In this document: positions 1 through 64,000 of the stretch, piece after piece | How positions within the stretch are numbered: position 1 is the first letter of the stretch | Layout: every line of letters starts with the position of its first letter | Origin: Roseburia hominis A2-183 | GTDB lineage: Bacteria > Bacillota > Clostridia > Lachnospirales > Lachnospiraceae | DNA: 64,000 nucleotides | Direction of reading: 5' to 3' | Assembly: GCF_000225345.1 (NCBI RefSeq) | Contig: NC_015977.1 | Coordinates: 1,347,501-1,411,500 of the forward strand | Position numbers and translations under genes: made by a program | Notes under the pieces: generated by a model | Seen by the model: the letters and a program-made list of their open reading frames with translations, nothing else | Databases searched by the model: none | What the model was told of the DNA's origin: nothing

Positions 1-872
1 TAACTTACGGGGATGCGGTTTTGTCGGAGACCTGTACGGTGTTTCCGCGCGAGAAACATGAGGTGGCGGGGATCACGGAATATTCTCTGATGCCCTGCTG
101 TCCGGCGGTCGTGGATCTGCTTTGGGGGCGGGAGTGCATCCGGTTTTCGGATGAGGCAGACAGTGCCTCCTACGGCGCATATGAAGCGGTGTATGGGGTG
201 AGAAAACGTTTCCTCACAATCATGTCAGACCGTGCGTACCGGCCGGCACAGAGTCTTTGCATGCTGTTTTACATGGCGCTTGATCTGTGCGACGCGGGAA
301 CTTCATGGAAGGCGGAAGTCCCCAAATACGGGGATGCGCCTTTTAGAAAAGAACTTGCCGATGCGGTGGAGCATGCCGGGGCGGATTGCCGGGCGGCATT
401 TGTGGAGCGCAATGAGCTGTTTCTGGATCTGGCGGAAAACTACCGGAAGGAAGGGCTGTACCGTACTTTTTTAACACCGGCGGCAGAGGAAGCGGAACAG
501 ATCGCGGAAGATTACGGGAAGATCCGTAAGGAAGATCTCGATGCATTTGCGCAGGCATTTTCTCCATATGAGGCACTGATGCGGTGCTATCTGCAGTCAG
601 AGATTTTTTCGGAGTGTCTGGGGGAGCCGGACGACGTCGAGTATGTGACGGTAAAGCTGCAGTGGATTGCATTAGAGTATGCAGCCATCCGGCATGCCGC
701 TTTTCTGTGCTGGCACAGGGAAGGCGCACTTTCCTATGAGACCATGCGCAGCTGTATGGTAATTCTGTCGCGCATGCTGGGATATGAAGACGAGGATATC
801 TGGGAATACCTGGAGAACAGTTTTGAACGGCTGATCTGGGACTGGGGATATTTTGCCCTTGTTGTCTCGTAA
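1..872 (+). CDS. FliB-like lysine-N-methylase, 3' part (5' end outside window)
   Basis: The reading frame is open to the left edge (no stop before the first TTG at 21), so the true start lies outside the window. The visible part begins with ETCTVFPREKHEV and continues TEYSLMPCCPAVVDLLW. This matches the arrangement of FliB-type flagellin lysine-N-methylases: a cysteine-cluster N-terminus, a C-x-x-YPR-like block, then a SCPEAARLLL-like block. The rest is helical and lacks membrane segments, which fits the C-terminal half of that family. Family members methylate lysines of flagellin, but no flagellar gene is visible here. The family assignment rests on these blocks only. A perfect hairpin follows the stop. 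Confidence 0.6.
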   Translation, partial: TYGDAVLSETCTVFPREKHEVAGITEYSLMPCCPAVVDLLWGRECIRFSDEADSASYGAYEAVYGVRKRFLTIMSDRAYRPAQSLCMLFYMALDLCDAGTSWKAEVPKYGDAPFRKELADAVEHAGADCRAAFVERNELFLDLAENYRKEGLYRTFLTPAAEEAEQIAEDYGKIRKEDLDAFAQAFSPYEALMRCYLQSEIFSECLGEPDDVEYVTVKLQWIALEYAAIRHAAFLCWHREGALSYETMRSCMVILSRMLGYEDEDIWEYLENSFERLIWDWGYFALVVS

Positions 873-873
873 A

Positions 874-904
874 ATGAGATGCCCTGCGTGTCAGGGCATC
901 TCAT
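874..904 (-). terminator. hairpin, probable terminator read from the minus strand
   Basis: Perfect 13-bp inverted repeat (874-886 / 892-904) with a 5-nt loop. On the minus strand it is followed by TTTT. It lies just behind the stop of the FliB-like gene and could also help end that transcript, although there is no T run on the plus side. Confidence 0.5.
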
Positions 905-983
905 CAAACGGATGGAGATGATGCTCCTTCAGATAGGAGACAGATGCTGCAAGATCCTCATAGCTGCGCACCTCAATTAACAG
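891..983 (-). pseudogene. possible 3' remnant of a gene
   Basis: About 30 sense codons on the minus strand (LLIEVRSYEDLAASVSYLKE and onward to a TGA at 891) show coding-like composition. There is no ATG and no convincing ribosome-binding site between the htpG terminator and this stretch. It may be the tail of a deleted gene whose own terminator (874-904) survives. I do not recognise a family. Confidence 0.2.
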
Positions 984-1021
984 TGTGAAAATTGTGTGAA
1001 AGAGAAGGGATTTTCCGATAG

Positions 1022-1080
1022 AAAAAGCAGGACGGGGCGCGAAATTCACCCGCATAGAGTGAATTTCGCGCCCCATCCTG
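1022..1080 (-). terminator. htpG intrinsic terminator
   Basis: Inverted repeat with 22-bp arms and one mismatch (1028-1049 / 1059-1080). On the minus strand it is followed by GCTTTTTC. It starts 25 nt behind the htpG stop. Confidence 0.9.
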
Positions 1081-1104
1081 CTGTCTGTGAGAAGACGAAT
1101 TGAT

Positions 1105-3204
1105 TTATTTGGCAAGAAGCATCATGATCTTGTTGCTGCGCTCCACGAACTTGCTCATGGCATCGACGGACAACGGTTGGTTGGACAGCATTGCCAGGTC
1201 ATAGAGCTGCTCGCAGAACATCGGAACGTTCTCGGAATCCTTGTGCTCGAAAATGTATTTGACCAGTGCATGGTTCGCGTTTAAGGTTAAGGTCTGGTCT
1301 GCGGCGAACATATTCGGGTCCATACCGCCCATGCCGCCCATAGCGTACATCTTCATCATATCCTGCATACGTCTGCCTTCCTCGGAGAGAGTGATGATGG
1401 AAGCAAGATTCTCATTCTTTAACTTCTCCACCTTGACGGTCAGCTTGTCGTTGCCAAGTGCCTTTTTAAACAGGTCGGTCAGCGTGTCGGTCTCTTCCTT
1501 TAAATCAGCGGCATCGTCTGCATCCTTTAAGGAGTCTGTGACATCCGCATCGATTCGCATGAATTTATAATGCTCGTTGCGTTGCTCTAACTGGGAGATG
1601 AAGGAGGTATCGATGTTGTGGTCTAAGATCACAGCGTCCATTCCCTGCTCCTTGAAGAGCTTGATGTACTGTCCCTGCTGTACCTTGTCGGTCACGTAGT
1701 AGATGACCTTGCGCTCGTCCTTTTCCTCTTCGGAATCGTCCTTTGCATCAGCATCCTCTGTGACGGAATTGCCGTTCTTGTCAACAACATCGGAAGCAGC
1801 ATCGGTGTCTTCCTTTTTCTCCTCTTCTTTTACGAGAAGCTCCGGAAGGGTAAGGTACTTGTCATCCAGATTTTTAAAGAGGATATAGTCGTTCATCTTG
1901 TCGCAGAACTTGGGGTCTTTTAAGCAGCCGTATTTGATGAACGGACTGATGTCATCCCAGTATTTCTCGTAGGATTCCTTGTCTGTCTTGCACATGCCGA
2001 TCAGCTTGTCAGCCACTTTCTTCGTGATGTATTCCTCAATCTTCTTGACGAATCCGTCATTCTGCAGAGCGGAGCGGGAGACATTGAGCGGAAGATCCGG
2101 ACAATCGATCACACCCTTTAAGAGCATCAGAAATTCCGGAATGACTTCCTTGATATTGTCGGCGATAAATACCTGGTTGTTGTATAATTTGATAGTTCCC
2201 TCGATGGAATCGTACTCTGTATTGATCTTCGGGAAGTAAAGGATACCCTTTAAGTTGAACGGATAATCCATATTCAAGTGAATCCAGAACAGCGGCTCCT
2301 TGTAATCTAAGAATACCTTGCGGTAGAACGCCTTGTATTCCTCGTCGGTGCAGTCGTTCGGGTTCTTAAGCCACAGCGGGTTAGTGTCGTTGAGCGGAAC
2401 CGGGCGTTTTAAAATCTTTAACTTATCCTTGGCAGGGGAGATCTCGACAGTCTCCTTCTCACCGTTCTCGTTCTCTTTTTCCTCGGTCTTTGCCTCCTCG
2501 TGAATCTCCTCCACGACCGTATCGGTATCGCGCTTGTCAGCAGCGTCGATGGTCTCGTATTCCGGCTCGGCATTTGCCTTGCTAAGGTAGATCTCGGTCG
2601 GCATGAAAGAGCAGTATTTCTCGATCACTTCGCGTGCACGGTACTCGTTTGCAAATTCGAGACAGTCCTCGTTCAGATGAAGCGTGATCTGTGTACCGAT
2701 CGTTGTCTTGGTGCCGTCGGTCAGTTCGTAATCGGTACCGCCGTCGCAGGTCCAGTGTACCGGTGTGGCGCCTTCCTTATAAGATAAGGTATCGATCTCA
2801 ACCTCGTCCGCTACCATGAAAGCGGAGTAGAAGCCCAGTCCGAAATGTCCGATGATCTGATCGTCCGTGGACTTGTCCTTGTACTTCTGAATGAAATCGG
2901 TCGCACCGGAAAATGCGATCTGGCAGATGTATTCCTCGACTTCGTCTGCCGTCATACCAAGACCGTTATCGGTAAATGTCAGGGTCTTAGCCTCAGGGTC
3001 TACGGTGACGCTGATCTTTGCCTTGAAATCAGCTGGGAGCGTGTACTCGCCCATCATGTCTAACTTTTTTAATTTGGTAATGGCATCACAGCCGTTGCTG
3101 ATCAACTCACGATAGAAAATGTCGTGGTCGGAATACAGCCATTTCTTGATAATCGGAAACAGGTTATCGCTGTCAATTGAAAGACTTCCATGTTTGTTTG
3201 CCAT
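1105..3204 (-). CDS. htpG: HSP90-family chaperone HtpG
   Basis: ATP-dependent cytosolic chaperone, 699 aa. The N-terminal GHKL ATPase domain shows the helix with RELISNGCDA (about residue 32), DNGLGM (79-84) and GHFGLGFYS (119-127). A middle domain and a C-terminal dimerisation domain follow. The protein is longer than typical HtpG (about 620-640 aa) because of two acidic linkers: one near 230-260 and an unusual one near 470-505 rich in E, D and K. The start is supported by AGGAG upstream of the ATG at 3204. Monocistronic, with its own terminator. A CIRCE element upstream indicates HrcA-controlled heat-shock regulation, which is not the rule for htpG in all Firmicutes. Confidence 0.97.
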   Translation of the reverse strand: MANKHGSLSIDSDNLFPIIKKWLYSDHDIFYRELISNGCDAITKLKKLDMMGEYTLPADFKAKISVTVDPEAKTLTFTDNGLGMTADEVEEYICQIAFSGATDFIQKYKDKSTDDQIIGHFGLGFYSAFMVADEVEIDTLSYKEGATPVHWTCDGGTDYELTDGTKTTIGTQITLHLNEDCLEFANEYRAREVIEKYCSFMPTEIYLSKANAEPEYETIDAADKRDTDTVVEEIHEEAKTEEKENENGEKETVEISPAKDKLKILKRPVPLNDTNPLWLKNPNDCTDEEYKAFYRKVFLDYKEPLFWIHLNMDYPFNLKGILYFPKINTEYDSIEGTIKLYNNQVFIADNIKEVIPEFLMLLKGVIDCPDLPLNVSRSALQNDGFVKKIEEYITKKVADKLIGMCKTDKESYEKYWDDISPFIKYGCLKDPKFCDKMNDYILFKNLDDKYLTLPELLVKEEEKKEDTDAASDVVDKNGNSVTEDADAKDDSEEEKDERKVIYYVTDKVQQGQYIKLFKEQGMDAVILDHNIDTSFISQLEQRNEHYKFMRIDADVTDSLKDADDAADLKEETDTLTDLFKKALGNDKLTVKVEKLKNENLASIITLSEEGRRMQDMMKMYAMGGMGGMDPNMFAADQTLTLNANHALVKYIFEHKDSENVPMFCEQLYDLAMLSNQPLSVDAMSKFVERSNKIMMLLAK

Positions 3205-3288
3205 AATAAAACACTCCTTTATCTAAAAATAAAATATGTACGGTAGAACGGAAGACGACAGTAACATCGTCATTCCCTTTTAAATAAG

Positions 3289-3317
3289 AGTTTATATCCG
3301 TCATTCCAAAAAGTCAA
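3289..3317 (-). promoter_or_regulatory. candidate htpG promoter
   Basis: On the minus strand TTGACT (3312-3317) is followed after 17 nt by TAAACT (3289-3294), overlapping a TATAAA. It lies between the CIRCE element and htpG. Confidence 0.5.
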
Positions 3318-3324
3318 TACAAAA

Positions 3325-3351
3325 TCAGCACTCTTTTCACATGAGTGCTAA
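3325..3351. promoter_or_regulatory. CIRCE element (HrcA operator)
   Basis: TCAGCACTC, 9-nt spacer, GAGTGCTAA. The CIRCE consensus is TTAGCACTC-N9-GAGTGCTAA, so there is one mismatch in the left arm and none in the right. It sits just upstream of the htpG -35 region. The ATG at 3341 lies inside it and is therefore not a start codon. Confidence 0.9.
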
Positions 3352-3455
3352 CAACATTCCCGGAAGGCTGAAAAACAGGGAAACAGCGGAATTATTAAAA
3401 GTTTATAAAGTGAGGGGATGGTTTCTTGAAAAAAAATATTTTTTGCATGCGAGAT

Positions 3456-3484
3456 TTGAAAAACGCCTCATATATGAGTATACT
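3456..3484 (+). promoter_or_regulatory. sigma-A promoter with palindromic spacer
   Basis: TTGAAA (3456-3461), 17-nt spacer, TATACT (3479-3484). The right end of the spacer is the perfect 12-bp palindrome CTCATATATGAG (3467-3478), a possible operator. The predicted start point near 3491 fixes the next gene's start downstream. Confidence 0.75.
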
Positions 3485-3523
3485 GTTGGTAGAAAGCGAT
3501 GGATGAGAAGTGAGGTTGCGTCT

Positions 3524-6346
3524 ATGATACTGTTGAGAGCAAATACGGAATTGCACCAGACATTTGAACGCCTGATTGAGGCGATGAAAGTTCCGGTCAA
3601 ATGGAACGGCATATTTGTAGTGATTGACAATTACATGATTTTACAGGGGGAGGTGCGTTCCCTGTTTTTCCATTTTGACACGCGCAATGTGGCGACGAAC
3701 ATCATCGACATACCGGTAAAAGAGGACGAGATCGGTGAGGTCGGCACGAACATGCGGGTGCAGAATGCCATCAACCTGATTTTATATGCATTCGGAAAAT
3801 GGGGGACGATCAAGGGCGTCCGCGTAGACAAAAGTTTTGAACAGTTAAATACGCTGTTTACGGACATTATGAAGGAGATGCAGGTCGAACCGGAGTACAC
3901 GCCGTCCTATCTGCGTTTCTACCGGAGCGGAATGCGGATCACCTATGAGGATGTTATCCAGACGGCGCAGGAAGAGGAGCAGGCACAGCCGGAGGATGAG
4001 GAAACGAACGAGGGCGGACTCTGGCACAAGGTCGTCTGGAAACGCGCTCAGGCGGAGTTCGCCCGGGCGGACATCACGGTGAGCGAGCGGAGAAAGAGCC
4101 GGATCGGGAATAATTTTTACCTCGTGGGGTATCTCTGCCCGGCATGCTGCGGCAAGCTGCATATGGCGGTCTATCCGGCTGGAAAGGAATTTAAGATCGA
4201 GACGGAGGAGGGCGGCGTGCTGCTGGCGAGAGCCGCGACCTGCAATGCCTGCAGGCGGTTTTACACGCCGCGTCCCGGCAGATTGTTCTCGGAGGGCGAT
4301 ATTTACACGCTGGATTTTGCGACGGACGACGCGGCGTATGACGATTATCTGGAGCTTTTGGGGAGAAATGCCGACCGGGTGTCCAACTATCACACGAATG
4401 TCTATGCCGACGGAAGACGGCCGGATACGGAGGAGGACGGGGAGGAATCCCTGGAGGATCTCTGCAACGCACTGCCGGAATTGTCGGATCTTGAGGTGAA
4501 AAAGCTGTCCGCGCGGATGGAGGAGGGCTTTTATCCGGAAGAATCCGTGGAAAAATACGAGGCAAAAGTGCACAGCCGGGAGAGAGAGCGGCACGACGAG
4601 GGACGCTCTTTGCCGCAGCGGGAACAGGCAGCGGAAGAACCGGATAAGCAGTCTGGAACGCGGACACCGAAAGAGACGGCGAAGCAGTCAGCGGGGCGGA
4701 AGGAGACAGACAGCGTAGGGAGTGGACGACCGGCAGACCGCGGACGCGGTATGGCTGCAGAGACGGAAACGCGCAGAGCAGACCACAGAGCGGCGGAGGC
4801 AGAAATGCATGGAGCAGATCGCAGAGCGGCGGAGGCAGGAAGCAGCCTGCGTCCGGACGCGGATGGAGCGGGCAGACCCGCCGCTAAGGAGCGGACAGGC
4901 GGAAAAGACATCCATGCGGCAACGCAGACGCCGGAGGGAGGAATGACCGTGGACGGCGTCATTGTCACACCGGAAGAACGGAAAAGCGTGCAGGAGCACT
5001 ATGAGGCGCGTCTGGCGGTCATGGACCGCTATTCCGACCGGCAGCTGCAGGAGTTAAAGCGGCAGCTGGAAGGAGAGCGCAAGCTGACGGAGGACGAGAA
5101 GAAGCCATATATAAAGAAGATACAGGACCGGATTTATGAGGGGCGTGTCCGGGAACTTCAGGAAAAAGCGGATGCCTGTGAGGGGAAGAACTACACGCTG
5201 ACCAAACGGGTATTGGAGGAAGTGGAAGCTGCGGATCTTCCGGAAGAACAGAAGCATCCGCTGCGGGAGAAGCTGCAGCAGCTCAAACAGAGCCAGGCGG
5301 AGCGCGAAGTGGCGGCGATGGTGGCAAAGATGCCGGCGAATCTCGACCGGAAGCAGTACCGGCTCTATGTCGACCGGCTGCACGATTACGACGGAGTGGA
5401 TCTGACACCATACGAACAGAAGATTGTGGCGGGGAGAGAGGCAGCGGAGAAGCAGGAACTTTCCAACATGATCCGGCGCGCGAGAAAAGTGAGCAGGGAG
5501 GACTACGTGGATCTTGCAGAGCGGCTTAGGGAGGGAGATTTTCTTCCGGGGCTTGTGGCACCCTATCTGGAGAAGGTCAACGACCGGATCAGGGAGCTGG
5601 ATGCGGATGCCATCGCAGCAATCTGTCCGGCACCGATGCAGATGAATTTTGAGGAGGGCATAGAGGCATACCAGAAGATCAAGGAGGGAGATTTTCTCCC
5701 GGAGCTTAAGACGGATGCGCTTAAGACGCTCGAAAAGCGGCTCTCCAAAATCAAGGCGGACGAGTGTGAGCTTCTGGTGGGAAAGCTGAAAAAAGAACTG
5801 GAGGAGAACGGTGTCGGGGAGAATCCGAGACATCATTTTTATCCGGCGAGGAAAGTGCTGCTTGGGCAGGCGACGCCGGAGGAGACGGATGTGATCGAAT
5901 ATGCCATGGCGTCCTATGCGGCCGGCAGAGGTCTGTTTGAGTACCCGATTCTGGTGGTGGATGTGGCGCGCGATGCGTCTGGAAAAGAGGGGATGATTTT
6001 AACGCCGGAGCATCTTTACTACAGCACGGCATTTACCTCCTACGGAATCCCGGTCGCCTCGATTGCGTCTGTCACGGCGTCTACGGGACTGCTCAATAAG
6101 GGACTTTACGTGCACCAGAAGAACGGAACCAAATTAAAGATCCCTTATGCGGTTGGCACGAAGGAGCTGCCGGACTATGCCGGGGAACTCGATGATTTTA
6201 TTCATTATCTGCAGGAGAAGCCGGAGTCCAGAAAGCTTACCTATCTGGCGAGCGAGAAGCACGATACAATCTGCTGCTTCCGCTGCGGCTACCAGTATAA
6301 GGGCGGCGGCGTCTGCCCGAAGTGCGGCTATCAGAATAACGGCTGA
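3524..6346 (+). CDS. large uncharacterised protein with zinc ribbons and coiled coil
   Basis: I take the ATG at 3524: it has AGTGAGG 8 nt upstream and lies behind the promoter at 3456-3484. An earlier in-frame ATG at 3341 is inside the CIRCE element. This gives 940 aa. The N-terminal third contains CPACC and CNACRRF pairs, probably one zinc site. The middle is a low-complexity charged stretch (roughly 370-530) followed by long coiled-coil repeats (about 540-770). The C-terminal part resembles a small PH-like fold ending in a zinc ribbon (CFRCGYQ and CPKCGYQ). There are no membrane segments or signal peptide, so it is probably cytosolic. I do not recognise the family and assign no function. 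Confidence 0.85.
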   Translation: MILLRANTELHQTFERLIEAMKVPVKWNGIFVVIDNYMILQGEVRSLFFHFDTRNVATNIIDIPVKEDEIGEVGTNMRVQNAINLILYAFGKWGTIKGVRVDKSFEQLNTLFTDIMKEMQVEPEYTPSYLRFYRSGMRITYEDVIQTAQEEEQAQPEDEETNEGGLWHKVVWKRAQAEFARADITVSERRKSRIGNNFYLVGYLCPACCGKLHMAVYPAGKEFKIETEEGGVLLARAATCNACRRFYTPRPGRLFSEGDIYTLDFATDDAAYDDYLELLGRNADRVSNYHTNVYADGRRPDTEEDGEESLEDLCNALPELSDLEVKKLSARMEEGFYPEESVEKYEAKVHSRERERHDEGRSLPQREQAAEEPDKQSGTRTPKETAKQSAGRKETDSVGSGRPADRGRGMAAETETRRADHRAAEAEMHGADRRAAEAGSSLRPDADGAGRPAAKERTGGKDIHAATQTPEGGMTVDGVIVTPEERKSVQEHYEARLAVMDRYSDRQLQELKRQLEGERKLTEDEKKPYIKKIQDRIYEGRVRELQEKADACEGKNYTLTKRVLEEVEAADLPEEQKHPLREKLQQLKQSQAEREVAAMVAKMPANLDRKQYRLYVDRLHDYDGVDLTPYEQKIVAGREAAEKQELSNMIRRARKVSREDYVDLAERLREGDFLPGLVAPYLEKVNDRIRELDADAIAAICPAPMQMNFEEGIEAYQKIKEGDFLPELKTDALKTLEKRLSKIKADECELLVGKLKKELEENGVGENPRHHFYPARKVLLGQATPEETDVIEYAMASYAAGRGLFEYPILVVDVARDASGKEGMILTPEHLYYSTAFTSYGIPVASIASVTASTGLLNKGLYVHQKNGTKLKIPYAVGTKELPDYAGELDDFIHYLQEKPESRKLTYLASEKHDTICCFRCGYQYKGGGVCPKCGYQNNG

Positions 6347-6411
6347 TTCTGTCATGGGACAGGGCGGTTTCCGATATACATAGATAACAAGAGAACAGAC
6401 AGGATCTTGTT

Positions 6412-7224
6412 ATGCAGCAGAATTGTAAAAAGGGCCTGTGCCTTGCGTTTTTATTTTCCGCGATGTTTTTAACCGGGTGGGAGATCGCCGGGATGCGGAG
6501 CAGACAGACAAAAGAGACGGCGGCGGTCGCGTACGAGGCGGGCAACTGGGGGCTCGGCTTTGGCGCGGAGGGAACCCAGCCCACCGGCAATGCAACCTCT
6601 GCGGAGTTGGCGCAGTACGATGCACACTATGTCGGGGATCCGTCCGGGAAGGTGCTCTATCTGACCTTCGACTGCGGATACGAGAACGGGAATACAGAGC
6701 CGATTCTCGATGCATTAAAAAAGCACCAGGCGCCTGCCACTTTCTTTGTGGTGGGACATTTTCTGGAGAGCGCGCCGGAGATTGCCAAGCGGATGGTGGC
6801 GGAGGGACATACGGTGGGGAACCATACCTATCATCATCCCGATATGTCGTCGATCGCGGATCTTACCGCGTTCCAGAAAGAGATGGACGACAACGCCGCG
6901 CTTTTTTCCGAGGTGACCGGGCAGAAGATGGCGAACTATTACAGACCGCCGCAGGGAAAATACAGCACGAAGAATCTCGAGATGGCAAAACAGCTCGGCT
7001 ATCACACTTTTTTCTGGAGTCTTGCCTATGTGGACTGGAATGTCGATGCACAGCCGACGAAGGAGGAGGCGTTTGAAAAGCTGCTGGGAAGAATTCATCC
7101 GGGGGCGATTGTGCTGCTGCACAGCACCTCGAAGACGAACGGGGAGATTCTGGATGAACTGCTGACCAAATGGGAGGAAATGGGATACACGTTTCATCCC
7201 CTGTCGGAGCTTTGCGAAAAATAA
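6412..7224 (+). CDS. PdaA-like polysaccharide deacetylase
   Basis: NodB-fold deacetylase of 270 aa. An N-terminal hydrophobic segment (residues 8-22) suggests a signal peptide or anchor. LTFDCGYENG carries the catalytic/metal Asp motif (TFD), GNHTYHHP supplies the metal histidines, YRPPQGKYS is the third motif, and VLLHSTS near the end is the fifth. The YENGNT wording is typical of the PdaA branch (muramic-acid de-N-acetylase for delta-lactam formation in spore cortex). The exact substrate, peptidoglycan muramic acid or another polymer, is inferred. It starts 65 nt after the preceding gene without a clear terminator between them. Confidence 0.85.
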   Translation: MQQNCKKGLCLAFLFSAMFLTGWEIAGMRSRQTKETAAVAYEAGNWGLGFGAEGTQPTGNATSAELAQYDAHYVGDPSGKVLYLTFDCGYENGNTEPILDALKKHQAPATFFVVGHFLESAPEIAKRMVAEGHTVGNHTYHHPDMSSIADLTAFQKEMDDNAALFSEVTGQKMANYYRPPQGKYSTKNLEMAKQLGYHTFFWSLAYVDWNVDAQPTKEEAFEKLLGRIHPGAIVLLHSTSKTNGEILDELLTKWEEMGYTFHPLSELCEK

Positions 7225-7261
7225 AAGCGAAAAGAATTGTTTTGTTGGAAAAACAACAGAA

Positions 7262-7285
7262 AAATCTCCGGAGATTTCATACAAT
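7262..7285 (+). promoter_or_regulatory. palindrome and -10 upstream of hcp
   Basis: AAATCTCCGGAGATTT (7262-7277) is a perfect 16-bp palindrome immediately followed by a TACAAT -10-like box (7280-7285), about 40 nt before the hcp start. A regulator bound there would overlap the core promoter. No clear -35 is visible. Confidence 0.45.
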
Positions 7286-7324
7286 GCGTAGGTAATCAAT
7301 CAGGAAATCAAAGGAGAGATCAAT

Positions 7325-8920
7325 ATGGAACATAAAATGTTTTGTTTTCAGTGTGAGCAGACAGCGGGATGCAGCGGCTGCACCGGGAATGCAGGCGTCT
7401 GTGGAAAAAGCAGTGCGACGGCAGCGCTGCAGGATGAACTGACCGGCGCGTTGATCGGGCTTGCAAAGGCGTGCGGCAACAATCCACGCACCGAGGACAC
7501 CACACATATTTTAATAGAAGGATTATTCACAACGATCACGAATGTCAACTTTAATGATGAGACACTGCGTGAGATGATCGCAAAGGTTCATGCGGAGAAG
7601 GAACGCGTGGTTCCGAACTGTGCCACCTGCGCATCGCCGTGCGGCAATACCTCGGATTACGACATGAAGGAGATCTGGGAGGCGGATGAGGATATCCGTT
7701 CCCTGAAGTCTTTGATTTTATTTGGCATCCGGGGCATGGCTGCCTACGCTTATCATGCGGCGGTGCTCGGCTATGAGGATGAGACGGTCAATGCATTTTT
7801 CTATAAGGCGCTTTCGTTCCTGGGCTTTGATCTGGAGATGGGAGACCTGCTTCCGGTGGTTCTGGAAGTCGGCGAGGTGAATTTAAAGTGTATGGAGCTT
7901 TTAGACCGCGCCAACACAGAGACATTCGGCAATCCGAAGCCGACAAAGGTGCCGCTTACCGTGGAGAAGGGACCGTTTATCATCATCACCGGTCACGATC
8001 TCTACGATTTAAAACTGCTTTTGGAGCAGACGAAGGATAAGGGAATCAATGTCTATACGCACGGTGAGATGCTTCCGGCACATGCGTATCCGCTGTTAAA
8101 GCAGTATCCGCATTTAAAGGGAAACTTTGGAACGGCATGGCAGAATCAGCAGAAGGAGTTCGACGGGGTTCCGGCGCCGATTCTGTATACAACGAACTGT
8201 TTGATGCCGGTGAAGGAGAGCTACCGTGACCGTGTATTCACAACAGAGGTGGTTTCTTATCCGCAGATGGTGCATATCGGTGCGGACAAGGACTTTACGC
8301 CGGTGATCGAGAAAGCGTTAGAGCTCGGCGGTTACAAGGAAGATACGGAGTTCACCGGCATCAACGGCGGTAAAGAGGTGATGACCGGATTTGCACACGG
8401 CACGGTGCTCTCCGTTGCGGATCAGGTGGTGGATGCGGTAAAGAGCGGCGCAATCCGTCATTTCTTCCTGGTGGGCGGCTGTGACGGTGCCAGACCGGGA
8501 CGCAATTACTATACCGAATTTGTAAAACAGACCCCGAAGGACAGTGTGATCTTAACGCTTGCATGCGGAAAATACCGCTTTAACGATCTGGATCTCGGGG
8601 AGATCAGTGGTCTGCCGCGCCTGATGGATATGGGACAGTGCAATGATGCGTACAGCGCGATCAAGGTTGCGGTGGCGCTTGCCGAGGCGTTTGGCTGCTC
8701 GGTCAATGAACTGCCGTTATCCATGGTATTGTCCTGGTATGAGCAGAAGGCGGTCTGTATCCTTTTGACGCTGCTGCATCTGGGCATCCAGAACATCAAG
8801 CTGGGACCGACACTTCCGGCGTTTATCTCCCCGAATGTGTTAGCATATCTGGTGGAGCATTACCATATTGCACCGATCACGACACCAGAGGCAGACTTAA
8901 AGGAGATTCTCGGAGCGTAA
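7325..8920 (+). CDS. hcp: hybrid cluster protein (hydroxylamine reductase)
   Basis: 531 aa, full family length. The N-terminal cysteine motif is CFQCEQTAGCSGC, the four-cysteine site of the first Fe-S cluster. CGNTSD, HGEMLPAH, TNCLMP, GGCDGARPGRNYY and LACGKYRFN carry the residues of the hybrid Fe-S-O cluster. The enzyme reduces hydroxylamine in vitro and is linked to NO/nitrosative stress defence in anaerobes. The start has AAAGGAGAG 7 nt upstream. It stands alone with its own palindrome-bearing promoter region and terminator. Confidence 0.96.
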   Translation: MEHKMFCFQCEQTAGCSGCTGNAGVCGKSSATAALQDELTGALIGLAKACGNNPRTEDTTHILIEGLFTTITNVNFNDETLREMIAKVHAEKERVVPNCATCASPCGNTSDYDMKEIWEADEDIRSLKSLILFGIRGMAAYAYHAAVLGYEDETVNAFFYKALSFLGFDLEMGDLLPVVLEVGEVNLKCMELLDRANTETFGNPKPTKVPLTVEKGPFIIITGHDLYDLKLLLEQTKDKGINVYTHGEMLPAHAYPLLKQYPHLKGNFGTAWQNQQKEFDGVPAPILYTTNCLMPVKESYRDRVFTTEVVSYPQMVHIGADKDFTPVIEKALELGGYKEDTEFTGINGGKEVMTGFAHGTVLSVADQVVDAVKSGAIRHFFLVGGCDGARPGRNYYTEFVKQTPKDSVILTLACGKYRFNDLDLGEISGLPRLMDMGQCNDAYSAIKVAVALAEAFGCSVNELPLSMVLSWYEQKAVCILLTLLHLGIQNIKLGPTLPAFISPNVLAYLVEHYHIAPITTPEADLKEILGA

Positions 8921-8952
8921 GGGAACGGGAAAATTTCATTCTAATCGAAGAA

Positions 8953-8989
8953 GGCAGGTACAAAAAAGCAGTTTGTACTTGTCTTTTTT
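8953..8989 (+). terminator. hcp intrinsic terminator
   Basis: Stem GGCAGGTACAAA / TTTGTACTTGTC (two wobble pairs) with a 7-nt loop, followed by TTTTTT. Confidence 0.8.
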
Positions 8990-9019
8990 GTTACGGTATC
9001 TAAAAAACACGGCCGGGCG

Positions 9020-10324
9020 CTAGACGCCTAGCACCCGCATGGTATTTTCCTTGATCTTTTCCGTCACTTTCGCATAGCAGATGAGCTCTTCCTCGCTCAA
9101 TCCGGCAAAGCGCGCCATATCAAAATCGTTTTGTGCGGTGGCGAGCTCCGGGAGGAGCGCAGTCGCTGCCGGAAGCAGATCCACGTGCAGGTATTTTCTG
9201 GTGCTGTTGACGCGGATATAATCTTTGGCGGAAAGCTTTTGCAGGGTGCGCGCGAGCGAGCTTTTGGATAATCCGGCAAAATCGGCAAGTTCCGTGCGGC
9301 TGCAAAATGTATGCATCTGGCTTAAGGACAGCAGGAGGGACAGCTCGCCAAGCGTCAGATCATTGCGCAGGGCGATCGCCTCCAGACAGCGGTCCAAAAG
9401 CTTGCGGCTCCGGTAGAACTCCGATAGGATACCCTCTCCGGAGATCGCGGAAGGACAGACCGGGATGCGCTCTGTGCCAAGCTTTTTTGCACCCGGCAGA
9501 AGCGTCGGCGGCACAGTGCCGTCACTGGCGGCATCCAGAAAAAAGCGGTAGACGGACAGCCGCTTTTTTTCGTATACTTTTTCGTCGTAGACATTCTTAT
9601 AAAATTCATTGTAATATTCAAAGACCATGAATTTCATCTTGACGGTCTTTGTGATGCTTAATCCCTGACTTGCAAGGGAACCTTTTGTCTTGACATAATA
9701 GTAGACCGGCGCCTGCAGGGCGTAGAAGACGTTGGCATGTAAAATATATTCCAGATTAAACAAAAAGTCCTCACACCAGTTCACCGAGACATCCATGCGC
9801 AGATGATATTTTTCCACAAGATCACGCCGGTACAGCTTGTTCCAGAGAACGCCATAATAAAAATCAGCGGGATTCTCCATCATATGCGCAGCAAACTCTT
9901 CGCGTGTGAGGACACCGTTATCCTCAATATCGCCCTTGTGCGAGACGCGCTCTCCGACGACGCGGTAGAAATCGGCGATCACCAGATCGCAGTCATGCTC
10001 TGTGGCGGCGCGCACGAACAGCTTTGTCGCATCCGGTGTGATCCAGTCATCACTGTCGAGAAACTGCAGGTAAGTGCCGCGAGCCTGGCTGATGGCGAGA
10101 TTACGGCTGTCCGATACGCCGGTATTTTCTTTGTGGATGACTGTAATGCGGGCATCTGCGGCGGCGTAAGCATCGCAGATGTCACCGGAGCCGTCTGTAC
10201 TTCCGTCGTCGACTAAGAACAGTTCGTAGTCGGTATATTCCTGATGCAGAATGCTGTCAATGCAGCGCTGCAGATAATTTTTTGCATTGTAGACAGGTAC
10301 GATAATGCTTACTGTAGGGTTCAT
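9020..10324 (-). CDS. GT2 glycosyltransferase fused to a MarR-like winged helix
   Basis: 434 aa in one uninterrupted frame. Residues 4-280 are a GT-A family 2 glycosyltransferase: VSIIVPVYNA start, DDGSTDGS (39-46), DSDDW (90-94) and the WCEDFLFN motif near 184. Residues about 308-432 read as a MarR-family domain: LTLGELSLLLSLSQ, then a winged helix with TELADFAGLSKSSLARTLQK (345-364) and a wing strand, then the dimerisation helices with FAGLSEEELICYAKVTEKI. GT2 enzymes use nucleotide sugars to extend surface glycans. A DNA-binding tail is unexpected and could regulate, tether or be vestigial. Transcribed alone on the minus strand. Confidence 0.85.
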   Translation of the reverse strand: MNPTVSIIVPVYNAKNYLQRCIDSILHQEYTDYELFLVDDGSTDGSGDICDAYAAADARITVIHKENTGVSDSRNLAISQARGTYLQFLDSDDWITPDATKLFVRAATEHDCDLVIADFYRVVGERVSHKGDIEDNGVLTREEFAAHMMENPADFYYGVLWNKLYRRDLVEKYHLRMDVSVNWCEDFLFNLEYILHANVFYALQAPVYYYVKTKGSLASQGLSITKTVKMKFMVFEYYNEFYKNVYDEKVYEKKRLSVYRFFLDAASDGTVPPTLLPGAKKLGTERIPVCPSAISGEGILSEFYRSRKLLDRCLEAIALRNDLTLGELSLLLSLSQMHTFCSRTELADFAGLSKSSLARTLQKLSAKDYIRVNSTRKYLHVDLLPAATALLPELATAQNDFDMARFAGLSEEELICYAKVTEKIKENTMRVLGV

Positions 10325-10431
10325 GAAAAGAGACCTCCCGAAAAGATACTCCTTTTATCTTACCTTTGATTTTTTAAATTTGCAATGGCAAGATGGACAT
10401 ATCTGACCGATATATAAAGTAAAGAGAGCAG

Positions 10432-10457
10432 ACCTGCCGAAACGGATTTCGGCAGGT
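10432..10457 (+). repeat. 5'-leader hairpin of the DUF6033 gene
   Basis: Perfect 11-bp inverted repeat (10432-10442 / 10447-10457) with a 4-nt loop, ending 14 nt before the ribosome-binding site. No T run, so it is a leader stem rather than a terminator. Confidence 0.5.
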
Positions 10458-10482
10458 GGAAATGGCGAAAGGGGAGATTTGT

Positions 10483-11346
10483 ATGAGTTTGATACCGGAT
10501 TATGCAAATGCAGTGGGAAGTGCCATGTCCTATAACCGTAAGGCGGCAGACACAAAAGGAAAAGAAAAGACGGATGGAAACGCATCGTCAGAGAAGACCG
10601 GGAAAGCCAATAAGGCGGACAAGACAGACAGGACAGGAAAAACCGGAACGGTGACTGGAAGAACGATCGGCAATCCGAAACTCAGCGAAAAAGCGGCAAA
10701 GTATTATGAAGAACTGAAAAGAAAATATTCCAATATGGACTTTATTCTGGTCAGCGAGGATCAGAAGGAGAAGGCAAGGGCGCAGGCGGGAAGCTATGCC
10801 AATGCATCGAAGATGGTAGTTCTCATCGACGAGGACAAGATTGAGCGCATGGCGGAGGATGAAAATTACCGCAGACAGTACGAGGCGATCATTGCGAATG
10901 CGGGAAGCGGCATTGCACAGATGAAAAGTTCGCTGGAGGCTTCCGGTACAAAAGTAAAAGGCTACGGCATGCAGGTGAATGATGGCGGCACCGCCACCTA
11001 TTTTGCCGTGCTGCAGAAGTCTTCCGACGCGCAGAAGGAGCGGATTGAGAAAAAGCGCGAGAAGGCGGCGGAAGAAAAGAAGGCGGAGGCGAGACGGGCG
11101 CAGAAAGAAGCGCAGGAGAAGCGGATCAGGGACGGAAAAAATCAAAGAGATGAACATGCAACAGAGCGTGTGAATAAGACAGATGAGGCGTCTGAGGCAG
11201 ACTGGGAAAATACGGTGACGATCACGGCGTCAAGTATCGGGGAGCTGTTAAAAAAGATCAGCGATTACCAGCAGAATGAGCGGATGAATACGGTGCAGAC
11301 GAAAGAGGAACGCTTGGTCGGCGGACACATCGATTATAAAGGCTGA
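10483..11346 (+). CDS. DUF6033 family protein
   Basis: 287 aa from the ATG at 10483, which has AAGGGGAG 6 nt upstream. A GTG at 10456 lies inside the leader hairpin and is unlikely. The N-terminus MSLIPDYANAVGSAMSYNRK and the central block with KLSEKAAKYYEELKRKYSN are what I associate with the Lachnospiraceae DUF6033 family. Residues about 185-230 are a highly charged coiled coil (K, E, R, A rich). No signal peptide or membrane segment. Function unknown. It is followed by a GNAT gene 43 nt downstream and probably co-transcribed with it. Confidence 0.75.
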   Translation: MSLIPDYANAVGSAMSYNRKAADTKGKEKTDGNASSEKTGKANKADKTDRTGKTGTVTGRTIGNPKLSEKAAKYYEELKRKYSNMDFILVSEDQKEKARAQAGSYANASKMVVLIDEDKIERMAEDENYRRQYEAIIANAGSGIAQMKSSLEASGTKVKGYGMQVNDGGTATYFAVLQKSSDAQKERIEKKREKAAEEKKAEARRAQKEAQEKRIRDGKNQRDEHATERVNKTDEASEADWENTVTITASSIGELLKKISDYQQNERMNTVQTKEERLVGGHIDYKG

Positions 11347-11389
11347 CCGGATGCCGGGAGAATGAAAACAAAGAGAAAGAGATACGACA

Positions 11390-12124
11390 ATGAAGGACGG
11401 ACAGAAGCAATATCGGATTCTTAGGATTGACGAGCCGGATTTTGGCTGTGAAGGACGTGATGACGGGGAAGCGGCGTATGATGAGATCACGCTGGTAAAC
11501 GAACAAGGAGAAACCTGCCTGGTGCGCATGGAGGAGCAGCAGGTGTGGAACATGGGACTGGATGAGGGAATGCTTGTCTGGGTCGGAAAAGACGGACAGA
11601 TCCGGGGACGCTGTAAGAGAATGGACATCAGCCGCTGGTCGGAAAAATATCAGGTGCGCGCACTGACAGAGCAGGATGTGGGAGCTATTTATGAACTCTC
11701 CCGGAAGAACAATCTGTATTATGAATATTGTCCCCCGTATGTGACAAGAGACAGCATCCTGTCAGATCTTGTGGCGCTTCCGCCCGGAAAACTCCCCGAT
11801 GATAAGTATTACGTGGGATTTTTCCGGGGAGAGACACTGCTTGCACAGATGGATCTCATTGCCGATTACCCGGAGCGGGCGATGGCGTATATCGGACTTT
11901 TTATGATGGAGGCTTCTGTTCAGCAGGCGGGGATCGGCACCAGAATTGTGGAGGATCTGTGTCGTCATCTGGCTGAGGAAGGAATCCGCACCGTGCGGCT
12001 CTGCTGGGTGAAGGGCAACCCGCAGGCAGAGCATTTCTGGAGAAAAAATCAGTTTGCGCCGATCAGAGAAACACAGAGCATGTCGGGACAAACGGTGGTT
12101 CTGGCAGAACGGAGGTTGAAATAA
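11390..12124 (+). CDS. GNAT acetyltransferase with extra N-terminal domain
   Basis: 244 aa. Residues about 1-80 form a small beta-rich domain of unknown role. From about 87 (VRALTEQDVGAIYELSR) the protein follows the GNAT fold: the QQAGIGTRIVEDLCRHL stretch is the acetyl-CoA pyrophosphate-binding motif A, and GNPQAEHFWRKNQF is motif B. It transfers an acetyl group to an unknown substrate. A GH53 gene follows after an intervening promoter/hairpin. Confidence 0.85.
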   Translation: MKDGQKQYRILRIDEPDFGCEGRDDGEAAYDEITLVNEQGETCLVRMEEQQVWNMGLDEGMLVWVGKDGQIRGRCKRMDISRWSEKYQVRALTEQDVGAIYELSRKNNLYYEYCPPYVTRDSILSDLVALPPGKLPDDKYYVGFFRGETLLAQMDLIADYPERAMAYIGLFMMEASVQQAGIGTRIVEDLCRHLAEEGIRTVRLCWVKGNPQAEHFWRKNQFAPIRETQSMSGQTVVLAERRLK

Positions 12125-12178
12125 ACGTCTTTATGTGATAAAATGTAGCTGCGTAACCGGTTGCGCAGCTACATTTTT
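12116..12178 (+). promoter_or_regulatory. promoter overlapping a long palindrome before the galactanase
   Basis: TTGAAA (12116-12121), 17 nt, TAAAAT (12139-12144), placing +1 near 12151. An 18-bp-arm palindrome with a single mismatch spans 12140-12177, has AACCGGTT at its centre, and ends in TTTTTT. It can be read as the terminator of the GNAT gene or as a LacI-type operator at +1 of the galactanase gene. Both may be true. Confidence 0.65.
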
Positions 12179-12194
12179 TGCAGGAGAAGAAGTG

Positions 12195-14255
12195 ATGATA
12201 ACGTGTGGGAACAGGAATTACAGAAAATGGCTGGCACTTATGGTCAGCGGCGGTCTTGCCGTAACGGCGCTTGCAGGCTGCGGCGGGAGCAATGGAGGAA
12301 CAGAGCAGAGCGCGCAGACAGAGGTCTCGGAGGGGATTAAGACGGCGGCAGAAGATAATAAGGTGACGACGTTTGCGCTGCCGGATGGACCGGAGGAGTC
12401 GGAGATCTATGTGGAGCCGATCGCCGATCTGCCGGATGATTTTATCCTGGGAATGGATGCGTCCGCGGTACTTTCACTGGAGAACAGCGGCGTGACGTAT
12501 TACAATTATGAAGGAAAAGAGCAGGATGTCTTTGAGACGCTGGCACAGTCCGGCGTAAATTATATCCGCCTCCGCGTGTGGAATGATCCGTATGACGCGG
12601 ATGGAAACGGGTACGGCGGCGGCAACAATGACGTTGCGACGGCGGTCACCCTTGGAAAACGGGCGACGGCGTACGGCATGAAGGTGTGCGTGGATTTCCA
12701 TTACTCGGATTTCTGGGCGGACCCGAAGAGACAGCATGCACCGAAAGCCTGGGAGGGTATGAGTGCGTCGGAAAAGAGCGAGGCACTCTATGATTTTACG
12801 AAGGAAAGCCTTGCCGAGCTTTTAGACGCGGGTGTCGATGTCGGAATGGTGCAGGTCGGCAACGAGATCAACAACGGCATGGCAGGCGAGGAGGATGTCG
12901 ATACGGTCATGGATCTGATTGCATCGGGAAGCCGTGCGGTGCGTGAGATTGCAAAGGATTACGGAAAAGATATCAAGGTTGCCGTTCATTATACCAATAT
13001 TGAGGATTACGAGGAAGTGGACACCAGGGCTGCCAATCTGCAGAATGCCGGCGTGGATTACGATCTGTTCGGTCTGTCCTATTATCCTTACTGGGATGGA
13101 ACGATGGAAAATATGCAGGCAGTTGCAGAAAATATTGAGAACACCTACGGAAAAGATGTCTATATCGCAGAGACATCCTACTGCTATACGACAGAGGACG
13201 GCGACGGCTTTGCAAATAGTTTTGCCGGCACGGAGGATCTGGTGGACGGATATGTGGCGACGGTGCAGAGCCAGGCGACGATGATCCGCGACATCTGTGC
13301 AGCGGCGGATGAGGCGGGAGCGCTCGGCGTCTTTTACTGGGAAGGCACCTGGATTCCGGTCGGAGATGCCGATGCGGATAACACAGCCCTCTGGGAAAAA
13401 TACGGAAGCGGCTGGGCGAGCATCTATTCGGCGGACTATGATCCGGAGGATGCCGGTCTGTATTACGGAGGCTGTTCCTGGGACAATCAGGCGATGTTTG
13501 ATTTTACGGGGCACCCGCTTGCCTCATTAAATGTATTCAAATATTTGAAATATGGTGCGACGGCGCCGCTTGCCGTCGATTTTATTACGGAGGTTGCGGT
13601 AACCTGCGATGTGGGCGGTGAGGTGACGCTGCCGGATACGGTTGAGGTGGTATACAATGACCGCGCGGCGAACACACAGGAGGACGTGACCTGGGATGCA
13701 GAGCAGCTTGCTGCGATCGATACGGGCAAAGCGGGAAGCTACGAGGTGGCGGGAACGCTTGCGGACGGTACGGCAGTGACGGCACAGGTTGAAGTGGAGA
13801 TGGTGAATTACGTCTTAAATCCGAGCTTTGAGGATGAGGACACTTCGATGTGGAAGGTTTCCTACGAGGGAGAGAATAATCCGACCGATTTCCAGAACAA
13901 GGCGGATGATGCCTACACCGGAGATATCGCGTTCCATTTCTGGTCGGGAGATTCCGATATGGACTTTTCCATCGAGCAGGAATTTACGGATCTTGCGCCT
14001 GGAACCTATCAGCTTTCGGCGTACGCACAGGGCGGAGATATGTCAGTGGACGCTTCGATGGAATTGTATGCAGTGGCAGACGGTACGGAATGGACAGATC
14101 CGTTTATGATGACAACCTATGCCGACTGGCAGAATCCGACGGTCAGAGAAATTAAGGTGACGGACAGTACACTCACAATCGGCGTGCGCTTCAAGTGTAA
14201 TGTGAAAAGCTGGGGAACGGTGGATGATGTGACCTTGAATCGTATTTCGGATTAA
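12195..14255 (+). CDS. GH53 endo-beta-1,4-galactanase lipoprotein
   Basis: 686 aa from the ATG at 12195, chosen because GGAGAAGAAG precedes it and a lipoprotein signal follows: hydrophobic helix, then LAGC with Cys29 as the lipidated residue. Residues about 75-430 are a GH53 (beta/alpha)8 barrel with RLRVWNDPYD, DFHYSDFWADPKRQ, the acid/base Glu224 in GNEINNG and the nucleophile Glu326 in IAETSY. A Big_4-like Ig domain (about 455-535) and a C-terminal jelly-roll carbohydrate-binding module resembling CBM61 (about 540-686) follow. It acts outside the membrane on pectic galactan side chains. No sugar transporter is adjacent. Expression is probably controlled at the upstream palindrome. Confidence 0.93.
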   Translation: MITCGNRNYRKWLALMVSGGLAVTALAGCGGSNGGTEQSAQTEVSEGIKTAAEDNKVTTFALPDGPEESEIYVEPIADLPDDFILGMDASAVLSLENSGVTYYNYEGKEQDVFETLAQSGVNYIRLRVWNDPYDADGNGYGGGNNDVATAVTLGKRATAYGMKVCVDFHYSDFWADPKRQHAPKAWEGMSASEKSEALYDFTKESLAELLDAGVDVGMVQVGNEINNGMAGEEDVDTVMDLIASGSRAVREIAKDYGKDIKVAVHYTNIEDYEEVDTRAANLQNAGVDYDLFGLSYYPYWDGTMENMQAVAENIENTYGKDVYIAETSYCYTTEDGDGFANSFAGTEDLVDGYVATVQSQATMIRDICAAADEAGALGVFYWEGTWIPVGDADADNTALWEKYGSGWASIYSADYDPEDAGLYYGGCSWDNQAMFDFTGHPLASLNVFKYLKYGATAPLAVDFITEVAVTCDVGGEVTLPDTVEVVYNDRAANTQEDVTWDAEQLAAIDTGKAGSYEVAGTLADGTAVTAQVEVEMVNYVLNPSFEDEDTSMWKVSYEGENNPTDFQNKADDAYTGDIAFHFWSGDSDMDFSIEQEFTDLAPGTYQLSAYAQGGDMSVDASMELYAVADGTEWTDPFMMTTYADWQNPTVREIKVTDSTLTIGVRFKCNVKSWGTVDDVTLNRISD

Positions 14256-14336
14256 AAATATTGGAAGGAACGGGAGAAATTTGAACGGTGATTCCTCCTG
14301 CGAAAAAACGTCTGCGGAATGGAGAGGGAGATTCAT

Positions 14337-14699
14337 ATGATAAAATGTCTGTGTGTGGGACTTGGAGGAGCCGTCGGTGCCATGCTGCGCTATCTGATCG
14401 GACTGGTGCCGGTGGGCGCGTCCAACGGATTCCCGGTCAAAACGCTTCTGATCAATATACTCGGTGCGTTTGTCATCGGCGTGCTGGCGGTTCTGGGAGA
14501 AAAGCATTCGCTTCCGCCGCTTCTGGTACTGACGCTAAAGACCGGCGTCTGCGGTGGCTTTACAACATTTTCCACATTTGCACTCGAGACCAGCCAGCTG
14601 TTCCAGAACGGAAGCTATGGACTGGGGATAGGGTATGTGTGTGCCAGTGTTATTTTGAGCATTGTGGCGGTGCAGCTTGCGTGCCTGTGGCTGTCCTAA
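14337..14699 (+). CDS. crcB: fluoride channel CrcB/Fluc
   Basis: 120 aa, four membrane segments. Hallmarks are GGAVGAMLRY near the N-terminus, LINILGAFVIG and GGFTTFSTF with the phenylalanines that line the fluoride path. The start at 14337 has GGAGAGGGAG 6 nt upstream; the ATG at 14319 overlaps this site. Fluc channels work as antiparallel dimers exporting fluoride. A second crcB copy, common in clostridia as a heterodimer partner, is not in the window. I could not fit a fluoride riboswitch to the short leader. Confidence 0.93.
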   Translation: MIKCLCVGLGGAVGAMLRYLIGLVPVGASNGFPVKTLLINILGAFVIGVLAVLGEKHSLPPLLVLTLKTGVCGGFTTFSTFALETSQLFQNGSYGLGIGYVCASVILSIVAVQLACLWLS

Positions 14700-14757
14700 G
14701 CAGGGCTGACGCAATGCAGCGGAAGGGGCGCGCATGAAGTGTGTTGTGTCCTTTTTA

Positions 14758-15319
14758 TGATAAGTAATATTAAATATTATAAGAAACACACCTACAGATT
14801 TCATGTGGAAATGCAGAGGAAAATTCGTTGGAGAAAAATGTGAGCATTTCTTCCGGCCGAATGTTTGCATCGGATTCCGTGTCTCTTCCACGTTTGGACA
14901 ATCCGACGGGTGCATGTCCGACACACCGGAGACAATGGGCGGACTTTCTGGTGTCCCTAATGGCACCTTTTCACAGACAATATAAAACCGCGCGAACCGA
15001 AACTCGCCGGCATCTGCTATTGAAAATAAGGCAGATGCCGACTCAGACATCGGCTTCGCGCGGTTATGTTTTGTTCGACATAAAGATGGCATTTATGCCA
15101 TCTGTTGTCTGATGCCGCAAGGGACACACACAAAAGTCCTACAAATTGTCTTCCGGGATGCGGACATGACCCGCGGAGTGCTCCAAACTTGGAAAGACAC
15201 GGATCATCGAAGATGCAAACATCCGGCTGGTTAGAAATGCCACATTTTTTGAACCAAATTTCCCTCTGTATCTCCATCTGAAATCCCACGGTGTGATCTT
15301 CTGATAATATTACTTATCA
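14758..15319. repeat. 562-bp foldback (MITE-like) element
   Basis: Terminal inverted repeats TGATAAGTAATATTA at 14758-14772 and its exact complement at 15305-15319 bound two diverged inverted arms of about 230 nt. The arms share many blocks when one is read in reverse complement, for example ATGTTTGCATC, CAGAGG, GTTTGGA and GCATTTCT. The centre holds nested perfect stems: AACCGCGCGAA / TTCGCGCGGTT (14986-14996 / 15055-15065) and CGGCATCTGC / GCAGATGCCG (15008-15017 / 15031-15040). A further hairpin lies at 15085-15102. No transposase and no clear target duplication. Short open frames on either strand are by-products of the repeat. Confidence 0.8.
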
Positions 15320-15355
15320 CGAAAAGGGGCTGCACATTTGATGCGCAGCCCCTTT
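15319..15355 (-). terminator. terminator of the dehydratase activator gene
   Basis: 11-bp arms AAAGGGGCTGC / GCAGCCCCTTT (15323-15333 / 15345-15355), followed on the minus strand by TTTTC. It directly abuts the foldback element. Confidence 0.85.
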
Positions 15356-15366
15356 CTCTGTATCTG

Positions 15367-18300
15367 TCAGCCTGCAGCCTGATCCTTCTGCTCCGGTGCG
15401 TTCTGCTTTGCCAGATTTTTGTTCGCGGTGGAGAGCATCAGCTTGATACGGTTGAGCTGGTTTACCTCGCTGGCACCCGGATCGTAATCGATGGCCACGA
15501 TATTGGAACCCGGATAGCGGTGACGCAGTTCCTTGATGACACCCTTGCCGACCACATGGTTCGGCAGGCAGGCGAACGGCTGCGTGCAGACGATGTTCGG
15601 TGTTCCGGTGTGGATCAGCTCTAACATCTCACCGGTTAAGAACCAGCCCTCGCCGGTCTGGTTGCCCTCGGATACAATGTCTCTTGCATATCTGGCAAGA
15701 TCATCGATGTGCGCAGGTGCAGTAAAGTGCCTGCTCTTTGTGAATTCATCTCTTGCAGCGCTGCGCAGCCACTCAAAGAAATTGATGCCCAGACGGCCGA
15801 TCTTCTTGGACTTCTGGCTCATGCCGAGATTGTCTGCTTTAAAGCCCGTATTGTAGAAGCAGTAGAGCAGGAAATCGGTCAGATCCGGTACGACTGCCTC
15901 TGCGCCCTCGGATTCGAGAAGCTCCACCAGATGATTGTTTGCAGCCGGATGGAACTTGACAAGAATCTCGCCGACAACGCCAACGCGCGGTTTCTTGATG
16001 TCTTTGCGCGGAAGGTTGTCAAAATCGCGGATGATCTCGCGGCACATTTTCTTGAACTTGCCGTGGGAGAGCATCTTTTTCTGGGTAATAAAGGCGATAA
16101 CCTCTTTTTTCCATTTTTCGTGCAACTCGTCCGTTGATCCGGCAACCGCCTCGTAAGGGCGCGTTGCGTAGACGCAGCGCATGAAGATATCGCCAAACTC
16201 CAACGCGTAGAGTCCGTGCTGGATCAGTGGCAGTGTCAGCTTAAAGCCCGGGTTCTTCTCCAGACCGCTCAGATTGATCGAGATGACCGGAACGTCCGGA
16301 TAGCCGGCTTTTTCCAGTGCACGCCGGATGAAGCCGATGTAATTGCTGGCGCGGCAGCCGCCGCCGGTCTGGGAGATTAAGACCGCGGTGCGCGACATAT
16401 CATAACCGCCGGACATCACGGCCGCCATCAGCTGGCCAACCACGATCAGGGACGGGTAGCAGGCGTCATTGTTGACGTACTTTAAGCCGACATCCACGCA
16501 GGTGCGGCTGTCCACATCCGGAACAACAAGGTTGTACCCGGCCGTCTGGAACGCCGGCTCCAACAGCTCAAAATGGATCGGTGACATCTGTGGGCAGAGG
16601 ATGGTGTAATTCTTGCGCATTTCCTCCGTGAAGACGACGCGGTTGTAATTCGCCGGAACGATGGTGCGCTTCGTCTGCTTCTTCTCACGGACACGGATCG
16701 CCGAGATCAGGGAACGGATACGGATGCGCGCCGCACCGAGGTTGTTGACCTCATCGATTTTTAAACAGGTGTAGATCTTGCCGGACTTTGTCAGAATATC
16801 ATTGACAGCGTCTGTCGTGACAGCATCCAGACCACAGCCGAAGGAATTCAGCTGGATGAGGTCGAGATCGTCTCTTGTCTTGACATAGTTCGCCGCTGCG
16901 TACAGTCTGGAGTGATACATCCACTGATCCATGACGATGAGCGGGCGCTCCACCGGCTGTAAGTGGGAGATGGAATCCTCCGTGAGCACGGCGATGCCGT
17001 AGGAGGTAATTAGCTCCGGAATACCGTGGTTGATCTCAGGGTCTACATGGTACGGACGACCTGCGAGGACGATACCGCGTCTTCCGGTCTCCTTTAAATA
17101 CTGTAAGACTTCCTCGCCTTTTTTCTGCATCTCCATCCGGCAGACGGCAAGCTCCTTCCAGCCTTCGGCAACCGCGTCGCGGATCTCGGATTCCGGAATC
17201 CCGAACTCCGACTGGCCAAAGGTCTTAATCAGCTGGGAGGAAAGCGTCTCCTCGCTGGCGAAAGACATAAACGGATTTAAGAACTTCACCTGACCGGAAG
17301 TGATCTCGTCCACGTTATTTTTGATATTTTCCGCGTAGGAGGTAACGATCGGACAGTTGTAGTGATTGTTGGAATCCGGGAATTCGTTGCGCTCATAAGG
17401 AATACACGGGTAGAAAATAAAATCGACGTTCTGGTGGATCAGCCATGTCACATGACCGTGTGCCAGCTTTGCCGGGTAGCACTCGGACTCGCTCGGGATG
17501 GAATCAATTCCAAGCTCGTAGATCTTGCGCGTCGACTGCGGGGAGAGTACCACGGAAAAACCGAGCTTCTTAAAGAAAGTTGCCCAGAACGGGTAGTTCT
17601 CGTACATATTTAAAACGCGCGGAATACCGACTGTGCCGCGTGCTGCTTCCTCGGCGGAAAGCGGGGTGTAGTCAAACAGGCGTTTGTTCTTGTATTCGTA
17701 GAGGTTTGGAATGTTGTCTTTATTTTTCTCCTTGCCGAGGCCGCGCTCACAGCGGTTGCCGGTGATATACTGGCGGTTGCCGGAAAAGCGGTTGATTGTG
17801 AGGAGACAGTGGTTGGTACATCCCTGACATCTTGCCAGCTTTGTGTCGAAGGTCAGCGCATTGATCTGTTCGATGGAAAGCATGGAGGTCTGGTAGCCTG
17901 CCTCGTGACGCTCTCTGGCGATCAGTGCGGCACCGAAAGCACCCATGATGCCGGCAATATCCGGACGGACACATTCGACACCCGCAATTTTCTCAAAACT
18001 GCGCAGTACGGCATCGTTGTAAAACGTACCGCCCTGTACGACGATATTTTTCCCGAGCTGGCTTGCATCGGAAAGCTTGATTACCTTAAATAAAGCATTC
18101 TTGATGACAGAGTACGCAAGACCCGCAGAAATATCTGCAACGGATGCGCCCTCTTTCTGCGCCTGCTTTACTTTGGAATTCATAAATACGGTGCAGCGGG
18201 TTCCAAGATCGATCGGATTTTTGGCAAAAAGAGCCTCCTTTGCAAAATCCTGTACAGAGTAGTTGAGGGATTTTGCAAACGTCTCGATGAAAGAACCGCA

Positions 18301-19650
18301 GCCGGAGGAACAAGCCTCATTGAGCTGTACGGAATCCACCGTCTGATTCTTGATCTTGATACATTTCATATCCTGACCGCCGATGTCTAAGATACAGTCG
18401 ACTTCCGGGTCGAAGAACGCGGCTGCATAGAAATGTGCCACCGTCTCAACCTCGCCGTCATCGAGCATCAAAGCGGCTTTTAACAGCGCTTCACCGTATC
18501 CGGTGGAGCAGGAGTGAACGATCTTTGCCTTCGGTGGAAGGAGCGTATAGATCTCCTTGATGGAACGGATTGCCGTCGCAAGCGGACTTCCGTTGTTGTT
18601 GCTGTAGAAAGAATACAAAAGGGAACCGTCCTCGCCGACTAAGGCAATCTTGGTCGTGGTGGAACCTGCATCGATGCCCAGATAGCAGTTGCCCTCGTAG
18701 GTGGAGAGATCTGCGGACTTGACATTGTGCCCGTCGTGACGTGCGCGGAAAGCGTCGTATTCTTCCTGGCTGGCAAACAGAGGATCCATACGGGCAACCT
18801 CAAATTCCATCTTGATGCCGTTCGAGAGCCGGTCGCGGAGAGAGACGAGCGTGGTTGTCTCGCCCGGCTTGTAGTTCAACGCGGAACCGATCGCCGCGAA
18901 CAGATGCGAATTCTCCGGTGTGATGGCGTGTTCATCGTCCAGATTCAGGGTGCGGATAAAAGCAGCCTTGAGCTCGGAGAGGAAATGAAGCGGACCTCCG
19001 AGAAAGGCAACGTGGCCGCGGATCGGCTTACCGCAGGCAAGCCCGCTGATTGTCTGATTGACCACCGCTTGGAAAATGGAGGCAGAGAGATCCTCTCTGG
19101 TAGCACCCTCGTTGATTAACGGCTGGATATCGGTCTTGGCAAAGACACCGCAACGCGCAGCGATCGGGTAGATGGCCTTGTAATTCTTGGCGTATTCATT
19201 CAGACCTGTCGCATCCGTCTGGATGAGGGATGCCATCTGGTCGATAAAAGAACCGGTACCGCCGGCACAGATGCCGTTCATACGCTGCTCGACATTGCCG
19301 CCCTCAAAATAGATGATCTTGGCATCCTCACCACCGAGCTCGATGGCAACATCGGTCTGCGGTGCATAATGCTGCAGGGCAGTGGACACGGCGATCACTT
19401 CCTGGACAAACGGAACACCGAGATGCTTGGCGAGTGTCAGACCGCCGGAACCGGTAATCATCGGTGCAACAGCAAAGTCGCCGAGTGCATCGTAAGCTTT
19501 CTGGAGAAGGGAGGATAAGGTCTCCTGGATATTGGCAAAATGGCGCTCATAATCAGAGAAGAGCAGATGATCCTCCTGGTCTAAAATTGCGACCTTGACG
19601 GTTGTGGAACCGATGTCGATTCCCAATTTATGAAGTGTATTGTTTTCCAT
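15367..19650 (-). CDS. 2-hydroxyacyl-CoA dehydratase activator-related protein (two ASKHA domains, DUF2229)
   Basis: 1427 aa from the ATG at 19650, which has GGAGG 5 nt upstream; an ATG at 19662 overlaps that site. Two BadF/BcrA-type ASKHA ATPase domains occur in tandem, beginning [13 protein letters not shown] (N-terminus) and [13 protein letters not shown] (about 321). They have the cluster cysteines in GICAGGTGS (about 127) and EACSSGCGS (about 447). A CQGCTNHC cluster (about 607) leads into a DUF2229 block and an HgdB-like C-terminal part with further cysteines. Such proteins occur across clostridia. They resemble the ATP-driven electron donors of 2-hydroxyacyl-CoA dehydratases, but no dehydratase subunits are adjacent, so the partner is unknown. 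Monocistronic. Confidence 0.9.
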
Positions 19651-19758
19651 AATTCCCTCCATGGCTGTTTCTCGTAAAGTAAATACTTTAGCAGAGTAAA
19701 ATATGTAAAAGATTTCTTCTTATTATAAATAGTGCCAATCTGGCGATAAACACTCTAC

Positions 19759-19787
19759 ATTATACGACAGGATATGTCAAAAGACAA
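19759..19787 (-). promoter_or_regulatory. promoter of the dehydratase activator gene
   Basis: Minus strand TTGTCT (19782-19787), 17 nt, TATAAT (19759-19764). About 100 nt of leader precedes the start. Confidence 0.6.
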
Positions 19788-19839
19788 TGTGCATTTTGCC
19801 GGAAAAGTATAAACTTTTTGTAAAGAAGAATCCCTCTGA

Positions 19840-19868
19840 TTGACAAAGATTTCCCCGACCGATATACT
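19840..19868 (+). promoter_or_regulatory. consensus sigma-A promoter
   Basis: TTGACA (19840-19845), 17 nt, TATACT (19863-19868), one base from full consensus. It overlaps the first possible TTG start of the next frame, which is therefore ruled out. Confidence 0.85.
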
Positions 19869-19911
19869 GAACAACGTAATGTCATTTTTGGAAAGGTCAG
19901 GAACAGAGTAT

Positions 19912-20769
19912 ATGAACTGGTTAAATAAATTAGAACGTAAATTCGGCAATTGGGCGATTCCCAATCTGATCGTGTGGCTGATCGGAGCTTACACGATCGG
20001 GTTTGTGCTCTACCAGGTGAATCCGTCGATCATAGGACTTTTGATGTTGAGTCCGTATCACATCCTGCACGGACAGATCTGGCGTCTGATTACCTGGGTG
20101 TTTATGCCCACAGACACGAATCTGGTGTATCTTCTCATTATGGCGCTTTTCTATTATCAGCTTGGAACGACACTGGAGCGCACATGGGGAACCTTCCGGT
20201 TTAACGTCTATATTTTCGGAGGTATGCTGTTTACCGTCATCGGAGCGTTTTTGCTGTACGGTATCATGTATCTTTTGAACGGCGGTGTGACGACGGAGAT
20301 GCTTCTCATCGGAACGAGTTTCAGCACAAGTTACATCAACATGTCCATCTTCCTTGCGTTTGCATGTATGTATCCGGATATGCAGGTTCTTCTGATGTTC
20401 ATTATCCCGATTAAGATGAAGTGGATGGCGGCTGTGTACGGCGTTCTGATTGCTTTAAGCTTTTTTGAGACCGGATGGGCGGGAAGAATGGCGATTTTTA
20501 TGTCGCTCCTCAACTTTATTATTTTCTTCTTCTCCACCAGAAACCTCAAGCGCTATACGCCGCACGAGGTGCACAGACGCCAGAAGTTTAAGGCAGACAT
20601 GCGAAGACCGCAGGGATATGCGGGCGGTGCGAAGCACAAGTGTGCTGTCTGCGGCAGGACGGAACTTGACGATCCGACGCTGGAATTCCGTTTCTGCTCC
20701 AAGTGCGAGGGCAATTACGAATACTGTCAGGATCATCTGTTTACACATCAGCATATTCGGATGAGCTAG
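19912..20769 (+). CDS. rhomboid-like membrane protein without catalytic residues, C-terminal zinc ribbon
   Basis: 285 aa from the ATG at 19912, about 37 nt behind the promoter start point with AGGAAC upstream. Six membrane segments follow the rhomboid pattern: HGQIWRLITWVFMPTD in the first loop, LGTTLERTWGTFRFN, then a block matching TM4-TM5 of rhomboids (FLAFACMYPDMQVLLMFIIP). The GxSG serine motif is replaced by SFSTSYIN and no histidine is present in the last helix, so it should be proteolytically dead. The cytosolic tail has CAVC and CSKC pairs plus a His-rich end (about 238-285), a probable zinc ribbon. Role unknown; pseudo-rhomboids often bind membrane clients. Confidence 0.8.
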   Translation: MNWLNKLERKFGNWAIPNLIVWLIGAYTIGFVLYQVNPSIIGLLMLSPYHILHGQIWRLITWVFMPTDTNLVYLLIMALFYYQLGTTLERTWGTFRFNVYIFGGMLFTVIGAFLLYGIMYLLNGGVTTEMLLIGTSFSTSYINMSIFLAFACMYPDMQVLLMFIIPIKMKWMAAVYGVLIALSFFETGWAGRMAIFMSLLNFIIFFFSTRNLKRYTPHEVHRRQKFKADMRRPQGYAGGAKHKCAVCGRTELDDPTLEFRFCSKCEGNYEYCQDHLFTHQHIRMS

Positions 20770-20783
20770 AAAGTATGAAAAAG

Positions 20784-20837
20784 AAAAAGGTGATACTTCG
20801 ATTGCGCCAGCCGGCGGAGAAGAAGTATCACCTTTTT
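20784..20837. terminator. bidirectional terminator between rhomboid-like gene and aroC
   Basis: Perfect 16-bp arms (20784-20799 / 20822-20837) that begin with AAAAA and end with TTTTT, so it works for the convergent genes on both sides. Confidence 0.9.
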
Positions 20838-20844
20838 GTTTCTT

Positions 20845-21945
20845 TTAGGAGTAGAAATCTTTTAACGCATCCATCCGTGCGCTCATATTGGAAAAGAGTG
20901 AGTCGACGATCGTGATGGCCGCCATGGATTCCACCACGACAACGGCGCGCGGAACGATGATCGGATCGTGGCGTCCCTTGATGTTGACCGAGATCTCCTC
21001 ACCGGACTGATTGACGGTGCGCTGTGTGGCGGCGATGGAAGGGGTCGGCTTGATGGCAGCCCGGAGGATGATGTCGCTTCCGTCGCTCATGCCGCCTAAG
21101 ATACCGCCGGCATGGTTGGTTGCTTTGGCAATTCTGCCGTCCTCACCGAGGACAAAGGCGTCGTTGTTGTTCTTGCCGGTCGCTTTTGCCACGTCAAATC
21201 CGTCCCCGATCTCAAAACCTTTGACGGCGCCGATGGACATGACCGCCTTGGCAAGGTTTGCATTCAGCTTCTCAAAGACCGGATCTCCGATACCGGCAGG
21301 CATTCCTTTTATGATACACTCCACGATGCCGCCGGAGGAATTTAACTCCGTCATGCAGGCATCCAGATAATTTTCAGCGTTCTCGGCCGCTTCGGCGTCC
21401 GGCATATAGAGTGGATTCTTTGTGACCTCGGAAAAATCAAAGTGCCCGGAAGATACGGCGATCGGGCCGATGGATTTTGTGTAGGTTATAAAGGTAATGT
21501 CGAGCTCGTTTAGAATCTTGACGGCGACGGCGCCGGCGGCGACACGCCCGATGGTTTCCCGCCCGGAGGAGCGCCCGCCCCCGCGGTAGTCGCGGAAGCC
21601 GTATTTCTGGTCGAACGTGTAATCGGCGTGACCGGGACGGTAATAGGAGGCAATCTCGCTGTAGTCTTTGGACTGCTGGTTGCGGTTGAAGACGACAAGC
21701 GAGATCGGGGTGCCGGTCGTCTTTCCTTCAAACACGCCAGAGAGAATCTCTACGGCGTCGTCCTCTTTGCGCGGCGTTGCATATCTGGACTGACCGGGCT
21801 TGCGCCGGTCGAGAAACTTCTGGATATCCGCTTCACAGAGAGAAAGTCCCGCCGGACACCCGTCGATGACGACGCCGACACCCTTTCCGTGAGATTCCCC
21901 CCAGGTTGTGATTTTAAAAAGAGTTCCCAATGTAGACCCTGCCAT
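20845..21945 (-). CDS. aroC: chorismate synthase
   Basis: 366 aa, full length. N-terminal STLGTLFKITTWGESHG is the first family signature, GRSSGRETIGRVAAGA the second, and KPTPSIAATQRTV the third. It converts EPSP to chorismate with reduced FMN. The start at 21945 has AGGAGGG upstream. It is transcribed away from aroA, so the last two steps to chorismate are encoded back to back from a shared 124-nt region. Confidence 0.97.
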   Translation of the reverse strand: MAGSTLGTLFKITTWGESHGKGVGVVIDGCPAGLSLCEADIQKFLDRRKPGQSRYATPRKEDDAVEILSGVFEGKTTGTPISLVVFNRNQQSKDYSEIASYYRPGHADYTFDQKYGFRDYRGGGRSSGRETIGRVAAGAVAVKILNELDITFITYTKSIGPIAVSSGHFDFSEVTKNPLYMPDAEAAENAENYLDACMTELNSSGGIVECIIKGMPAGIGDPVFEKLNANLAKAVMSIGAVKGFEIGDGFDVAKATGKNNNDAFVLGEDGRIAKATNHAGGILGGMSDGSDIILRAAIKPTPSIAATQRTVNQSGEEISVNIKGRHDPIIVPRAVVVVESMAAITIVDSLFSNMSARMDALKDFYS

Positions 21946-22069
21946 GTGATTCCCTCCTGCTTACATAATGATCTTTCTCGATTATAAAAGATTTGACTTT
22001 GCGCCGCAACAGAAATATGTTATGATTTGACGGAGCAGAAGTACCAGCAGGCGAGGAGAAGAATATTTC

Positions 22070-23395
22070 ATGATAGAGAAATACCTTGTGAAAAAGATAA
22101 CAGAGCCGGTGGACTGGAAGGTAACCGTGCCGGGATCAAAGAGCATGACGAACCGCGCGCTTCTTTTAGCAGCGCTGTCCGCCGGAACGGTGCGCGTGGA
22201 AGGCGTCCTGTTTTCCGATGATTCCAGACACTTTCTGGCGTGTCTTGTGTCGCTCGGCTTTGCAGTGCAGATAGAGGAAGAAAAAAAGTGCGTGACCGTG
22301 ACGGGCTGCGGCGGCAGGATTCCCAGCAGGGAAGCGGTAATTGACGTCGGAAGCGCCGGGACAGCGGCGCGTTTCCTTGCGGCGATGCTCGGATTTTCAG
22401 ACGGGTGTTATGAGATCCGCTGTTCAGCGCAGATGAAGCGGCGGCCGATGGCGGAGCTGTTCGAGCTGCTTTCCGGTGCGGGGGCGAAGATTACCTTCCT
22501 CGAGGAGGAAGGGCATCTTCCGGTGCGCATCGCAGGGTGCAGATCTGCCCGGGCAGATGAGACGGCAGGGGAGACGCCGCGGAGGCTCTCCCTTGACATT
22601 ACGAAGAGCACGCAGTTTTTAAGCGCGCTGCTGCTGATTGCGCCGATGGTTCCGGAGGGGATGAAGATCCACATCACCAGCGAGAAGACGGACGGATCGT
22701 ACATCCGTATCACACGGAAAATGATGCAGAAATTCGGAGTGAGTGTCACTTTTGACGGAAGAGACTACGAGGTGCCCGCGGAGGCTTCCTACCGGAAGGA
22801 GACTTATACGGTGGAACCGGATATGTCGGCAGCCTGCTATTTTTACGCGGCTGCGGCGGTGACCGGCGGACGGGCGCTTGTGCGTCATGTGCATATGGAC
22901 AACACACAGGGAGATCTGCGTTTTCTGGAAGTGTTGGAGCGCATGGGATGTAATGCGGATGATACGCCGGAGGGCGTCCGGGTAACGGGACCGGCGGACG
23001 GTGCGCTGCGGGGCATCACAGTCAATATGAACGATTTCTCCGATCAGGCACTGACTCTGGCGGCGATCGCGCCGTTTGCCGACGCGCCGGTGCGCATAGA
23101 GGGAATCGGACATATCCGCGGACAGGAATGCGACCGGATTCACGCGATACAGACGAATCTGACCGCGCTTGGCATCCGGTGTGAGGAGGAAGAGACGGCT
23201 GTCACGATCTATCCCGGCAGCCCCCACGGCGGAAACGTGGAGACATACGACGATCACCGTGTGGCGATGGCATTTTCCCTGATCGGGCTTAGAACTGACG
23301 GGATTGTGATTGAGAACCCAGCGTGCTGCCGCAAGACATTTGAAGATTACTTTACCGTGTTAAGCGAACTGACCGGGAAGAAGACGGAGGCGTGA
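22070..23395 (+). CDS. aroA: 3-phosphoshikimate 1-carboxyvinyltransferase (EPSP synthase)
   Basis: 441 aa. It shows VPGSKSMTNRALLLAAL near the N-terminus, GSAGTAARFLAAMLGF (phosphoenolpyruvate site), the RPMAELFELL region, and the C-terminal DDHRVAMAFSLIGL signature. It transfers enolpyruvate to shikimate-3-phosphate. A GAGGAG lies 11-13 nt before the ATG. It leads a short cluster aroA-tgt that is spaced tightly (47 nt) and probably co-transcribed. Confidence 0.97.
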   Translation: MIEKYLVKKITEPVDWKVTVPGSKSMTNRALLLAALSAGTVRVEGVLFSDDSRHFLACLVSLGFAVQIEEEKKCVTVTGCGGRIPSREAVIDVGSAGTAARFLAAMLGFSDGCYEIRCSAQMKRRPMAELFELLSGAGAKITFLEEEGHLPVRIAGCRSARADETAGETPRRLSLDITKSTQFLSALLLIAPMVPEGMKIHITSEKTDGSYIRITRKMMQKFGVSVTFDGRDYEVPAEASYRKETYTVEPDMSAACYFYAAAAVTGGRALVRHVHMDNTQGDLRFLEVLERMGCNADDTPEGVRVTGPADGALRGITVNMNDFSDQALTLAAIAPFADAPVRIEGIGHIRGQECDRIHAIQTNLTALGIRCEEEETAVTIYPGSPHGGNVETYDDHRVAMAFSLIGLRTDGIVIENPACCRKTFEDYFTVLSELTGKKTEA

Positions 23396-23441
23396 AGCAG
23401 CGCCGGCTTTGCATGAGTAATAAAAAGGAGACGAAAAACAG

Positions 23442-24593
23442 ATGTATGAATTATTAAAACAGGAAGGACGCGCGAAGAGAGGCGTTTTCCATACGGTGCA
23501 CGGAGATATCCAGACGCCGGTATTTATGAATGTGGGTACGGTGGCTGCCATCAAGGGAGCTGTCTCCACGGAAGATCTGGAACAGATCAAGTGTCAGGTG
23601 GAGTTGTCAAACACCTACCATCTGCATGTGCGCACAGGGGATAAACTGATCAGGGAAGTGGGAGGACTGCACAAGTTTATGTCGTGGAATCGTCCGATTC
23701 TTACGGATTCCGGCGGATTTCAGGTGTTCTCCCTGGCAGGCCTGCGCAAGATCAAGGAGGAGGGCGTCTATTTCCACTCGCATATTGACGGGGCAAAGAT
23801 TTTCATGGGACCGGAGGAGAGCATGCAGATCCAGTCCAATCTCGGTTCCACGATCGCTATGGCGTTCGATGAATGCCCGCCGGCGCTTGCCGAGCGGAAA
23901 TATGTGGAGGATTCCGTGGCACGGACGACACGTTGGCTGGAGCGCTGCAAGAACGAGATGCAGCGCCTCAATGGGCTGGAGGATACCGTGAACCGTCACC
24001 AGATGCTGTTCGGCATCAACCAGGGAGCCATCTACACGGACATCCGGATCGACCATGCAAAGCGGATTTCCGAGCTGGATCTGGACGGCTATGCGGTCGG
24101 CGGACTTGCGGTCGGCGAGACACACGAGGAGATGTACCATGTGCTGGATGAGACCGTGCCTTATCTTCCGGTGAACAAGCCGATCTATCTCATGGGAGTC
24201 GGAACGCCGGCCAATATTCTGGAGGGAGTGGAGCGCGGCATTGACTTCTTCGACTGTGTTTATCCGTCCCGCAACGGCCGACATGGCCATGTATACACGA
24301 ACCAGGGCAAGATCAACCTGTTCAACCAGAAGTACGAGAAGGATATGCGCCCGATCGAAGAGGGCTGCGGCTGCCCGACCTGCCGCCGCTACAGCAGAGC
24401 CTATATCCGCCATCTGCTCAAGGCAAAAGAGATGCTTGGCATGCGCTTATGTGTTCTGCACAATCTGTACTTCTACAACACGATGATGGAAGAGATTCGG
24501 GATGCGCTGGATGCCGGAAACTTTGCCTCCTACAAGGAAGAAAAGCTATACAGCATGGGACAGATCAACCGGGAAAAGGAAATGGAAAAGTAA
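23442..24593 (+). CDS. tgt: tRNA-guanine transglycosylase
   Basis: 383 aa, typical length. The start MYELLKQEGRAKRGVFHTVHG is characteristic. LTDSGGFQVFS carries the first catalytic Asp, GGLAVGETHEEM and FDCVYPSRNGRHGHV the second Asp and guanine site, and CGCPTCRRYSRAYIRHL the zinc ligands. It exchanges guanine 34 for preQ1 (queuosine pathway). AAAGGAG upstream of the ATG. It is followed by yajC, as in many bacteria. Confidence 0.97.
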   Translation: MYELLKQEGRAKRGVFHTVHGDIQTPVFMNVGTVAAIKGAVSTEDLEQIKCQVELSNTYHLHVRTGDKLIREVGGLHKFMSWNRPILTDSGGFQVFSLAGLRKIKEEGVYFHSHIDGAKIFMGPEESMQIQSNLGSTIAMAFDECPPALAERKYVEDSVARTTRWLERCKNEMQRLNGLEDTVNRHQMLFGINQGAIYTDIRIDHAKRISELDLDGYAVGGLAVGETHEEMYHVLDETVPYLPVNKPIYLMGVGTPANILEGVERGIDFFDCVYPSRNGRHGHVYTNQGKINLFNQKYEKDMRPIEEGCGCPTCRRYSRAYIRHLLKAKEMLGMRLCVLHNLYFYNTMMEEIRDALDAGNFASYKEEKLYSMGQINREKEMEK

Positions 24594-24605
24594 GAGGGAA
24601 AAGGC

Positions 24606-24634
24606 TTGCCAAACAGCGAGGTTTTGTGTACAAT
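24606..24634 (+). promoter_or_regulatory. yajC promoter
   Basis: TTGCCA (24606-24611), 17 nt, TACAAT (24629-24634), 57 nt before the yajC start. Confidence 0.6.
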
Positions 24635-24691
24635 ACTCTTTAATGAAGTCGGATGACTTCGGACAAGTTTATGATTTTAGGAGGATATCAG

Positions 24692-25009
24692 ATGTTTTCA
24701 ATCTTAGCAACAGAGAGTGCGTCATCCGCTGGCTGGATCAGTATGGTGGTGTGGCTGGTTATTTTATTTGCGTTTATGTATTTCTTCATGGTTCGTCCGC
24801 AGAAGAAGGAACAGCAGAAGAAGAACTCCATGCTTGCAGAACTTGCAGTGGGAGATACGATCTTAACAACAAGCGGTTTTTATGGAACAGTGATCGATAT
24901 TGCTGATGATACAGTAATCGTTGAGTTCGGAAGCAACAAGAACTGCCGTATTCCGATGCAGAAGGCGGCCATCTCCGCAGTTGAGAAGCCGGAAGAAGCA
25001 GCTGAATAA
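24692..25009 (+). CDS. yajC: preprotein translocase accessory subunit YajC
   Basis: 105 aa from the ATG at 24692, with TTAGGAGGAT upstream; earlier in-frame ATGs lack such a site. One membrane helix (about 16-34) is followed by the FFMVRPQKKEQQKK signature and a small basic/acidic cytosolic domain (GDTILTTSGFYGTV). YajC associates with SecDF/YidC. secD and secF are not in this window; the tgt-yajC order is widespread. Confidence 0.95.
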   Translation: MFSILATESASSAGWISMVVWLVILFAFMYFFMVRPQKKEQQKKNSMLAELAVGDTILTTSGFYGTVIDIADDTVIVEFGSNKNCRIPMQKAAISAVEKPEEAAE

Positions 25010-25036
25010 GCAGGATATTGAATGGAAATCTAAGAG

Positions 25037-25070
25037 AATCTGCCTTGTAGCAATACAGGGCAGATTTTTT
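25037..25070 (+). terminator. yajC terminator
   Basis: 13-bp stem with one wobble (25037-25049 / 25054-25066), GCAA loop, then TTTTTT. Confidence 0.9.
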
Positions 25071-25139
25071 GGATCATAGGGGAATTATTATGAAAGTGAT
25101 GAGAAAAAAATATACGGCGATGGAAATGGAGAAAGATAT

Positions 25140-26606
25140 ATGAAAAAGCAGCATGAAAAAATGATTCTTTGGAGCATTATTGTAATATCGGTTTTATCGG
25201 TGGTGCCGCTTTTGCACCTGTCCATGTACAACCATCCGTCTGGAGACGATTACTGGTATGCATCAGAAACCTATCATGCGTGGAGAGATACACATTCCCT
25301 GTGGGAGGTGTGCAGGGCGGCATTTGCAACTTCAGCCGAGTTTTACCAGACCTGGCAGGGACTTTACGCCTCCGCGGTGATATAGGCACTGGAGCCCGGT
25401 ATTTTTGGCGAAGCGTGGTATCGGATCGCTGCGTGTCTGATTCTGGCGGCTCTGTATGGCGCGAATCTGATTTTTGCATGGCAGGTGCTGCACAGAAAGC
25501 TTGGAATGGGCAGGCTGGAAGCAGCAGCCTTTGGTTTTATGATGTCGGCTCTGATGCTGCAGTGGATTCCATCGGCAGTGCAGGGAATCTACTGGTACAA
25601 TGGTGCGGTCAATTACACGTTTTTCTTCTGCGTATTATTGCTGCTTGTTTCGGCGGCATTGTGGTTGGGAGGAAAGGGAAAGAGACGCATCCTGCAGATG
25701 ATTCTCACGGGACTGCTTGGACTGCTTCTGGCGGGCGGTAATCACGTGACGGCGTTTGGCGGAATCCTTTTTCTGGTAGGCTGTGTGATTTATGGAGGAG
25801 TGGTACATCGAAAGCCGTTTTTGGTAGACAGTTTGGTGGTACTGGTAGTGACAGTTGGAGGTTTTCTGATCAATGTGCTCTCTCCCGGCACGAGGGTACG
25901 CCAGTCGGCATTTGAAAATACCCCGGGCTTTTTTGAAACCATCTGGCTTGCAACGAAATGGGGAATTAGTGCGATCAACCAGTGGATGGGGCTGAAAATA
26001 CTCATCGGCATGGTAGCGTTCCTTCCGTTTATCCTGCGTGCGGCGCAGCGGCTGTACCGAGAGAAGGGATTCCGTTTTTCATATCCGCTGGTGGTGGTAG
26101 TTCTGGCGGTGGGGTATATCTGTGCATTGTATTGTCCGCCATATTATGGAATGGGAGCAGCAGGTGATGGAAGACTGGCAAATGTGGTGTATTTTACGTA
26201 TGTGCTGCTACTGTTTGTCGTAGAGTTCTATTTGTGCGGATGGCTGGTGCGTGTCCTTGCTGGGGACACTGCTTCGGAGAATGTCATAAACCAGCTCTCC
26301 CATGGCCATCTGGCTGTGACGGGGGTGCTGCTGCTTGGGGTGCTCATCGGCTGCGGGGAGAGCTCGACTGCTTATCAGGCACATTTGCAGATCAAAACAG
26401 GAACTGCGCAGAGATACTCGCAGGAAGCGTATGAAAGACACGATACATTAGAGGCGGCGAAGGGAACGGATGCACTCGTGGATGCTTATACAGAGCAGCC
26501 CTATATGATTTGTATGGATGATATTACAGAGGATGCAGAGGACTGGCGCAACCAGAATCTGCTCGCCTATTTTGAACTGAAAAGTGTTGCGTTAAAAAAG
26601 CAGTAA
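25140..26606 (+). pseudogene. DUF6056 family membrane protein interrupted by an in-frame TAG
   Basis: Codons 1-81 (25140-25382) and everything from 25386 on are in the same frame. Only the TAG at 25383-25385 separates LYASAVI from ALEPGIFGEAWY, which would otherwise be one continuous sequence. The joined product would be 488 aa with roughly ten membrane helices. The N-terminal motif YNHPSGDDYWY and QWIPSAVQGIYWYNGAVNYTF are features I associate with DUF6056 polytopic proteins, which resemble integral-membrane glycosyltransferases. There is no good internal restart; a GTG at 25485 lacks a ribosome-binding site. It is either a recent nonsense mutation, a sequencing error or a readthrough site. 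GGAGAAAG supports the first ATG. Confidence 0.8.
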
Positions 26607-26654
26607 ATAAGACCAGGTTATGGAATACATGAAAAAGAAAAATAGATTCAGAGG

Positions 26655-26683
26655 TTGCATTGTTTCCCGAGATACATTATTAT
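26655..26683 (+). promoter_or_regulatory. leuB-ilvD-ilvB promoter
   Basis: TTGCAT (26655-26660), 17 nt, TATTAT (26678-26683). The leader of about 80 nt contains the short perfect stem TTCCTGC/GCAGGAA (26735-26751) but no T-box signature or leader peptide that I could identify. Confidence 0.55.
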
Positions 26684-26770
26684 AGAATTTATATACTGTC
26701 TGTTAGTAATGTACTAAAGTCAATACAAGACGGATTCCTGCATGGCAGGAAGAAAAGAGGGATTAGAGAG

Positions 26771-27871
26771 ATGGAATATAAGGTAGGCGTGATTTCCGGC
26801 GACGGGATCGGACCGGAGATCGTAACAGAGGCAAAGAAAGTTCTGGATCAGATTGGAAAGACCTACGGACATGTGTTCCGCTATGAAGAGATTCTGATGG
26901 GAGGCTGCTCCATTGACGCGACGGGTGAGCCGCTCACGGATGCGGCGATCGCTTCCGCGAAGGCTTCCGATGCGGTGCTGATGGGATCGATCGGCGGCAA
27001 CACATCGACTTCGCCGTGGTATCAGCTGCCGCCGGAGAAGAGACCGGAGGCGGGACTTTTAAAACTCCGCAAGGCGCTGAACCTGTTTGCTAACTTAAGA
27101 CCGGCATATTTATATGAAGAATTAAAAGCCGCATGCCCGCTTCGGGACGACATCATCGGGGACGGATTTGACATGATGATTATGCGGGAGCTGACCGGCG
27201 GACTGTATTTCGGAGCGCGCAAGACCGAGGAAGTGGACGGTGTGCTGACAGCGACGGATACGCTGACCTACAATGAGAACGAGATCAGACGGATCGCTAA
27301 GCGCGGTTTTGACATTGCCATGAAGCGGCGCAAAAAGGTGACGAGTGTAGATAAGGCAAACGTGCTGGATTCCTCGAGACTCTGGAGAAAGATCGTCGAG
27401 GAGGTGGCGCAGGATTACCCGGAAGTGACCTATGAGCATATGCTCGTGGACAACTGTGCGATGCAGCTGGTAAAAGACCCGAAGCAGTTCGACGTGATTC
27501 TGACGGAGAACATGTTCGGCGATATTTTGTCGGATGAGGCGAGCATGGTAACCGGTTCGATTGGTATGCTCTCGAGCGCCAGTTTAAACGATACAAAGTT
27601 CGGACTCTACGAGCCGAGCGGCGGTTCGGCGCCGGATATTGCCGGAAAAGGAATCGCCAATCCGATCGCGACGATCTTAAGTGCAGCCATGATGCTGCGG
27701 TACAGTTTTGATCTGGATCGGGAGGCGGATGTAGTGGAACAGGCGGTGAAGCAGGTCTTACAAGATGGCTACCGTACCATTGACATCATGCCGCAGGAGA
27801 AGCCGCAGGAAAAGGTAACCCAGGTCGGCACGGCACAGATGGGAGATCTGATCTGCGAGCGGATCAGATAG
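26771..27871 (+). CDS. leuB: 3-isopropylmalate dehydrogenase
   Basis: 366 aa from the ATG at 26771; the frame is open further upstream but that part overlaps the promoter. VISGDGIGPEIVTEAKKVL is the family start, LTGGLYFG the substrate loop, and GDILSDEASMVTGSIGMLSSA the C-terminal signature with metal-binding aspartates. GSAPDIAGKGIANP binds NAD. It oxidises and decarboxylates 3-isopropylmalate in leucine synthesis. First gene of a branched-chain amino acid operon; leuA, leuC and leuD are not here. Confidence 0.96.
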   Translation: MEYKVGVISGDGIGPEIVTEAKKVLDQIGKTYGHVFRYEEILMGGCSIDATGEPLTDAAIASAKASDAVLMGSIGGNTSTSPWYQLPPEKRPEAGLLKLRKALNLFANLRPAYLYEELKAACPLRDDIIGDGFDMMIMRELTGGLYFGARKTEEVDGVLTATDTLTYNENEIRRIAKRGFDIAMKRRKKVTSVDKANVLDSSRLWRKIVEEVAQDYPEVTYEHMLVDNCAMQLVKDPKQFDVILTENMFGDILSDEASMVTGSIGMLSSASLNDTKFGLYEPSGGSAPDIAGKGIANPIATILSAAMMLRYSFDLDREADVVEQAVKQVLQDGYRTIDIMPQEKPQEKVTQVGTAQMGDLICERIR

Positions 27872-27896
27872 AATGACAGAAACGGAGTTAAGATAG

Positions 27897-29570
27897 ATGA
27901 AGAGTGATAATGTAAAAAAGGGGATGCAGCAGGCACCTCACAGAAGTTTGTTTAACGCGTTGGGATTTACCGAGGAGGAGATGAACAAGCCGATGGTCGG
28001 CATTGTGAGCTCCTACAACGAGATTGTTCCCGGTCATATGAATCTGGATAAGATTGTCAACGCGGTAAAGCTTGGCGTTGCGGAGGCAGGCGGCGTGCCG
28101 GTGGTATTCCCGGCGATCGCGGTCTGCGACGGAATTGCGATGGGACACATCGGCATGAAGTATTCGCTGGTAACGCGTGATCTGATTGCCGATTCCACGG
28201 AATGTATGGCGCTTGCACATCAGTTTGACGCGCTTGTCATGGTTCCGAACTGCGATAAGAATGTCCCGGGACTTTTGATGGCGGCAGCGCGCATCAATGT
28301 ACCCACAGTGTTCGCGTCAGGCGGACCGATGCTTGCCGGACATGTACAGGGCAAAAAGCGCAGTCTCTCTTCCATGTTTGAGGCGGTAGGTTCCTATGCG
28401 GCCGGCACGATGACGGAGGAGGAAGTCAAGGAATACGAGGAGAAGGTTTGTCCGACCTGCGGCTCCTGTTCCGGAATGTACACGGCGAACTCCATGAACT
28501 GTCTCACCGAGGCGCTGGGAATGGGACTTCGCGGAAACGGCACGATCCCGGCAGTCTATTCGGAGCGCATCAAGCTCGCCAAGCATGCGGGTATGGCGGT
28601 GATGGAAATGTACCGCAAAAATATCCGCCCGCGTGATATTATGACGAAGGAAGCCATCTTAAATGCGCTGACCGTGGATATGGCGCTCGGCTGTTCGACG
28701 AACAGCATGCTCCATCTTCCGGCAATCGCCCATGAGGTGGGATTTGATTTTGATATTGCATTTGCCAATCCGATCAGCGAGAAGACACCGAACCTGTGCC
28801 ACCTGGCACCGGCAGGACCGACTTATATGGAAGATCTCAACGAGGCGGGCGGCGTCTATGCGGTAATGAAAGAACTGGCGGACATCGGACTGCTGCACAC
28901 GGAGTGCATGACCGTGACCGGAAAGACCGTCGGGGAGAATATTGCGGATGCAGTGAATAAGAATCCGGAAGTGATCCGTCCGGTGGATCACCCGTACAGC
29001 AAGACCGGCGGACTTGCCGTATTAAAAGGCAATCTTGCGCCGGATGGTAGCGTGGTCAAGCGCTCGGCGGTCTGCGATGAGATGATGGTGCACGAGGGAC
29101 CGGCGAGAGTCTTCGACTGTGAGGAGGATGCGATCGCAGCGATCAAGGGCGGTAAGATTGTTGCCGGCGATGTCGTTGTAATCCGCTATGAAGGACCGAA
29201 GGGCGGACCGGGAATGCGCGAGATGTTAAACCCGACTTCCGCGATCGCGGGAATGGGTCTTGGATCTTCGGTGGCGCTGATTACAGACGGACGTTTTTCC
29301 GGTGCAAGCCGCGGCGCGTCGATCGGCCATGTATCGCCGGAAGCAGCGGTCGGGGGACCGATTGCACTGGTGGAAGAGGGAGATCTTATCAGGATCAATA
29401 TTCCGGAGTTAAAGCTGGAACTCGCCGTACCGGACGAGGAACTTTCCGCCAGAAAGGCGAAATGGCAGCCGAGAGAGCCGAAGGTGACGACCGGATACTT
29501 AAAGCGGTACGCATCGCTCGTGACCTCGGGCAACCGCGGAGCAATACTGGCGCTCCCGGAAGAACAGTAG
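27897..29570 (+). CDS. ilvD: dihydroxy-acid dehydratase
   Basis: 557 aa, full length. NCDKNVPG and [18 protein letters not shown] supply the Fe-S cluster cysteines, and [20 protein letters not shown] is the C-terminal signature. It converts dihydroxy-isovalerate and dihydroxy-methylvalerate to the keto acids of valine and isoleucine. It begins 25 nt after leuB and is followed 23 nt later by ilvB, so the three are one operon. Confidence 0.97.
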
Positions 29571-29593
29571 GATAGAAAAGGAAGGTATACGAC

Positions 29594-31276
29594 ATGGAGC
29601 TGACAGGAGCACAGATTGTCATCGAATGTCTGAAAGAACAGGGTGTGGACACCGTATTCGGATATCCGGGTGGAGCCATACTGAATGTATACGATGAATT
29701 ATATAAGCATCAGGAGATTCGGCATATTTTAACCTCGCATGAGCAGGGAGCTTCCCACGCGGCGGACGGTTATGCGAGAAGCACCGGAAAAGTAGGTGTC
29801 TGTTTCGCAACGTCCGGACCGGGAGCGACGAATCTTGTGACGGGAATTGCCACGGCATACATGGATTCCGTGCCGATTGTAGCGATCACATGCAACGTCA
29901 ATGTGCCGCTTCTCGGCAAAGACAGTTTTCAGGAGATCGATATTGCAGGCATCACGACGCCGATCACAAAGCACAATTTTATCGTAAAGGATGTCACAAA
30001 GCTTGCGGACACGATCCGCAGAGCATTCCGGATCGCACAGAAGGGGCGTCCGGGCCCGGTGCTCGTCGATATCCCGAAGGATATTACGGCGGCAAAGACG
30101 GAGTATGAATTCTGCAAGGCAGAGCCGATCGCGCGTGTGACGGACACGATACGAGAAGAGGATCTTGCGAAGGCGCTTGCGATGATAAAAGCGGCGGAAA
30201 AACCGTACATATTTGTGGGCGGTGGTGCTGTGATCTCTGGGGCGAGCGCGGAATTAAAAGAATTTGTACATAAAGTGGACGCACCGGTGTGCGATTCCCT
30301 GATGGGAAAGGGAGCCTTTGACGGGACGAACGATCTCTACACGGGGATGCTCGGCATGCACGGAACCAAGACGTCCAACCTCGGCGTGAGCGAGTGCGAT
30401 CTGCTGATCGCCGTCGGCGTGCGCTTTTCCGACCGTGTGCTTGGCAATGCCAAGAAGTTTGCAAAGCAGGCGAAGATCTTACAGTTTGATGTGGATGCAG
30501 CGGAGATCAATAAAAATATCCGTGTCGATGCGGCTGTGATCGGAGACCTGAAAGAAATTTTAAAGCGGATCAACGCGGAACTGCCGCAGCTGGGGCATGA
30601 AGCGTGGATAGCGCATATTCTGGACTATAAAGTAAAATATCCGCTCACATACCAGGAGCCGGGACTGACCGGACCTTATCTGGTGGAGGAGATCTACCGC
30701 CAGACAGACGGCGACGCCATCATTGTGACAGAAGTAGGACAGCACCAGATGTGGGCTGCACAGTATTATAAATATAAAAATCCGCGCACGTTTTTATCAT
30801 CTGGCGGACTTGGCACCATGGGATACGGACTGGGCGCTGCGATCGGTGCACAGGTTGCAAATCCGGGAAAACAGGTGATCAATATCGCGGGGGACGGATG
30901 TTTCCGCATGAATATGAACGAGATTGCTACCGCAGTCCGGCAGAAGCTGCCGTTGATCGAAGTGATTGTGAACAATCATGTGCTCGGCATGGTGCGGCAG
31001 TGGCAGGATCTGTTTTACGAAAAACGCTATTCAGCGACGGTTTTAGATGACGGCGTCGACTATGTGAAGCTTGCGGAGGCGATGGGGGCGACAGGGTACC
31101 GCGCCACAACCCGCGAGACATTTAATGAGGCGTTAAAAGCAGCGCTTGCTGCAAAGACGCCGGTAGTGATCGATTGTGTGATCGGCTGCGATGACAAGGT
31201 ATGGCCGATGGTTGCTCCGGGTGCGGACATCAGTACGGCATTTACCGGGGAGGATTTAGCCGCAGCGCAGTCATAA
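29594..31276 (+). CDS. ilvB: acetolactate synthase, large (catalytic) subunit
   Basis: 560 aa. The order is a thiamine-diphosphate pyrimidine domain (FGYPGGAILNVYDEL, the catalytic Glu in TSHEQGASHAADGYAR), a central FAD-type domain, and a diphosphate-binding domain with GDGCFRMNMNEIATA and the NNHVLGMVRQWQ region. It joins two pyruvates, or pyruvate and 2-oxobutyrate. AAGGAAGG precedes the ATG. No small regulatory subunit gene (ilvN/ilvH) follows; the next gene is serC after 86 nt. Confidence 0.96.
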   Translation: MELTGAQIVIECLKEQGVDTVFGYPGGAILNVYDELYKHQEIRHILTSHEQGASHAADGYARSTGKVGVCFATSGPGATNLVTGIATAYMDSVPIVAITCNVNVPLLGKDSFQEIDIAGITTPITKHNFIVKDVTKLADTIRRAFRIAQKGRPGPVLVDIPKDITAAKTEYEFCKAEPIARVTDTIREEDLAKALAMIKAAEKPYIFVGGGAVISGASAELKEFVHKVDAPVCDSLMGKGAFDGTNDLYTGMLGMHGTKTSNLGVSECDLLIAVGVRFSDRVLGNAKKFAKQAKILQFDVDAAEINKNIRVDAAVIGDLKEILKRINAELPQLGHEAWIAHILDYKVKYPLTYQEPGLTGPYLVEEIYRQTDGDAIIVTEVGQHQMWAAQYYKYKNPRTFLSSGGLGTMGYGLGAAIGAQVANPGKQVINIAGDGCFRMNMNEIATAVRQKLPLIEVIVNNHVLGMVRQWQDLFYEKRYSATVLDDGVDYVKLAEAMGATGYRATTRETFNEALKAALAAKTPVVIDCVIGCDDKVWPMVAPGADISTAFTGEDLAAAQS

Positions 31277-31362
31277 CATGCGTATATGTTTTGTTACAGG
31301 GGGCATGGAGGCGGCAGCGTAGGGAACTGCCGTAATAAAAGAGAAAGGAAAGGAATTAGAAA

Positions 31363-32451
31363 ATGAGCAGAGTGTACAATTTTTCAGCAGGTCCGGCAGT
31401 GCTGCCGGAAGAGGTCTTAAAAGAAGCAGCAGATGAGATGCTGGATTACAGAGGAAGCGGAATGTCTGTGATGGAGATGAGCCACCGCTCCAAGGTGTAT
31501 GACAACATCATCAAAGAGGCAGAGCAGGATCTGAGAGATCTGATGAACATTCCGGACAATTACAAAGTCCTGTTTTTACAGGGTGGGGCATCCCAGCAGT
31601 TCGCCATGATCCCGATGAACCTGATGAAGAACCGCAAGGCAGGCTATATCGTCACAGGCCAGTGGGCGAAGAAAGCTTATCAGGAAGCACAGATTTACGG
31701 CGAGGCAGTAAAGCTTGCATCCTCCGAGGATAAGACGTTTTCTTATATTCCGGATTGTTCTGACCTGGATATCCCGGAAGATCTGGATTATGTGTACATC
31801 TGCGAGAATAATACGATCTACGGAACAAAATACAAGAAGCTTCCGAATACCAAGGGACACACGCTGGTAGCGGACGTATCCTCCTGCTTTTTGTCCGAGC
31901 CGGTGGATGTGACAAAATACGGTGTGATCTACGGCGGCGTGCAGAAGAACGTAGGACCGGCGGGGGTTGTCATTGTCATCATCCGCGAGGATCTGATCAC
32001 GGAAGATACCCTTCCGGGAACACCAACCATGTTAAAATACAAGACACACGCCGATGCGGATTCTTTATACAACACACCGCCGTGCTACGGCATCTATATC
32101 TGCGGCAAGGTATTCAAGTGGTTAAAGAAGATGGGCGGTCTTTCCGTGATGAAGGAGCGCAATGAGGAAAAGGCGAAGATCCTTTATGATTTTCTGGATC
32201 AGAGCAAACTGTTCCACGGAACCGTTGTTCCGGAGGACCGCTCCCTCATGAATGTGCCGTTTGTGACCGGCAACGAAGAGCTGGATGCGAAGTTTGTAAA
32301 AGAAGCGACAGCCGCAGGCTTTGTGAATTTAAAAGGCCACCGCACCGTGGGCGGTATGCGCGCTTCCATCTACAATGCAATGCCGAAAGAGGGCGTGGAG
32401 AAGCTGGTTGCGTTTATGAAAAAGTTCGAGGAGGAGAATGCAAATGCATAA
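31363..32451 (+). CDS. serC: phosphoserine aminotransferase
   Basis: 362 aa. It opens with RVYNFSAGPAVLPEEVL, has GGASQQFAMIP and the PLP lysine in YGGVQKNVGPAG, and ends with GHRTVGGMRASIYNAMP. It makes 3-phosphoserine from 3-phosphohydroxypyruvate. AAAGGAAAGG precedes the ATG. The stop overlaps the start of the serA-like gene, so translation is probably coupled. Confidence 0.97.
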   Translation: MSRVYNFSAGPAVLPEEVLKEAADEMLDYRGSGMSVMEMSHRSKVYDNIIKEAEQDLRDLMNIPDNYKVLFLQGGASQQFAMIPMNLMKNRKAGYIVTGQWAKKAYQEAQIYGEAVKLASSEDKTFSYIPDCSDLDIPEDLDYVYICENNTIYGTKYKKLPNTKGHTLVADVSSCFLSEPVDVTKYGVIYGGVQKNVGPAGVVIVIIREDLITEDTLPGTPTMLKYKTHADADSLYNTPPCYGIYICGKVFKWLKKMGGLSVMKERNEEKAKILYDFLDQSKLFHGTVVPEDRSLMNVPFVTGNEELDAKFVKEATAAGFVNLKGHRTVGGMRASIYNAMPKEGVEKLVAFMKKFEEENANA

Positions 32452-33607
32452 GTATCATTGCTTAAATCCGATCGCAGCGGTCGGTCTGGATCTGTTTTCG
32501 GATGATTATCAGAAGGTGGAAGACATAAAGGATGCGGAGGCAGTGCTTGTGAGAAGCGCCGCAATGCATGACCTGGAACTCCCGGAGGGACTTGCGGCAG
32601 TGGCGAGAGCCGGTGCCGGCGTGAACAACATTCCTCTGGATAAATGCGCGGAGAAGGGAATTGTCGTATTCAACACCCCGGGCGCCAATGCAAACGGTGT
32701 CAAGGAGCTGGTGTTTGCGGGAATGCTCTACGCGTCCCGTGATATCGTGGGCGGCATCGACTGGTGTCTGGCGAATCAGAACGACGAGAATATCGCCAAA
32801 ACTGCTGAAAAGCAGAAGAAAAATTTTGCAGGAACCGAGATTTCCGGCAAGAAGTTAGGTGTTATCGGACTTGGTGCAATCGGTGTTCTGGTTGCCAATG
32901 CGGCGACCCACATGGGAATGGAAGTGTACGGCTACGATCCGTATATTTCCGTCAGTGCAGCGTGGAGCCTTTCCCGGAGCGTGAAGCACATCAGCAACGT
33001 GGAGGACATTTACCGCGAGTGCGACTATATCACGATTCATGTGCCGCTTTTGGATTCCACCAGAAAGATGATTGGCGCGGATGCGATTGCAATGATGAAG
33101 CCGACGGCGATCGTGCTCAACTTTGCGAGAGATCTTCTCGTGGATGAGGAGGCGATGGTGGACGCACTTGCAGCGGGCAAGATCAAAAAATATGTCTCCG
33201 ATTTCCCGAACACCACGACAGTCGGCGCAAAGGGCTGCATCGTGACACCACATCTGGGTGCATCCACGGCAGAGTCTGAGGACAACTGTGCGCTCATGGC
33301 AGTGCGCGAGATCCGCGATTACCTTGAGAACGGCAATATCGTACATTCCGTCAATTTCCCGGACTGCAGCATGGGCGCTTGCATGACGGCAGGAAGAATC
33401 GGTATTCTGCACAAGAACGAGAGTGGTATGTTAAGCCATTTTACGACAATTCTCGGCAATGCCGGAATCAATATCGATGGCATGGCGAACAAGTCCAGGG
33501 GCGACTATGCATATGCGCTGATCGATGTGGATACGAACGTGCCGGAGGATGTGCTCGCAAAGCTGGAGCAGACGGATGGAGTACTAAAAGTACGGAAAGT
33601 AAAATAA
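32444..33607 (+). CDS. serA: D-3-phosphoglycerate dehydrogenase, short form with ACT-like tail
   Basis: 387 aa from the ATG at 32444; GGAGG lies 9 nt upstream, and an ATG at 32438 would be too close. GLGAIGVLVANAA is the NAD-binding glycine motif; NFARDLLVDE and PHLGASTAESEDN with the catalytic His follow. A C-terminal ACT-type domain (about 315-387, HFTTILGNAGINIDGMANK) may sense serine. It overlaps serC by 8 nt. Together they cover the first two steps of phosphorylated serine synthesis; no serB is visible. Confidence 0.93.
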   Translation: MHKYHCLNPIAAVGLDLFSDDYQKVEDIKDAEAVLVRSAAMHDLELPEGLAAVARAGAGVNNIPLDKCAEKGIVVFNTPGANANGVKELVFAGMLYASRDIVGGIDWCLANQNDENIAKTAEKQKKNFAGTEISGKKLGVIGLGAIGVLVANAATHMGMEVYGYDPYISVSAAWSLSRSVKHISNVEDIYRECDYITIHVPLLDSTRKMIGADAIAMMKPTAIVLNFARDLLVDEEAMVDALAAGKIKKYVSDFPNTTTVGAKGCIVTPHLGASTAESEDNCALMAVREIRDYLENGNIVHSVNFPDCSMGACMTAGRIGILHKNESGMLSHFTTILGNAGINIDGMANKSRGDYAYALIDVDTNVPEDVLAKLEQTDGVLKVRKVK

Positions 33608-33622
33608 CGAGGTGTGAGAACA

Positions 33623-34864
33623 ATGGCAGAAATCAGACCATTTGTAAGCATCAGACCACAGAGAGGGAAGGCAGCAGAGATTGCTGCCCTCCCTTATGAT
33701 GTTTATAACAGAGAGGAAGCTACGAAGGAAGTGGAGCGGCATCCGCAGTCTTTCCTTAGCATCGACCGCGCGGAGACACAGTTCCCGCTGTCAGTGGATA
33801 TGTATGATGACAAGGTGTATGAGCGTGCACATGACACGCTCTGGCAATGGGTGGAGGACGGCACGTTTCTGACGGAGGATAAAAAGTGTTATTACCTCTA
33901 CGAACTCACCATGAACGGAAGAGTGCAGACGGGAGTGGCAGCCTGCGCGTCCATCGATGATTATGAGAACGGCATCATCAAAAAGCACGAGAATACCCGC
34001 GCGGAGAAGGAGGTCGACCGCATCCGCCATGTGGATGTCTGTAACGCACAGACCGGACCGATCTTTCTGGCGTACCGCGCGAATGACGGGATCCGGCGTA
34101 TCGTGGAAAAGACGAAGCAGGGAGAGCCGGAATATGATTTCACATCGGAGGACGGCGTGAGACACCGGGTGTTTGTCATCCGCGAGGATGCGGATATTGC
34201 CGCAATTCACGAAGCGTTTGCGGGCGTTGACAGCATCTACATTGCAGACGGACACCACCGGGCAGCGTCCGCGGTAAAAGTAGGGCAGAAGCGCCGGAAG
34301 GAACATCCGGGTTATACCGGGGAGGAGGAGTTTAACTATTTTCTCTCGGTATTGTTTCCGGATGATGAACTCATGATTATGGATTACAACCGTGTGATCC
34401 GCGATCTGAACGGGTATTCTTTTAAGGGATTGTACCGTGAAGTTGAGAAGCGGTTTGACGTTGAGGAGATTACCGGGGCAGAGGATACCAGACCTAAGGA
34501 GCGGGGAACCTTTTGCATGTATATGGAAGGACACTGGTTTTCCTGCCATATCCGGCAGGAGGACCGCACGCCGGAAGATCCGGTTGCAGATCTGGATGTT
34601 TCCATACTGCAGAATAAGCTTCTTGAACCGGTGCTCGGCATCAGAGATCCGAAGACGGACGGACGCATTGATTTCGTCGGTGGAATCCGGGGCATGGACG
34701 AACTGGTGCGGCGCTGTGAGCAGGACTGCGCGGTGGCGTTTGCAATGTATCCGACGTCCATTGCGGAGCTGTTCGCAGTGGCGGATGCGGGACTTTTGAT
34801 GCCGCCGAAATCGACCTGGTTCGAGCCGAAGCTAAGGAGCGGTCTGTTTATTCATGAAATTTAA
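33623..34864 (+). CDS. DUF1015 family protein linked to serine synthesis
   Basis: 413 aa from the ATG at 33623 with GAGGTG upstream. N-terminal IRPFVSIRPQRGKAAEIAAL and LPYDVYNREEA are typical of DUF1015. The motif IADGHHRAASAV (near residue 210) resembles the DGHxR loops of ParB/sulfiredoxin-fold phosphotransferases such as the archaeal serine kinase SerK. It starts 15 nt after serA and must be in the same operon. With serC and serA present and no phosphoserine phosphatase gene here, a role in the last step of serine synthesis or in phosphoserine handling is plausible, but this is inference from context and motif. Confidence 0.85.
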   Translation: MAEIRPFVSIRPQRGKAAEIAALPYDVYNREEATKEVERHPQSFLSIDRAETQFPLSVDMYDDKVYERAHDTLWQWVEDGTFLTEDKKCYYLYELTMNGRVQTGVAACASIDDYENGIIKKHENTRAEKEVDRIRHVDVCNAQTGPIFLAYRANDGIRRIVEKTKQGEPEYDFTSEDGVRHRVFVIREDADIAAIHEAFAGVDSIYIADGHHRAASAVKVGQKRRKEHPGYTGEEEFNYFLSVLFPDDELMIMDYNRVIRDLNGYSFKGLYREVEKRFDVEEITGAEDTRPKERGTFCMYMEGHWFSCHIRQEDRTPEDPVADLDVSILQNKLLEPVLGIRDPKTDGRIDFVGGIRGMDELVRRCEQDCAVAFAMYPTSIAELFAVADAGLLMPPKSTWFEPKLRSGLFIHEI

Positions 34865-34882
34865 GAAGGATTATAAAGTTGG

Positions 34883-35848
34883 ATGGAGGACGAGAGAGTG
34901 AACGGGATAGCGGCACTTTTGGAACAGGGAAGGTATCTGGCGGCACAGACAGATGCATTCCCGTCGACCACGGAGACCGTGGAGGCATTGAACCATGCAC
35001 AGGAGGGAATTGAGGAGGTAGCAAAGAATCCGGGGATTATCCGTACATGGCTGGAAGGGCTGGTGCCGGATCTGTTAAACTTCGCATTCCAGATTCTGAT
35101 CGCACTGCTTGTGTATGTGATCGGAGGCAGGATCATCAAGTGGATCACAAAGCTGGTGCGGCGCTCGATGGACCGGGCGGGAACCGATGAGGGCGTCAAG
35201 CAGTTCATGATACCGGTGATCAAGTATTCGCTGTATGTAGTGCTGATTTTTATCATTATGGGATTGTTTGGAATTGCGACGACATCAGCGGTGGCGGTGC
35301 TTGGATCGGCGGGTGTGGCGGTCGGTCTGGCGTTGCAGGGAAGCCTGTCGAATTTTGCGGGCGGCGTGCTGATTTTGCTGTTAAAGCCGTTCAAGGTCGG
35401 GGATTACATCATTGAACATTCCCACAATAATGAGGGGACGGTCACGGAGATTTCCATTTTTTATACCAAACTTCTTACCGTGGACAACAAGCTGATTGTG
35501 ATACCGAACGGTACACTTTCCAACAGCAGTCTTACCAACGTGACCAACAAGGACAGACGTCGTGTGGATCTCGTGGTGGGCATCGCCTATGAAGCGGATA
35601 TCCGCACTGCCAAAGATGTGATCTATGCGGTGGCGGAGAAGGAGGAAGCCAGAATCCCGGAGGAGAAGCCTGTGGTATATGTGGACAACCTGGCGGCATC
35701 TTCGGTGGACATCGGACTCAGGGTCTGGGTTAAGACCGAGGATTACTGGCCGGCGCGCTGGCGCATGACGGAAAATATCAAGTATGCGCTGGATGCGAAG
35801 GGAATTTCTATCCCATACCAGCAGATTGATGTGCAAATTAAACAATAA
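34883..35848 (+). CDS. small-conductance mechanosensitive channel (MscS family)
   Basis: 321 aa; alternatively a GTG at 34898 with GGAGGA 7 nt upstream gives 316 aa and may be the real start. About three membrane helices (near 55-80, 105-128, 130-165) are followed by the pore-lining TM3 and the beta domain: GVAVGLALQGSLSNFAGGVL, then LLKPFKVGDYI and PNGTLSNSSLTN. The cytosolic cage follows. It opens under membrane tension to release solutes. It directly follows DUF1015 (18 nt) and may be co-transcribed with it. Confidence 0.93.
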   Translation: MEDERVNGIAALLEQGRYLAAQTDAFPSTTETVEALNHAQEGIEEVAKNPGIIRTWLEGLVPDLLNFAFQILIALLVYVIGGRIIKWITKLVRRSMDRAGTDEGVKQFMIPVIKYSLYVVLIFIIMGLFGIATTSAVAVLGSAGVAVGLALQGSLSNFAGGVLILLLKPFKVGDYIIEHSHNNEGTVTEISIFYTKLLTVDNKLIVIPNGTLSNSSLTNVTNKDRRRVDLVVGIAYEADIRTAKDVIYAVAEKEEARIPEEKPVVYVDNLAASSVDIGLRVWVKTEDYWPARWRMTENIKYALDAKGISIPYQQIDVQIKQ

Positions 35849-35861
35849 CGATAGAAAAAGA

Positions 35862-35890
35862 TTGACAAAAAAAGTAAAATGTGCTAATTT
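35862..35890 (+). promoter_or_regulatory. cold-shock gene promoter
   Basis: TTGACA (35862-35867), 17 nt, TAATTT (35885-35890). The leader is about 65 nt, long for such a small gene, as is usual for cold-shock mRNAs. Confidence 0.75.
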
Positions 35891-35961
35891 CAATTTGTTG
35901 TTTTATACAGACAGGAATAGTCTGTAATGTCAGAACTGTATTGAGGAGGGTTTTTAGAATT

Positions 35962-36165
35962 ATGCAGCAGGGTACTGTAAAGTGGTTTAATGCCAAGAAG
36001 GGCTATGGCTTCATTTCAGATGCAGAGGGCAACGATGTATTCGTACATTTTTCCGCACTGAATATGGATGGATTCAAGGAGTTAAAGGACGGCGAGAAGG
36101 TCGAGTTCGAGGTGACTGAGGGTGCAAAGGGACCGCAGGCAGCGAATGTGACACGCATCGCATAG
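35962..36165 (+). CDS. cold-shock protein (CspA family)
   Basis: 67 aa from the ATG at 35962 with GAGGAGGG upstream; open sequence before that is leader. It shows [15 protein letters not shown] (RNP1) and DVFVHFSAL (RNP2), the RNA-binding signature of the single OB-fold cold-shock domain. It acts as an RNA chaperone. Monocistronic, with its own promoter and terminator. Confidence 0.97.
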
Positions 36166-36206
36166 GGAGTTCTTATCAGTAGAATATATCTGTGAAGACA
36201 TGGGAG

Positions 36207-36237
36207 GAGGCTGCCGCATTCAGGCAGCCTCTTTTTT
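36207..36237 (+). terminator. cold-shock gene terminator
   Basis: Perfect 9-bp stem GAGGCTGCC / GGCAGCCTC (36207-36215 / 36223-36231) followed by TTTTTT. Confidence 0.92.
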
Positions 36238-36239
36238 GC

Positions 36240-36314
36240 GTTTGGACAATCTGGCAGGTGCCCAGCAAATCAGGGACAATTTCAGAAACTTTCATGTGGT
36301 ACTTTGCCGGCACC
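36240..36314 (+). repeat. possible relict of the foldback element family
   Basis: GTTTGGACAATC followed by GGTGC, a GACAAT block, CTTTC and GGCACC occur in the same order as in the left arm of the foldback element (14892-14967). Identity is exact over the first 12 nt and patchy afterwards. No terminal repeats remain. Confidence 0.35.
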
Positions 36315-36356
36315 GTTCGCAGAGTGTTCCAGACAAAATCTATAGATAGTTTACTC

Positions 36357-36385
36357 TTTTGCAGAATGGGAAAAGCTGTTATAAT
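36357..36385 (+). promoter_or_regulatory. promoter of the M16C peptidase gene
   Basis: TTTTGC (36357-36362), 17 nt, TATAAT (36380-36385). It excludes starts upstream of about 36392. Confidence 0.6.
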
Positions 36386-36445
36386 AGAACACAGTGTAAA
36401 TACCGGACATACAGGATGACCGGGCAGGAAAGGAATTATGGATTT

Positions 36446-39373
36446 ATGAAGCTTTCAGAATTGACAGCATATGAGCTGCTTGGTGAGCAGGAGTTAAAGG
36501 ATATTCATTCGATGGGATATATTCTGCGCCATAAAAAGAGCGGGGCGAGAATCACCGTGATCTCCAACGACGATGAGAACAAGGTGTTTTACATCGGCTT
36601 CCGCACACCGCCGGAGGATTCGACCGGTGTGCCGCACATCATTGAGCACACAGTGCTCTGCGGATCGGACAAATATCCGGTCAAGGATCCGTTCGTGGAA
36701 CTGGTCAAGGGATCGCTCAACACATTTTTAAATGCGATCACGTACCCGGAGAAGACCATCTATCCGGTGGCGAGCTGCAACAATGCGGATTTTCAGAACC
36801 TGATGAGTGTCTATATGGATGCGGTATTTCATCCGAACATCTACAAGCACAGAGAGATCTTTGAGCAGGAAGGCTGGCATTACGAGCTGGAGGATGAAGA
36901 TGCGCCGGTAACGATCAACGGTGTGGTGTACAACGAGATGAAGGGCGCTTTCTCGTCCCCGGATGATGTGTTGGAGCGCCTGATTTTAAATTCACTGTTC
37001 CCGGATACCTCTTACGCAAACGAATCCGGCGGCGACCCGGAGCATATTCCGGAGCTTACCTATGAGCAGTATCTGAACTTCCACAGAAAGTATTATCATC
37101 CGTGCAATTCCTATATCTATCTGTACGGGGATATGGACGTTGCAGAAAAGCTGCGCTGGATGGATGAGGAATACCTCGGAAAATACGAGCAGATCGAGCT
37201 GGATTCCGCAATCCGGATGCAGAAGCCGTTCGCCGCGCCGGTGGAGATCGTAAAGCCTTATCCGGTGGCATCGGGGGAGCCGCTTACGGACAACAGCTAC
37301 CTGTCTTACAATGTGGTGGTCGGAACCGTTCTGGACAAAAAGTTATACCAGGCGTTTGACGTTTTGGACTACGCACTGCTTTCTGCGCCGGGAGCGCCGC
37401 TTAAGCAGGCGCTGATCGATGCGGGAATCGGTATGGACATCGGCGGCGGCTATGATAACAGCACGCTGCAGCCGGTATTTTCCGTGATAGCAAAAAATGC
37501 GAATCCGGAGCAGAAGGAGCAGTTTTTGCAGGTGATCCGTGAGACGCTGCAGGCAAAGGTGGCAGACGGAATTGATCAAAACGCATTGTTAGCCGGAATC
37601 AACAGCTCGGAATTCCGTTTCCGGGAGGCGGATTTCGGACAGTTTCCGAAGGGACTGCTCTACGGAATCCAGTGTCTGGACAGCTGGCTGTTCGATGATA
37701 TGCAGCCGTTTATGCATCTGGAAGCGCTGGACACCTATCAGTTTTTGAAGGATCAGATCGGAACCGGATATTATGAGGAACTGGTAAAGACATATCTTCT
37801 GGACAATCCGCATGCGTCAGTAGTGATTACGGTGCCGGAGCAGGGGCTGGGCGCAAAGAGAGATGCCGCGCTGGAGAAGAAGCTGGCCGAATACAAAGCG
37901 GGATTGTCCAGGGAAGAGCGAAAGAAGCTGATCGCAGACACGAAGCACTTAAAGCAGTATCAGGAAGAGCCGTCGCCGAAGGAAGACTTAGAGAAGATTC
38001 CACGCCTTACGAGAGCGGATCTGAAAAAAGAGGCGGCGCCGCTTCTTAACCGTGAGATTGAGACGGAGGGCGTTTCCATCGTTGCGCATGAGATGGACAC
38101 GAATGGTATCGATTACCTGACCTATCTGTTTGATGTGTGCGATATTCTGCCGGAAGATCTGCCTTATCTCGGTATCTTAAAGGCAGTGCTGGGATATGTG
38201 GATACGGACAATCATTCCTACGCGGCGCTTGCCAATGAGATCAATATGTACACCGGAGGAATCGGCAGCAGCATCGGCATCTACCCGAACGTCAAAAAGC
38301 AGGGCGAAATCGGACTTTACTATGAGGTGCGCACGAAGGTGCTCGCGTCAAGATTGCCGGATGCAATGCGCCTGATGAAGGAGATTCTTCTGACCTCGCA
38401 TCTTACGGACGAGAAGCGTATCTACGAGATCCTGGCACAGTTGAAGTCGAGACTGCAGGCGGGACTGAGCGCTTCCGGACATTCCGTGGCATATACGAGA
38501 GCGCTGTCGTATTTTTCGACGGCTGCCTACTGCCAGGATGCGACGGCGGGCATTGCCTGCTATCGCGTGATCGCGGACTACGAGGAGCATTTTGAGGAGA
38601 AAAAGCAGCAGCTGATGGAGAAGCTGTCCTCCCTTGTGAAAACCATTTTTACAGCGGAGCGTATGCTGGTGAGTGCAACCTGCGAGGAGTCGGAGATCCC
38701 GGCGGTGACGCAGGCGTCGGCTGCATTGAAAAATGTATTGTATGTGCCGGATCAGCCGGGTAAGAATCGCTCTATGCCGTCCTATCCGCTGGCAAAAAAG
38801 AACGAGGGATTTATGGACGCATCCCAGGTGCAGTATGTGGCGCGTGCTGGAAATTATGCCGCACACGGCTTTTCCTATCACGGGGCGCTCCGCATCTTAA
38901 AAGTAATTTTAGGATACGATTACCTGTGGATCAATGTCCGCGTCAAGGGCGGCGCTTATGGCTGCATGAACGGATATATGAGGAACGGAGATACGTATTT
39001 TGTGTCCTACCGGGATCCGAATCTCTCTGCAACGAATGAGATTTATGACGGCATCCCGGCGTACCTTGAGAAGTTTGATGCCGATGAGCGCGAGATGACA
39101 GGATATATCATCGGAACGATCAGCGATATGGACACGCCGATGAACCCGAGCGCGAAGGGTGCGCGTTCGATGACAGCCTATCTGCAGGAGCTGGACTACG
39201 AGACGCTTTCAAAGGAGCGGAGCCAGATTATCGGGGCACAGCCGGCGGACATCCGCGCATTGAAGCCTTTGATTGCGTCGGTGCTCTCAGACGGCAGCCT
39301 GTGTGTGATCGGCAATGAAGATGTGCTGACATCGGAAAAACAGATGTTTGAGACACTTGAGAGCCTGACCTGA
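36446..39373 (+). CDS. M16C-family zinc metalloprotease (presequence-protease type)
   Basis: 975 aa from the ATG at 36446 (MKLSELTAYELL); an ATG at 36416 is possible and would add 10 residues. The inverted zinc motif HIIEH, with the distal Glu in the EMKGAF region, sits in the first of four roughly 250-residue domains typical of M16C enzymes, which close like a clam around peptides. The C-terminal half keeps the RVKGGAYG motif. No signal peptide, so it is cytosolic and probably degrades oligopeptides. The next gene, era, begins 38 nt after its stop. Confidence 0.94.
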   Translation: MKLSELTAYELLGEQELKDIHSMGYILRHKKSGARITVISNDDENKVFYIGFRTPPEDSTGVPHIIEHTVLCGSDKYPVKDPFVELVKGSLNTFLNAITYPEKTIYPVASCNNADFQNLMSVYMDAVFHPNIYKHREIFEQEGWHYELEDEDAPVTINGVVYNEMKGAFSSPDDVLERLILNSLFPDTSYANESGGDPEHIPELTYEQYLNFHRKYYHPCNSYIYLYGDMDVAEKLRWMDEEYLGKYEQIELDSAIRMQKPFAAPVEIVKPYPVASGEPLTDNSYLSYNVVVGTVLDKKLYQAFDVLDYALLSAPGAPLKQALIDAGIGMDIGGGYDNSTLQPVFSVIAKNANPEQKEQFLQVIRETLQAKVADGIDQNALLAGINSSEFRFREADFGQFPKGLLYGIQCLDSWLFDDMQPFMHLEALDTYQFLKDQIGTGYYEELVKTYLLDNPHASVVITVPEQGLGAKRDAALEKKLAEYKAGLSREERKKLIADTKHLKQYQEEPSPKEDLEKIPRLTRADLKKEAAPLLNREIETEGVSIVAHEMDTNGIDYLTYLFDVCDILPEDLPYLGILKAVLGYVDTDNHSYAALANEINMYTGGIGSSIGIYPNVKKQGEIGLYYEVRTKVLASRLPDAMRLMKEILLTSHLTDEKRIYEILAQLKSRLQAGLSASGHSVAYTRALSYFSTAAYCQDATAGIACYRVIADYEEHFEEKKQQLMEKLSSLVKTIFTAERMLVSATCEESEIPAVTQASAALKNVLYVPDQPGKNRSMPSYPLAKKNEGFMDASQVQYVARAGNYAAHGFSYHGALRILKVILGYDYLWINVRVKGGAYGCMNGYMRNGDTYFVSYRDPNLSATNEIYDGIPAYLEKFDADEREMTGYIIGTISDMDTPMNPSAKGARSMTAYLQELDYETLSKERSQIIGAQPADIRALKPLIASVLSDGSLCVIGNEDVLTSEKQMFETLESLT

Positions 39374-39411
39374 TGCGGGGAGGGGAAAACAGTACAGAAA
39401 CGAGGAGAACG

Positions 39412-40320
39412 ATGAAAGATAATTTTAAATCCGGATTTGTGACGATTATAGGAAGACCGAATGTGGGAAAATCGACGCTGATGAATCATCTGATCGGTCA
39501 GAAGATTGCTATCACGTCGAACAAGCCGCAGACGACCAGAAACCGCATCCAGACCGTGTATACGGATATGGAGCGCGGACAGATTGTGTTTTTGGATACG
39601 CCGGGCATTCATCAGGCGAAGAATAAGCTTGGAGAGTATATGGTGAATGTGGCGGAGCACACGCTTTCGGAGGTGGATGTCATTCTTTGGCTGGTGGAGC
39701 CGTCCACGTTTATCGGGGCAGGCGAGCAGCATATCATAAAGCAGCTAAAGAAGACGAAAACGCCGGTCATCTTAATTATCAACAAGGTGGATACCGTGGA
39801 GCGGGAAAAGATCCTGGAGTATATCGATGCTTACCGCAAGGTGTTTGATTTTGCAGAGATCGTTCCGGCATCGGCGCTCCGGGAGCAGAATCTGGATACG
39901 GTTGTGGACGTGATTTTCAAGTACCTGCCGTATGGACCGATGTTCTATGACGAGGAGACGGTTACAGACCAGCCGGAACGCGCCATTGTCGCGGAGATTA
40001 TCCGTGAGAAGGCGCTTCATGCTCTGGATGATGAGATCCCGCACGGCATCGCGGTCTACATTGACCGGATGAAGGAGCGGAGAGGGCAGAACATCATCGA
40101 CATCGATGCAACGATCGTCTGTGAGCGCGATTCCCACAAGGGCATCATCATCGGAAAAGGCGGTTCGATGTTAAAAAAGATCGGATCGAATGCCCGCTAC
40201 GAGATGGAGCGGCTTTTGGATACGCAGGTGAACTTAAAACTGTGGGTGAAGGTGCGCAAGGACTGGCGCGACAGCGAACTGATGATGAAGAACTTCGGGT
40301 ACAATAAAGACGATATCTGA
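39412..40320 (+). CDS. era: GTPase Era
   Basis: 302 aa from the ATG at 39412, which has GAGGAG just upstream. G1 GRPNVGKST, G3 DTPGIH and G4 NKVD are intact. The C-terminal KH domain has IIIGKGGSMLKKIG. It acts in maturation of 16S rRNA and assembly of the 30S subunit. In the conserved era-yqzL-recO order seen in many Firmicutes. Confidence 0.97.
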   Translation: MKDNFKSGFVTIIGRPNVGKSTLMNHLIGQKIAITSNKPQTTRNRIQTVYTDMERGQIVFLDTPGIHQAKNKLGEYMVNVAEHTLSEVDVILWLVEPSTFIGAGEQHIIKQLKKTKTPVILIINKVDTVEREKILEYIDAYRKVFDFAEIVPASALREQNLDTVVDVIFKYLPYGPMFYDEETVTDQPERAIVAEIIREKALHALDDEIPHGIAVYIDRMKERRGQNIIDIDATIVCERDSHKGIIIGKGGSMLKKIGSNARYEMERLLDTQVNLKLWVKVRKDWRDSELMMKNFGYNKDDI

Positions 40321-40410
40321 TACTGCCAATTTTTTGCTGGTATAATGGCGGAACCATCGGAGAACCTAATCTTAGAGGCGGGAAGCGTCAAAGAAACGGA
40401 GGATATGCCG

Positions 40411-40590
40411 ATGGAGGAAGCCTGGAGAGACTTTTTAGTATCAGGAAGAGTGACTGATTACCTGCGCTACCGGAATGCAGTGGATGTGCAGGAGAGCAGT
40501 AATATTTTGGCGGGGGAAGAGCAGCCGGATGGGAAACAATATTGTGGTGACCGGGATGGTCTTACAGGTAATGCCGATTGGCGAATATGA
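40411..40590 (+). CDS. YqzL-like small protein
   Basis: 59 aa from the ATG at 40411 with GGAGG 8 nt upstream. EEAWRDFLVSGRVTDYLRYRN fits the short YqzL pattern (W-x2-F-x2-sG-x-i-x2-YL). It sits between era and recO exactly where yqzL lies in Bacillus. The last 20 codons overlap the start of recO in another frame, and that tail may be poorly conserved. Function unknown. Confidence 0.7.
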   Translation: MEEAWRDFLVSGRVTDYLRYRNAVDVQESSNILAGEEQPDGKQYCGDRDGLTGNADWRI

Positions 40591-41296
40591 CAAGCGGATT
40601 ACACTGCTGACAAAAGAAAGAGGGAAGATCACAGCATTTGCGCGGGGAGCGAGGCGTCCGAACAGCCAGCTTCTCGCGGCTGCCAATCCGTTTTGCTTCG
40701 GAGAGTTCGAGCTGTTTGAGGGAAGAAGCGCCTACACGCTTGCGAGGGCAACGATTCAGAATTATTTCCGTGAGCTGACCGGGGATTTTGATGCTACATA
40801 TTACGGGTTTTATTTTCTGGAATTTGCGGATTATTATTGTCAGGAAAATAACGATGAGCGCGAGATGCTAAAGCTTTTGTACCAGTCGCTGCGCGCCCTT
40901 GCGAGCAGTGCCTACGACAACCGGCTGGTGCGCGCGGTGTTTGAACTAAAAGCGCTGGCGGTAAACGGTGAGGCTCCGAATGTGTTTTCCTGTCTTTCCT
41001 GCGGCAGCAGGGAGCATCTGACCTGGTTTTCCGTCAAGCGCGGCGGGGTTCTCTGCGCAGAATGCCGCAACGAGGCACCGGATGCGGTGGAATTGAATGA
41101 ATCCACCGTCTATACCATGCAGTACGTGATCTCTGCGCGGATTGAAAAATTATATACGTTTTCCGTGAGCGGGCAGGTACTGGAAGAACTGACCAGGCTT
41201 TTGCGCAGTTATTTTGGCGTGTACGTGGGACACGCCTTCAAGTCGTTAAAGATACTTGAGGATGCGGAAAAGGTTGAAATCATGTTTTTAAAATAG
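40529..41296 (+). CDS. recO: DNA repair protein RecO
   Basis: 255 aa from the ATG at 40529 (MGNNIVVTGMVLQ), with GGGGGAAGA about 10 nt upstream. The N-terminal OB fold has YDKRITLLTKERGKITAFARGARR, followed by a helical domain and a four-cysteine zinc site (CLSC and CAEC). It loads RecA with RecR in gap repair. It overlaps the yqzL-like gene by 62 nt. Confidence 0.95.
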   Translation: MGNNIVVTGMVLQVMPIGEYDKRITLLTKERGKITAFARGARRPNSQLLAAANPFCFGEFELFEGRSAYTLARATIQNYFRELTGDFDATYYGFYFLEFADYYCQENNDEREMLKLLYQSLRALASSAYDNRLVRAVFELKALAVNGEAPNVFSCLSCGSREHLTWFSVKRGGVLCAECRNEAPDAVELNESTVYTMQYVISARIEKLYTFSVSGQVLEELTRLLRSYFGVYVGHAFKSLKILEDAEKVEIMFLK

Positions 41297-41302
41297 TATA
41301 AT
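41274..41302 (+). promoter_or_regulatory. promoter of the lipoprotein gene
   Basis: TTGAAA (41274-41279), 17 nt, TATAAT (41297-41302). The -35 lies inside the 3' end of recO. Confidence 0.75.
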
Positions 41303-41340
41303 ATCACCGATACTTTTTCAGAAAGAATGGAGATTATGTG

Positions 41341-42111
41341 ATGAAGAGATTAGTGTGCACGGTCTGCAGTGTACTGTTGTGTGCGGGACTTCTCTCCGGA
41401 TGCGGTACCTCGCTGGAGGGAGAGGAAAGTGTCGTGTACGTGGGAAAGAAAGGCGTGATAGCGTCGCTGGATGTGGAGACGCTCGATCAGTCCTACTACG
41501 ATGAGACGGAACTGAAGTCCTATGTGGATGCAGAGGTGGAAGATTACACCGCGGAGCATGGTAAAAATGCAGTCAAGGTGGAGAGCCTTAAGGTGGAAGA
41601 CGGTGTGGCGAAGCTTAAGATGAAGTACAAGACACCGGAGGATTATACCGCATTTAATGGAATTGAACTCTATCAGGGGAAAGTCGTTGCTTCCCTGGCG
41701 GCAGGATACGTCTACGACGGGGAGTTCGCCCGCGTGGAGGAAGGCAAGGTTGTGGGAGCTGCCACAAAACAGGATATTTACTCTGAGGATGATTTGAAAG
41801 TTGCCATCATCCGTGCCAATACGGATGTGAAGGTGGACGGTGAGATCTGCTATGTCTCCTGTCAGAATGTGAAGCTGACCGGAAAAGACAGTGTGTCGAT
41901 CCGTGACGGATATTATCTTGAGACGGGAAGCGTGACGGCATCCGTGGATGTGACCGGACAGGAGAGCGTCGGGACCGAGCAGCTTTCGGGAACCGAACAG
42001 ATGGAGATGACCGGGGAGCCGGTGAATGCGGATGATACCGAGCAGACAGAGGCGGCGGCCGGTGACGGTTCGTTCGAGACAGACGTATATACTTTCATTG
42101 TCTACAAATAA
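41341..42111 (+). CDS. uncharacterised lipoprotein
   Basis: 256 aa. A type II signal peptide ends LLCAGLLSGC, with the Cys about residue 20. The body is beta-rich and acidic with no family I recognise. The tail is rich in T, E and G (TEQLSGTEQMEM and on), which suggests a surface linker. It is placed outside the membrane. It has its own promoter and precedes the glycyl-tRNA synthetase gene by 40 nt; the two may share a transcript, but a functional link is unlikely. Confidence 0.85.
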   Translation: MKRLVCTVCSVLLCAGLLSGCGTSLEGEESVVYVGKKGVIASLDVETLDQSYYDETELKSYVDAEVEDYTAEHGKNAVKVESLKVEDGVAKLKMKYKTPEDYTAFNGIELYQGKVVASLAAGYVYDGEFARVEEGKVVGAATKQDIYSEDDLKVAIIRANTDVKVDGEICYVSCQNVKLTGKDSVSIRDGYYLETGSVTASVDVTGQESVGTEQLSGTEQMEMTGEPVNADDTEQTEAAAGDGSFETDVYTFIVYK

Positions 42112-42151
42112 ACATATCACAATATAACCTAAGAAAGGCGAGGAATTTAGA

Positions 42152-43549
42152 ATGGAAAAATCAATGGACAAAATCGTGGCGCTGGCAAAATCAAGAGGTT
42201 TCGTATATCCGGGATCGGAGATTTACGGCGGACTTGCAAATACATGGGACTACGGCAATCTGGGCGTTGAGCTGAAGAATAACGTCAAGAGAGCGTGGTG
42301 GCAGAAGTTTATCCAGGAGAATCCGTACAATGTCGGTGTGGATTGTGCGATCCTGATGAATCCGCAGACATGGGTGGCTTCCGGACATCTCGGCGGTTTC
42401 TCTGATCCGCTGATGGACTGCAAAGAGTGCCATGAGCGTTTCCGGGCGGATAAGATTATCGAAGACTACGCGGAGGAGAAGGGCATCACCTTACAGAGCT
42501 CCGTGGACGGATGGACCCAGGAGGAGATGAAGAATTTCATCGAGGAGAACCAGGTTCCGTGCCCGAGCTGCGGCAAGCACAATTTTACAGACATCCGGCA
42601 GTTCAACCTGATGTTTAAGACATTCCAGGGCGTGACCGAGGATGCGAAGAATACGGTTTATTTAAGACCGGAGACAGCACAGGGTATTTTTGTAAACTTC
42701 AAGAATGTCCAGAGAACATCCCGCAAGAAGATTCCGTTTGGAATCGGTCAGGTCGGAAAGTCTTTCCGTAACGAGATCACACCGGGTAACTTTACGTTCC
42801 GTACCCGTGAGTTCGAGCAGATGGAGCTGGAGTTCTTCTGCGAGCCGGGAACCGATCTGGAGTGGTTCCAGTACTGGAGAGGTTTCTGCCGTGACTGGCT
42901 GATCTCCCTCGGCATCAAGGAAGACGAGATGCGTCTGCGCGATCACGATCCGGCAGAACTTGCATTTTACAGTAAGGGAACAACGGATATCGAGTTCTTA
43001 TTCCCGTTCGGCTGGGGCGAACTCTGGGGTATCGCAGACCGTACCGACTACGACCTTGGCAGACATCAGGAGACGTCCGGTCAGGATCTTACCTACTTTG
43101 ACGACGAGAAGAACGAGCGTTATCTGCCGTACGTCATCGAGCCGTCTCTCGGCGCAGACCGCGTGGTGCTTGCGTTCTTATGCGCGGCTTACGATGAGGA
43201 GAACATCGGTACCGAGGAGAAGCCGGATATGAGAACTGTGCTTCATTTCCATCCGGCACTGGCTCCGGTTAAGATCGGAGTGCTTCCGCTTTCCAAGAAG
43301 TTAAACGAGGGCGCAGAGAAGATTTTCGCACAGCTCTCCAAGAAATATAACTGTGAATTCGACGACAGAGGCAATATCGGTAAGAGATACAGAAGACAGG
43401 ATGAGATTGGGACTCCGTTCTGCGTAACATACGATTTTGAGTCTGAGAACGACGGTGCGGTGACCGTGCGTGACCGTGATACGATGGAGCAGGAGCGCAT
43501 CAAGATCGAGGAACTGGATGCTTACTTTGCACAGAAGTTTGCGTGGTAA
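42152..43549 (+). CDS. glyQS: glycyl-tRNA synthetase, dimeric type
   Basis: 465 aa, class II synthetase of the alpha2 type rather than the split GlyQ/GlyS type. It opens with the [20 protein letters not shown] block. Motif 2 is [21 protein letters not shown], slightly extended here, and motif 3 is in [13 protein letters not shown]. The C-terminal anticodon-binding domain begins near [14 protein letters not shown]. No T-box leader fits in the 40-nt gap. Confidence 0.96.
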
Positions 43550-43571
43550 AAAGAATATTCTTATGACAGAG

Positions 43572-43616
43572 AACTGTCATCCTATCGAACCAGGTTCGGT
43601 AGGGTGACAGTTTTTT
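43572..43616 (+). terminator. glyQS terminator
   Basis: Long imperfect stem (43572-43590 / 43593-43612) with few wobbles, followed by TTTTTT. It separates glyQS from the sortase cluster. Confidence 0.9.
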
Positions 43617-43743
43617 CGTTATAGGATACGTGTCGCAAGTGACCGCGCCTGGCGGGGGAATCCTGTCTGCGGTATTTTTTGAAATTAGGAAATAATGTCT
43701 AAAAATGGTGGGCAGATGACAAGAAATATGGCAGAAAATAATA

Positions 43744-43776
43744 TTGACAAAAAAATTGGGGGGGGGGGGGTACAAT
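43744..43776 (+). promoter_or_regulatory. sortase-cluster promoter with poly-G spacer (likely phase variable)
   Basis: TTGACA (43744-43749), a 21-nt spacer (43750-43770) made of AAAAAATT plus a run of 13 G (43758-43770), then TACAAT (43771-43776). Nine G would give the optimal 17-nt spacing. The sequenced state is 4 nt too long and should be weak. The srtB start is 31 nt behind the -10 box. Confidence 0.85.
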
Positions 43777-43807
43777 CATAGTAGAATCACAGTAGGAGTT
43801 CGGTGAA

Positions 43808-44623
43808 ATGTTAAACGAAGAAAAAGAGCAGCAAAAGAAAAAACAGATACACAGGATTGCACAGATTGTACTGGCAGGCATTGCCATTGTGTGCATTTTG
43901 TACCTTGTGGTTCACACTGTCCGGCAGGCGATGATTCAGCGCCAGTATGAACAGATGAGTCAGGAGAGCGTTGTGGTTCAGGCAGAAGTTACAGAGCAGA
44001 TCGAAGCGCAGATTTATGGACCGGTTCCTAAGGTGGATTTTGATACGCTGTGGCAGACAAATGAAGATATTTGTGCATGGATTTATATACCGGACACGAA
44101 AGTCAGCTATCCGGTGCTGCGCAAGCAGGATGCAGAGAATCCCTATGATGATTATTATCTGTCACACACTGCGGAAGGGCAGAATGGTCTGCCGGGATCT
44201 ATTTATGTCGAACCATGCAATGCCGGAGATTTTTCAGATAATAACACGGTAGTCTATGGACATCATATGAAAAACGGCACTATGTTTGGATCACTGCATG
44301 AATATCAGGATGAAAGCTATATGGAGAAGCATCCATATGTCTATGTGATTACACCGGAAAGGGAACGGGTTTATCAGGTGTTCGCTGCAATAGCTTATGA
44401 TGACAGACACCTGATGGGCAGCTTTGCATCCTTTACAGAACCGGAGGAAAGAGAGGCATTTTTAAGTTCCCTCAAGGAAAATGGCGATGAGACGGATGTT
44501 ATACGCGAAGATATTGCGGTGACAGCGGATAGTAAATTGCTGACGTTGTCGACCTGCATTAAAAATCAAAGTGAAAAACGTTTGCTGGTGGAGGCGGTAC
44601 AGGTCTATGAGAGTGAGACATAA
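43808..44623 (+). CDS. srtB: class B sortase
   Basis: 271 aa. A basic N-terminus and one membrane helix (about 18-38) anchor it outside. The catalytic His152 lies in YGHHMKNGTMF, Cys250 in LSTC and Arg258 in KRLLVEA. DICAWIYIPDTKVSYPVL is the usual N-terminal block of class B enzymes. It cleaves sorting signals and attaches proteins to peptidoglycan; clostridial SrtB recognises (S/P)PxTG-like motifs, and the cluster encodes a protein with SPKTG. AGGAG lies 9 nt before the ATG. First gene behind the poly-G promoter. Confidence 0.93.
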   Translation: MLNEEKEQQKKKQIHRIAQIVLAGIAIVCILYLVVHTVRQAMIQRQYEQMSQESVVVQAEVTEQIEAQIYGPVPKVDFDTLWQTNEDICAWIYIPDTKVSYPVLRKQDAENPYDDYYLSHTAEGQNGLPGSIYVEPCNAGDFSDNNTVVYGHHMKNGTMFGSLHEYQDESYMEKHPYVYVITPERERVYQVFAAIAYDDRHLMGSFASFTEPEEREAFLSSLKENGDETDVIREDIAVTADSKLLTLSTCIKNQSEKRLLVEAVQVYESET

Positions 44624-45629
44624 AAGAACCTTGGCATGCCGTATCCTGCTGGCTGTTCTGCTTCTTGTCATAATCGTATGCGCAGCAGCGGGAGGAATTT
44701 GGCTTTCTGCCATGCACAGTCTGGGAAAACATGCCGTATGTGGGACGGATTCGGGATATGAGACAGATGGATGCGTGTTAGAAGACACCGTCTTGTACCA
44801 TGGAAAAACTTACCGCCGGAATGAAAAAATCAGCACGATTCTGTGTATGGGACTGGATACAGAAAATGATATGAAGTCCGCCGGCGGTGTGATTGGTTCA
44901 GGCGCACAGTCAGATGCCAATTTTCTTGTGGTGATCGACCGGGAGCAGAAAAAATTGCGGATTGTGGCAATTCCGCGTGACACGATGACGGATCTGGAAA
45001 CGTTCTATATGACGGGGGAGCCGCTTGGATTACTGCAGGATCATCTGGCACTCCAGTATGCATTTGGGGATGGAGGCACAAAAAGTTGTGAATTGGTGGA
45101 ACGTGCAGTGTCGAGACTATTTTATAATCTCCCGATTGATGCATATGTCACATTTAGTCTGAATTCCATTGAGAGTCTGAATGGAATGGCTGGCGGGGTG
45201 ACGGTTTTTCTGGAACAGGATTTTGAGAACTACCATGCGGGAGAGACAGTAACGCTCAATAATGAGCAGGCGTATCGTTTTGTGAGGTGGAGAGACTGCG
45301 ATGAAGCGTACAGTGCGCAGTATCGTCTGCAACGGCAGAAAGAGTATCTTACAGCATTTGTGGAAAAGGTCATTGGTGAGACGAGAGCCGATCTTAGAAC
45401 ACCGTTCCGGATGTATGCGGGCATTTCAGATTCTGTGCTGACGAACCTCTCCAGAACCCAGATACTATCACTTGCGCTGACAGGGATTTCCTGCGGATTT
45501 TCAGAGGAAAGCCTGCAGGTGGTTCCGGGAGAACAGGTGATGGGAGATTATTATGAAGAATTTCATGTGGATGAGGAACAGTTCTATGAGATGATATTGG
45601 ATCTGTTCTATATCGGGGAAGATTCTTGA
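44607..45629 (+). CDS. LytR-CpsA-Psr (LCP) family protein
   Basis: 340 aa from the ATG at 44607, overlapping srtB by 17 nt, so the two are translationally coupled. One membrane helix (about 10-35) leads to an extracytoplasmic LCP domain: ILCMGLDTE, SDANFLVVID, VAIPRDTM with the conserved Arg, and YRFVRWRD near the C-terminal part. LCP enzymes move polymers from undecaprenyl phosphate to peptidoglycan. Pairing with a sortase suggests wall decoration coordinated with the surface protein that follows. Confidence 0.9.
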   Translation: MRVRHKRTLACRILLAVLLLVIIVCAAAGGIWLSAMHSLGKHAVCGTDSGYETDGCVLEDTVLYHGKTYRRNEKISTILCMGLDTENDMKSAGGVIGSGAQSDANFLVVIDREQKKLRIVAIPRDTMTDLETFYMTGEPLGLLQDHLALQYAFGDGGTKSCELVERAVSRLFYNLPIDAYVTFSLNSIESLNGMAGGVTVFLEQDFENYHAGETVTLNNEQAYRFVRWRDCDEAYSAQYRLQRQKEYLTAFVEKVIGETRADLRTPFRMYAGISDSVLTNLSRTQILSLALTGISCGFSEESLQVVPGEQVMGDYYEEFHVDEEQFYEMILDLFYIGEDS

Positions 45630-45651
45630 TATTAACGCAAAGCGTTGATAT
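45629..45651 (+). repeat. hairpin between LCP and surface-protein genes
   Basis: 10-bp stem ATATTAACGC / GCGTTGATAT with one wobble and an AAA loop, directly behind the LCP stop. No T run. It may be a processing or stability stem that lets the last gene be expressed at a different level. Confidence 0.45.
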
Positions 45652-45688
45652 AGACCACACAAAATAAAAAGAAGGGAAGAAAAAACCA

Positions 45689-46411
45689 ATGAAGAAAATT
45701 ATCACAATCGTAGCAGCAATGGTTCTTACATTCGCTGTAAGCACAACTGCATTTGCTGCACCGAGCGTAACCAACAATGCAACAAGTGGTACAACATCAG
45801 GCAGCGGTACCAGCACAAGCACATCCACTTCCACATCAAATGGAAGCGTAACTTATGTAAGAAATTTCAGCGCAGTAGCTGCAACGGCAACAGATGCAAA
45901 CGGCAATGCAATTGAGGTACAGGTAAAACAGCTGACCGCAGCCCAGGTAGCAGCGGCACAGGCAGCTGTAACAGCTCAGTTTGGACAGAATGTAGATGTG
46001 CTGGGAGCTGGCGACTATAGTGTTGCAGGCGCATCTGAGACCAACCCGGTTACACTGAAATTCTCTGTTGCTGTAAGTGCAGGAGATAATGTATGCATTT
46101 TACATCAGCATCATGACGGTAACTGGTATGTAGAGTCTGCAACAGCAGGAGATGGCGTTGTGACGGCAACCTTTACTTCCTTCTCCCCGATGGCAATTAT
46201 CCGCATTCCGGCTGCAACTGTTGCATCCAGTGATAACAATAATTACTCACCGGAATATTATGAGGCAATGAAGACTGGAAACGGTACTTCTGCCGGAACA
46301 ACAGCAGTGACCTCCCCGAAGACAGGTGAGGGCAGTGCGTTTGGCATTGCAGCACTTGCTGCAGTATGTGCATGTGCATGCGTGATCGTAAGAAGAAAGA
46401 AGATCGCATAA
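45689..46411 (+). CDS. secreted surface protein with SPKTG sortase signal
   Basis: 240 aa. Signal peptide 1-24 with AFA-A cleavage, then a low-complexity S/T/G region (about 30-52) and a compact beta-rich domain (about 53-180). A linker leads to SPKTG (209-213), a hydrophobic helix (about 216-233) and the basic tail RRKK. This is a complete cell-wall sorting signal of the non-LPXTG kind used by class B sortases. AAGGGAAG precedes the ATG. The gene ends the cluster and has a strong terminator. Its frequent GTA, GCA and ACA codons differ from the GC-rich neighbours. Ligand or function unknown. Confidence 0.85.
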   Translation: MKKIITIVAAMVLTFAVSTTAFAAPSVTNNATSGTTSGSGTSTSTSTSTSNGSVTYVRNFSAVAATATDANGNAIEVQVKQLTAAQVAAAQAAVTAQFGQNVDVLGAGDYSVAGASETNPVTLKFSVAVSAGDNVCILHQHHDGNWYVESATAGDGVVTATFTSFSPMAIIRIPAATVASSDNNNYSPEYYEAMKTGNGTSAGTTAVTSPKTGEGSAFGIAALAAVCACACVIVRRKKIA

Positions 46412-46448
46412 TTTAAGAAAGAAGAATAGTTCATTTTTGTGTGGGGAG

Positions 46449-46477
46449 AGAGACCGGCAGAGTGCCCGGTCTCTTTT
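46449..46477 (+). terminator. sortase-cluster terminator
   Basis: Perfect 9-bp stem AGAGACCGG / CCGGTCTCT (46449-46457 / 46466-46474) followed by TTTT including the last stem base. Confidence 0.85.
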
Positions 46478-46572
46478 ACTGTTTTCAAAACACTATGCGT
46501 TCCACATCATGGAACAAGGTTTTGAATTGTGAAATTGTGACAAAAAACAGCAAAAAGAGACGAAAATAATTG

Positions 46573-46600
46573 TTGCTATTTAGCAAAAGTATGATATTAT
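46573..46600 (+). promoter_or_regulatory. ppdK promoter
   Basis: TTGCTA (46573-46578), 16 nt, TATTAT (46595-46600), with a leader near 100 nt to the start. Confidence 0.5.
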
Positions 46601-46703
46601 AGATGTGTGCGTTTTGGGAGACGTACATTCGTTTGCGGAATTATGGCAGGGGTTGGCTCTGACATAGTTACATAGTAAGTATAGTTTAGGAGGAATTAGC
46701 AAA

Positions 46704-49340
46704 ATGGCGAACAAATGGGTTTATATGTTTAGCGAAGGCGACATGACCATGCGTAATCTGCTCGGTGGTAAGGGTGCCAACCTTGCAGAGATGACAAGCA
46801 TCGGACTTCCTGTACCACAGGGATTCACAATCACAACAGAGGCTTGTACGCAGTACTACGAGGATGGACGTAAGATCAACGACGAGATCATGGCGCAGGC
46901 TATGGAAGGCGTTAAGAAGATGGAGGAGATCAACGGTAAGAAATTCGGTGATCTGAAGAATCCGTTACTGGTATCGGTACGTTCCGGTGCGAGAGCTTCC
47001 ATGCCGGGTATGATGGACACCATCTTAAATCTTGGATTAAATGATGACGTAGTAGCAGCAATGATCGCAGGAAACCCGGATCCGGCATTCGAGCGTTTCG
47101 TATATGATTCCTACAGACGTTTCATTCAGATGTTCTCTGACGTCGTTATGGAAGTTGGTAAGAAGTATTTTGAGCAGCTCATCGATAAGATGAAAGAGGA
47201 GAAGGGTGTTCAGTACGACATCGACCTCACCGCTGCTGACTTAAAGACTCTGGCAGAGCAGTTCAAGGCTGAGTACAAGAATCAGCTGGGAACTGATTTC
47301 CCGTCAGATCCTGTAGAGCAGTTAAAGCTTGCAATCGAGGCTGTATTCCGTTCTTGGGACAACCCGCGTGCAAACGTATACCGTCGTGACAACGATATCC
47401 CGTATTCCTGGGGTACTGCAGTTAACGTAATGCCTATGGTATTCGGTAACTTAAACAACGAGTCTGGTACAGGTGTTGCATTCACCCGTGATCCGGCAAC
47501 CGGTGAGAACAAGCTTATGGGTGAGTTCTTAATCAATGCACAGGGCGAGGACGTTGTTGCAGGTGTCCGTACACCTATGCCGATCGCTCAGATGGAGCAG
47601 GAGTTCCCGGAGGCATACGCTGAGTTCTTAAAGGTTTGCGAGACTCTTGAGAACCATTACCATGATATGCAGGATATGGAGTTCACAGTAGAGAACAAGA
47701 AGCTCTACATGTTACAGTGCCGTAACGGTAAGAGAACAGCTCCGGCTGCATTAAAGATCGCTTGCGACCTCGTAGATGAGGGACACAAGACAGAGGAAGA
47801 GGCAGTATTGATGATCGACCCGCGTAACCTCGATACACTGCTTCATCCGCAGTTCGATGCTGCTGCATTAAAGGCTGCTACACCGATGGGCAAAGGTCTT
47901 GGAGCATCTCCTGGTGCTGCCTGCGGTAAGATCGTATTCACTGCAGAGGATGCAGAGGCTTGGAATGCAAGAGGAGAGAAGGTCGTATTAGTACGTCTTG
48001 AGACATCTCCGGAGGATATCACTGGTATGAAGGCTTCCCAGGGTATCTTAACCGTTCGTGGCGGTATGACATCTCACGCTGCCGTAGTTGCACGTGGTAT
48101 GGGTACCTGCTGTGTATCCGGATGCGGCGACATCGCTATGGACGAGGAGAATAAGAAGTTTACACTGGCCGGCAAAGAGTTCCATGAGGGAGACTGGATC
48201 TCCATCGACGGTACAACCGGTAATATCTATGATGGCGAGATCAAGACTGTTGACGCTACCATCGCAGGCGAGTTCGGACGTGTTATGGCATGGGCTGACA
48301 AGTACAGAACATTAAAGGTTCGTACCAATGCAGATACACCGGCAGACGCTAAGAAAGCTCGTGAGCTTGGCGCTGAGGGTATCGGACTTTGCCGTACAGA
48401 GCATATGTTCTTCGAGGAAGACAGAATTGCTGCATTCCGTGAGATGATCTGCTCTGATACCGTAGAGGAGAGAGAAGCTGCCCTTGATAAGATTCTTCCG
48501 TATCAGCAGGGTGACTTTGAGAAGTTATACGAAGCACTGGAAGGCTGCCCGGTAACCATTCGTTTCCTGGATCCGCCTCTTCATGAGTTCGTTCCGACAG
48601 AGGAAGCTGACATCGAGAAGCTTGCAAAAGCTCAGGGCAAGTCTGTTGAGACAATCAAGAACATCATCGCTTCTCTGCATGAGTTCAACCCGATGATGGG
48701 TCACAGAGGATGCCGTCTTGCAGTTACCTATCCGGAGATTGCAAAGATGCAGACAAAGGCTGTTATCCGTGCAGCAATCAACGTACAGAAGGCTCATCCG
48801 GACTGGACTGTAAAGCCGGAGATCATGATTCCGCTTGTATGCGAAGTAAAAGAGTTAAAGTATGTGAAGAAGGTTGTTGTTGATACTGCTGACGCTGAGA
48901 TTGCAGCAGCAGGTGTAAAGCTTGAGTATGAAGTAGGAACAATGATCGAGATCCCGAGAGCAGCTCTGACTGCAGACGAGATCGCAACAGAGGCTGATTT
49001 CTTCTGCTTCGGTACAAACGACCTGACACAGATGACATTCGGTTTCTCTCGTGATGATGCAGGTAAGTTCTTAAATGCTTACTATGATACCAAGATCTTC
49101 GAGAACGATCCGTTTGCAAAACTGGATCAGACAGGTGTCGGCAAGCTGATGGATATGGCAATCAAGCTTGGCAAGCCGGTAAATCCGAAGCTTCATGTAG
49201 GTATCTGTGGAGAGCACGGTGGAGATCCTTCTTCCGTAGAGTTCTGCCACAAGATCGGTCTGGATTATGTATCCTGCTCACCGTTCCGTGTGCCGATCGC
49301 TCGTCTTGCAGCAGCACAGGCAGCAATCGCAAACAAATAA
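46704..49340 (+). CDS. ppdK: pyruvate, phosphate dikinase
   Basis: 878 aa, full length. The order is an N-terminal ATP-grasp domain (LLGGKGANLAEMTSIGLPVPQGFTI is split by few changes from the family), the phosphohistidine domain with GGMTSHAAVVARGMG, and the C-terminal PEP/pyruvate barrel with catalytic Cys in VGICGEHGG. It interconverts pyruvate, ATP and phosphate with PEP, AMP and pyrophosphate, a central step in clostridial glycolysis and gluconeogenesis. Strong AGGAGG, and a marked preference for CGT, GAG and AAG codons, suggests very high expression. Monocistronic. Confidence 0.97.
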   Translation: MANKWVYMFSEGDMTMRNLLGGKGANLAEMTSIGLPVPQGFTITTEACTQYYEDGRKINDEIMAQAMEGVKKMEEINGKKFGDLKNPLLVSVRSGARASMPGMMDTILNLGLNDDVVAAMIAGNPDPAFERFVYDSYRRFIQMFSDVVMEVGKKYFEQLIDKMKEEKGVQYDIDLTAADLKTLAEQFKAEYKNQLGTDFPSDPVEQLKLAIEAVFRSWDNPRANVYRRDNDIPYSWGTAVNVMPMVFGNLNNESGTGVAFTRDPATGENKLMGEFLINAQGEDVVAGVRTPMPIAQMEQEFPEAYAEFLKVCETLENHYHDMQDMEFTVENKKLYMLQCRNGKRTAPAALKIACDLVDEGHKTEEEAVLMIDPRNLDTLLHPQFDAAALKAATPMGKGLGASPGAACGKIVFTAEDAEAWNARGEKVVLVRLETSPEDITGMKASQGILTVRGGMTSHAAVVARGMGTCCVSGCGDIAMDEENKKFTLAGKEFHEGDWISIDGTTGNIYDGEIKTVDATIAGEFGRVMAWADKYRTLKVRTNADTPADAKKARELGAEGIGLCRTEHMFFEEDRIAAFREMICSDTVEEREAALDKILPYQQGDFEKLYEALEGCPVTIRFLDPPLHEFVPTEEADIEKLAKAQGKSVETIKNIIASLHEFNPMMGHRGCRLAVTYPEIAKMQTKAVIRAAINVQKAHPDWTVKPEIMIPLVCEVKELKYVKKVVVDTADAEIAAAGVKLEYEVGTMIEIPRAALTADEIATEADFFCFGTNDLTQMTFGFSRDDAGKFLNAYYDTKIFENDPFAKLDQTGVGKLMDMAIKLGKPVNPKLHVGICGEHGGDPSSVEFCHKIGLDYVSCSPFRVPIARLAAAQAAIANK

Positions 49341-49383
49341 ATCATATGCGTTATTTTTAGGAGAAGGTAATGTATAGATAGGG

Positions 49384-49423
49384 AAAAGGACAGTCACACA
49401 TGTATGTGTGTGGCTGTCCTTTT
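49384..49423 (+). terminator. ppdK terminator
   Basis: 17-bp stem with one wobble (49384-49400 / 49407-49423), TGTATG loop, ending in TTTT. Confidence 0.9.
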
Positions 49424-49437
49424 GCGCTTTTGCTATA

Positions 49438-49466
49438 TTGACTTTTTCTAAAATGAGAAATATAAT
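49438..49466 (+). promoter_or_regulatory. promoter of the MepA-like MATE gene
   Basis: TTGACT (49438-49443), 17 nt, TATAAT (49461-49466), +1 near 49473. Confidence 0.8.
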
Positions 49467-49473
49467 AAGGATC

Positions 49474-49607
49474 AAACGAGTAGCAGACTAGCGTAAATCC
49501 AGTTTTGCTACTCGTTTTTCTGTTTTTAAAATAAATATCATGCCATAAAGAAGTGTGTAGCTTATCAGCGTAAGTCCAGCTTATGAGATAGGTACACATT
49601 TTTTTTT
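49474..49607 (+). ncRNA. tandem terminator leader, candidate guanidine-IV (mepA) riboswitch
   Basis: Two terminator-like hairpins stand between +1 and the MATE gene. The first has a perfect 12-bp stem (49474-49485 / 49506-49517) and a short T run. The second has stem pieces 49554-49559/49593-49598 and 49563-49566/49587-49590 followed by nine T. Each loop region carries the motif AGCGTAARTCCAG (49490-49502 and 49567-49579), and the repeat unit starts with TAGC at 49481 and 49558. Repetition of a conserved loop in two terminators before an exporter gene suggests a ligand-sensing switch. The guanidine-IV class is known upstream of MATE genes in clostridia; the exact match to its consensus is not verified. 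Confidence 0.5.
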
Positions 49608-49631
49608 GTGCGGAAAAACAAGGAGGATTAT

Positions 49632-50999
49632 ATGACAGAGAGTAACAAGATGAAGGAAATGCCGGTAAAGAAGCTTATGGTGCAGATGGGAATACCGATG
49701 ATCTTATCCATGGCATTGCAGGCTGTCTACAATATTGTGGACAGCGCCTTTGTCGGAAACATGAAAGTGGGGAGTGAGGCGGCATTAAATGCACTTACGC
49801 TGGTGTTCCCGGTTCAAATGCTTATGGTGGCAGTTGGAATCGGAACGGGTGTGGGGACAAATGCACTTTTGGCAAGGACACTCGGGCAGGGAAATACAAA
49901 AAAGGCAGCGAAGGTTGCAGGCAACAGTTTATTCCTCGGAGGAATCATTTATGCAGTATGCCTGTTGTTTGGAATTGCCGGAGTGAAGGCATATATTTCC
50001 TCACAGACGGTTGATCCGGAAGTAATTTCGATGGGAACAAGCTATCTTAGAATATGCTGCGTGATTTCCTTTGGAATTATCTTCTTTTCTTTATTTGAAA
50101 AGTTATTGCAGGCAACCGGACGTTCTTTATATTCGACCATCGGTCAGGTTGTGGGAGCCGTGATCAATATCATTCTTGATCCGGTTATGATCTATGGTAT
50201 CGGACCGGTTCCTGAAATGGGAGTAAAAGGCGCAGCCTACGCGACGGTGATCGGTCAGGTGGCGTCTGCGGTATTGCTGTTTTTGTTCCATATGAAATTG
50301 AATCAGGAATTTGAGCATGGAGTGGAGTACATGAAGCCGGATGCCGGTATCATAAAAGAAATCTATGCGATCGGACTTCCGGCAATCATTGCGCAGGCGC
50401 TGATGTCGATCATGGTTTATGTGATGAACTTGATTCTGAAGTTCAGCCCTTCTGCACAGACCGCATACGGACTGTTCTATAAAGTCCAGCAGTTTGTGTT
50501 GTTCTTAGCATTCGGACTCAGAGATGCAATTACACCCATTATTGCTTTTGCTTATGGAATGGGAAGCAAAAAGAGAATCAAGGACGGAATAAAATATGGT
50601 CTCCTGTATACAACGGCGCTGATGATTTTTGGTATCATTATCACGGAAGTGTTCCCGGGAGCATTTGCGACACTGTTTAATGCCGGGCAATCCAGAGAAT
50701 ATTTTATTGGAGCGATGCGGATTATCTCCATCAGCTTTATCTTTGCCGGAATCAATGTGGCATATCAGGGCATTTATCAGGCTTTGGACGGAGGTATCGA
50801 GTCACTGGTGATTTCGCTGCTCAGACAGCTTGTCATCATATTGCCGCTGGCAGGAATTTTTTCAATCTTTGCAAGAAACGGTCAGATGGGCATCTCACTG
50901 ATCTGGTGGGCATTTCCGATCACGGAGATGATAGCGTGTCTGGTGGGCTATGTATTTTTAAAGAGAATCAGAAAAAATAAAGTGGAGCGTTTAAGTTAG
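49632..50999 (+). CDS. MATE family exporter, MepA-like
   Basis: 455 aa from the ATG at 49632 with AGGAGG upstream. Twelve membrane helices in two halves; [13 protein letters not shown] in the first half is the usual MATE signature. MATE carriers export cationic compounds using Na+ or H+. The two-terminator leader suggests the expression is induced by a ligand. It ends 12 nt before the cytidylate-kinase-like gene and is probably co-transcribed with it. Confidence 0.93.
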
Positions 51000-51011
51000 G
51001 GAGGAATTGAG

Positions 51012-51641
51012 ATGGCAAAAAGAATCATTACAATCAGCAGAGAATTCGGAAGCGGCGGTCGTTTTATCGGCGAAGAAGTGGCAAAGAAGCTTGGAATTGC
51101 CTATTACGATAAGGATATCATCGGTCAGATTGCAGAGAAGTCAGGATTTTCTACGGAGTACATAAAGGAAAATGCGGAACTCTCTCCAAAGAAGGGTTTG
51201 TTTGGCTATGCTTTTGCCGGACGCGACCTTACCGGAAAATCCGTGGAAGATATGGTGTACGAAGCGCAGAGAAAGGTGATTCTGGAGATCGCAGAAAAGG
51301 AGAGCTGCGTCATTATAGGAAGAAATGCAGATTTTATTTTGAAGGACAGAGAGGATGTGCTGAATGTATTTATACACGGCGATATGCCGGAAAAAGTGCA
51401 GCGCATCTGCAGACTGTACCATGTCAACGAAGGCGAGGCAGCTAAAATGATGGCGGATATTGATAAGAGGCGTATGACAAATTATCGTTTTTACACGGAG
51501 CAGAAATGGGGAATGGCGGGCAATTATACACTGTCTATGAACAGCTCCAGGCTGGGGTATGAGATGTGTGAGAAAATGATTATGGATTGTACAAAAGCTG
51601 GCGTTGCGCACTCTTGTATTTGTACGTCTCAGGTTTTATAA
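51012..51641 (+). CDS. cytidylate kinase-like protein
   Basis: 209 aa. ITISREFGSGGRFIGEEVAKKLGI carries the nucleotide-binding P-loop variant of the Cytidylate_kin2 family, and VIIGRNADFILKD and the RMTNYRFYTEQKWG block are conserved there. Such proteins are common beside MATE genes in Lachnospiraceae; the real substrate is uncertain. GGGAGGAATTG upstream of the ATG. The last residues (AHSCICTSQVL) look unusual, and the gene borders a degraded flavodoxin sequence, so the C-terminus may have been altered by that rearrangement. Confidence 0.85.
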   Translation: MAKRIITISREFGSGGRFIGEEVAKKLGIAYYDKDIIGQIAEKSGFSTEYIKENAELSPKKGLFGYAFAGRDLTGKSVEDMVYEAQRKVILEIAEKESCVIIGRNADFILKDREDVLNVFIHGDMPEKVQRICRLYHVNEGEAAKMMADIDKRRMTNYRFYTEQKWGMAGNYTLSMNSSRLGYEMCEKMIMDCTKAGVAHSCICTSQVL

Positions 51642-51800
51642 TGCCCTGCAGGACGATATCTTCTTGTTGTAACACCGGCCTATGCGTGGAGAATTCCAAG
51701 AATTGTGAGAGACTGGATGATCGGCACCGAATTTAAAGATGTCAGGCAGGTATGGCTGTGACCGGGAGATTTGCGGGGAACCGGGCGCTGGCGGCGGTGG
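51642..51800 (+). pseudogene. remnant of an EFR1-type flavodoxin/ferredoxin gene
   Basis: The frame starting right after a TAA at 51639 reads RYLLVVTPAYAWRIPRIVRD and then WMIGTEFKDVRQVWL before a TGA at 51759. VVTPxYAWRIPRxVRDW followed by TEFxG is the flavodoxin core of EFR1-family ferrodoxins. After the TGA the similarity seems to continue in another frame (TGRFAGNRAL at about 51761). Both ends of the gene, including the N-terminal FMN loop, are absent. It is a decayed fragment wedged between converging genes. Confidence 0.65.
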
Positions 51801-51865
51801 GAAGCTGCCAGCGTCCGGTCGGCATATTTGTAAGCATATTCTGGTTATCTGCTATTTTGCAGATT

Positions 51866-52639
51866 TTACAACAAGGAAAACGCCAGCACGACGATGCCAA
51901 GGACTACAAGAATGACACCGGTTGCACGGTTTAACGTCTTTGGTGTGGCCTTATTGGCGAATACGGATGCGATTCTCGCCCAGAGGAACGTGAACACCAC
52001 GCACAGAAGAAAGATTGTCCAGTCGGGAGCGCCGCCGATGGCAAAGTGCGACACGGCTCCGGTGAGAGCGGTGAAAGTCATGATAAATACGCTCGTGCCA
52101 ACCGCAGTTTTTAACTCATAGCCCAGCACAGAGGTTAAAATTAAGAGCATCATCATGCCGCCTCCGGCACCGATGAAACCGCAGATAAATCCGATGATCA
52201 CGCCGCAGACAACCGACTGGATGGCACGTTTTTTTGTGGAGACCTGCGCCATGGATTCTTTTGTCGTCATGACAGGTTTTACGATGAACTTGATGCCGAG
52301 AAGAAACGTCATGAAGACGGAAAAATTCCCCATGGTGGTGGACGGGACAAGGCTTGAGATGTAGCTTCCGATGACGGTGAAGATTAAGACGCTCACCATC
52401 ATAATCACTCCGTTGCGGATATCCAGATTTTTGTTTTTACCATAGACGTAGGCGGAGACGGCGCTTGCAAGCACGTCGGAGGAGAGGGCGATGCCGACTG
52501 CCATATAGGGGTCGACATCCAGAAAAGTGATTAACATCGGGCTGATGACGGCGGCTGCGCTCATTCCGGCGAAGCCGGTGCCGAGTCCGGCGCCCATGCC
52601 GGCAAAAAAGGTGACGAGTATCGTGAATAATAATGTCAT
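51866..52639 (-). CDS. TauE/SafE family anion exporter
   Basis: 257 aa with about eight membrane helices. GAGLGTGFAGMSAAAVISPML and IGFICGFIGAGGGMMMLL are the two glycine-rich repeats of the family. Members move sulfite, sulfoacetate or similar organic anions; the substrate here is unknown. It lies 1 nt behind the MarR gene on the minus strand, so the two form an operon and the regulator probably responds to the exported compound. Confidence 0.92.
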   Translation of the reverse strand: MTLLFTILVTFFAGMGAGLGTGFAGMSAAAVISPMLITFLDVDPYMAVGIALSSDVLASAVSAYVYGKNKNLDIRNGVIMMVSVLIFTVIGSYISSLVPSTTMGNFSVFMTFLLGIKFIVKPVMTTKESMAQVSTKKRAIQSVVCGVIIGFICGFIGAGGGMMMLLILTSVLGYELKTAVGTSVFIMTFTALTGAVSHFAIGGAPDWTIFLLCVVFTFLWARIASVFANKATPKTLNRATGVILVVLGIVVLAFSLL

Positions 52640-52640
52640 A

Positions 52641-53075
52641 TCAGTGTTCCTCCTCTAACATGTGATCCAGATTCTGCTCCATCTGGTGAATACTTTCTGC
52701 GAGCTGCTTTCTGGCAGCGTCGTCGATGTGCGCCAGAAGACTGTTCATAAAGCGGTTCTGAAGTGTGCGCCCCTGTTCGATGACAGCGCCGGCTTTGTCT
52801 GTGCAGAGCAGATGGGTCTTCCTGCGGTCGTCTGTGTCCGCCTCACGCCGCAGATAACCTTCACCGACAAGCTTGTCTACGTTGATCGATACGAGGTTGG
52901 CTTTGATCTTGCGGACTTCCACAATATCGCGTGCGGTGGTATATTCTGGGTTGTTCGCCAGAAACATCAGAATATCGAACGCGGTCTGTGGGAGATTCAG
53001 TTCGTGACACAAAGGTCTGCATACAGCACTGTAGGCAGCCGATAGTTTCATGGTAAATTCAATACCGGTATTCAT
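52641..53075 (-). CDS. MarR family transcriptional regulator
   Basis: 144 aa. The winged helix spans about 45-110: TTARDIVEVRKIKANLVSIN is the recognition region and GYLRREADTDDRRKTHLLCT the wing with the DxRR signature. Dimerisation helices are at both ends. AAGGAG precedes the start. It is first in an operon with the TauE-type exporter, and a long palindrome upstream is the likely autoregulatory operator. Confidence 0.93.
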   Translation of the reverse strand: MNTGIEFTMKLSAAYSAVCRPLCHELNLPQTAFDILMFLANNPEYTTARDIVEVRKIKANLVSINVDKLVGEGYLRREADTDDRRKTHLLCTDKAGAVIEQGRTLQNRFMNSLLAHIDDAARKQLAESIHQMEQNLDHMLEEEH

Positions 53076-53151
53076 AGGTAAATGCTCCTTTCAATGGGAT
53101 AAAATAATACTTCACGCATGTAATATTCATATTGATATGTCTTGCATATAT

Positions 53152-53190
53152 ATATACTTCAAATATGAATGATTCATATGTGAAGTATAT
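53152..53190. promoter_or_regulatory. probable MarR operator
   Basis: Inverted repeat with 19-bp arms and one mismatch (53152-53170 / 53172-53190), centred at 53171. Its outer part ACTTCA...TGAAGT recurs as a half site ACTTCACGCATG at 53110-53121 nearer the marR start, consistent with more than one bound dimer. The region 53100-53200 is strongly AT-rich. Confidence 0.7.
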
Positions 53191-53226
53191 TAACACGACA
53201 CATACGGATTGTAAAGAGAAACATAT

Positions 53227-53316
53227 TTGACAAATTCCGGATTCCGGTGTTACAATAGGATACGGAAAAGAGCGTTAGCATATTATATTCGTATAATCTG
53301 CTGGTGCTCTTTTTTT
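53227..53316 (+). promoter_or_regulatory. YitT promoter followed at once by a terminator hairpin
   Basis: TTGACA (53227-53232), 18 nt, TACAAT (53251-53256). From 53266 a near-perfect stem of about 22 bp with a TTCG loop (53266-53287 / 53292-53313) runs into a T run to 53316. No plus-strand gene lies upstream, so the terminator must act on transcripts from this promoter: attenuation or a very short RNA. Confidence 0.7.
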
Positions 53317-53352
53317 GTGTTGTGGAGACACTCGCATGCAAAGGAAGGATGA

Positions 53353-54255
53353 ATGAAAATGAAAAAAGAAGATAGAGAGATATTTTTAAAACAGATATTC
53401 TGGGAGGTTGTGGGAAGTGCGTTTATCGCTGGCGGTATTTACAATTTTGCGGTGCAGGCGGGATTTCCGATGACCGGATTTTCCGGTATCTCGATCATTT
53501 TATATCAGCTGTTCGGTGTGCCGGTTGGATTTTCCACGATACTGCTGAATATACCGGTGGCAATATTATGCTATCGTCTGCTGGGAAGACATTTTTTCTT
53601 CAGCTCACTGCGCTGTATGCTGATTTCTTCTCTGATGATTGACTATGTTGCGCCGCTGCTCCCGGTTTACTCGGGAGACCGTCTGCTTGCGGCACTCTGT
53701 ACCGGTGTGTTTGCCGGACTGGGATATGCGGTGATTTACATGCAGAATTCCTCGACCGGTGGTTCCGACTTTATTATTATGGCAGTCAAGAATCTGAAAC
53801 CATACTGGTCTGTCGGGAAAATTTCGTTCGTGACGGATGTGATCATCATTCTTCTGGGCGGATTTCTGCTTCGGGATGTGGATGGAATTATCTACGGAAT
53901 GATTGTGAGTTTTCTGCTGGCAATCGTGGTCGACAAGCTGATGTACGGCATCAATTCCGGGAAAATGACACTTGTCGTGACAGAGCATGGAAAGGAGATC
54001 TGCGATGTGATCGATTCCTGCTGCGGCCGCGGCTCTACGATATTACAGGGACAGGGCGGTTACCGCTGTGACAACAAACAGGTCGTGATGTGCGTGTGCA
54101 ACAACAAAGAGATGTATCTGCTTCAGCATGCTGTTAAGGAGGCAGACCCGGCATCGTTTATGATTATATTGGAGTCCAATGAAGTGCACGGAGAGGGCTT
54201 CCGCACCATCAGGATCGGAGAGGGTGAGACGCAGGCAAAGAACAGCGCGGTTTGA
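53353..54255 (+). CDS. YitT family membrane protein (DUF161/DUF2179)
   Basis: 300 aa. Five to six membrane helices are followed by a cytosolic DUF2179 domain (about 215-290, TLVVTEHGKEICDVIDS and GRGSTILQGQGGY). AGFPMTGFSGISIILYQLFGVPVGF and NSSTGGSDFI are typical of the family. The function is unsettled. The start may be the ATG at 53353 or that at 53359, six nt later. Preceded by an attenuator-like hairpin. Confidence 0.92.
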   Translation: MKMKKEDREIFLKQIFWEVVGSAFIAGGIYNFAVQAGFPMTGFSGISIILYQLFGVPVGFSTILLNIPVAILCYRLLGRHFFFSSLRCMLISSLMIDYVAPLLPVYSGDRLLAALCTGVFAGLGYAVIYMQNSSTGGSDFIIMAVKNLKPYWSVGKISFVTDVIIILLGGFLLRDVDGIIYGMIVSFLLAIVVDKLMYGINSGKMTLVVTEHGKEICDVIDSCCGRGSTILQGQGGYRCDNKQVVMCVCNNKEMYLLQHAVKEADPASFMIILESNEVHGEGFRTIRIGEGETQAKNSAV

Positions 54256-54280
54256 TTCCGTAGGAAATTTGTGCTATAAT
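54252..54280 (+). promoter_or_regulatory. promoter of the GNAT gene
   Basis: TTGATT (54252-54257), 17 nt, TATAAT (54275-54280). The -35 overlaps the YitT stop. Confidence 0.75.
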
Positions 54281-54332
54281 CTTGTTTTATGGTATAAAAG
54301 TAAGTAAGAAAGAATCAGCCGGGAGAGAGAAC

Positions 54333-54854
54333 ATGCAGAGTTTAGAGACACTGACAGAACGGGATTTTGACAGCGTATGGGAGATTATGGAGGAGAGTTT
54401 TCCGCGGGACGAGAGACGATCCAGGGAGGCGCAGAGAAAGATACTGGATGTCTCCTGGTATCACCTGTACGGGTACCGTGCACATGGGGAACTGATGGCG
54501 TTTCTGGCAGTGTGGGAGTTTGATACATTCCTGTTTGTGGAGCACTTTGCCGTGAGGAAATCATGCCGAAACGGCGGACTTGGAGCGGTACTTCTGACAC
54601 AGCTGACGACGCAGAGCAGAAAGCCGGTTATACTGGAGGTGGAACTGCCGACCGGTGAACTGGAAGCCAGACGGATTGCATTTTATGAGAGAAACGGATT
54701 CGTGATGAATCCGTTTGAATATATGCAGCCGGCGATGGGAGAGGACAGACATGCCATCCCGCTTCGGATCATGTCTTATCCGAAGCGGCTTTTGGCGGAT
54801 GAATTTGAGACCATGCGGGACGTGCTTTACTGTCATGTCTATCGGCAGAAATAG
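54333..54854 (+). CDS. GNAT family acetyltransferase
   Basis: 173 aa from the ATG at 54333 (GGGAGAGAG upstream); an earlier ATG at 54282 lies at or before the start of transcription. LETLTERDFDSVWEIMEESF opens the GNAT fold, VEHFAVRKSCRNGGLGAVLL is the acetyl-CoA motif A (RNGGLG instead of QGxGxG), and ARRIAFYERNGF is motif B. Substrate unknown. Confidence 0.88.
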   Translation: MQSLETLTERDFDSVWEIMEESFPRDERRSREAQRKILDVSWYHLYGYRAHGELMAFLAVWEFDTFLFVEHFAVRKSCRNGGLGAVLLTQLTTQSRKPVILEVELPTGELEARRIAFYERNGFVMNPFEYMQPAMGEDRHAIPLRIMSYPKRLLADEFETMRDVLYCHVYRQK

Positions 54855-54856
54855 TG

Positions 54857-55624
54857 CTATGGACAGAATGGCAGATCGACGGTAAGTGTTACCGGACAGT
54901 GGTCGGAGCCAGTGACATCGGTGAGAATTCCTGCATCCACAAGGCGGTCATCGAGTGCGGATGAGGTGATGAAGTAGTCGATACGCCATCCGGCGTTCTT
55001 CTCTCTGGCGTGAAAGCGGTAGGACCACCAGGAGTAGATGCCCTCGGTATCCGGATAAAAATGGCGGAACGTATCGGTGAAGCCGGCGGATAAAAGAGCC
55101 GTCATTTTTGTGCGCTCCTCGTCGGTAAAACCGGCGTTTTTCCGGTTGGTTTTCGGATTCTTAAGGTCGATCTCTTCGTGGGCGACATTGAGATCGCCGC
55201 AGAGAATCAGAGGCTTGTTCCGGTCAAGACCTTTTAGATATGAGAGAAATGCATCTTCCCACTCCATGCGGTAGGAGAGCCTTGCCAGTTCATTCTGGGA
55301 ATTTGGCGTGTAGCAGGTGACCATATAAAAATCCGGGAATTCCAGCGTAATCACACGTCCCTCGGTATCGTGCTGTGGAATGCCGATGCCGTAATGCACC
55401 GACAGAGGTTCCTTTCTGGTAAAAATGGCGGTGCCGGAGTAGCCCTTTTTCTGCGCATAATTCCAGTAAGCGTAATAGCCCTCCGGTGCAAAATCAATCT
55501 GCCCCTCCTGCAGTTTGGATTCCTGGATACAGAAAATATCAGCATCACTTGCTGTAAAAAATTCTGCGAAGCCTTTCTGCATGCAGGCGCGCAGACCGTT
55601 GACATTCCATGAGATCAGTTTCAT
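54857..55624 (-). CDS. xth: exodeoxyribonuclease III
   Basis: 255 aa from the ATG at 55624, which has AAGGA upstream; the open frame before it overlaps the divergent DUF5131 gene and is not coding. [26 protein letters not shown] with the metal Glu, [17 protein letters not shown] and GSDHCPVTL with the catalytic His are all present. It is an apurinic/apyrimidinic endonuclease of base-excision repair. Convergent with the GNAT gene, whose stop is 2 nt away. Confidence 0.97.
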
Positions 55625-55738
55625 AGACAATTCCTTTCTGTGGCTGCCCGGATGTGGCAGCGGTTTTACTTTTTCCAGATTTGTGATAAGTATACCATCC
55701 GGCGGACAAAAAGGAAAGAAGAAGGAGGCGCGTTTCGT

Positions 55739-56461
55739 ATGGCGGTCTGGAATCCCTGGCATGGCTGCAAGAAAATCAGTGCAGGGTGCGACAACTGTTA
55801 TGTATATGAAAAAGATGCGATGTACGGCAAAAATGCGTCCGTGATCCGAAGGACAGCCAATTTTGATCTGCCGGTAAAGAAGAACCGGAGAGGAGAATAC
55901 AAGCTGCTGCCACAGGAGGAACCGGTCTATGTGTGCATGACGTCGGATTTTTTCCTGCCGGAGGCGGATGAATGGCGGAGCGAGGCGTGGGCGATGATCA
56001 AGGAGCGGCAGGATCTTTCCTTTGTGATTGAGACAAAGAGGGAGCACCGCTTTTTTAAAGCACTGCCCGGCGACTGGGGAGACGGCTATGAAAACGTGAC
56101 GATTCTCTGTTCGGTGGAGATTCAGAGACGCGCGGATGACCGGATTCCTGCATTTTTAAAACTGCCGGTGCGCCATAAGGGAATTCTCTGCGAACCGCTC
56201 CTTGAAAAACTGGTGCTGGATGCGTATCTAAAGACCGGGGAGATTGCGCAGGTTCTCTGCGGCGGCGAACAGGGAGCAGACGCGCGTGTATGCGATTTTG
56301 CCTGGGCGCTGGAACTGATGAACCAGTGCGTGAACTGCGGGGTTACATTCCGCTTTTTGCGGACCGGCACTTTTTTCCGGAAAGGGAACCGGATATACCG
56401 GATCGCGGAGGAGGAACAGGAAGAGCAGGCGAGGCGGGCAGGCGTGGACTACACGCCATAA
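55739..56461 (+). CDS. DUF5131 family protein
   Basis: 240 aa from the ATG at 55739 with GGAGG 10 nt upstream. [20 protein letters not shown] near the start has the Cys triad that defines DUF5131 (phage Gp37/Gp68-like) and resembles radical-SAM cluster sites. [15 protein letters not shown] and [16 protein letters not shown] are further conserved blocks. Similar genes occur on phages and chromosomes; no phage genes are nearby. Enzyme activity unknown. It starts divergently from xth and is followed 19 nt later by the RACo-like gene. Confidence 0.88.
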
Positions 56462-56480
56462 CGCGGGGAGGAATGACTGG

Positions 56481-58133
56481 ATGAACGTTCAATATGCAAA
56501 AGAAGTGATAGAACTTCCGGCAGGATCGGGCGGGAAGGCAGAGACGCTGCTGATGCGTCTGATAAGAGCGGGACATTATGTGGATGCGCCCTGCGGCGGA
56601 AAGGGAACCTGTGGAAGATGCCGCGTGCGCTTTGTGTCGGAGGCACCACAACCGACGGCAAATGAGCGGAGGCTGCTCACAGCGGAAGAACGAAGCAGTG
56701 GCGTGCGCATGGCGTGTGAAGTGTGCGGGGCAGAGGCATGCAGCCTGCAGCTTCCCGTAAGCCGGGAGCAGAAGATTGATGTGTTGGTCACGGCGGATGC
56801 AGCGGATGGGGAAAATACCGGTCAGACGGCAGGAGCCATCCCTGGTGAGAGAGATTGCGCGGCGATGCACAACAGAGAGGGTGCAGCCAAGATATGGGGG
56901 CATTCCGGGAAACAGCGCTGCGGCGCTGCCGTGGATATCGGTACCACCACGCTCGCTGCAACGCTTTATGACCTTACAGAGAGGAAACGGATTGCCGCCG
57001 CATCCTCGGTAAATCACCAACGGGCATACGGCGCGGATGTTCTGTCCAGAATCCAGGCGGCAAACGAGGGGGCGGCAGAGGAACTGCGCCTTAGCATCTG
57101 CCGGGATATTGATGCGCTGCTTGCGGGACTCGTGGCGGATGCCGGGATACCGGATGATGCTGTGGAGGAACTTGTGATTGTCGGAAATACGACCATGTGT
57201 CATCTCCTGCGCGGATTATCCTGTGCGGGGCTTGGAGCGGCGCCTTTTACGCCTGAGGATCTCTCTCTCTGGGAGGGGAGCGATGCAGAGCTTGCACTGT
57301 CTGACCGGTGGAGTGTGTCAGTGACCATTTTGCCCGGAATCTCTGCTTTCGTCGGAGCGGATATCGTGGCGGGAATCTATGCCTTGGAAATGGACCGGAA
57401 GAAAAATGCGTTGCTGCTGGACATCGGCACCAACGGGGAGATGGCAGCCGGGGGAGCGGATGGATTTCTTGTGACTTCCGCAGCGGCGGGACCGGTCTTT
57501 GAGGGCGGGAATATATCCTGCGGTGTTGCGGGCGTTCCGGGAGCCGTGACAAGCCTGGTTCTGGAGAGAGATCCTGCCGCCATAGGAGGAATAAGAACCG
57601 TGGAGTTAAGCACCATCGCTGGTGAGACACCGATCGGCTTATGCGGAACCGGGATTATTGACGCTGTGGGAGAAGCCGTGCGGCTCGGACTCATCGATGA
57701 GAACGGGACGTTTGAGGAACCCTGGTTTACGGACGGCATGCCGGTCGCGGAGGGCAGATTCCGGTTCCGGCAGGAGGATGTGAGACAGGTGCAGATGGGC
57801 AAGGCGGCGATCCGCGCAGGGATCGAGACGCTGCTCGCGGAATACGGCGGAGGAGACCCCGAAGAAATCCTGATCGCAGGAGGTTTTGGCTGCAGGATGG
57901 ACGAGGAGCAGACTATCCGGATCGGACTGTTCCCGGAACAATTCCGGGGACATATCACGATGATTGGCAACAGTGCGCTTGCGGGAGCACAGCGGTATCT
58001 GCTCGACGACAGGACGGCGGCAAAACAGAGGCTTGCGTCTATCACAGGGCGCGCACAGGAACTTTCGCTTGCCATGCACCCGAAATTCAACGAATTATAT
58101 TTGGACGAGATGTTTTTTGATACAGACAGATGA
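56481..58133 (+). CDS. RACo-like corrinoid reactivator (2Fe-2S plus ASKHA, DUF4445)
   Basis: 550 aa. The N-terminal 2Fe-2S ferredoxin has Cys38, Cys44, Cys47 and Cys79 (APCGGKGTCGRC...ACEV). A linker leads to the ASKHA domain with VDIGTTTLAATL (about 152), a GNTTMCHLL motif and GTNGEMAAGG. The reactivators of this family use ATP to push an electron into an inactive Co(II) corrinoid protein. No corrinoid methyltransferase is adjacent, but metF begins at the end of the window, so a cobalamin-dependent methionine synthase is a reasonable partner. GGGGAGG upstream of the ATG. Confidence 0.9.
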   Translation: MNVQYAKEVIELPAGSGGKAETLLMRLIRAGHYVDAPCGGKGTCGRCRVRFVSEAPQPTANERRLLTAEERSSGVRMACEVCGAEACSLQLPVSREQKIDVLVTADAADGENTGQTAGAIPGERDCAAMHNREGAAKIWGHSGKQRCGAAVDIGTTTLAATLYDLTERKRIAAASSVNHQRAYGADVLSRIQAANEGAAEELRLSICRDIDALLAGLVADAGIPDDAVEELVIVGNTTMCHLLRGLSCAGLGAAPFTPEDLSLWEGSDAELALSDRWSVSVTILPGISAFVGADIVAGIYALEMDRKKNALLLDIGTNGEMAAGGADGFLVTSAAAGPVFEGGNISCGVAGVPGAVTSLVLERDPAAIGGIRTVELSTIAGETPIGLCGTGIIDAVGEAVRLGLIDENGTFEEPWFTDGMPVAEGRFRFRQEDVRQVQMGKAAIRAGIETLLAEYGGGDPEEILIAGGFGCRMDEEQTIRIGLFPEQFRGHITMIGNSALAGAQRYLLDDRTAAKQRLASITGRAQELSLAMHPKFNELYLDEMFFDTDR

Positions 58134-58150
58134 TGGGAGGAACCGTTGAT

Positions 58151-59518
58151 ATGGAACAAAAAAATGATTTTCTCGGGAGAGATCCGATTGGGAGACTGCT
58201 GTGGCGCATGTCGCTTCCAGCGATCGTTGCACAGCTGATCAACCTGTTATATAACCTGGTAGACCGGGTCTATATCGGACATATGCCGGAAGATGGGGCG
58301 CTGGCACTTACAGGGGTGGGCGTCTGCCTGCCCATTATCATGATTGTGTCGGCATTTGCCGCACTTGTGAGCAACGGCGGGGCACCGAGGGCTTCCATGG
58401 CGATGGGAAAGGGCGACTATGACGAGGCGGAAAAAATTCTCGGCAACAGCGTTGCACTGCAGATTGTCATCTCCGCCGTGCTCACGGTTCTGCTGTTACT
58501 GTTTTACAGACCGCTGTTGCTGACGTTCGGAGCAAGTGAGAATACTATCGGCTTTGCTTCGGATTATATGAAAATCTATGCGGCCGGAACGGTCTTTGTG
58601 CAGCTGACGCTCGGCATGAATGCGTTTATCACGGCGCAGGGCTTTGCCAGGACAGGAATGCTCAGCGTTATGATCGGCGCGGGCTGCAATATTGTGCTCG
58701 ACCCGGTTCTGATCTATGGATTCGGTATGGGAGTCCGCGGAGCGGCGACCGCGACGGTGATCTCGCAGGCGGTATCGACCGTCTGGGTTCTCTCATTCCT
58801 GACGGGAAAAAAGACTGTATTAAAAATCCGCAAAAAGTATCTGCGCATGGAAGCGGGCGTGGTACTTCCGGGGCTGGCGCTTGGACTTGCCCCGTTTATC
58901 ATGCAGGCAAGCGAGAGCGTGATTACGGTCTGCTTCAATGCCTCGCTGCTCAAATACGGGGGAGACGTGGCGGTGGGAGCCATGACGATTCTATCCAGTG
59001 CGATGCAGTTTTCCATGCTTCCGATGCAGGGACTCGGACAGGGCGCCCAGCCGATCACAAGCTACAATTACGGCGCCAGAAATGCAGAGCGCGTTAAAAG
59101 GACATTCCGTCTGCTGTTGACCACAAGCCTGTGCTATTCGATGGCGGTATGGCTTTTAATCATGCTGTTTCCGCAGATGTTTGCAATGATTTTTTCCTCC
59201 AACGCAGAGCTGATCGCATACACGAAGTGGGCGCTCCGCATCTACTGTGCCGCCATGGGTATTTTCGGGGCGCAGATTGCATGTCAGATGACATTTATCT
59301 CGATCGGCAATGCGGGGGCTTCGATCATTGTGGCGATTATGCGTAAATTTGTGCTGTTGCTGCCGCTTATTTATCTGCTGCCGCATCTGGTGAAAAATCA
59401 GACCATGGGCGTGTATCTGGCAGAGCCGGCAGCGGATGTGATCGCGGTAAGCTTTACGCTTGTTCTGTTTTTCTTCCAGTTCAAAAAGGCGATTGCTGTC
59501 ATAGAGAAGCCGCAATAG
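58151..59518 (+). CDS. MATE family exporter
   Basis: 455 aa from the ATG at 58151 (GGGAGGAAC upstream). Twelve membrane helices. LINLLYNLVDRVYIGHM, SNGGAPRASMAMGKGD and GLGQGAQPITSYNYGAR are conserved MATE blocks. It is a different subtype from the MepA-like protein at 49632, and lacks a similar leader. It starts 17 nt after the RACo-like gene and is probably co-transcribed with it. Confidence 0.93.
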   Translation: MEQKNDFLGRDPIGRLLWRMSLPAIVAQLINLLYNLVDRVYIGHMPEDGALALTGVGVCLPIIMIVSAFAALVSNGGAPRASMAMGKGDYDEAEKILGNSVALQIVISAVLTVLLLLFYRPLLLTFGASENTIGFASDYMKIYAAGTVFVQLTLGMNAFITAQGFARTGMLSVMIGAGCNIVLDPVLIYGFGMGVRGAATATVISQAVSTVWVLSFLTGKKTVLKIRKKYLRMEAGVVLPGLALGLAPFIMQASESVITVCFNASLLKYGGDVAVGAMTILSSAMQFSMLPMQGLGQGAQPITSYNYGARNAERVKRTFRLLLTTSLCYSMAVWLLIMLFPQMFAMIFSSNAELIAYTKWALRIYCAAMGIFGAQIACQMTFISIGNAGASIIVAIMRKFVLLLPLIYLLPHLVKNQTMGVYLAEPAADVIAVSFTLVLFFFQFKKAIAVIEKPQ

Positions 59519-59556
59519 CGGGTAGGGCTTTTTTCCTGCTTCTTTTGCCCGAAGTA

Positions 59557-59585
59557 TTGAAATGCGGCGGTAACTTTGCTATGAT
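59557..59585 (+). promoter_or_regulatory. promoter of the EAL-protein operon
   Basis: TTGAAA (59557-59562), 17 nt, TATGAT (59580-59585), about 90 nt before the gene start. Confidence 0.65.
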
Positions 59586-59682
59586 GAAGTGAGGTTATGA
59601 TGCGTTTGATGACGAATGCAGATTAGGAATATAGGACGAATCGGATAGGAACCAGGAGAATAAAAAAAACCGGGGTAAGAGT

Positions 59683-62289
59683 ATGGGCAGCAGAGATAAG
59701 GTACTCATAGTGGACGATTCAGAGCTGGATCGGATCGCATTGAAAAAGATGCTAAAGGATGCTTATGAGATTGTAGAGGCAGTAGACGGTGCAGGTGCAC
59801 TTCGGATTCTGGAATCGCAGAAGGAGTTTGACGCGATATCTGCGATCATTCTGGATCTGGTCATGCCGCAGATGGATGGGTTTGAATTTTTAAGAGAATA
59901 CCGCAAGGTGGATTCTTATCGTCGGATACCGGTCATTGTGGCGTCTGTGGAGCGTGACGTCAAGACGGAAAAGGCATGTCTGGCACTGGGGGCAAGAGAT
60001 TTTATAGGAAAACCATATGATCCGCAGATCGTGCGGTTCCGGGTAGAAAATGCGGTGCGCAGCAGTGAACAGCAGCTGTCGAGAGAATTGAGATACCGTG
60101 CGGATTACGACATGCTCACCGGAATTTATAATAAGACGCATTTCTTTGAAGCAACCCGTGTTCTGCTTAAGAGACATCCCGAAGAGACGTATGCGTTTTT
60201 ACGTCTCGACATCGAAAAGTTCCAACTGGTGAATTCTTTCTTCGGAAGCAGCAGCGGTGACGGACTTTTACAGTATATCGCGAAGGAGATCCGGAAATTT
60301 GCGGGAGATACGGAACAGATTGCCTACGGAAGAATCGAGGCGGATATTTTCGGCATCTGCATGCCGTACAGGGGCGAGGAGACGATGTTAGAGCTTGTGC
60401 GCTACATGCGCATGCGTCTCGGACAGTACCAGCTCGCTTTTGATGTGGTGCCGGCAATCGGAATCTATGTGATCCGGGAGCGGGATCTCTCCGTTGATGC
60501 GATGTATGACCGGGCGAATCTGGCTGCCAAGCAGTGCAAAGGCAATTACATCGAAAACTATGCGTTTTATGTGGATGAGATGCGGGAAGACATCGTGCGG
60601 GAACAGCAGATTGTCAACCATATGCGGCATGCGTTGGACGAGGAGGAATTCGTCCTTTACCTGCAGCCGAAGTACAGCCTGCAGGACAACAGGATCTGTG
60701 GGGCGGAAGTGCTGGTGCGGTGGGCAAAGCCGGAAGGCGGCATGATCTCGCCGGGAGAATTTATCCCGGTCTTTGAGCGCAATGGATTCATTACCAAGCT
60801 GGATTACTACGTCTGGGAGAAGACCTGTAAGCTGCTTGCAGGATGGATTGCCGAGGGGAAAAAGCCGTCGCCGGTGTCGGTCAACATTTCCAGGGTCAGC
60901 CTCTATAATCCAAGACTGGTGGAGGCAATCTGCGGACTGACGGACCGCTACCACATCCCCCGGGAACTGTTGGAACTGGAACTGACGGAGAGCGCCTACA
61001 CGACGAACCCGAAGGCGATCAAGGAGACGATGGAACGTCTGCAGAAGGAAGGATTTTCTATTCTGATGGACGATTTCGGAAGCGGATATTCTTCTTTAAA
61101 TGTGTTAAAGGATATTGCCGTGGATGTGCTCAAGATCGATATGAAGTTTCTGTCGGATACGGATCAGGAGGGGCGTAGCCAGAATATTCTCGCGTCGGTT
61201 GTGCGCATGGCAAAATGGCTGAATCTCCCGGTGATTGCGGAGGGTGTAGAGAGAAGGGAGCAGGTGGACTTTCTGCACAGCGTCGGATGCGAGTATGTAC
61301 AGGGATTTTATTTTGCGAGACCGATGCCGGTATCCGACTATGAAAAGCTGGTATCCGAGAAAAAGGACGAACTGCAGGAGAAGTACCAGAAGGACGAGAT
61401 CGGCAGGGATATGCTCTGGAACGCGACGTCACAGATGGGAAGCGTATTTTCCGGCATGATGGAGCCGGCGGTCATCTATGAATATGAGAAAGAGCAGAAC
61501 CGGATTGATACACTCCGCGTGAACAACGCCTACTATGACATGTTCGGATACGGAGATATCAATTCCTCGGGCGGGCTTGTGATGGAAAAACAACTCTCGG
61601 ACGAGAGTAGGAAGATTCTCCTCGGCACGTTTGAGGATATTGCAAAGTCGAAGGAGACCGCAGCCTGCGAATTTTTGCGCACTTCTAAGAGCGGACGCTC
61701 GATCTGGGTACATCTGAAGCTGAAATACATCACGAGCGTGGGCGAAAAGCACATTATCGTCGGTACGCTTACCGATATTACGGAACAGCGGATGATGGAT
61801 CAGGAACTGCAGAAATACCGTCAGGTACTTCTGGCAGCGGAAAAGACAGAGCGGACGATGCTGGTTGTGGATGATCAGGAGGTAAATCGCGGACTGCTTA
61901 AGTGCATTTTTGAGCAACAGTACCGGATCCTTGAAGCGGAAAACGGAGCGGATGCCTTTGAGGTCTTAAACAGAGAGTCCGGCAAGGTGGATATTATCCT
62001 GCTGGATCTTGCGATGCCGGTGATGGATGGAATGGAATTCCTAAAGCGAAAGCAGCAGGATGCCGTCCTTGCGGGAATCCCGGTGATTATCATCACAGCG
62101 GACGACACGACCGGACATCAGATCCAGATGCTGCAGCTGGGCGCAGAGGACTACATCGTGAAGCCTTTCGTGCCGGAGATTGCGATGCGCAGAGTGGAAA
62201 ATGTTCTGGGAGCTGGCAGACTGTTGAAGCGGGTGTCTGTTGCCGGAGAGAAGGATAAAGGAGAGACGGACAATGGAGGAACTGTTTGA
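59683..62289 (+). CDS. REC-GGDEF(degenerate)-EAL-PAS-REC c-di-GMP phosphodiesterase
   Basis: 868 aa, soluble. REC1 (1-125) has the phospho-acceptor Asp58 in LDLVMPQMDG and Lys110. A GGDEF-like domain (135-298) reads RIEAD at 217-221 in place of GGDEF, so it should not make c-di-GMP. The EAL domain (300-555) keeps the catalytic set: E342 (EVL), N401, LELTES near 432, D463-D464, K484, E520 and Q540, so it is probably an active phosphodiesterase. A PAS-like region (about 585-705) and REC2 with Asp775 follow. It lacks a kinase, but the HPt gene overlaps its end, so phosphate is probably delivered by an outside kinase. Confidence 0.92.
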   Translation: MGSRDKVLIVDDSELDRIALKKMLKDAYEIVEAVDGAGALRILESQKEFDAISAIILDLVMPQMDGFEFLREYRKVDSYRRIPVIVASVERDVKTEKACLALGARDFIGKPYDPQIVRFRVENAVRSSEQQLSRELRYRADYDMLTGIYNKTHFFEATRVLLKRHPEETYAFLRLDIEKFQLVNSFFGSSSGDGLLQYIAKEIRKFAGDTEQIAYGRIEADIFGICMPYRGEETMLELVRYMRMRLGQYQLAFDVVPAIGIYVIRERDLSVDAMYDRANLAAKQCKGNYIENYAFYVDEMREDIVREQQIVNHMRHALDEEEFVLYLQPKYSLQDNRICGAEVLVRWAKPEGGMISPGEFIPVFERNGFITKLDYYVWEKTCKLLAGWIAEGKKPSPVSVNISRVSLYNPRLVEAICGLTDRYHIPRELLELELTESAYTTNPKAIKETMERLQKEGFSILMDDFGSGYSSLNVLKDIAVDVLKIDMKFLSDTDQEGRSQNILASVVRMAKWLNLPVIAEGVERREQVDFLHSVGCEYVQGFYFARPMPVSDYEKLVSEKKDELQEKYQKDEIGRDMLWNATSQMGSVFSGMMEPAVIYEYEKEQNRIDTLRVNNAYYDMFGYGDINSSGGLVMEKQLSDESRKILLGTFEDIAKSKETAACEFLRTSKSGRSIWVHLKLKYITSVGEKHIIVGTLTDITEQRMMDQELQKYRQVLLAAEKTERTMLVVDDQEVNRGLLKCIFEQQYRILEAENGADAFEVLNRESGKVDIILLDLAMPVMDGMEFLKRKQQDAVLAGIPVIIITADDTTGHQIQMLQLGAEDYIVKPFVPEIAMRRVENVLGAGRLLKRVSVAGEKDKGETDNGGTV

Positions 62290-62626
62290 TTCCTTGAAAA
62301 ACTGGGGCTGTGATGTGGACGGTGCGCTGGCACGGTTCATCGGTGACAGGGAGCTGTACCGCCGCTGCCTGTACACGGCAGCGACAGATCAGAATTTTGA
62401 ACTTCTGCCGGAGACGCTGCGCTCAGGGGAGATGGGGCGTGCATTTGAATGTGCGCATACATTAAAAGGAATGCTTGCCAATATGGGACTGACCCCGTTA
62501 TATGATATTGTGGTGCGGATTGTGGAACCGCTGCGTGCGGGAGAGACGGCGGGACTTTTACCTGCCTGCGACGAACTTCTGGCGGCGAGAGACAGGCTGA
62601 ATACCCTGTTAAAGGAGACGGCATGA
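62273..62626 (+). CDS. HPt phosphotransfer protein
   Basis: 117 aa from the ATG at 62273 (AAAGGAGAG upstream), overlapping the EAL gene by 17 nt. The helix CAHTLKGMLANMG carries the phospho-acceptor His62 of the HPt fold. It can pass phosphate between a hybrid kinase and the REC domains of its neighbour. No histidine kinase is encoded in the window. Its TGA overlaps the ATG of the next gene (ATGA). Confidence 0.85.
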   Translation: MEELFDSLKNWGCDVDGALARFIGDRELYRRCLYTAATDQNFELLPETLRSGEMGRAFECAHTLKGMLANMGLTPLYDIVVRIVEPLRAGETAGLLPACDELLAARDRLNTLLKETA

Positions 62627-63330
62627 GGGTTCTGATAACCAATATTTCGCCGCTGCGGGATGCGGCATTGTACGAAGAGCTTCTGCGGTATGTACCCGCA
62701 GAGAGACAGGAGAAAATAGCGCGCTGCGGGAAGCAGGAGGATCGCAGGAGAAGTCTTGGCGCAGGTTTGTTGCTGGAGTATGGTCTGCGAAGTCTTGGCT
62801 GTTCCCTGCTTCCGCTGGTGCCAGGGACAGAGACGGTGCATCTGGTGCGCGGTGCCTACGGAAAGCCGGAACTTTCCGGCGGGACGGGGGTGCATTTTAA
62901 CCTGTCCCACGCGGGAGACTATGCGGCGGCGGTATTTGACGACGGCGCGGTTGGCATCGACGTGGAACGGGCGCGGCGCGTGAATGTGAATGTTATGCAA
63001 AGGCAGTTTACGGCAGCGGAGAATGCGTATCTGCGGAGCAAACCGGATGCGTTTTTAAGACTCTGGACGCGCAAGGAAAGCTATTGCAAAGCGGTAGGGG
63101 AAGGACTGCACCTGCCGCTTTCTTCTTTTGATGTGCTGGAGGATCAGGTGGCAGGCCGGGAAGCATCGGACACAGAGACGGTAGGCAGGGAGGCGGATGC
63201 CGGGGACTTTTATTTGTATACAGAAGCATTTGCAAAAGATTATGTATTGTCGTTCTGCACGGGACATCCCATCACGGGGTGTCCTGTGCAGAACGTTGAT
63301 CTGCGGAAATTATTTGACGGCATTTCCTAA
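62623..63330 (+). CDS. 4'-phosphopantetheinyl transferase, Sfp type
   Basis: 235 aa. GAYGKPEL, HFNLSHAGDYAA and AVGIDVERARR with the Mg-binding Asp and Glu, and WTRKESYCKAVGEGL are the Sfp-type signature blocks. It attaches phosphopantetheine to carrier proteins, perhaps of a non-ribosomal peptide or polyketide system outside this window. Translation is coupled to the HPt gene by ATGA overlap. A strong 20-bp hairpin lies inside the 3' end. Confidence 0.88.
   Translation: MRVLITNISPLRDAALYEELLRYVPAERQEKIARCGKQEDRRRSLGAGLLLEYGLRSLGCSLLPLVPGTETVHLVRGAYGKPELSGGTGVHFNLSHAGDYAAAVFDDGAVGIDVERARRVNVNVMQRQFTAAENAYLRSKPDAFLRLWTRKESYCKAVGEGLHLPLSSFDVLEDQVAGREASDTETVGREADAGDFYLYTEAFAKDYVLSFCTGHPITGCPVQNVDLRKLFDGIS
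63251..63295 (+). repeat. long hairpin inside the PPTase 3' end
   Basis: 20-bp stem with two wobble pairs (63251-63270 / 63276-63295) and a 5-nt loop, fully within the coding sequence. No T run behind it. It may still slow or end transcription just before the greA promoter. Confidence 0.5.
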
Positions 63331-63342
63331 AATCACTATAAT
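63314..63342 (+). promoter_or_regulatory. greA promoter
   Basis: TTGACG (63314-63319), 17 nt, TATAAT (63337-63342). The -35 lies in the last codons of the PPTase gene. Confidence 0.8.
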
Positions 63343-63375
63343 AAATTCATCAGCCAAAAAGGATGGGGATAGATC

Positions 63376-63879
63376 ATGTACGATGAATTGACAGAGCAGG
63401 ATATCAAGAAAATGGAAGAGGAGATCGAGTATCGCAAGCTGGTTGTGCGCAAGGAAGCACTCGAGGCTGTGAAGGAGGCGAGAGCCCAGGGAGATCTCAG
63501 CGAGAATTTTGAATATCATGCGGCAAAAAAAGACAAGAACCAGAACGAGAGCAGAATCCGTTATCTGGAGAAGATGATCAAGACAGCGAAGATCATATCT
63601 ACGGATTCCGCGGAGGACGAAGTCGGAATGAATAACACCGTCACCGTGTATTTCGAGGAGGACGATGAGGAAGAAGTCTATAAGATTGTCACCACCGTGC
63701 GCGGCAATTCACTCAAGAACTTGATCAGCAATGAGTCGCCGCTCGGTAAGGCGCTGCTTGGACACCGGGTAGGGGATCGCGTGGAAGTGCGGGTCAACGA
63801 TGATTATTCTTATTTTGTCACAATCCGCAAGATCGAGAATACCGTGGATGACGGAACAGACAAGCTGAGAAAATTTTAG
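63376..63879 (+). CDS. greA: transcription elongation factor GreA family
   Basis: 167 aa. The N-terminal coiled coil has EARAQGDLSENFEYHAAKKD with the acidic tip (the D-x2-EN motif) that reaches into the RNA polymerase channel; the C-terminal FKBP-like domain follows (ESPLGKALLGHRVGD). It helps cleave backtracked transcripts. GGGGAT precedes the ATG, and it has its own promoter. Confidence 0.95.
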   Translation: MYDELTEQDIKKMEEEIEYRKLVVRKEALEAVKEARAQGDLSENFEYHAAKKDKNQNESRIRYLEKMIKTAKIISTDSAEDEVGMNNTVTVYFEEDDEEEVYKIVTTVRGNSLKNLISNESPLGKALLGHRVGDRVEVRVNDDYSYFVTIRKIENTVDDGTDKLRKF

Positions 63880-63907
63880 GCATGACGCAGAAGAAAGGAT
63901 AGAGCAG

Positions 63908-64000
63908 ATGAGACTGACAGAATTATTAAAGACCGATCAGGTTACGATTTCCTGTGAGCTGTTTCCACCCAAACAGGGGGCGCAGCTTGCCAATTACAAA
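63908..64000 (+). CDS. metF: methylenetetrahydrofolate reductase, 5' end only
   Basis: 31 codons before the window ends, starting MRLTELLKTDQVTISCELFP then PKQGAQLANYK. The block ISCELFPPK is the start of the MetF barrel (strand 1 with the catalytic Glu). AGAGCAG precedes the ATG, 28 nt after greA. MetF reduces methylene-THF to methyl-THF, the methyl donor for methionine synthase and the acetyl-CoA pathway. Confidence 0.85.
   Translation, partial: MRLTELLKTDQVTISCELFPPKQGAQLANYK

Follow-up and report, generated by a model that had tools for sequence, protein, structure and literature searches.

The srtB Locus of Roseburia hominis A2-183

The window, that is, the whole stretch of 64,000 nucleotides that was analysed, corresponds to positions 1,347,501-1,411,500 of the genome of R. 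hominis A2-183, which consists of one contig of 3,592,125 bases. Between glyS and ppdK, the window carries three genes of particular interest (Table 1). The first one, srtB, encodes a class B sortase which passes the curated cut-off of its TIGR03064 profile. The second one encodes a LytR-CpsA-Psr (LCP) protein and overlaps the end of srtB. The third one encodes a surface protein for which a Pfam search found no family. Its matches to NCBIfam are weak only, such as that to the NPXTG anchor profile NF033846 (16.2 bits, below the cut-off of 23.5), and the LPXTG profile TIGR01167 is not among them, the scan of the genome with this profile having found one other protein only. The protein is called sorting-signal-like because an SPKTG motif, a hydrophobic stretch, and an RRKK tail are seen by eye at its C-terminus. 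We infer that the srtB, LCP, and SPKTG genes are carried on one transcript.

Table 1: Features of the srtB locus, in positions of the window.
Feature	Position	Strand	Evidence
Intrinsic terminator after glyS	43560..43625	+	stem with 20 or more pairs and a T tail; fold -40.7 kcal/mol, z -10.2
-35 box TTGACA	43744..43749	+	sequence
Spacer, 21 nt: AAAAAATT (43750-43757, read directly) + G13	43750..43770	+	sequence
Poly-G tract of 13 G, directly before the -10 box	43758..43770	+	sequence and run counts
-10 box TACAAT	43771..43776	+	sequence
Shine-Dalgarno-like AGGAG (putative function), 9 nt upstream of the srtB start	43794..43798	+	sequence
srtB, class B sortase, 271 aa	43808..44623	+	PF04203; TIGR03064, 161.7 bits (cut-off 153.75)
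LCP (LytR-CpsA-Psr) protein	44607..45629	+	PF03816, 65.3 bits (cut-off 24.6); start codon inferred
Surface protein, 240 aa: signal peptide-like start, C-terminal SPKTG, hydrophobic stretch, RRKK tail	45689..46411	+	by eye
Terminator-like hairpin between operon and ppdK	46446..46477	+	hairpin search
ppdK	46704-49340		

The promoter in front of srtB combines a perfect TTGACA with TACAAT, which agrees with TATAAT in five of six positions. It had been described in the earlier note as the two boxes framing a 21-nt spacer with 13 consecutive G, and direct reading of the sequence confirmed this description exactly. The start of srtB lies 31 nt 3′ of the -10 box, and genes that are surface-exposed or surface-modifying are directly downstream of the poly-G promoter and under its putative control. 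The terminator after glyS should keep transcription from upstream out of the sortase operon. Because this terminator is strong and lies upstream, the poly-G promoter is likely to be the main promoter of the operon. The G run might instead have arisen by chance in an inactive or minor promoter, the operon being transcribed from another start, and weak promoter-like matches do occur just upstream, at 43679-43745. Such an origin is quite improbable in view of the quality of both boxes, the terminator, the short distance to the gene start, and the similar arrangement found in four relatives of the same genus and in one relative of another genus (described below).

Long G Tracts in the Genome

On both strands of the window, the tract is the sole run of at least seven G, and the next longest run of G or C has six. 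The whole genome holds three runs of at least eight G on either strand, with 13 (the srtB promoter), 10, and 8 nucleotides. A first-order model with the composition of the window leads to an expectation of about 93 runs of at least 8 and 0.13 runs of at least 13 per genome. As only three are present, long G runs are avoided overall and the 13-G tract is an outlier.

A tract between HsdS half-ORFs is a classic contingency site. The run of 10 G in R. hominis (genome G000; G000:C1:2879415-2879424, L032:1499-1508) is situated at the junction of two ORFs of 201 and 169 aa, both of them carrying a type I specificity domain (PF01420), and these HsdS halves probably form a phase-variable restriction-modification specificity gene. 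With one in a promoter spacer and the other between HsdS halves, the two longest G/C tracts of the genome are both found at contingency-type sites. The run of 8 G (G000:C1:2926376-2926383, L033:1502-1509) stands at the start of a small ORF and is possibly another slippage site; the gene shortly downstream is presumably MobA/MobL-like. Neither the 10-nt nor the 8-nt tract lies in a promoter spacer.

Homopolymers are a weak point of 454 sequencing. The A2-183 genome was sequenced with a combination of Sanger and 454 GS20/FLX data (PMC4645204), and the exact count of 13 G is therefore uncertain. The same data could be invoked to regard the run length, or even the tract itself, as a homopolymer error. 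This is extremely improbable for the tract, since the same architecture is present in 42 other Lachnospiraceae genomes and before similar clusters; it is the exact number of 13 that stays doubtful.

A Class of Poly-G Spacer Promoters in the Lachnospiraceae

The architecture was searched in 397 Lachnospiraceae genomes as the pattern TTGACA-N(2-14)-G8-N(0-5)-TANNNT, which yielded 62 distinct sites (72 rows) in 43 genomes. As a control, the pattern was reversed, and it then matched in none of the 397. When G8 was replaced by C8, 8 distinct sites (9 rows) were obtained in 6 of the 397 genomes, with 1 in the backwards control. The poly-G promoter architecture is beyond chance. Run lengths within the class extend from 8 to 13 G, the tract of the srtB promoter being the longest of the 62, and spacers extend from 10 to 21 nt, that of R. 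hominis being one of the two joint longest. The spacers peak at 19 nt and 39 of the 62 measure 18-20 nt, lengths that the requirement of at least eight G in the search pulls upward. At 53 of the 62 sites, nothing separates the G run from the -10 box.

These regularities can also be read in terms of a fixed long-spacer promoter, the chief rival to phase variation, in which the G run would be a structural element working at 18-20 nt, either by contacts of G just before the -10 box or by formation of compact A-like DNA, and in which the differences between species would be the outcome of slow drift, populations showing no switching. The position of the run against the -10 box, the bias of G over C, and the peak of the spacers at 19 nt are all in agreement with it. 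On the other hand, the length of the left part of the spacer and that of the G run show no compensation for each other (correlation +0.12, n = 56), which fits a spacer whose length follows that of the run without constraint, and homopolymers of 8-13 G are generally unstable; both points count against a fixed promoter. The placement of the run has a further possible basis in extended -10 promoters, where a G just before the -10 box helps sigma. Such an aid to sigma would explain both why the G run abuts the -10 box and why it is rarely made of C.

The distribution of the architecture was also followed beyond the family. In 341 genomes spread over the taxonomic class, the abutting form of the pattern gave 9 sites in 7 genomes, all 7 among the 328 genomes outside the Lachnospiraceae, with 0 in the backwards control. 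The same abutting filter, applied to the sites of the family search, was passed in 33 of 397 genomes within the Lachnospiraceae versus these 7 of 328 (odds ratio 4.2, p 2e-4). The G run of R. hominis exceeds the length that this narrower pattern allows, and its site is therefore missed. When the pattern was relaxed to five or more G directly before TANAAT, 22 of 150 genomes contained a total of 28 sites, the backwards control matching in 2 of 150, and several of the shortest of these matches may be ordinary promoters. In viral contigs, a scan for 7 G returned at least 81 sites at 80 loci among the matches listed, many of them outside this class, and a stricter scan returned 12 sites.

Promoter-type tracts are a small part of the G tracts of the family. 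In 60 Lachnospiraceae genomes, 300 tracts of at least eight G were counted, of which 10 were of the strict promoter type; in a sample of 30 tracts, a promoter-like spacer was recognized in 3, two of these with an exact TTGACA. Most Lachnospiraceae G tracts are therefore something else. Two genomes of one Lachnospiraceae genus, G119 and G429, hold about 40 tracts of at least eight G each (loci L190-L197, L337-L361, and L366-L430), with a marked peak at exactly 10 G and many tracts that appear coding by eye. By a loose rule, 5 of 38 tracts in G119 and 9 of 44 in G429 resemble promoter spacers. This genus looks like the bearer of a large poly-G phasome.

The genes behind the class promoters were read at 61 of the 62 loci, 57 sites having a first gene not more than 250 nt away; these first genes mostly begin about 15-180 nt from the -10 box. 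Their products were classified by a simple hydrophobicity rule of our own, which is crude and was applied to machine-called ORFs. An exported-type N-terminus was assigned in this way to 36 of the 57 first genes versus 100 of 329 other ORFs of at least 100 aa at the same loci (Fisher p 4e-6), and an exported type with at most two transmembrane segments to 33 of 57 versus 55 of 329 (p 3e-10). This bias toward exported proteins is a further point against the fixed long-spacer promoter. The Pfam families of the first genes include BspA leucine-rich repeats, Big_2 and other Ig-like domains, choline-binding repeats, dockerin, and solute-binding proteins. Pilus-type ATPase, ABC ATPases, a NusG-like protein, GGDEF, and others including cytoplasmic enzymes are also found behind the class, and many genes in this position have no Pfam family.

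srtB Clusters in Relatives and Their Phylogeny

A slightly looser pattern was run on 62 genomes of the genus and gave 11 sites (12 rows) in 11 genomes; read backwards, it matched in 2 of the 62. Five of the 11 sites lead a class B sortase cluster, namely, those of R. hominis and of four other species of the genus, G020, G034, G800, and G008. In these four relatives, the promoter is followed by the gene of a small surface protein with SPKTG or SPKTA at its end, then by the LCP gene and srtB; in G008, the LCP gene is an open frame that was recognized by eye as LCP-like. In many relatives, the sortase gene lies about 2 kb downstream of the promoter, behind other genes. The sortases of the three relatives tested (G020, G034, and G800) pass TIGR03064, and the surface proteins of G034 and G800 pass TIGR01167 with 17.6 and 20.3 bits against a cut-off of 15.9. 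The gene after srtB in G020, G034, and G800 is presumably signal peptidase-like. A sixth cluster belongs to a genome of another genus, G430, where the promoter is followed, in this order, by a surface protein (SPNTG) and by LCP and sortase relatives. Tract and spacer lengths in the six clusters are 13 G and 21 nt in R. hominis, 11 G and 20 nt in G020, 10 G and 20 nt in G800, 10 G and 19 nt in G430, and 8 G and 18 nt in both G034 and G008.

Two further genomes, G340 and G308, each have a sortase relative behind a poly-G promoter, but at 30 and 28% identity these are more distant and were excluded from the six clusters. The combination of a small surface protein of SPKTG/SPKTA/SPNTG type, an LCP protein, and a class B sortase makes up a recurrent cluster (loci L175, L519, L520, L521, and L526), with neighbouring genes that we take to be signal peptidase-like and YlqF-like.

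The sortase tree was built from 28 sequences labelled by the presence of a poly-G promoter; G340 was entered as unlabelled and forms a very long branch, and G308 is outside the tree. The sortases of G020, G034, G800, G008, and G430 form one clade (99/98) together with that of G002, which was scored as unlabelled, its contig ending before the promoter. The R. hominis sortase pairs with that of G006 (100/99), apart from the other five clusters. In G006, srtB is placed between glyS and ppdK as in R. hominis, and neither an LCP gene nor an SPKTG gene nor a poly-G promoter was found at this locus. The tree needs three label changes, of which the well-supported branches force at least two, so that srtB clusters either gained the promoter on more than one occasion or lost it on branches in between. 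The order with srtB first, which is peculiar to R. hominis among the clusters of the genus, argues for separate histories.

Another 20 srtB loci of the genus, retrieved together with their flanks and some of them truncated by contig ends, showed no such promoter; a poly-G promoter before srtB is not universal in the genus. When the promoter DNA of R. hominis was compared with 60 genomes of the genus, 12 gave a match, and all matches were coding except those in its own genome and in G003, the latter being a match of 29 nt that runs just past the -35 box. The comparison of the R. hominis locus with viral contigs gave 0 matches.

Tract Lengths at Homologous Promoters

Differences in tract length, all of them between genomes, loci, or contigs and not within one clone, were collected at homologous promoters. 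In front of the same ABC gene, the three genomes of one genus that were compared have 11, 10, and 9 G. Two loci of a single genome, G137, carry G7 and G9TG with flanks that are 90% identical over 409 bp. The four copies of the promoter of a repeated element (L261, L327, L462, and L463) have 9, 9, 6, and 6 G with flanks of 84-90% identity, and the G119/G429 pair differs by 9 versus 11 G. Among phages, two contigs of one metagenome (L263 and L282; IMG/VR) show 8 versus 10 G within conserved promoter flanks. In another phage pair, which is identical over 1000 bp upstream and 99.8% identical over 989 bp downstream, a tract of 12 G is opposed to an interrupted 15-nt version, whose interruptions may be sequencing errors. 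Similar srtB clusters also differ between species, as listed above.

Three candidate comparisons were rejected: the length variants L367 and L386 of G429, where the contig ends inside the tract; G068 and phage L226, which have 15 promoter letters in common; and the G7 and G8 promoters of G139, whose common stretch is 47 bp. It was also noted that the poly-G promoter of L261, L327, L462, and L463 sits at the end of the repeated and perhaps mobile element, and that the promoter of L263 and L282 has a short inverted repeat around its -35 and -10 boxes, the two contigs differing downstream.

That tract lengths differ among close homologues, even inside one genome, counts against a fixed long-spacer promoter. 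Together with the absence of compensation, the exported first genes, and the instability of long G runs, this has weakened the fixed promoter to an unlikely, though still the most serious, competitor of phase variation.

Probable Spacer-Length Switching of the srtB Operon

In the preferred reading, the 13-G tract makes the spacer length variable in a phase-variable promoter of sigma-A type that serves the srtB-LCP-SPKTG operon, which we consider probable on the strength of sequence comparison. The same design recurs with other run lengths in relatives, and the tract therefore probably switches the operon via slippage. According to the proposed mechanism, slipped-strand mispairing in the G tract would alter the distance between the -35 and -10 boxes by single bases, with a rate and a reversibility that are presumed here. 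The altered spacing would change promoter strength and, in this way, presumably the level of transcription. Cells of one clone would consequently differ in their amounts of class B sortase, LCP protein, and putative surface substrate. Several observations given above count against this reading: the clustering of spacers at 18-20 nt, srtB of G006 and the 20 further loci lacking a poly-G promoter, the single short match to the promoter DNA, the small share of promoter-type tracts in the family, the possible sequencing error in one phage pair, the matches in the backwards controls of the looser searches, and the weak promoter-like matches upstream.

The earlier note had already proposed that the promoter of a sortase cluster has in its spacer a G tract prone to slippage, and this part has gained strong, if indirect, comparative support from the existence of the class, the repeated srtB clusters, and the length differences between homologues. 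Its optimum of 9 G, corresponding to a 17-nt spacer, finds no support in the class, where spacers of 18-20 nt prevail under a search that favours long ones. Given the class mode of 19 nt, 10-11 G (18-19 nt) is a better candidate, and the best expression would be expected nearer to these lengths. The deposited state may plausibly be a weak one, its 21-nt spacer being one of the two joint longest.

Classical srtB clusters serve iron acquisition; in R. hominis, by contrast, srtB stands next to an LCP gene and to the gene of a surface protein of SPKTG type. As regards the mode of control, the fimbriae promoter of Haemophilus influenzae is comparable in that indels in the promoter region control a surface structure. 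The element involved there is a dinucleotide repeat in a divergent promoter and not a G homopolymer. This promoter is named in PMC9187656 and in the reference list of PMC5084427. A closer parallel is given by Neisseria meningitidis, where, according to PMC2791445, the porA, fetA, and opc tracts lie between the -10 and -35 boxes and are thought to alter sigma-factor binding. The likeness consists in a homopolymer within the promoter spacer of surface genes. The differences are the Gram-positive Lachnospiraceae host, an anchoring operon in place of a porin or receptor, and a modal spacer of 19 nt among the sites found.

In Bifidobacterium breve UCC2003, as reported in PMC9187656, tracts of about 9-12 G in bbr_0113 and bbr_1889 control sortase-dependent pili, and their slippage was shown by maximum depth sequencing, with shifts in mice. 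Promoter-spacer tracts in UCC2003 are also mentioned by the authors (PMC9187656). The resemblance to R. hominis is that, in a commensal of the gut, a G tract is tied to surface structures that involve a sortase; unlike the R. hominis tract, that of B. breve lies inside coding sequence and acts by frameshift. Searches of the open-licence PubMed Central literature brought up, among the matches listed, no account of promoters in Roseburia or Lachnospiraceae that switch by poly-G tracts, and the main text of the R. hominis mouse transcriptome paper (PMC5622956) gave no match for sortase or phase variation. Switching of this kind, the porA type, is known; what is new is the lineage, the spread across the family, and the repeated association with srtB clusters.

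A broader proposal is that the Lachnospiraceae possess a general and so far undescribed phase variation of surface genes through poly-G spacers, which would have been recruited more than once to clusters that unite a surface protein, an LCP protein, and a class B sortase. As the G run touches the -10 box, a promoter-favourable G would be kept at every length, and the tract would act as a graded dial rather than as an on/off switch. We regard this extension as evenly balanced between being right and being wrong. Tract lengths can be counted in reads, which makes the claim of switching directly testable.

R. hominis, a bacterium of the human gut, produces butyrate, declines in ulcerative colitis, and has been put forward for medical use (PMC4645204). 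Random switching of its surface anchoring operon, if real, would make any clonal culture of R. hominis a mixture of surface types. If the broader proposal is true, a good share of the gut Lachnospiraceae would join the phase-variable bacteria by means of a cheap switch that can be read from sequence.
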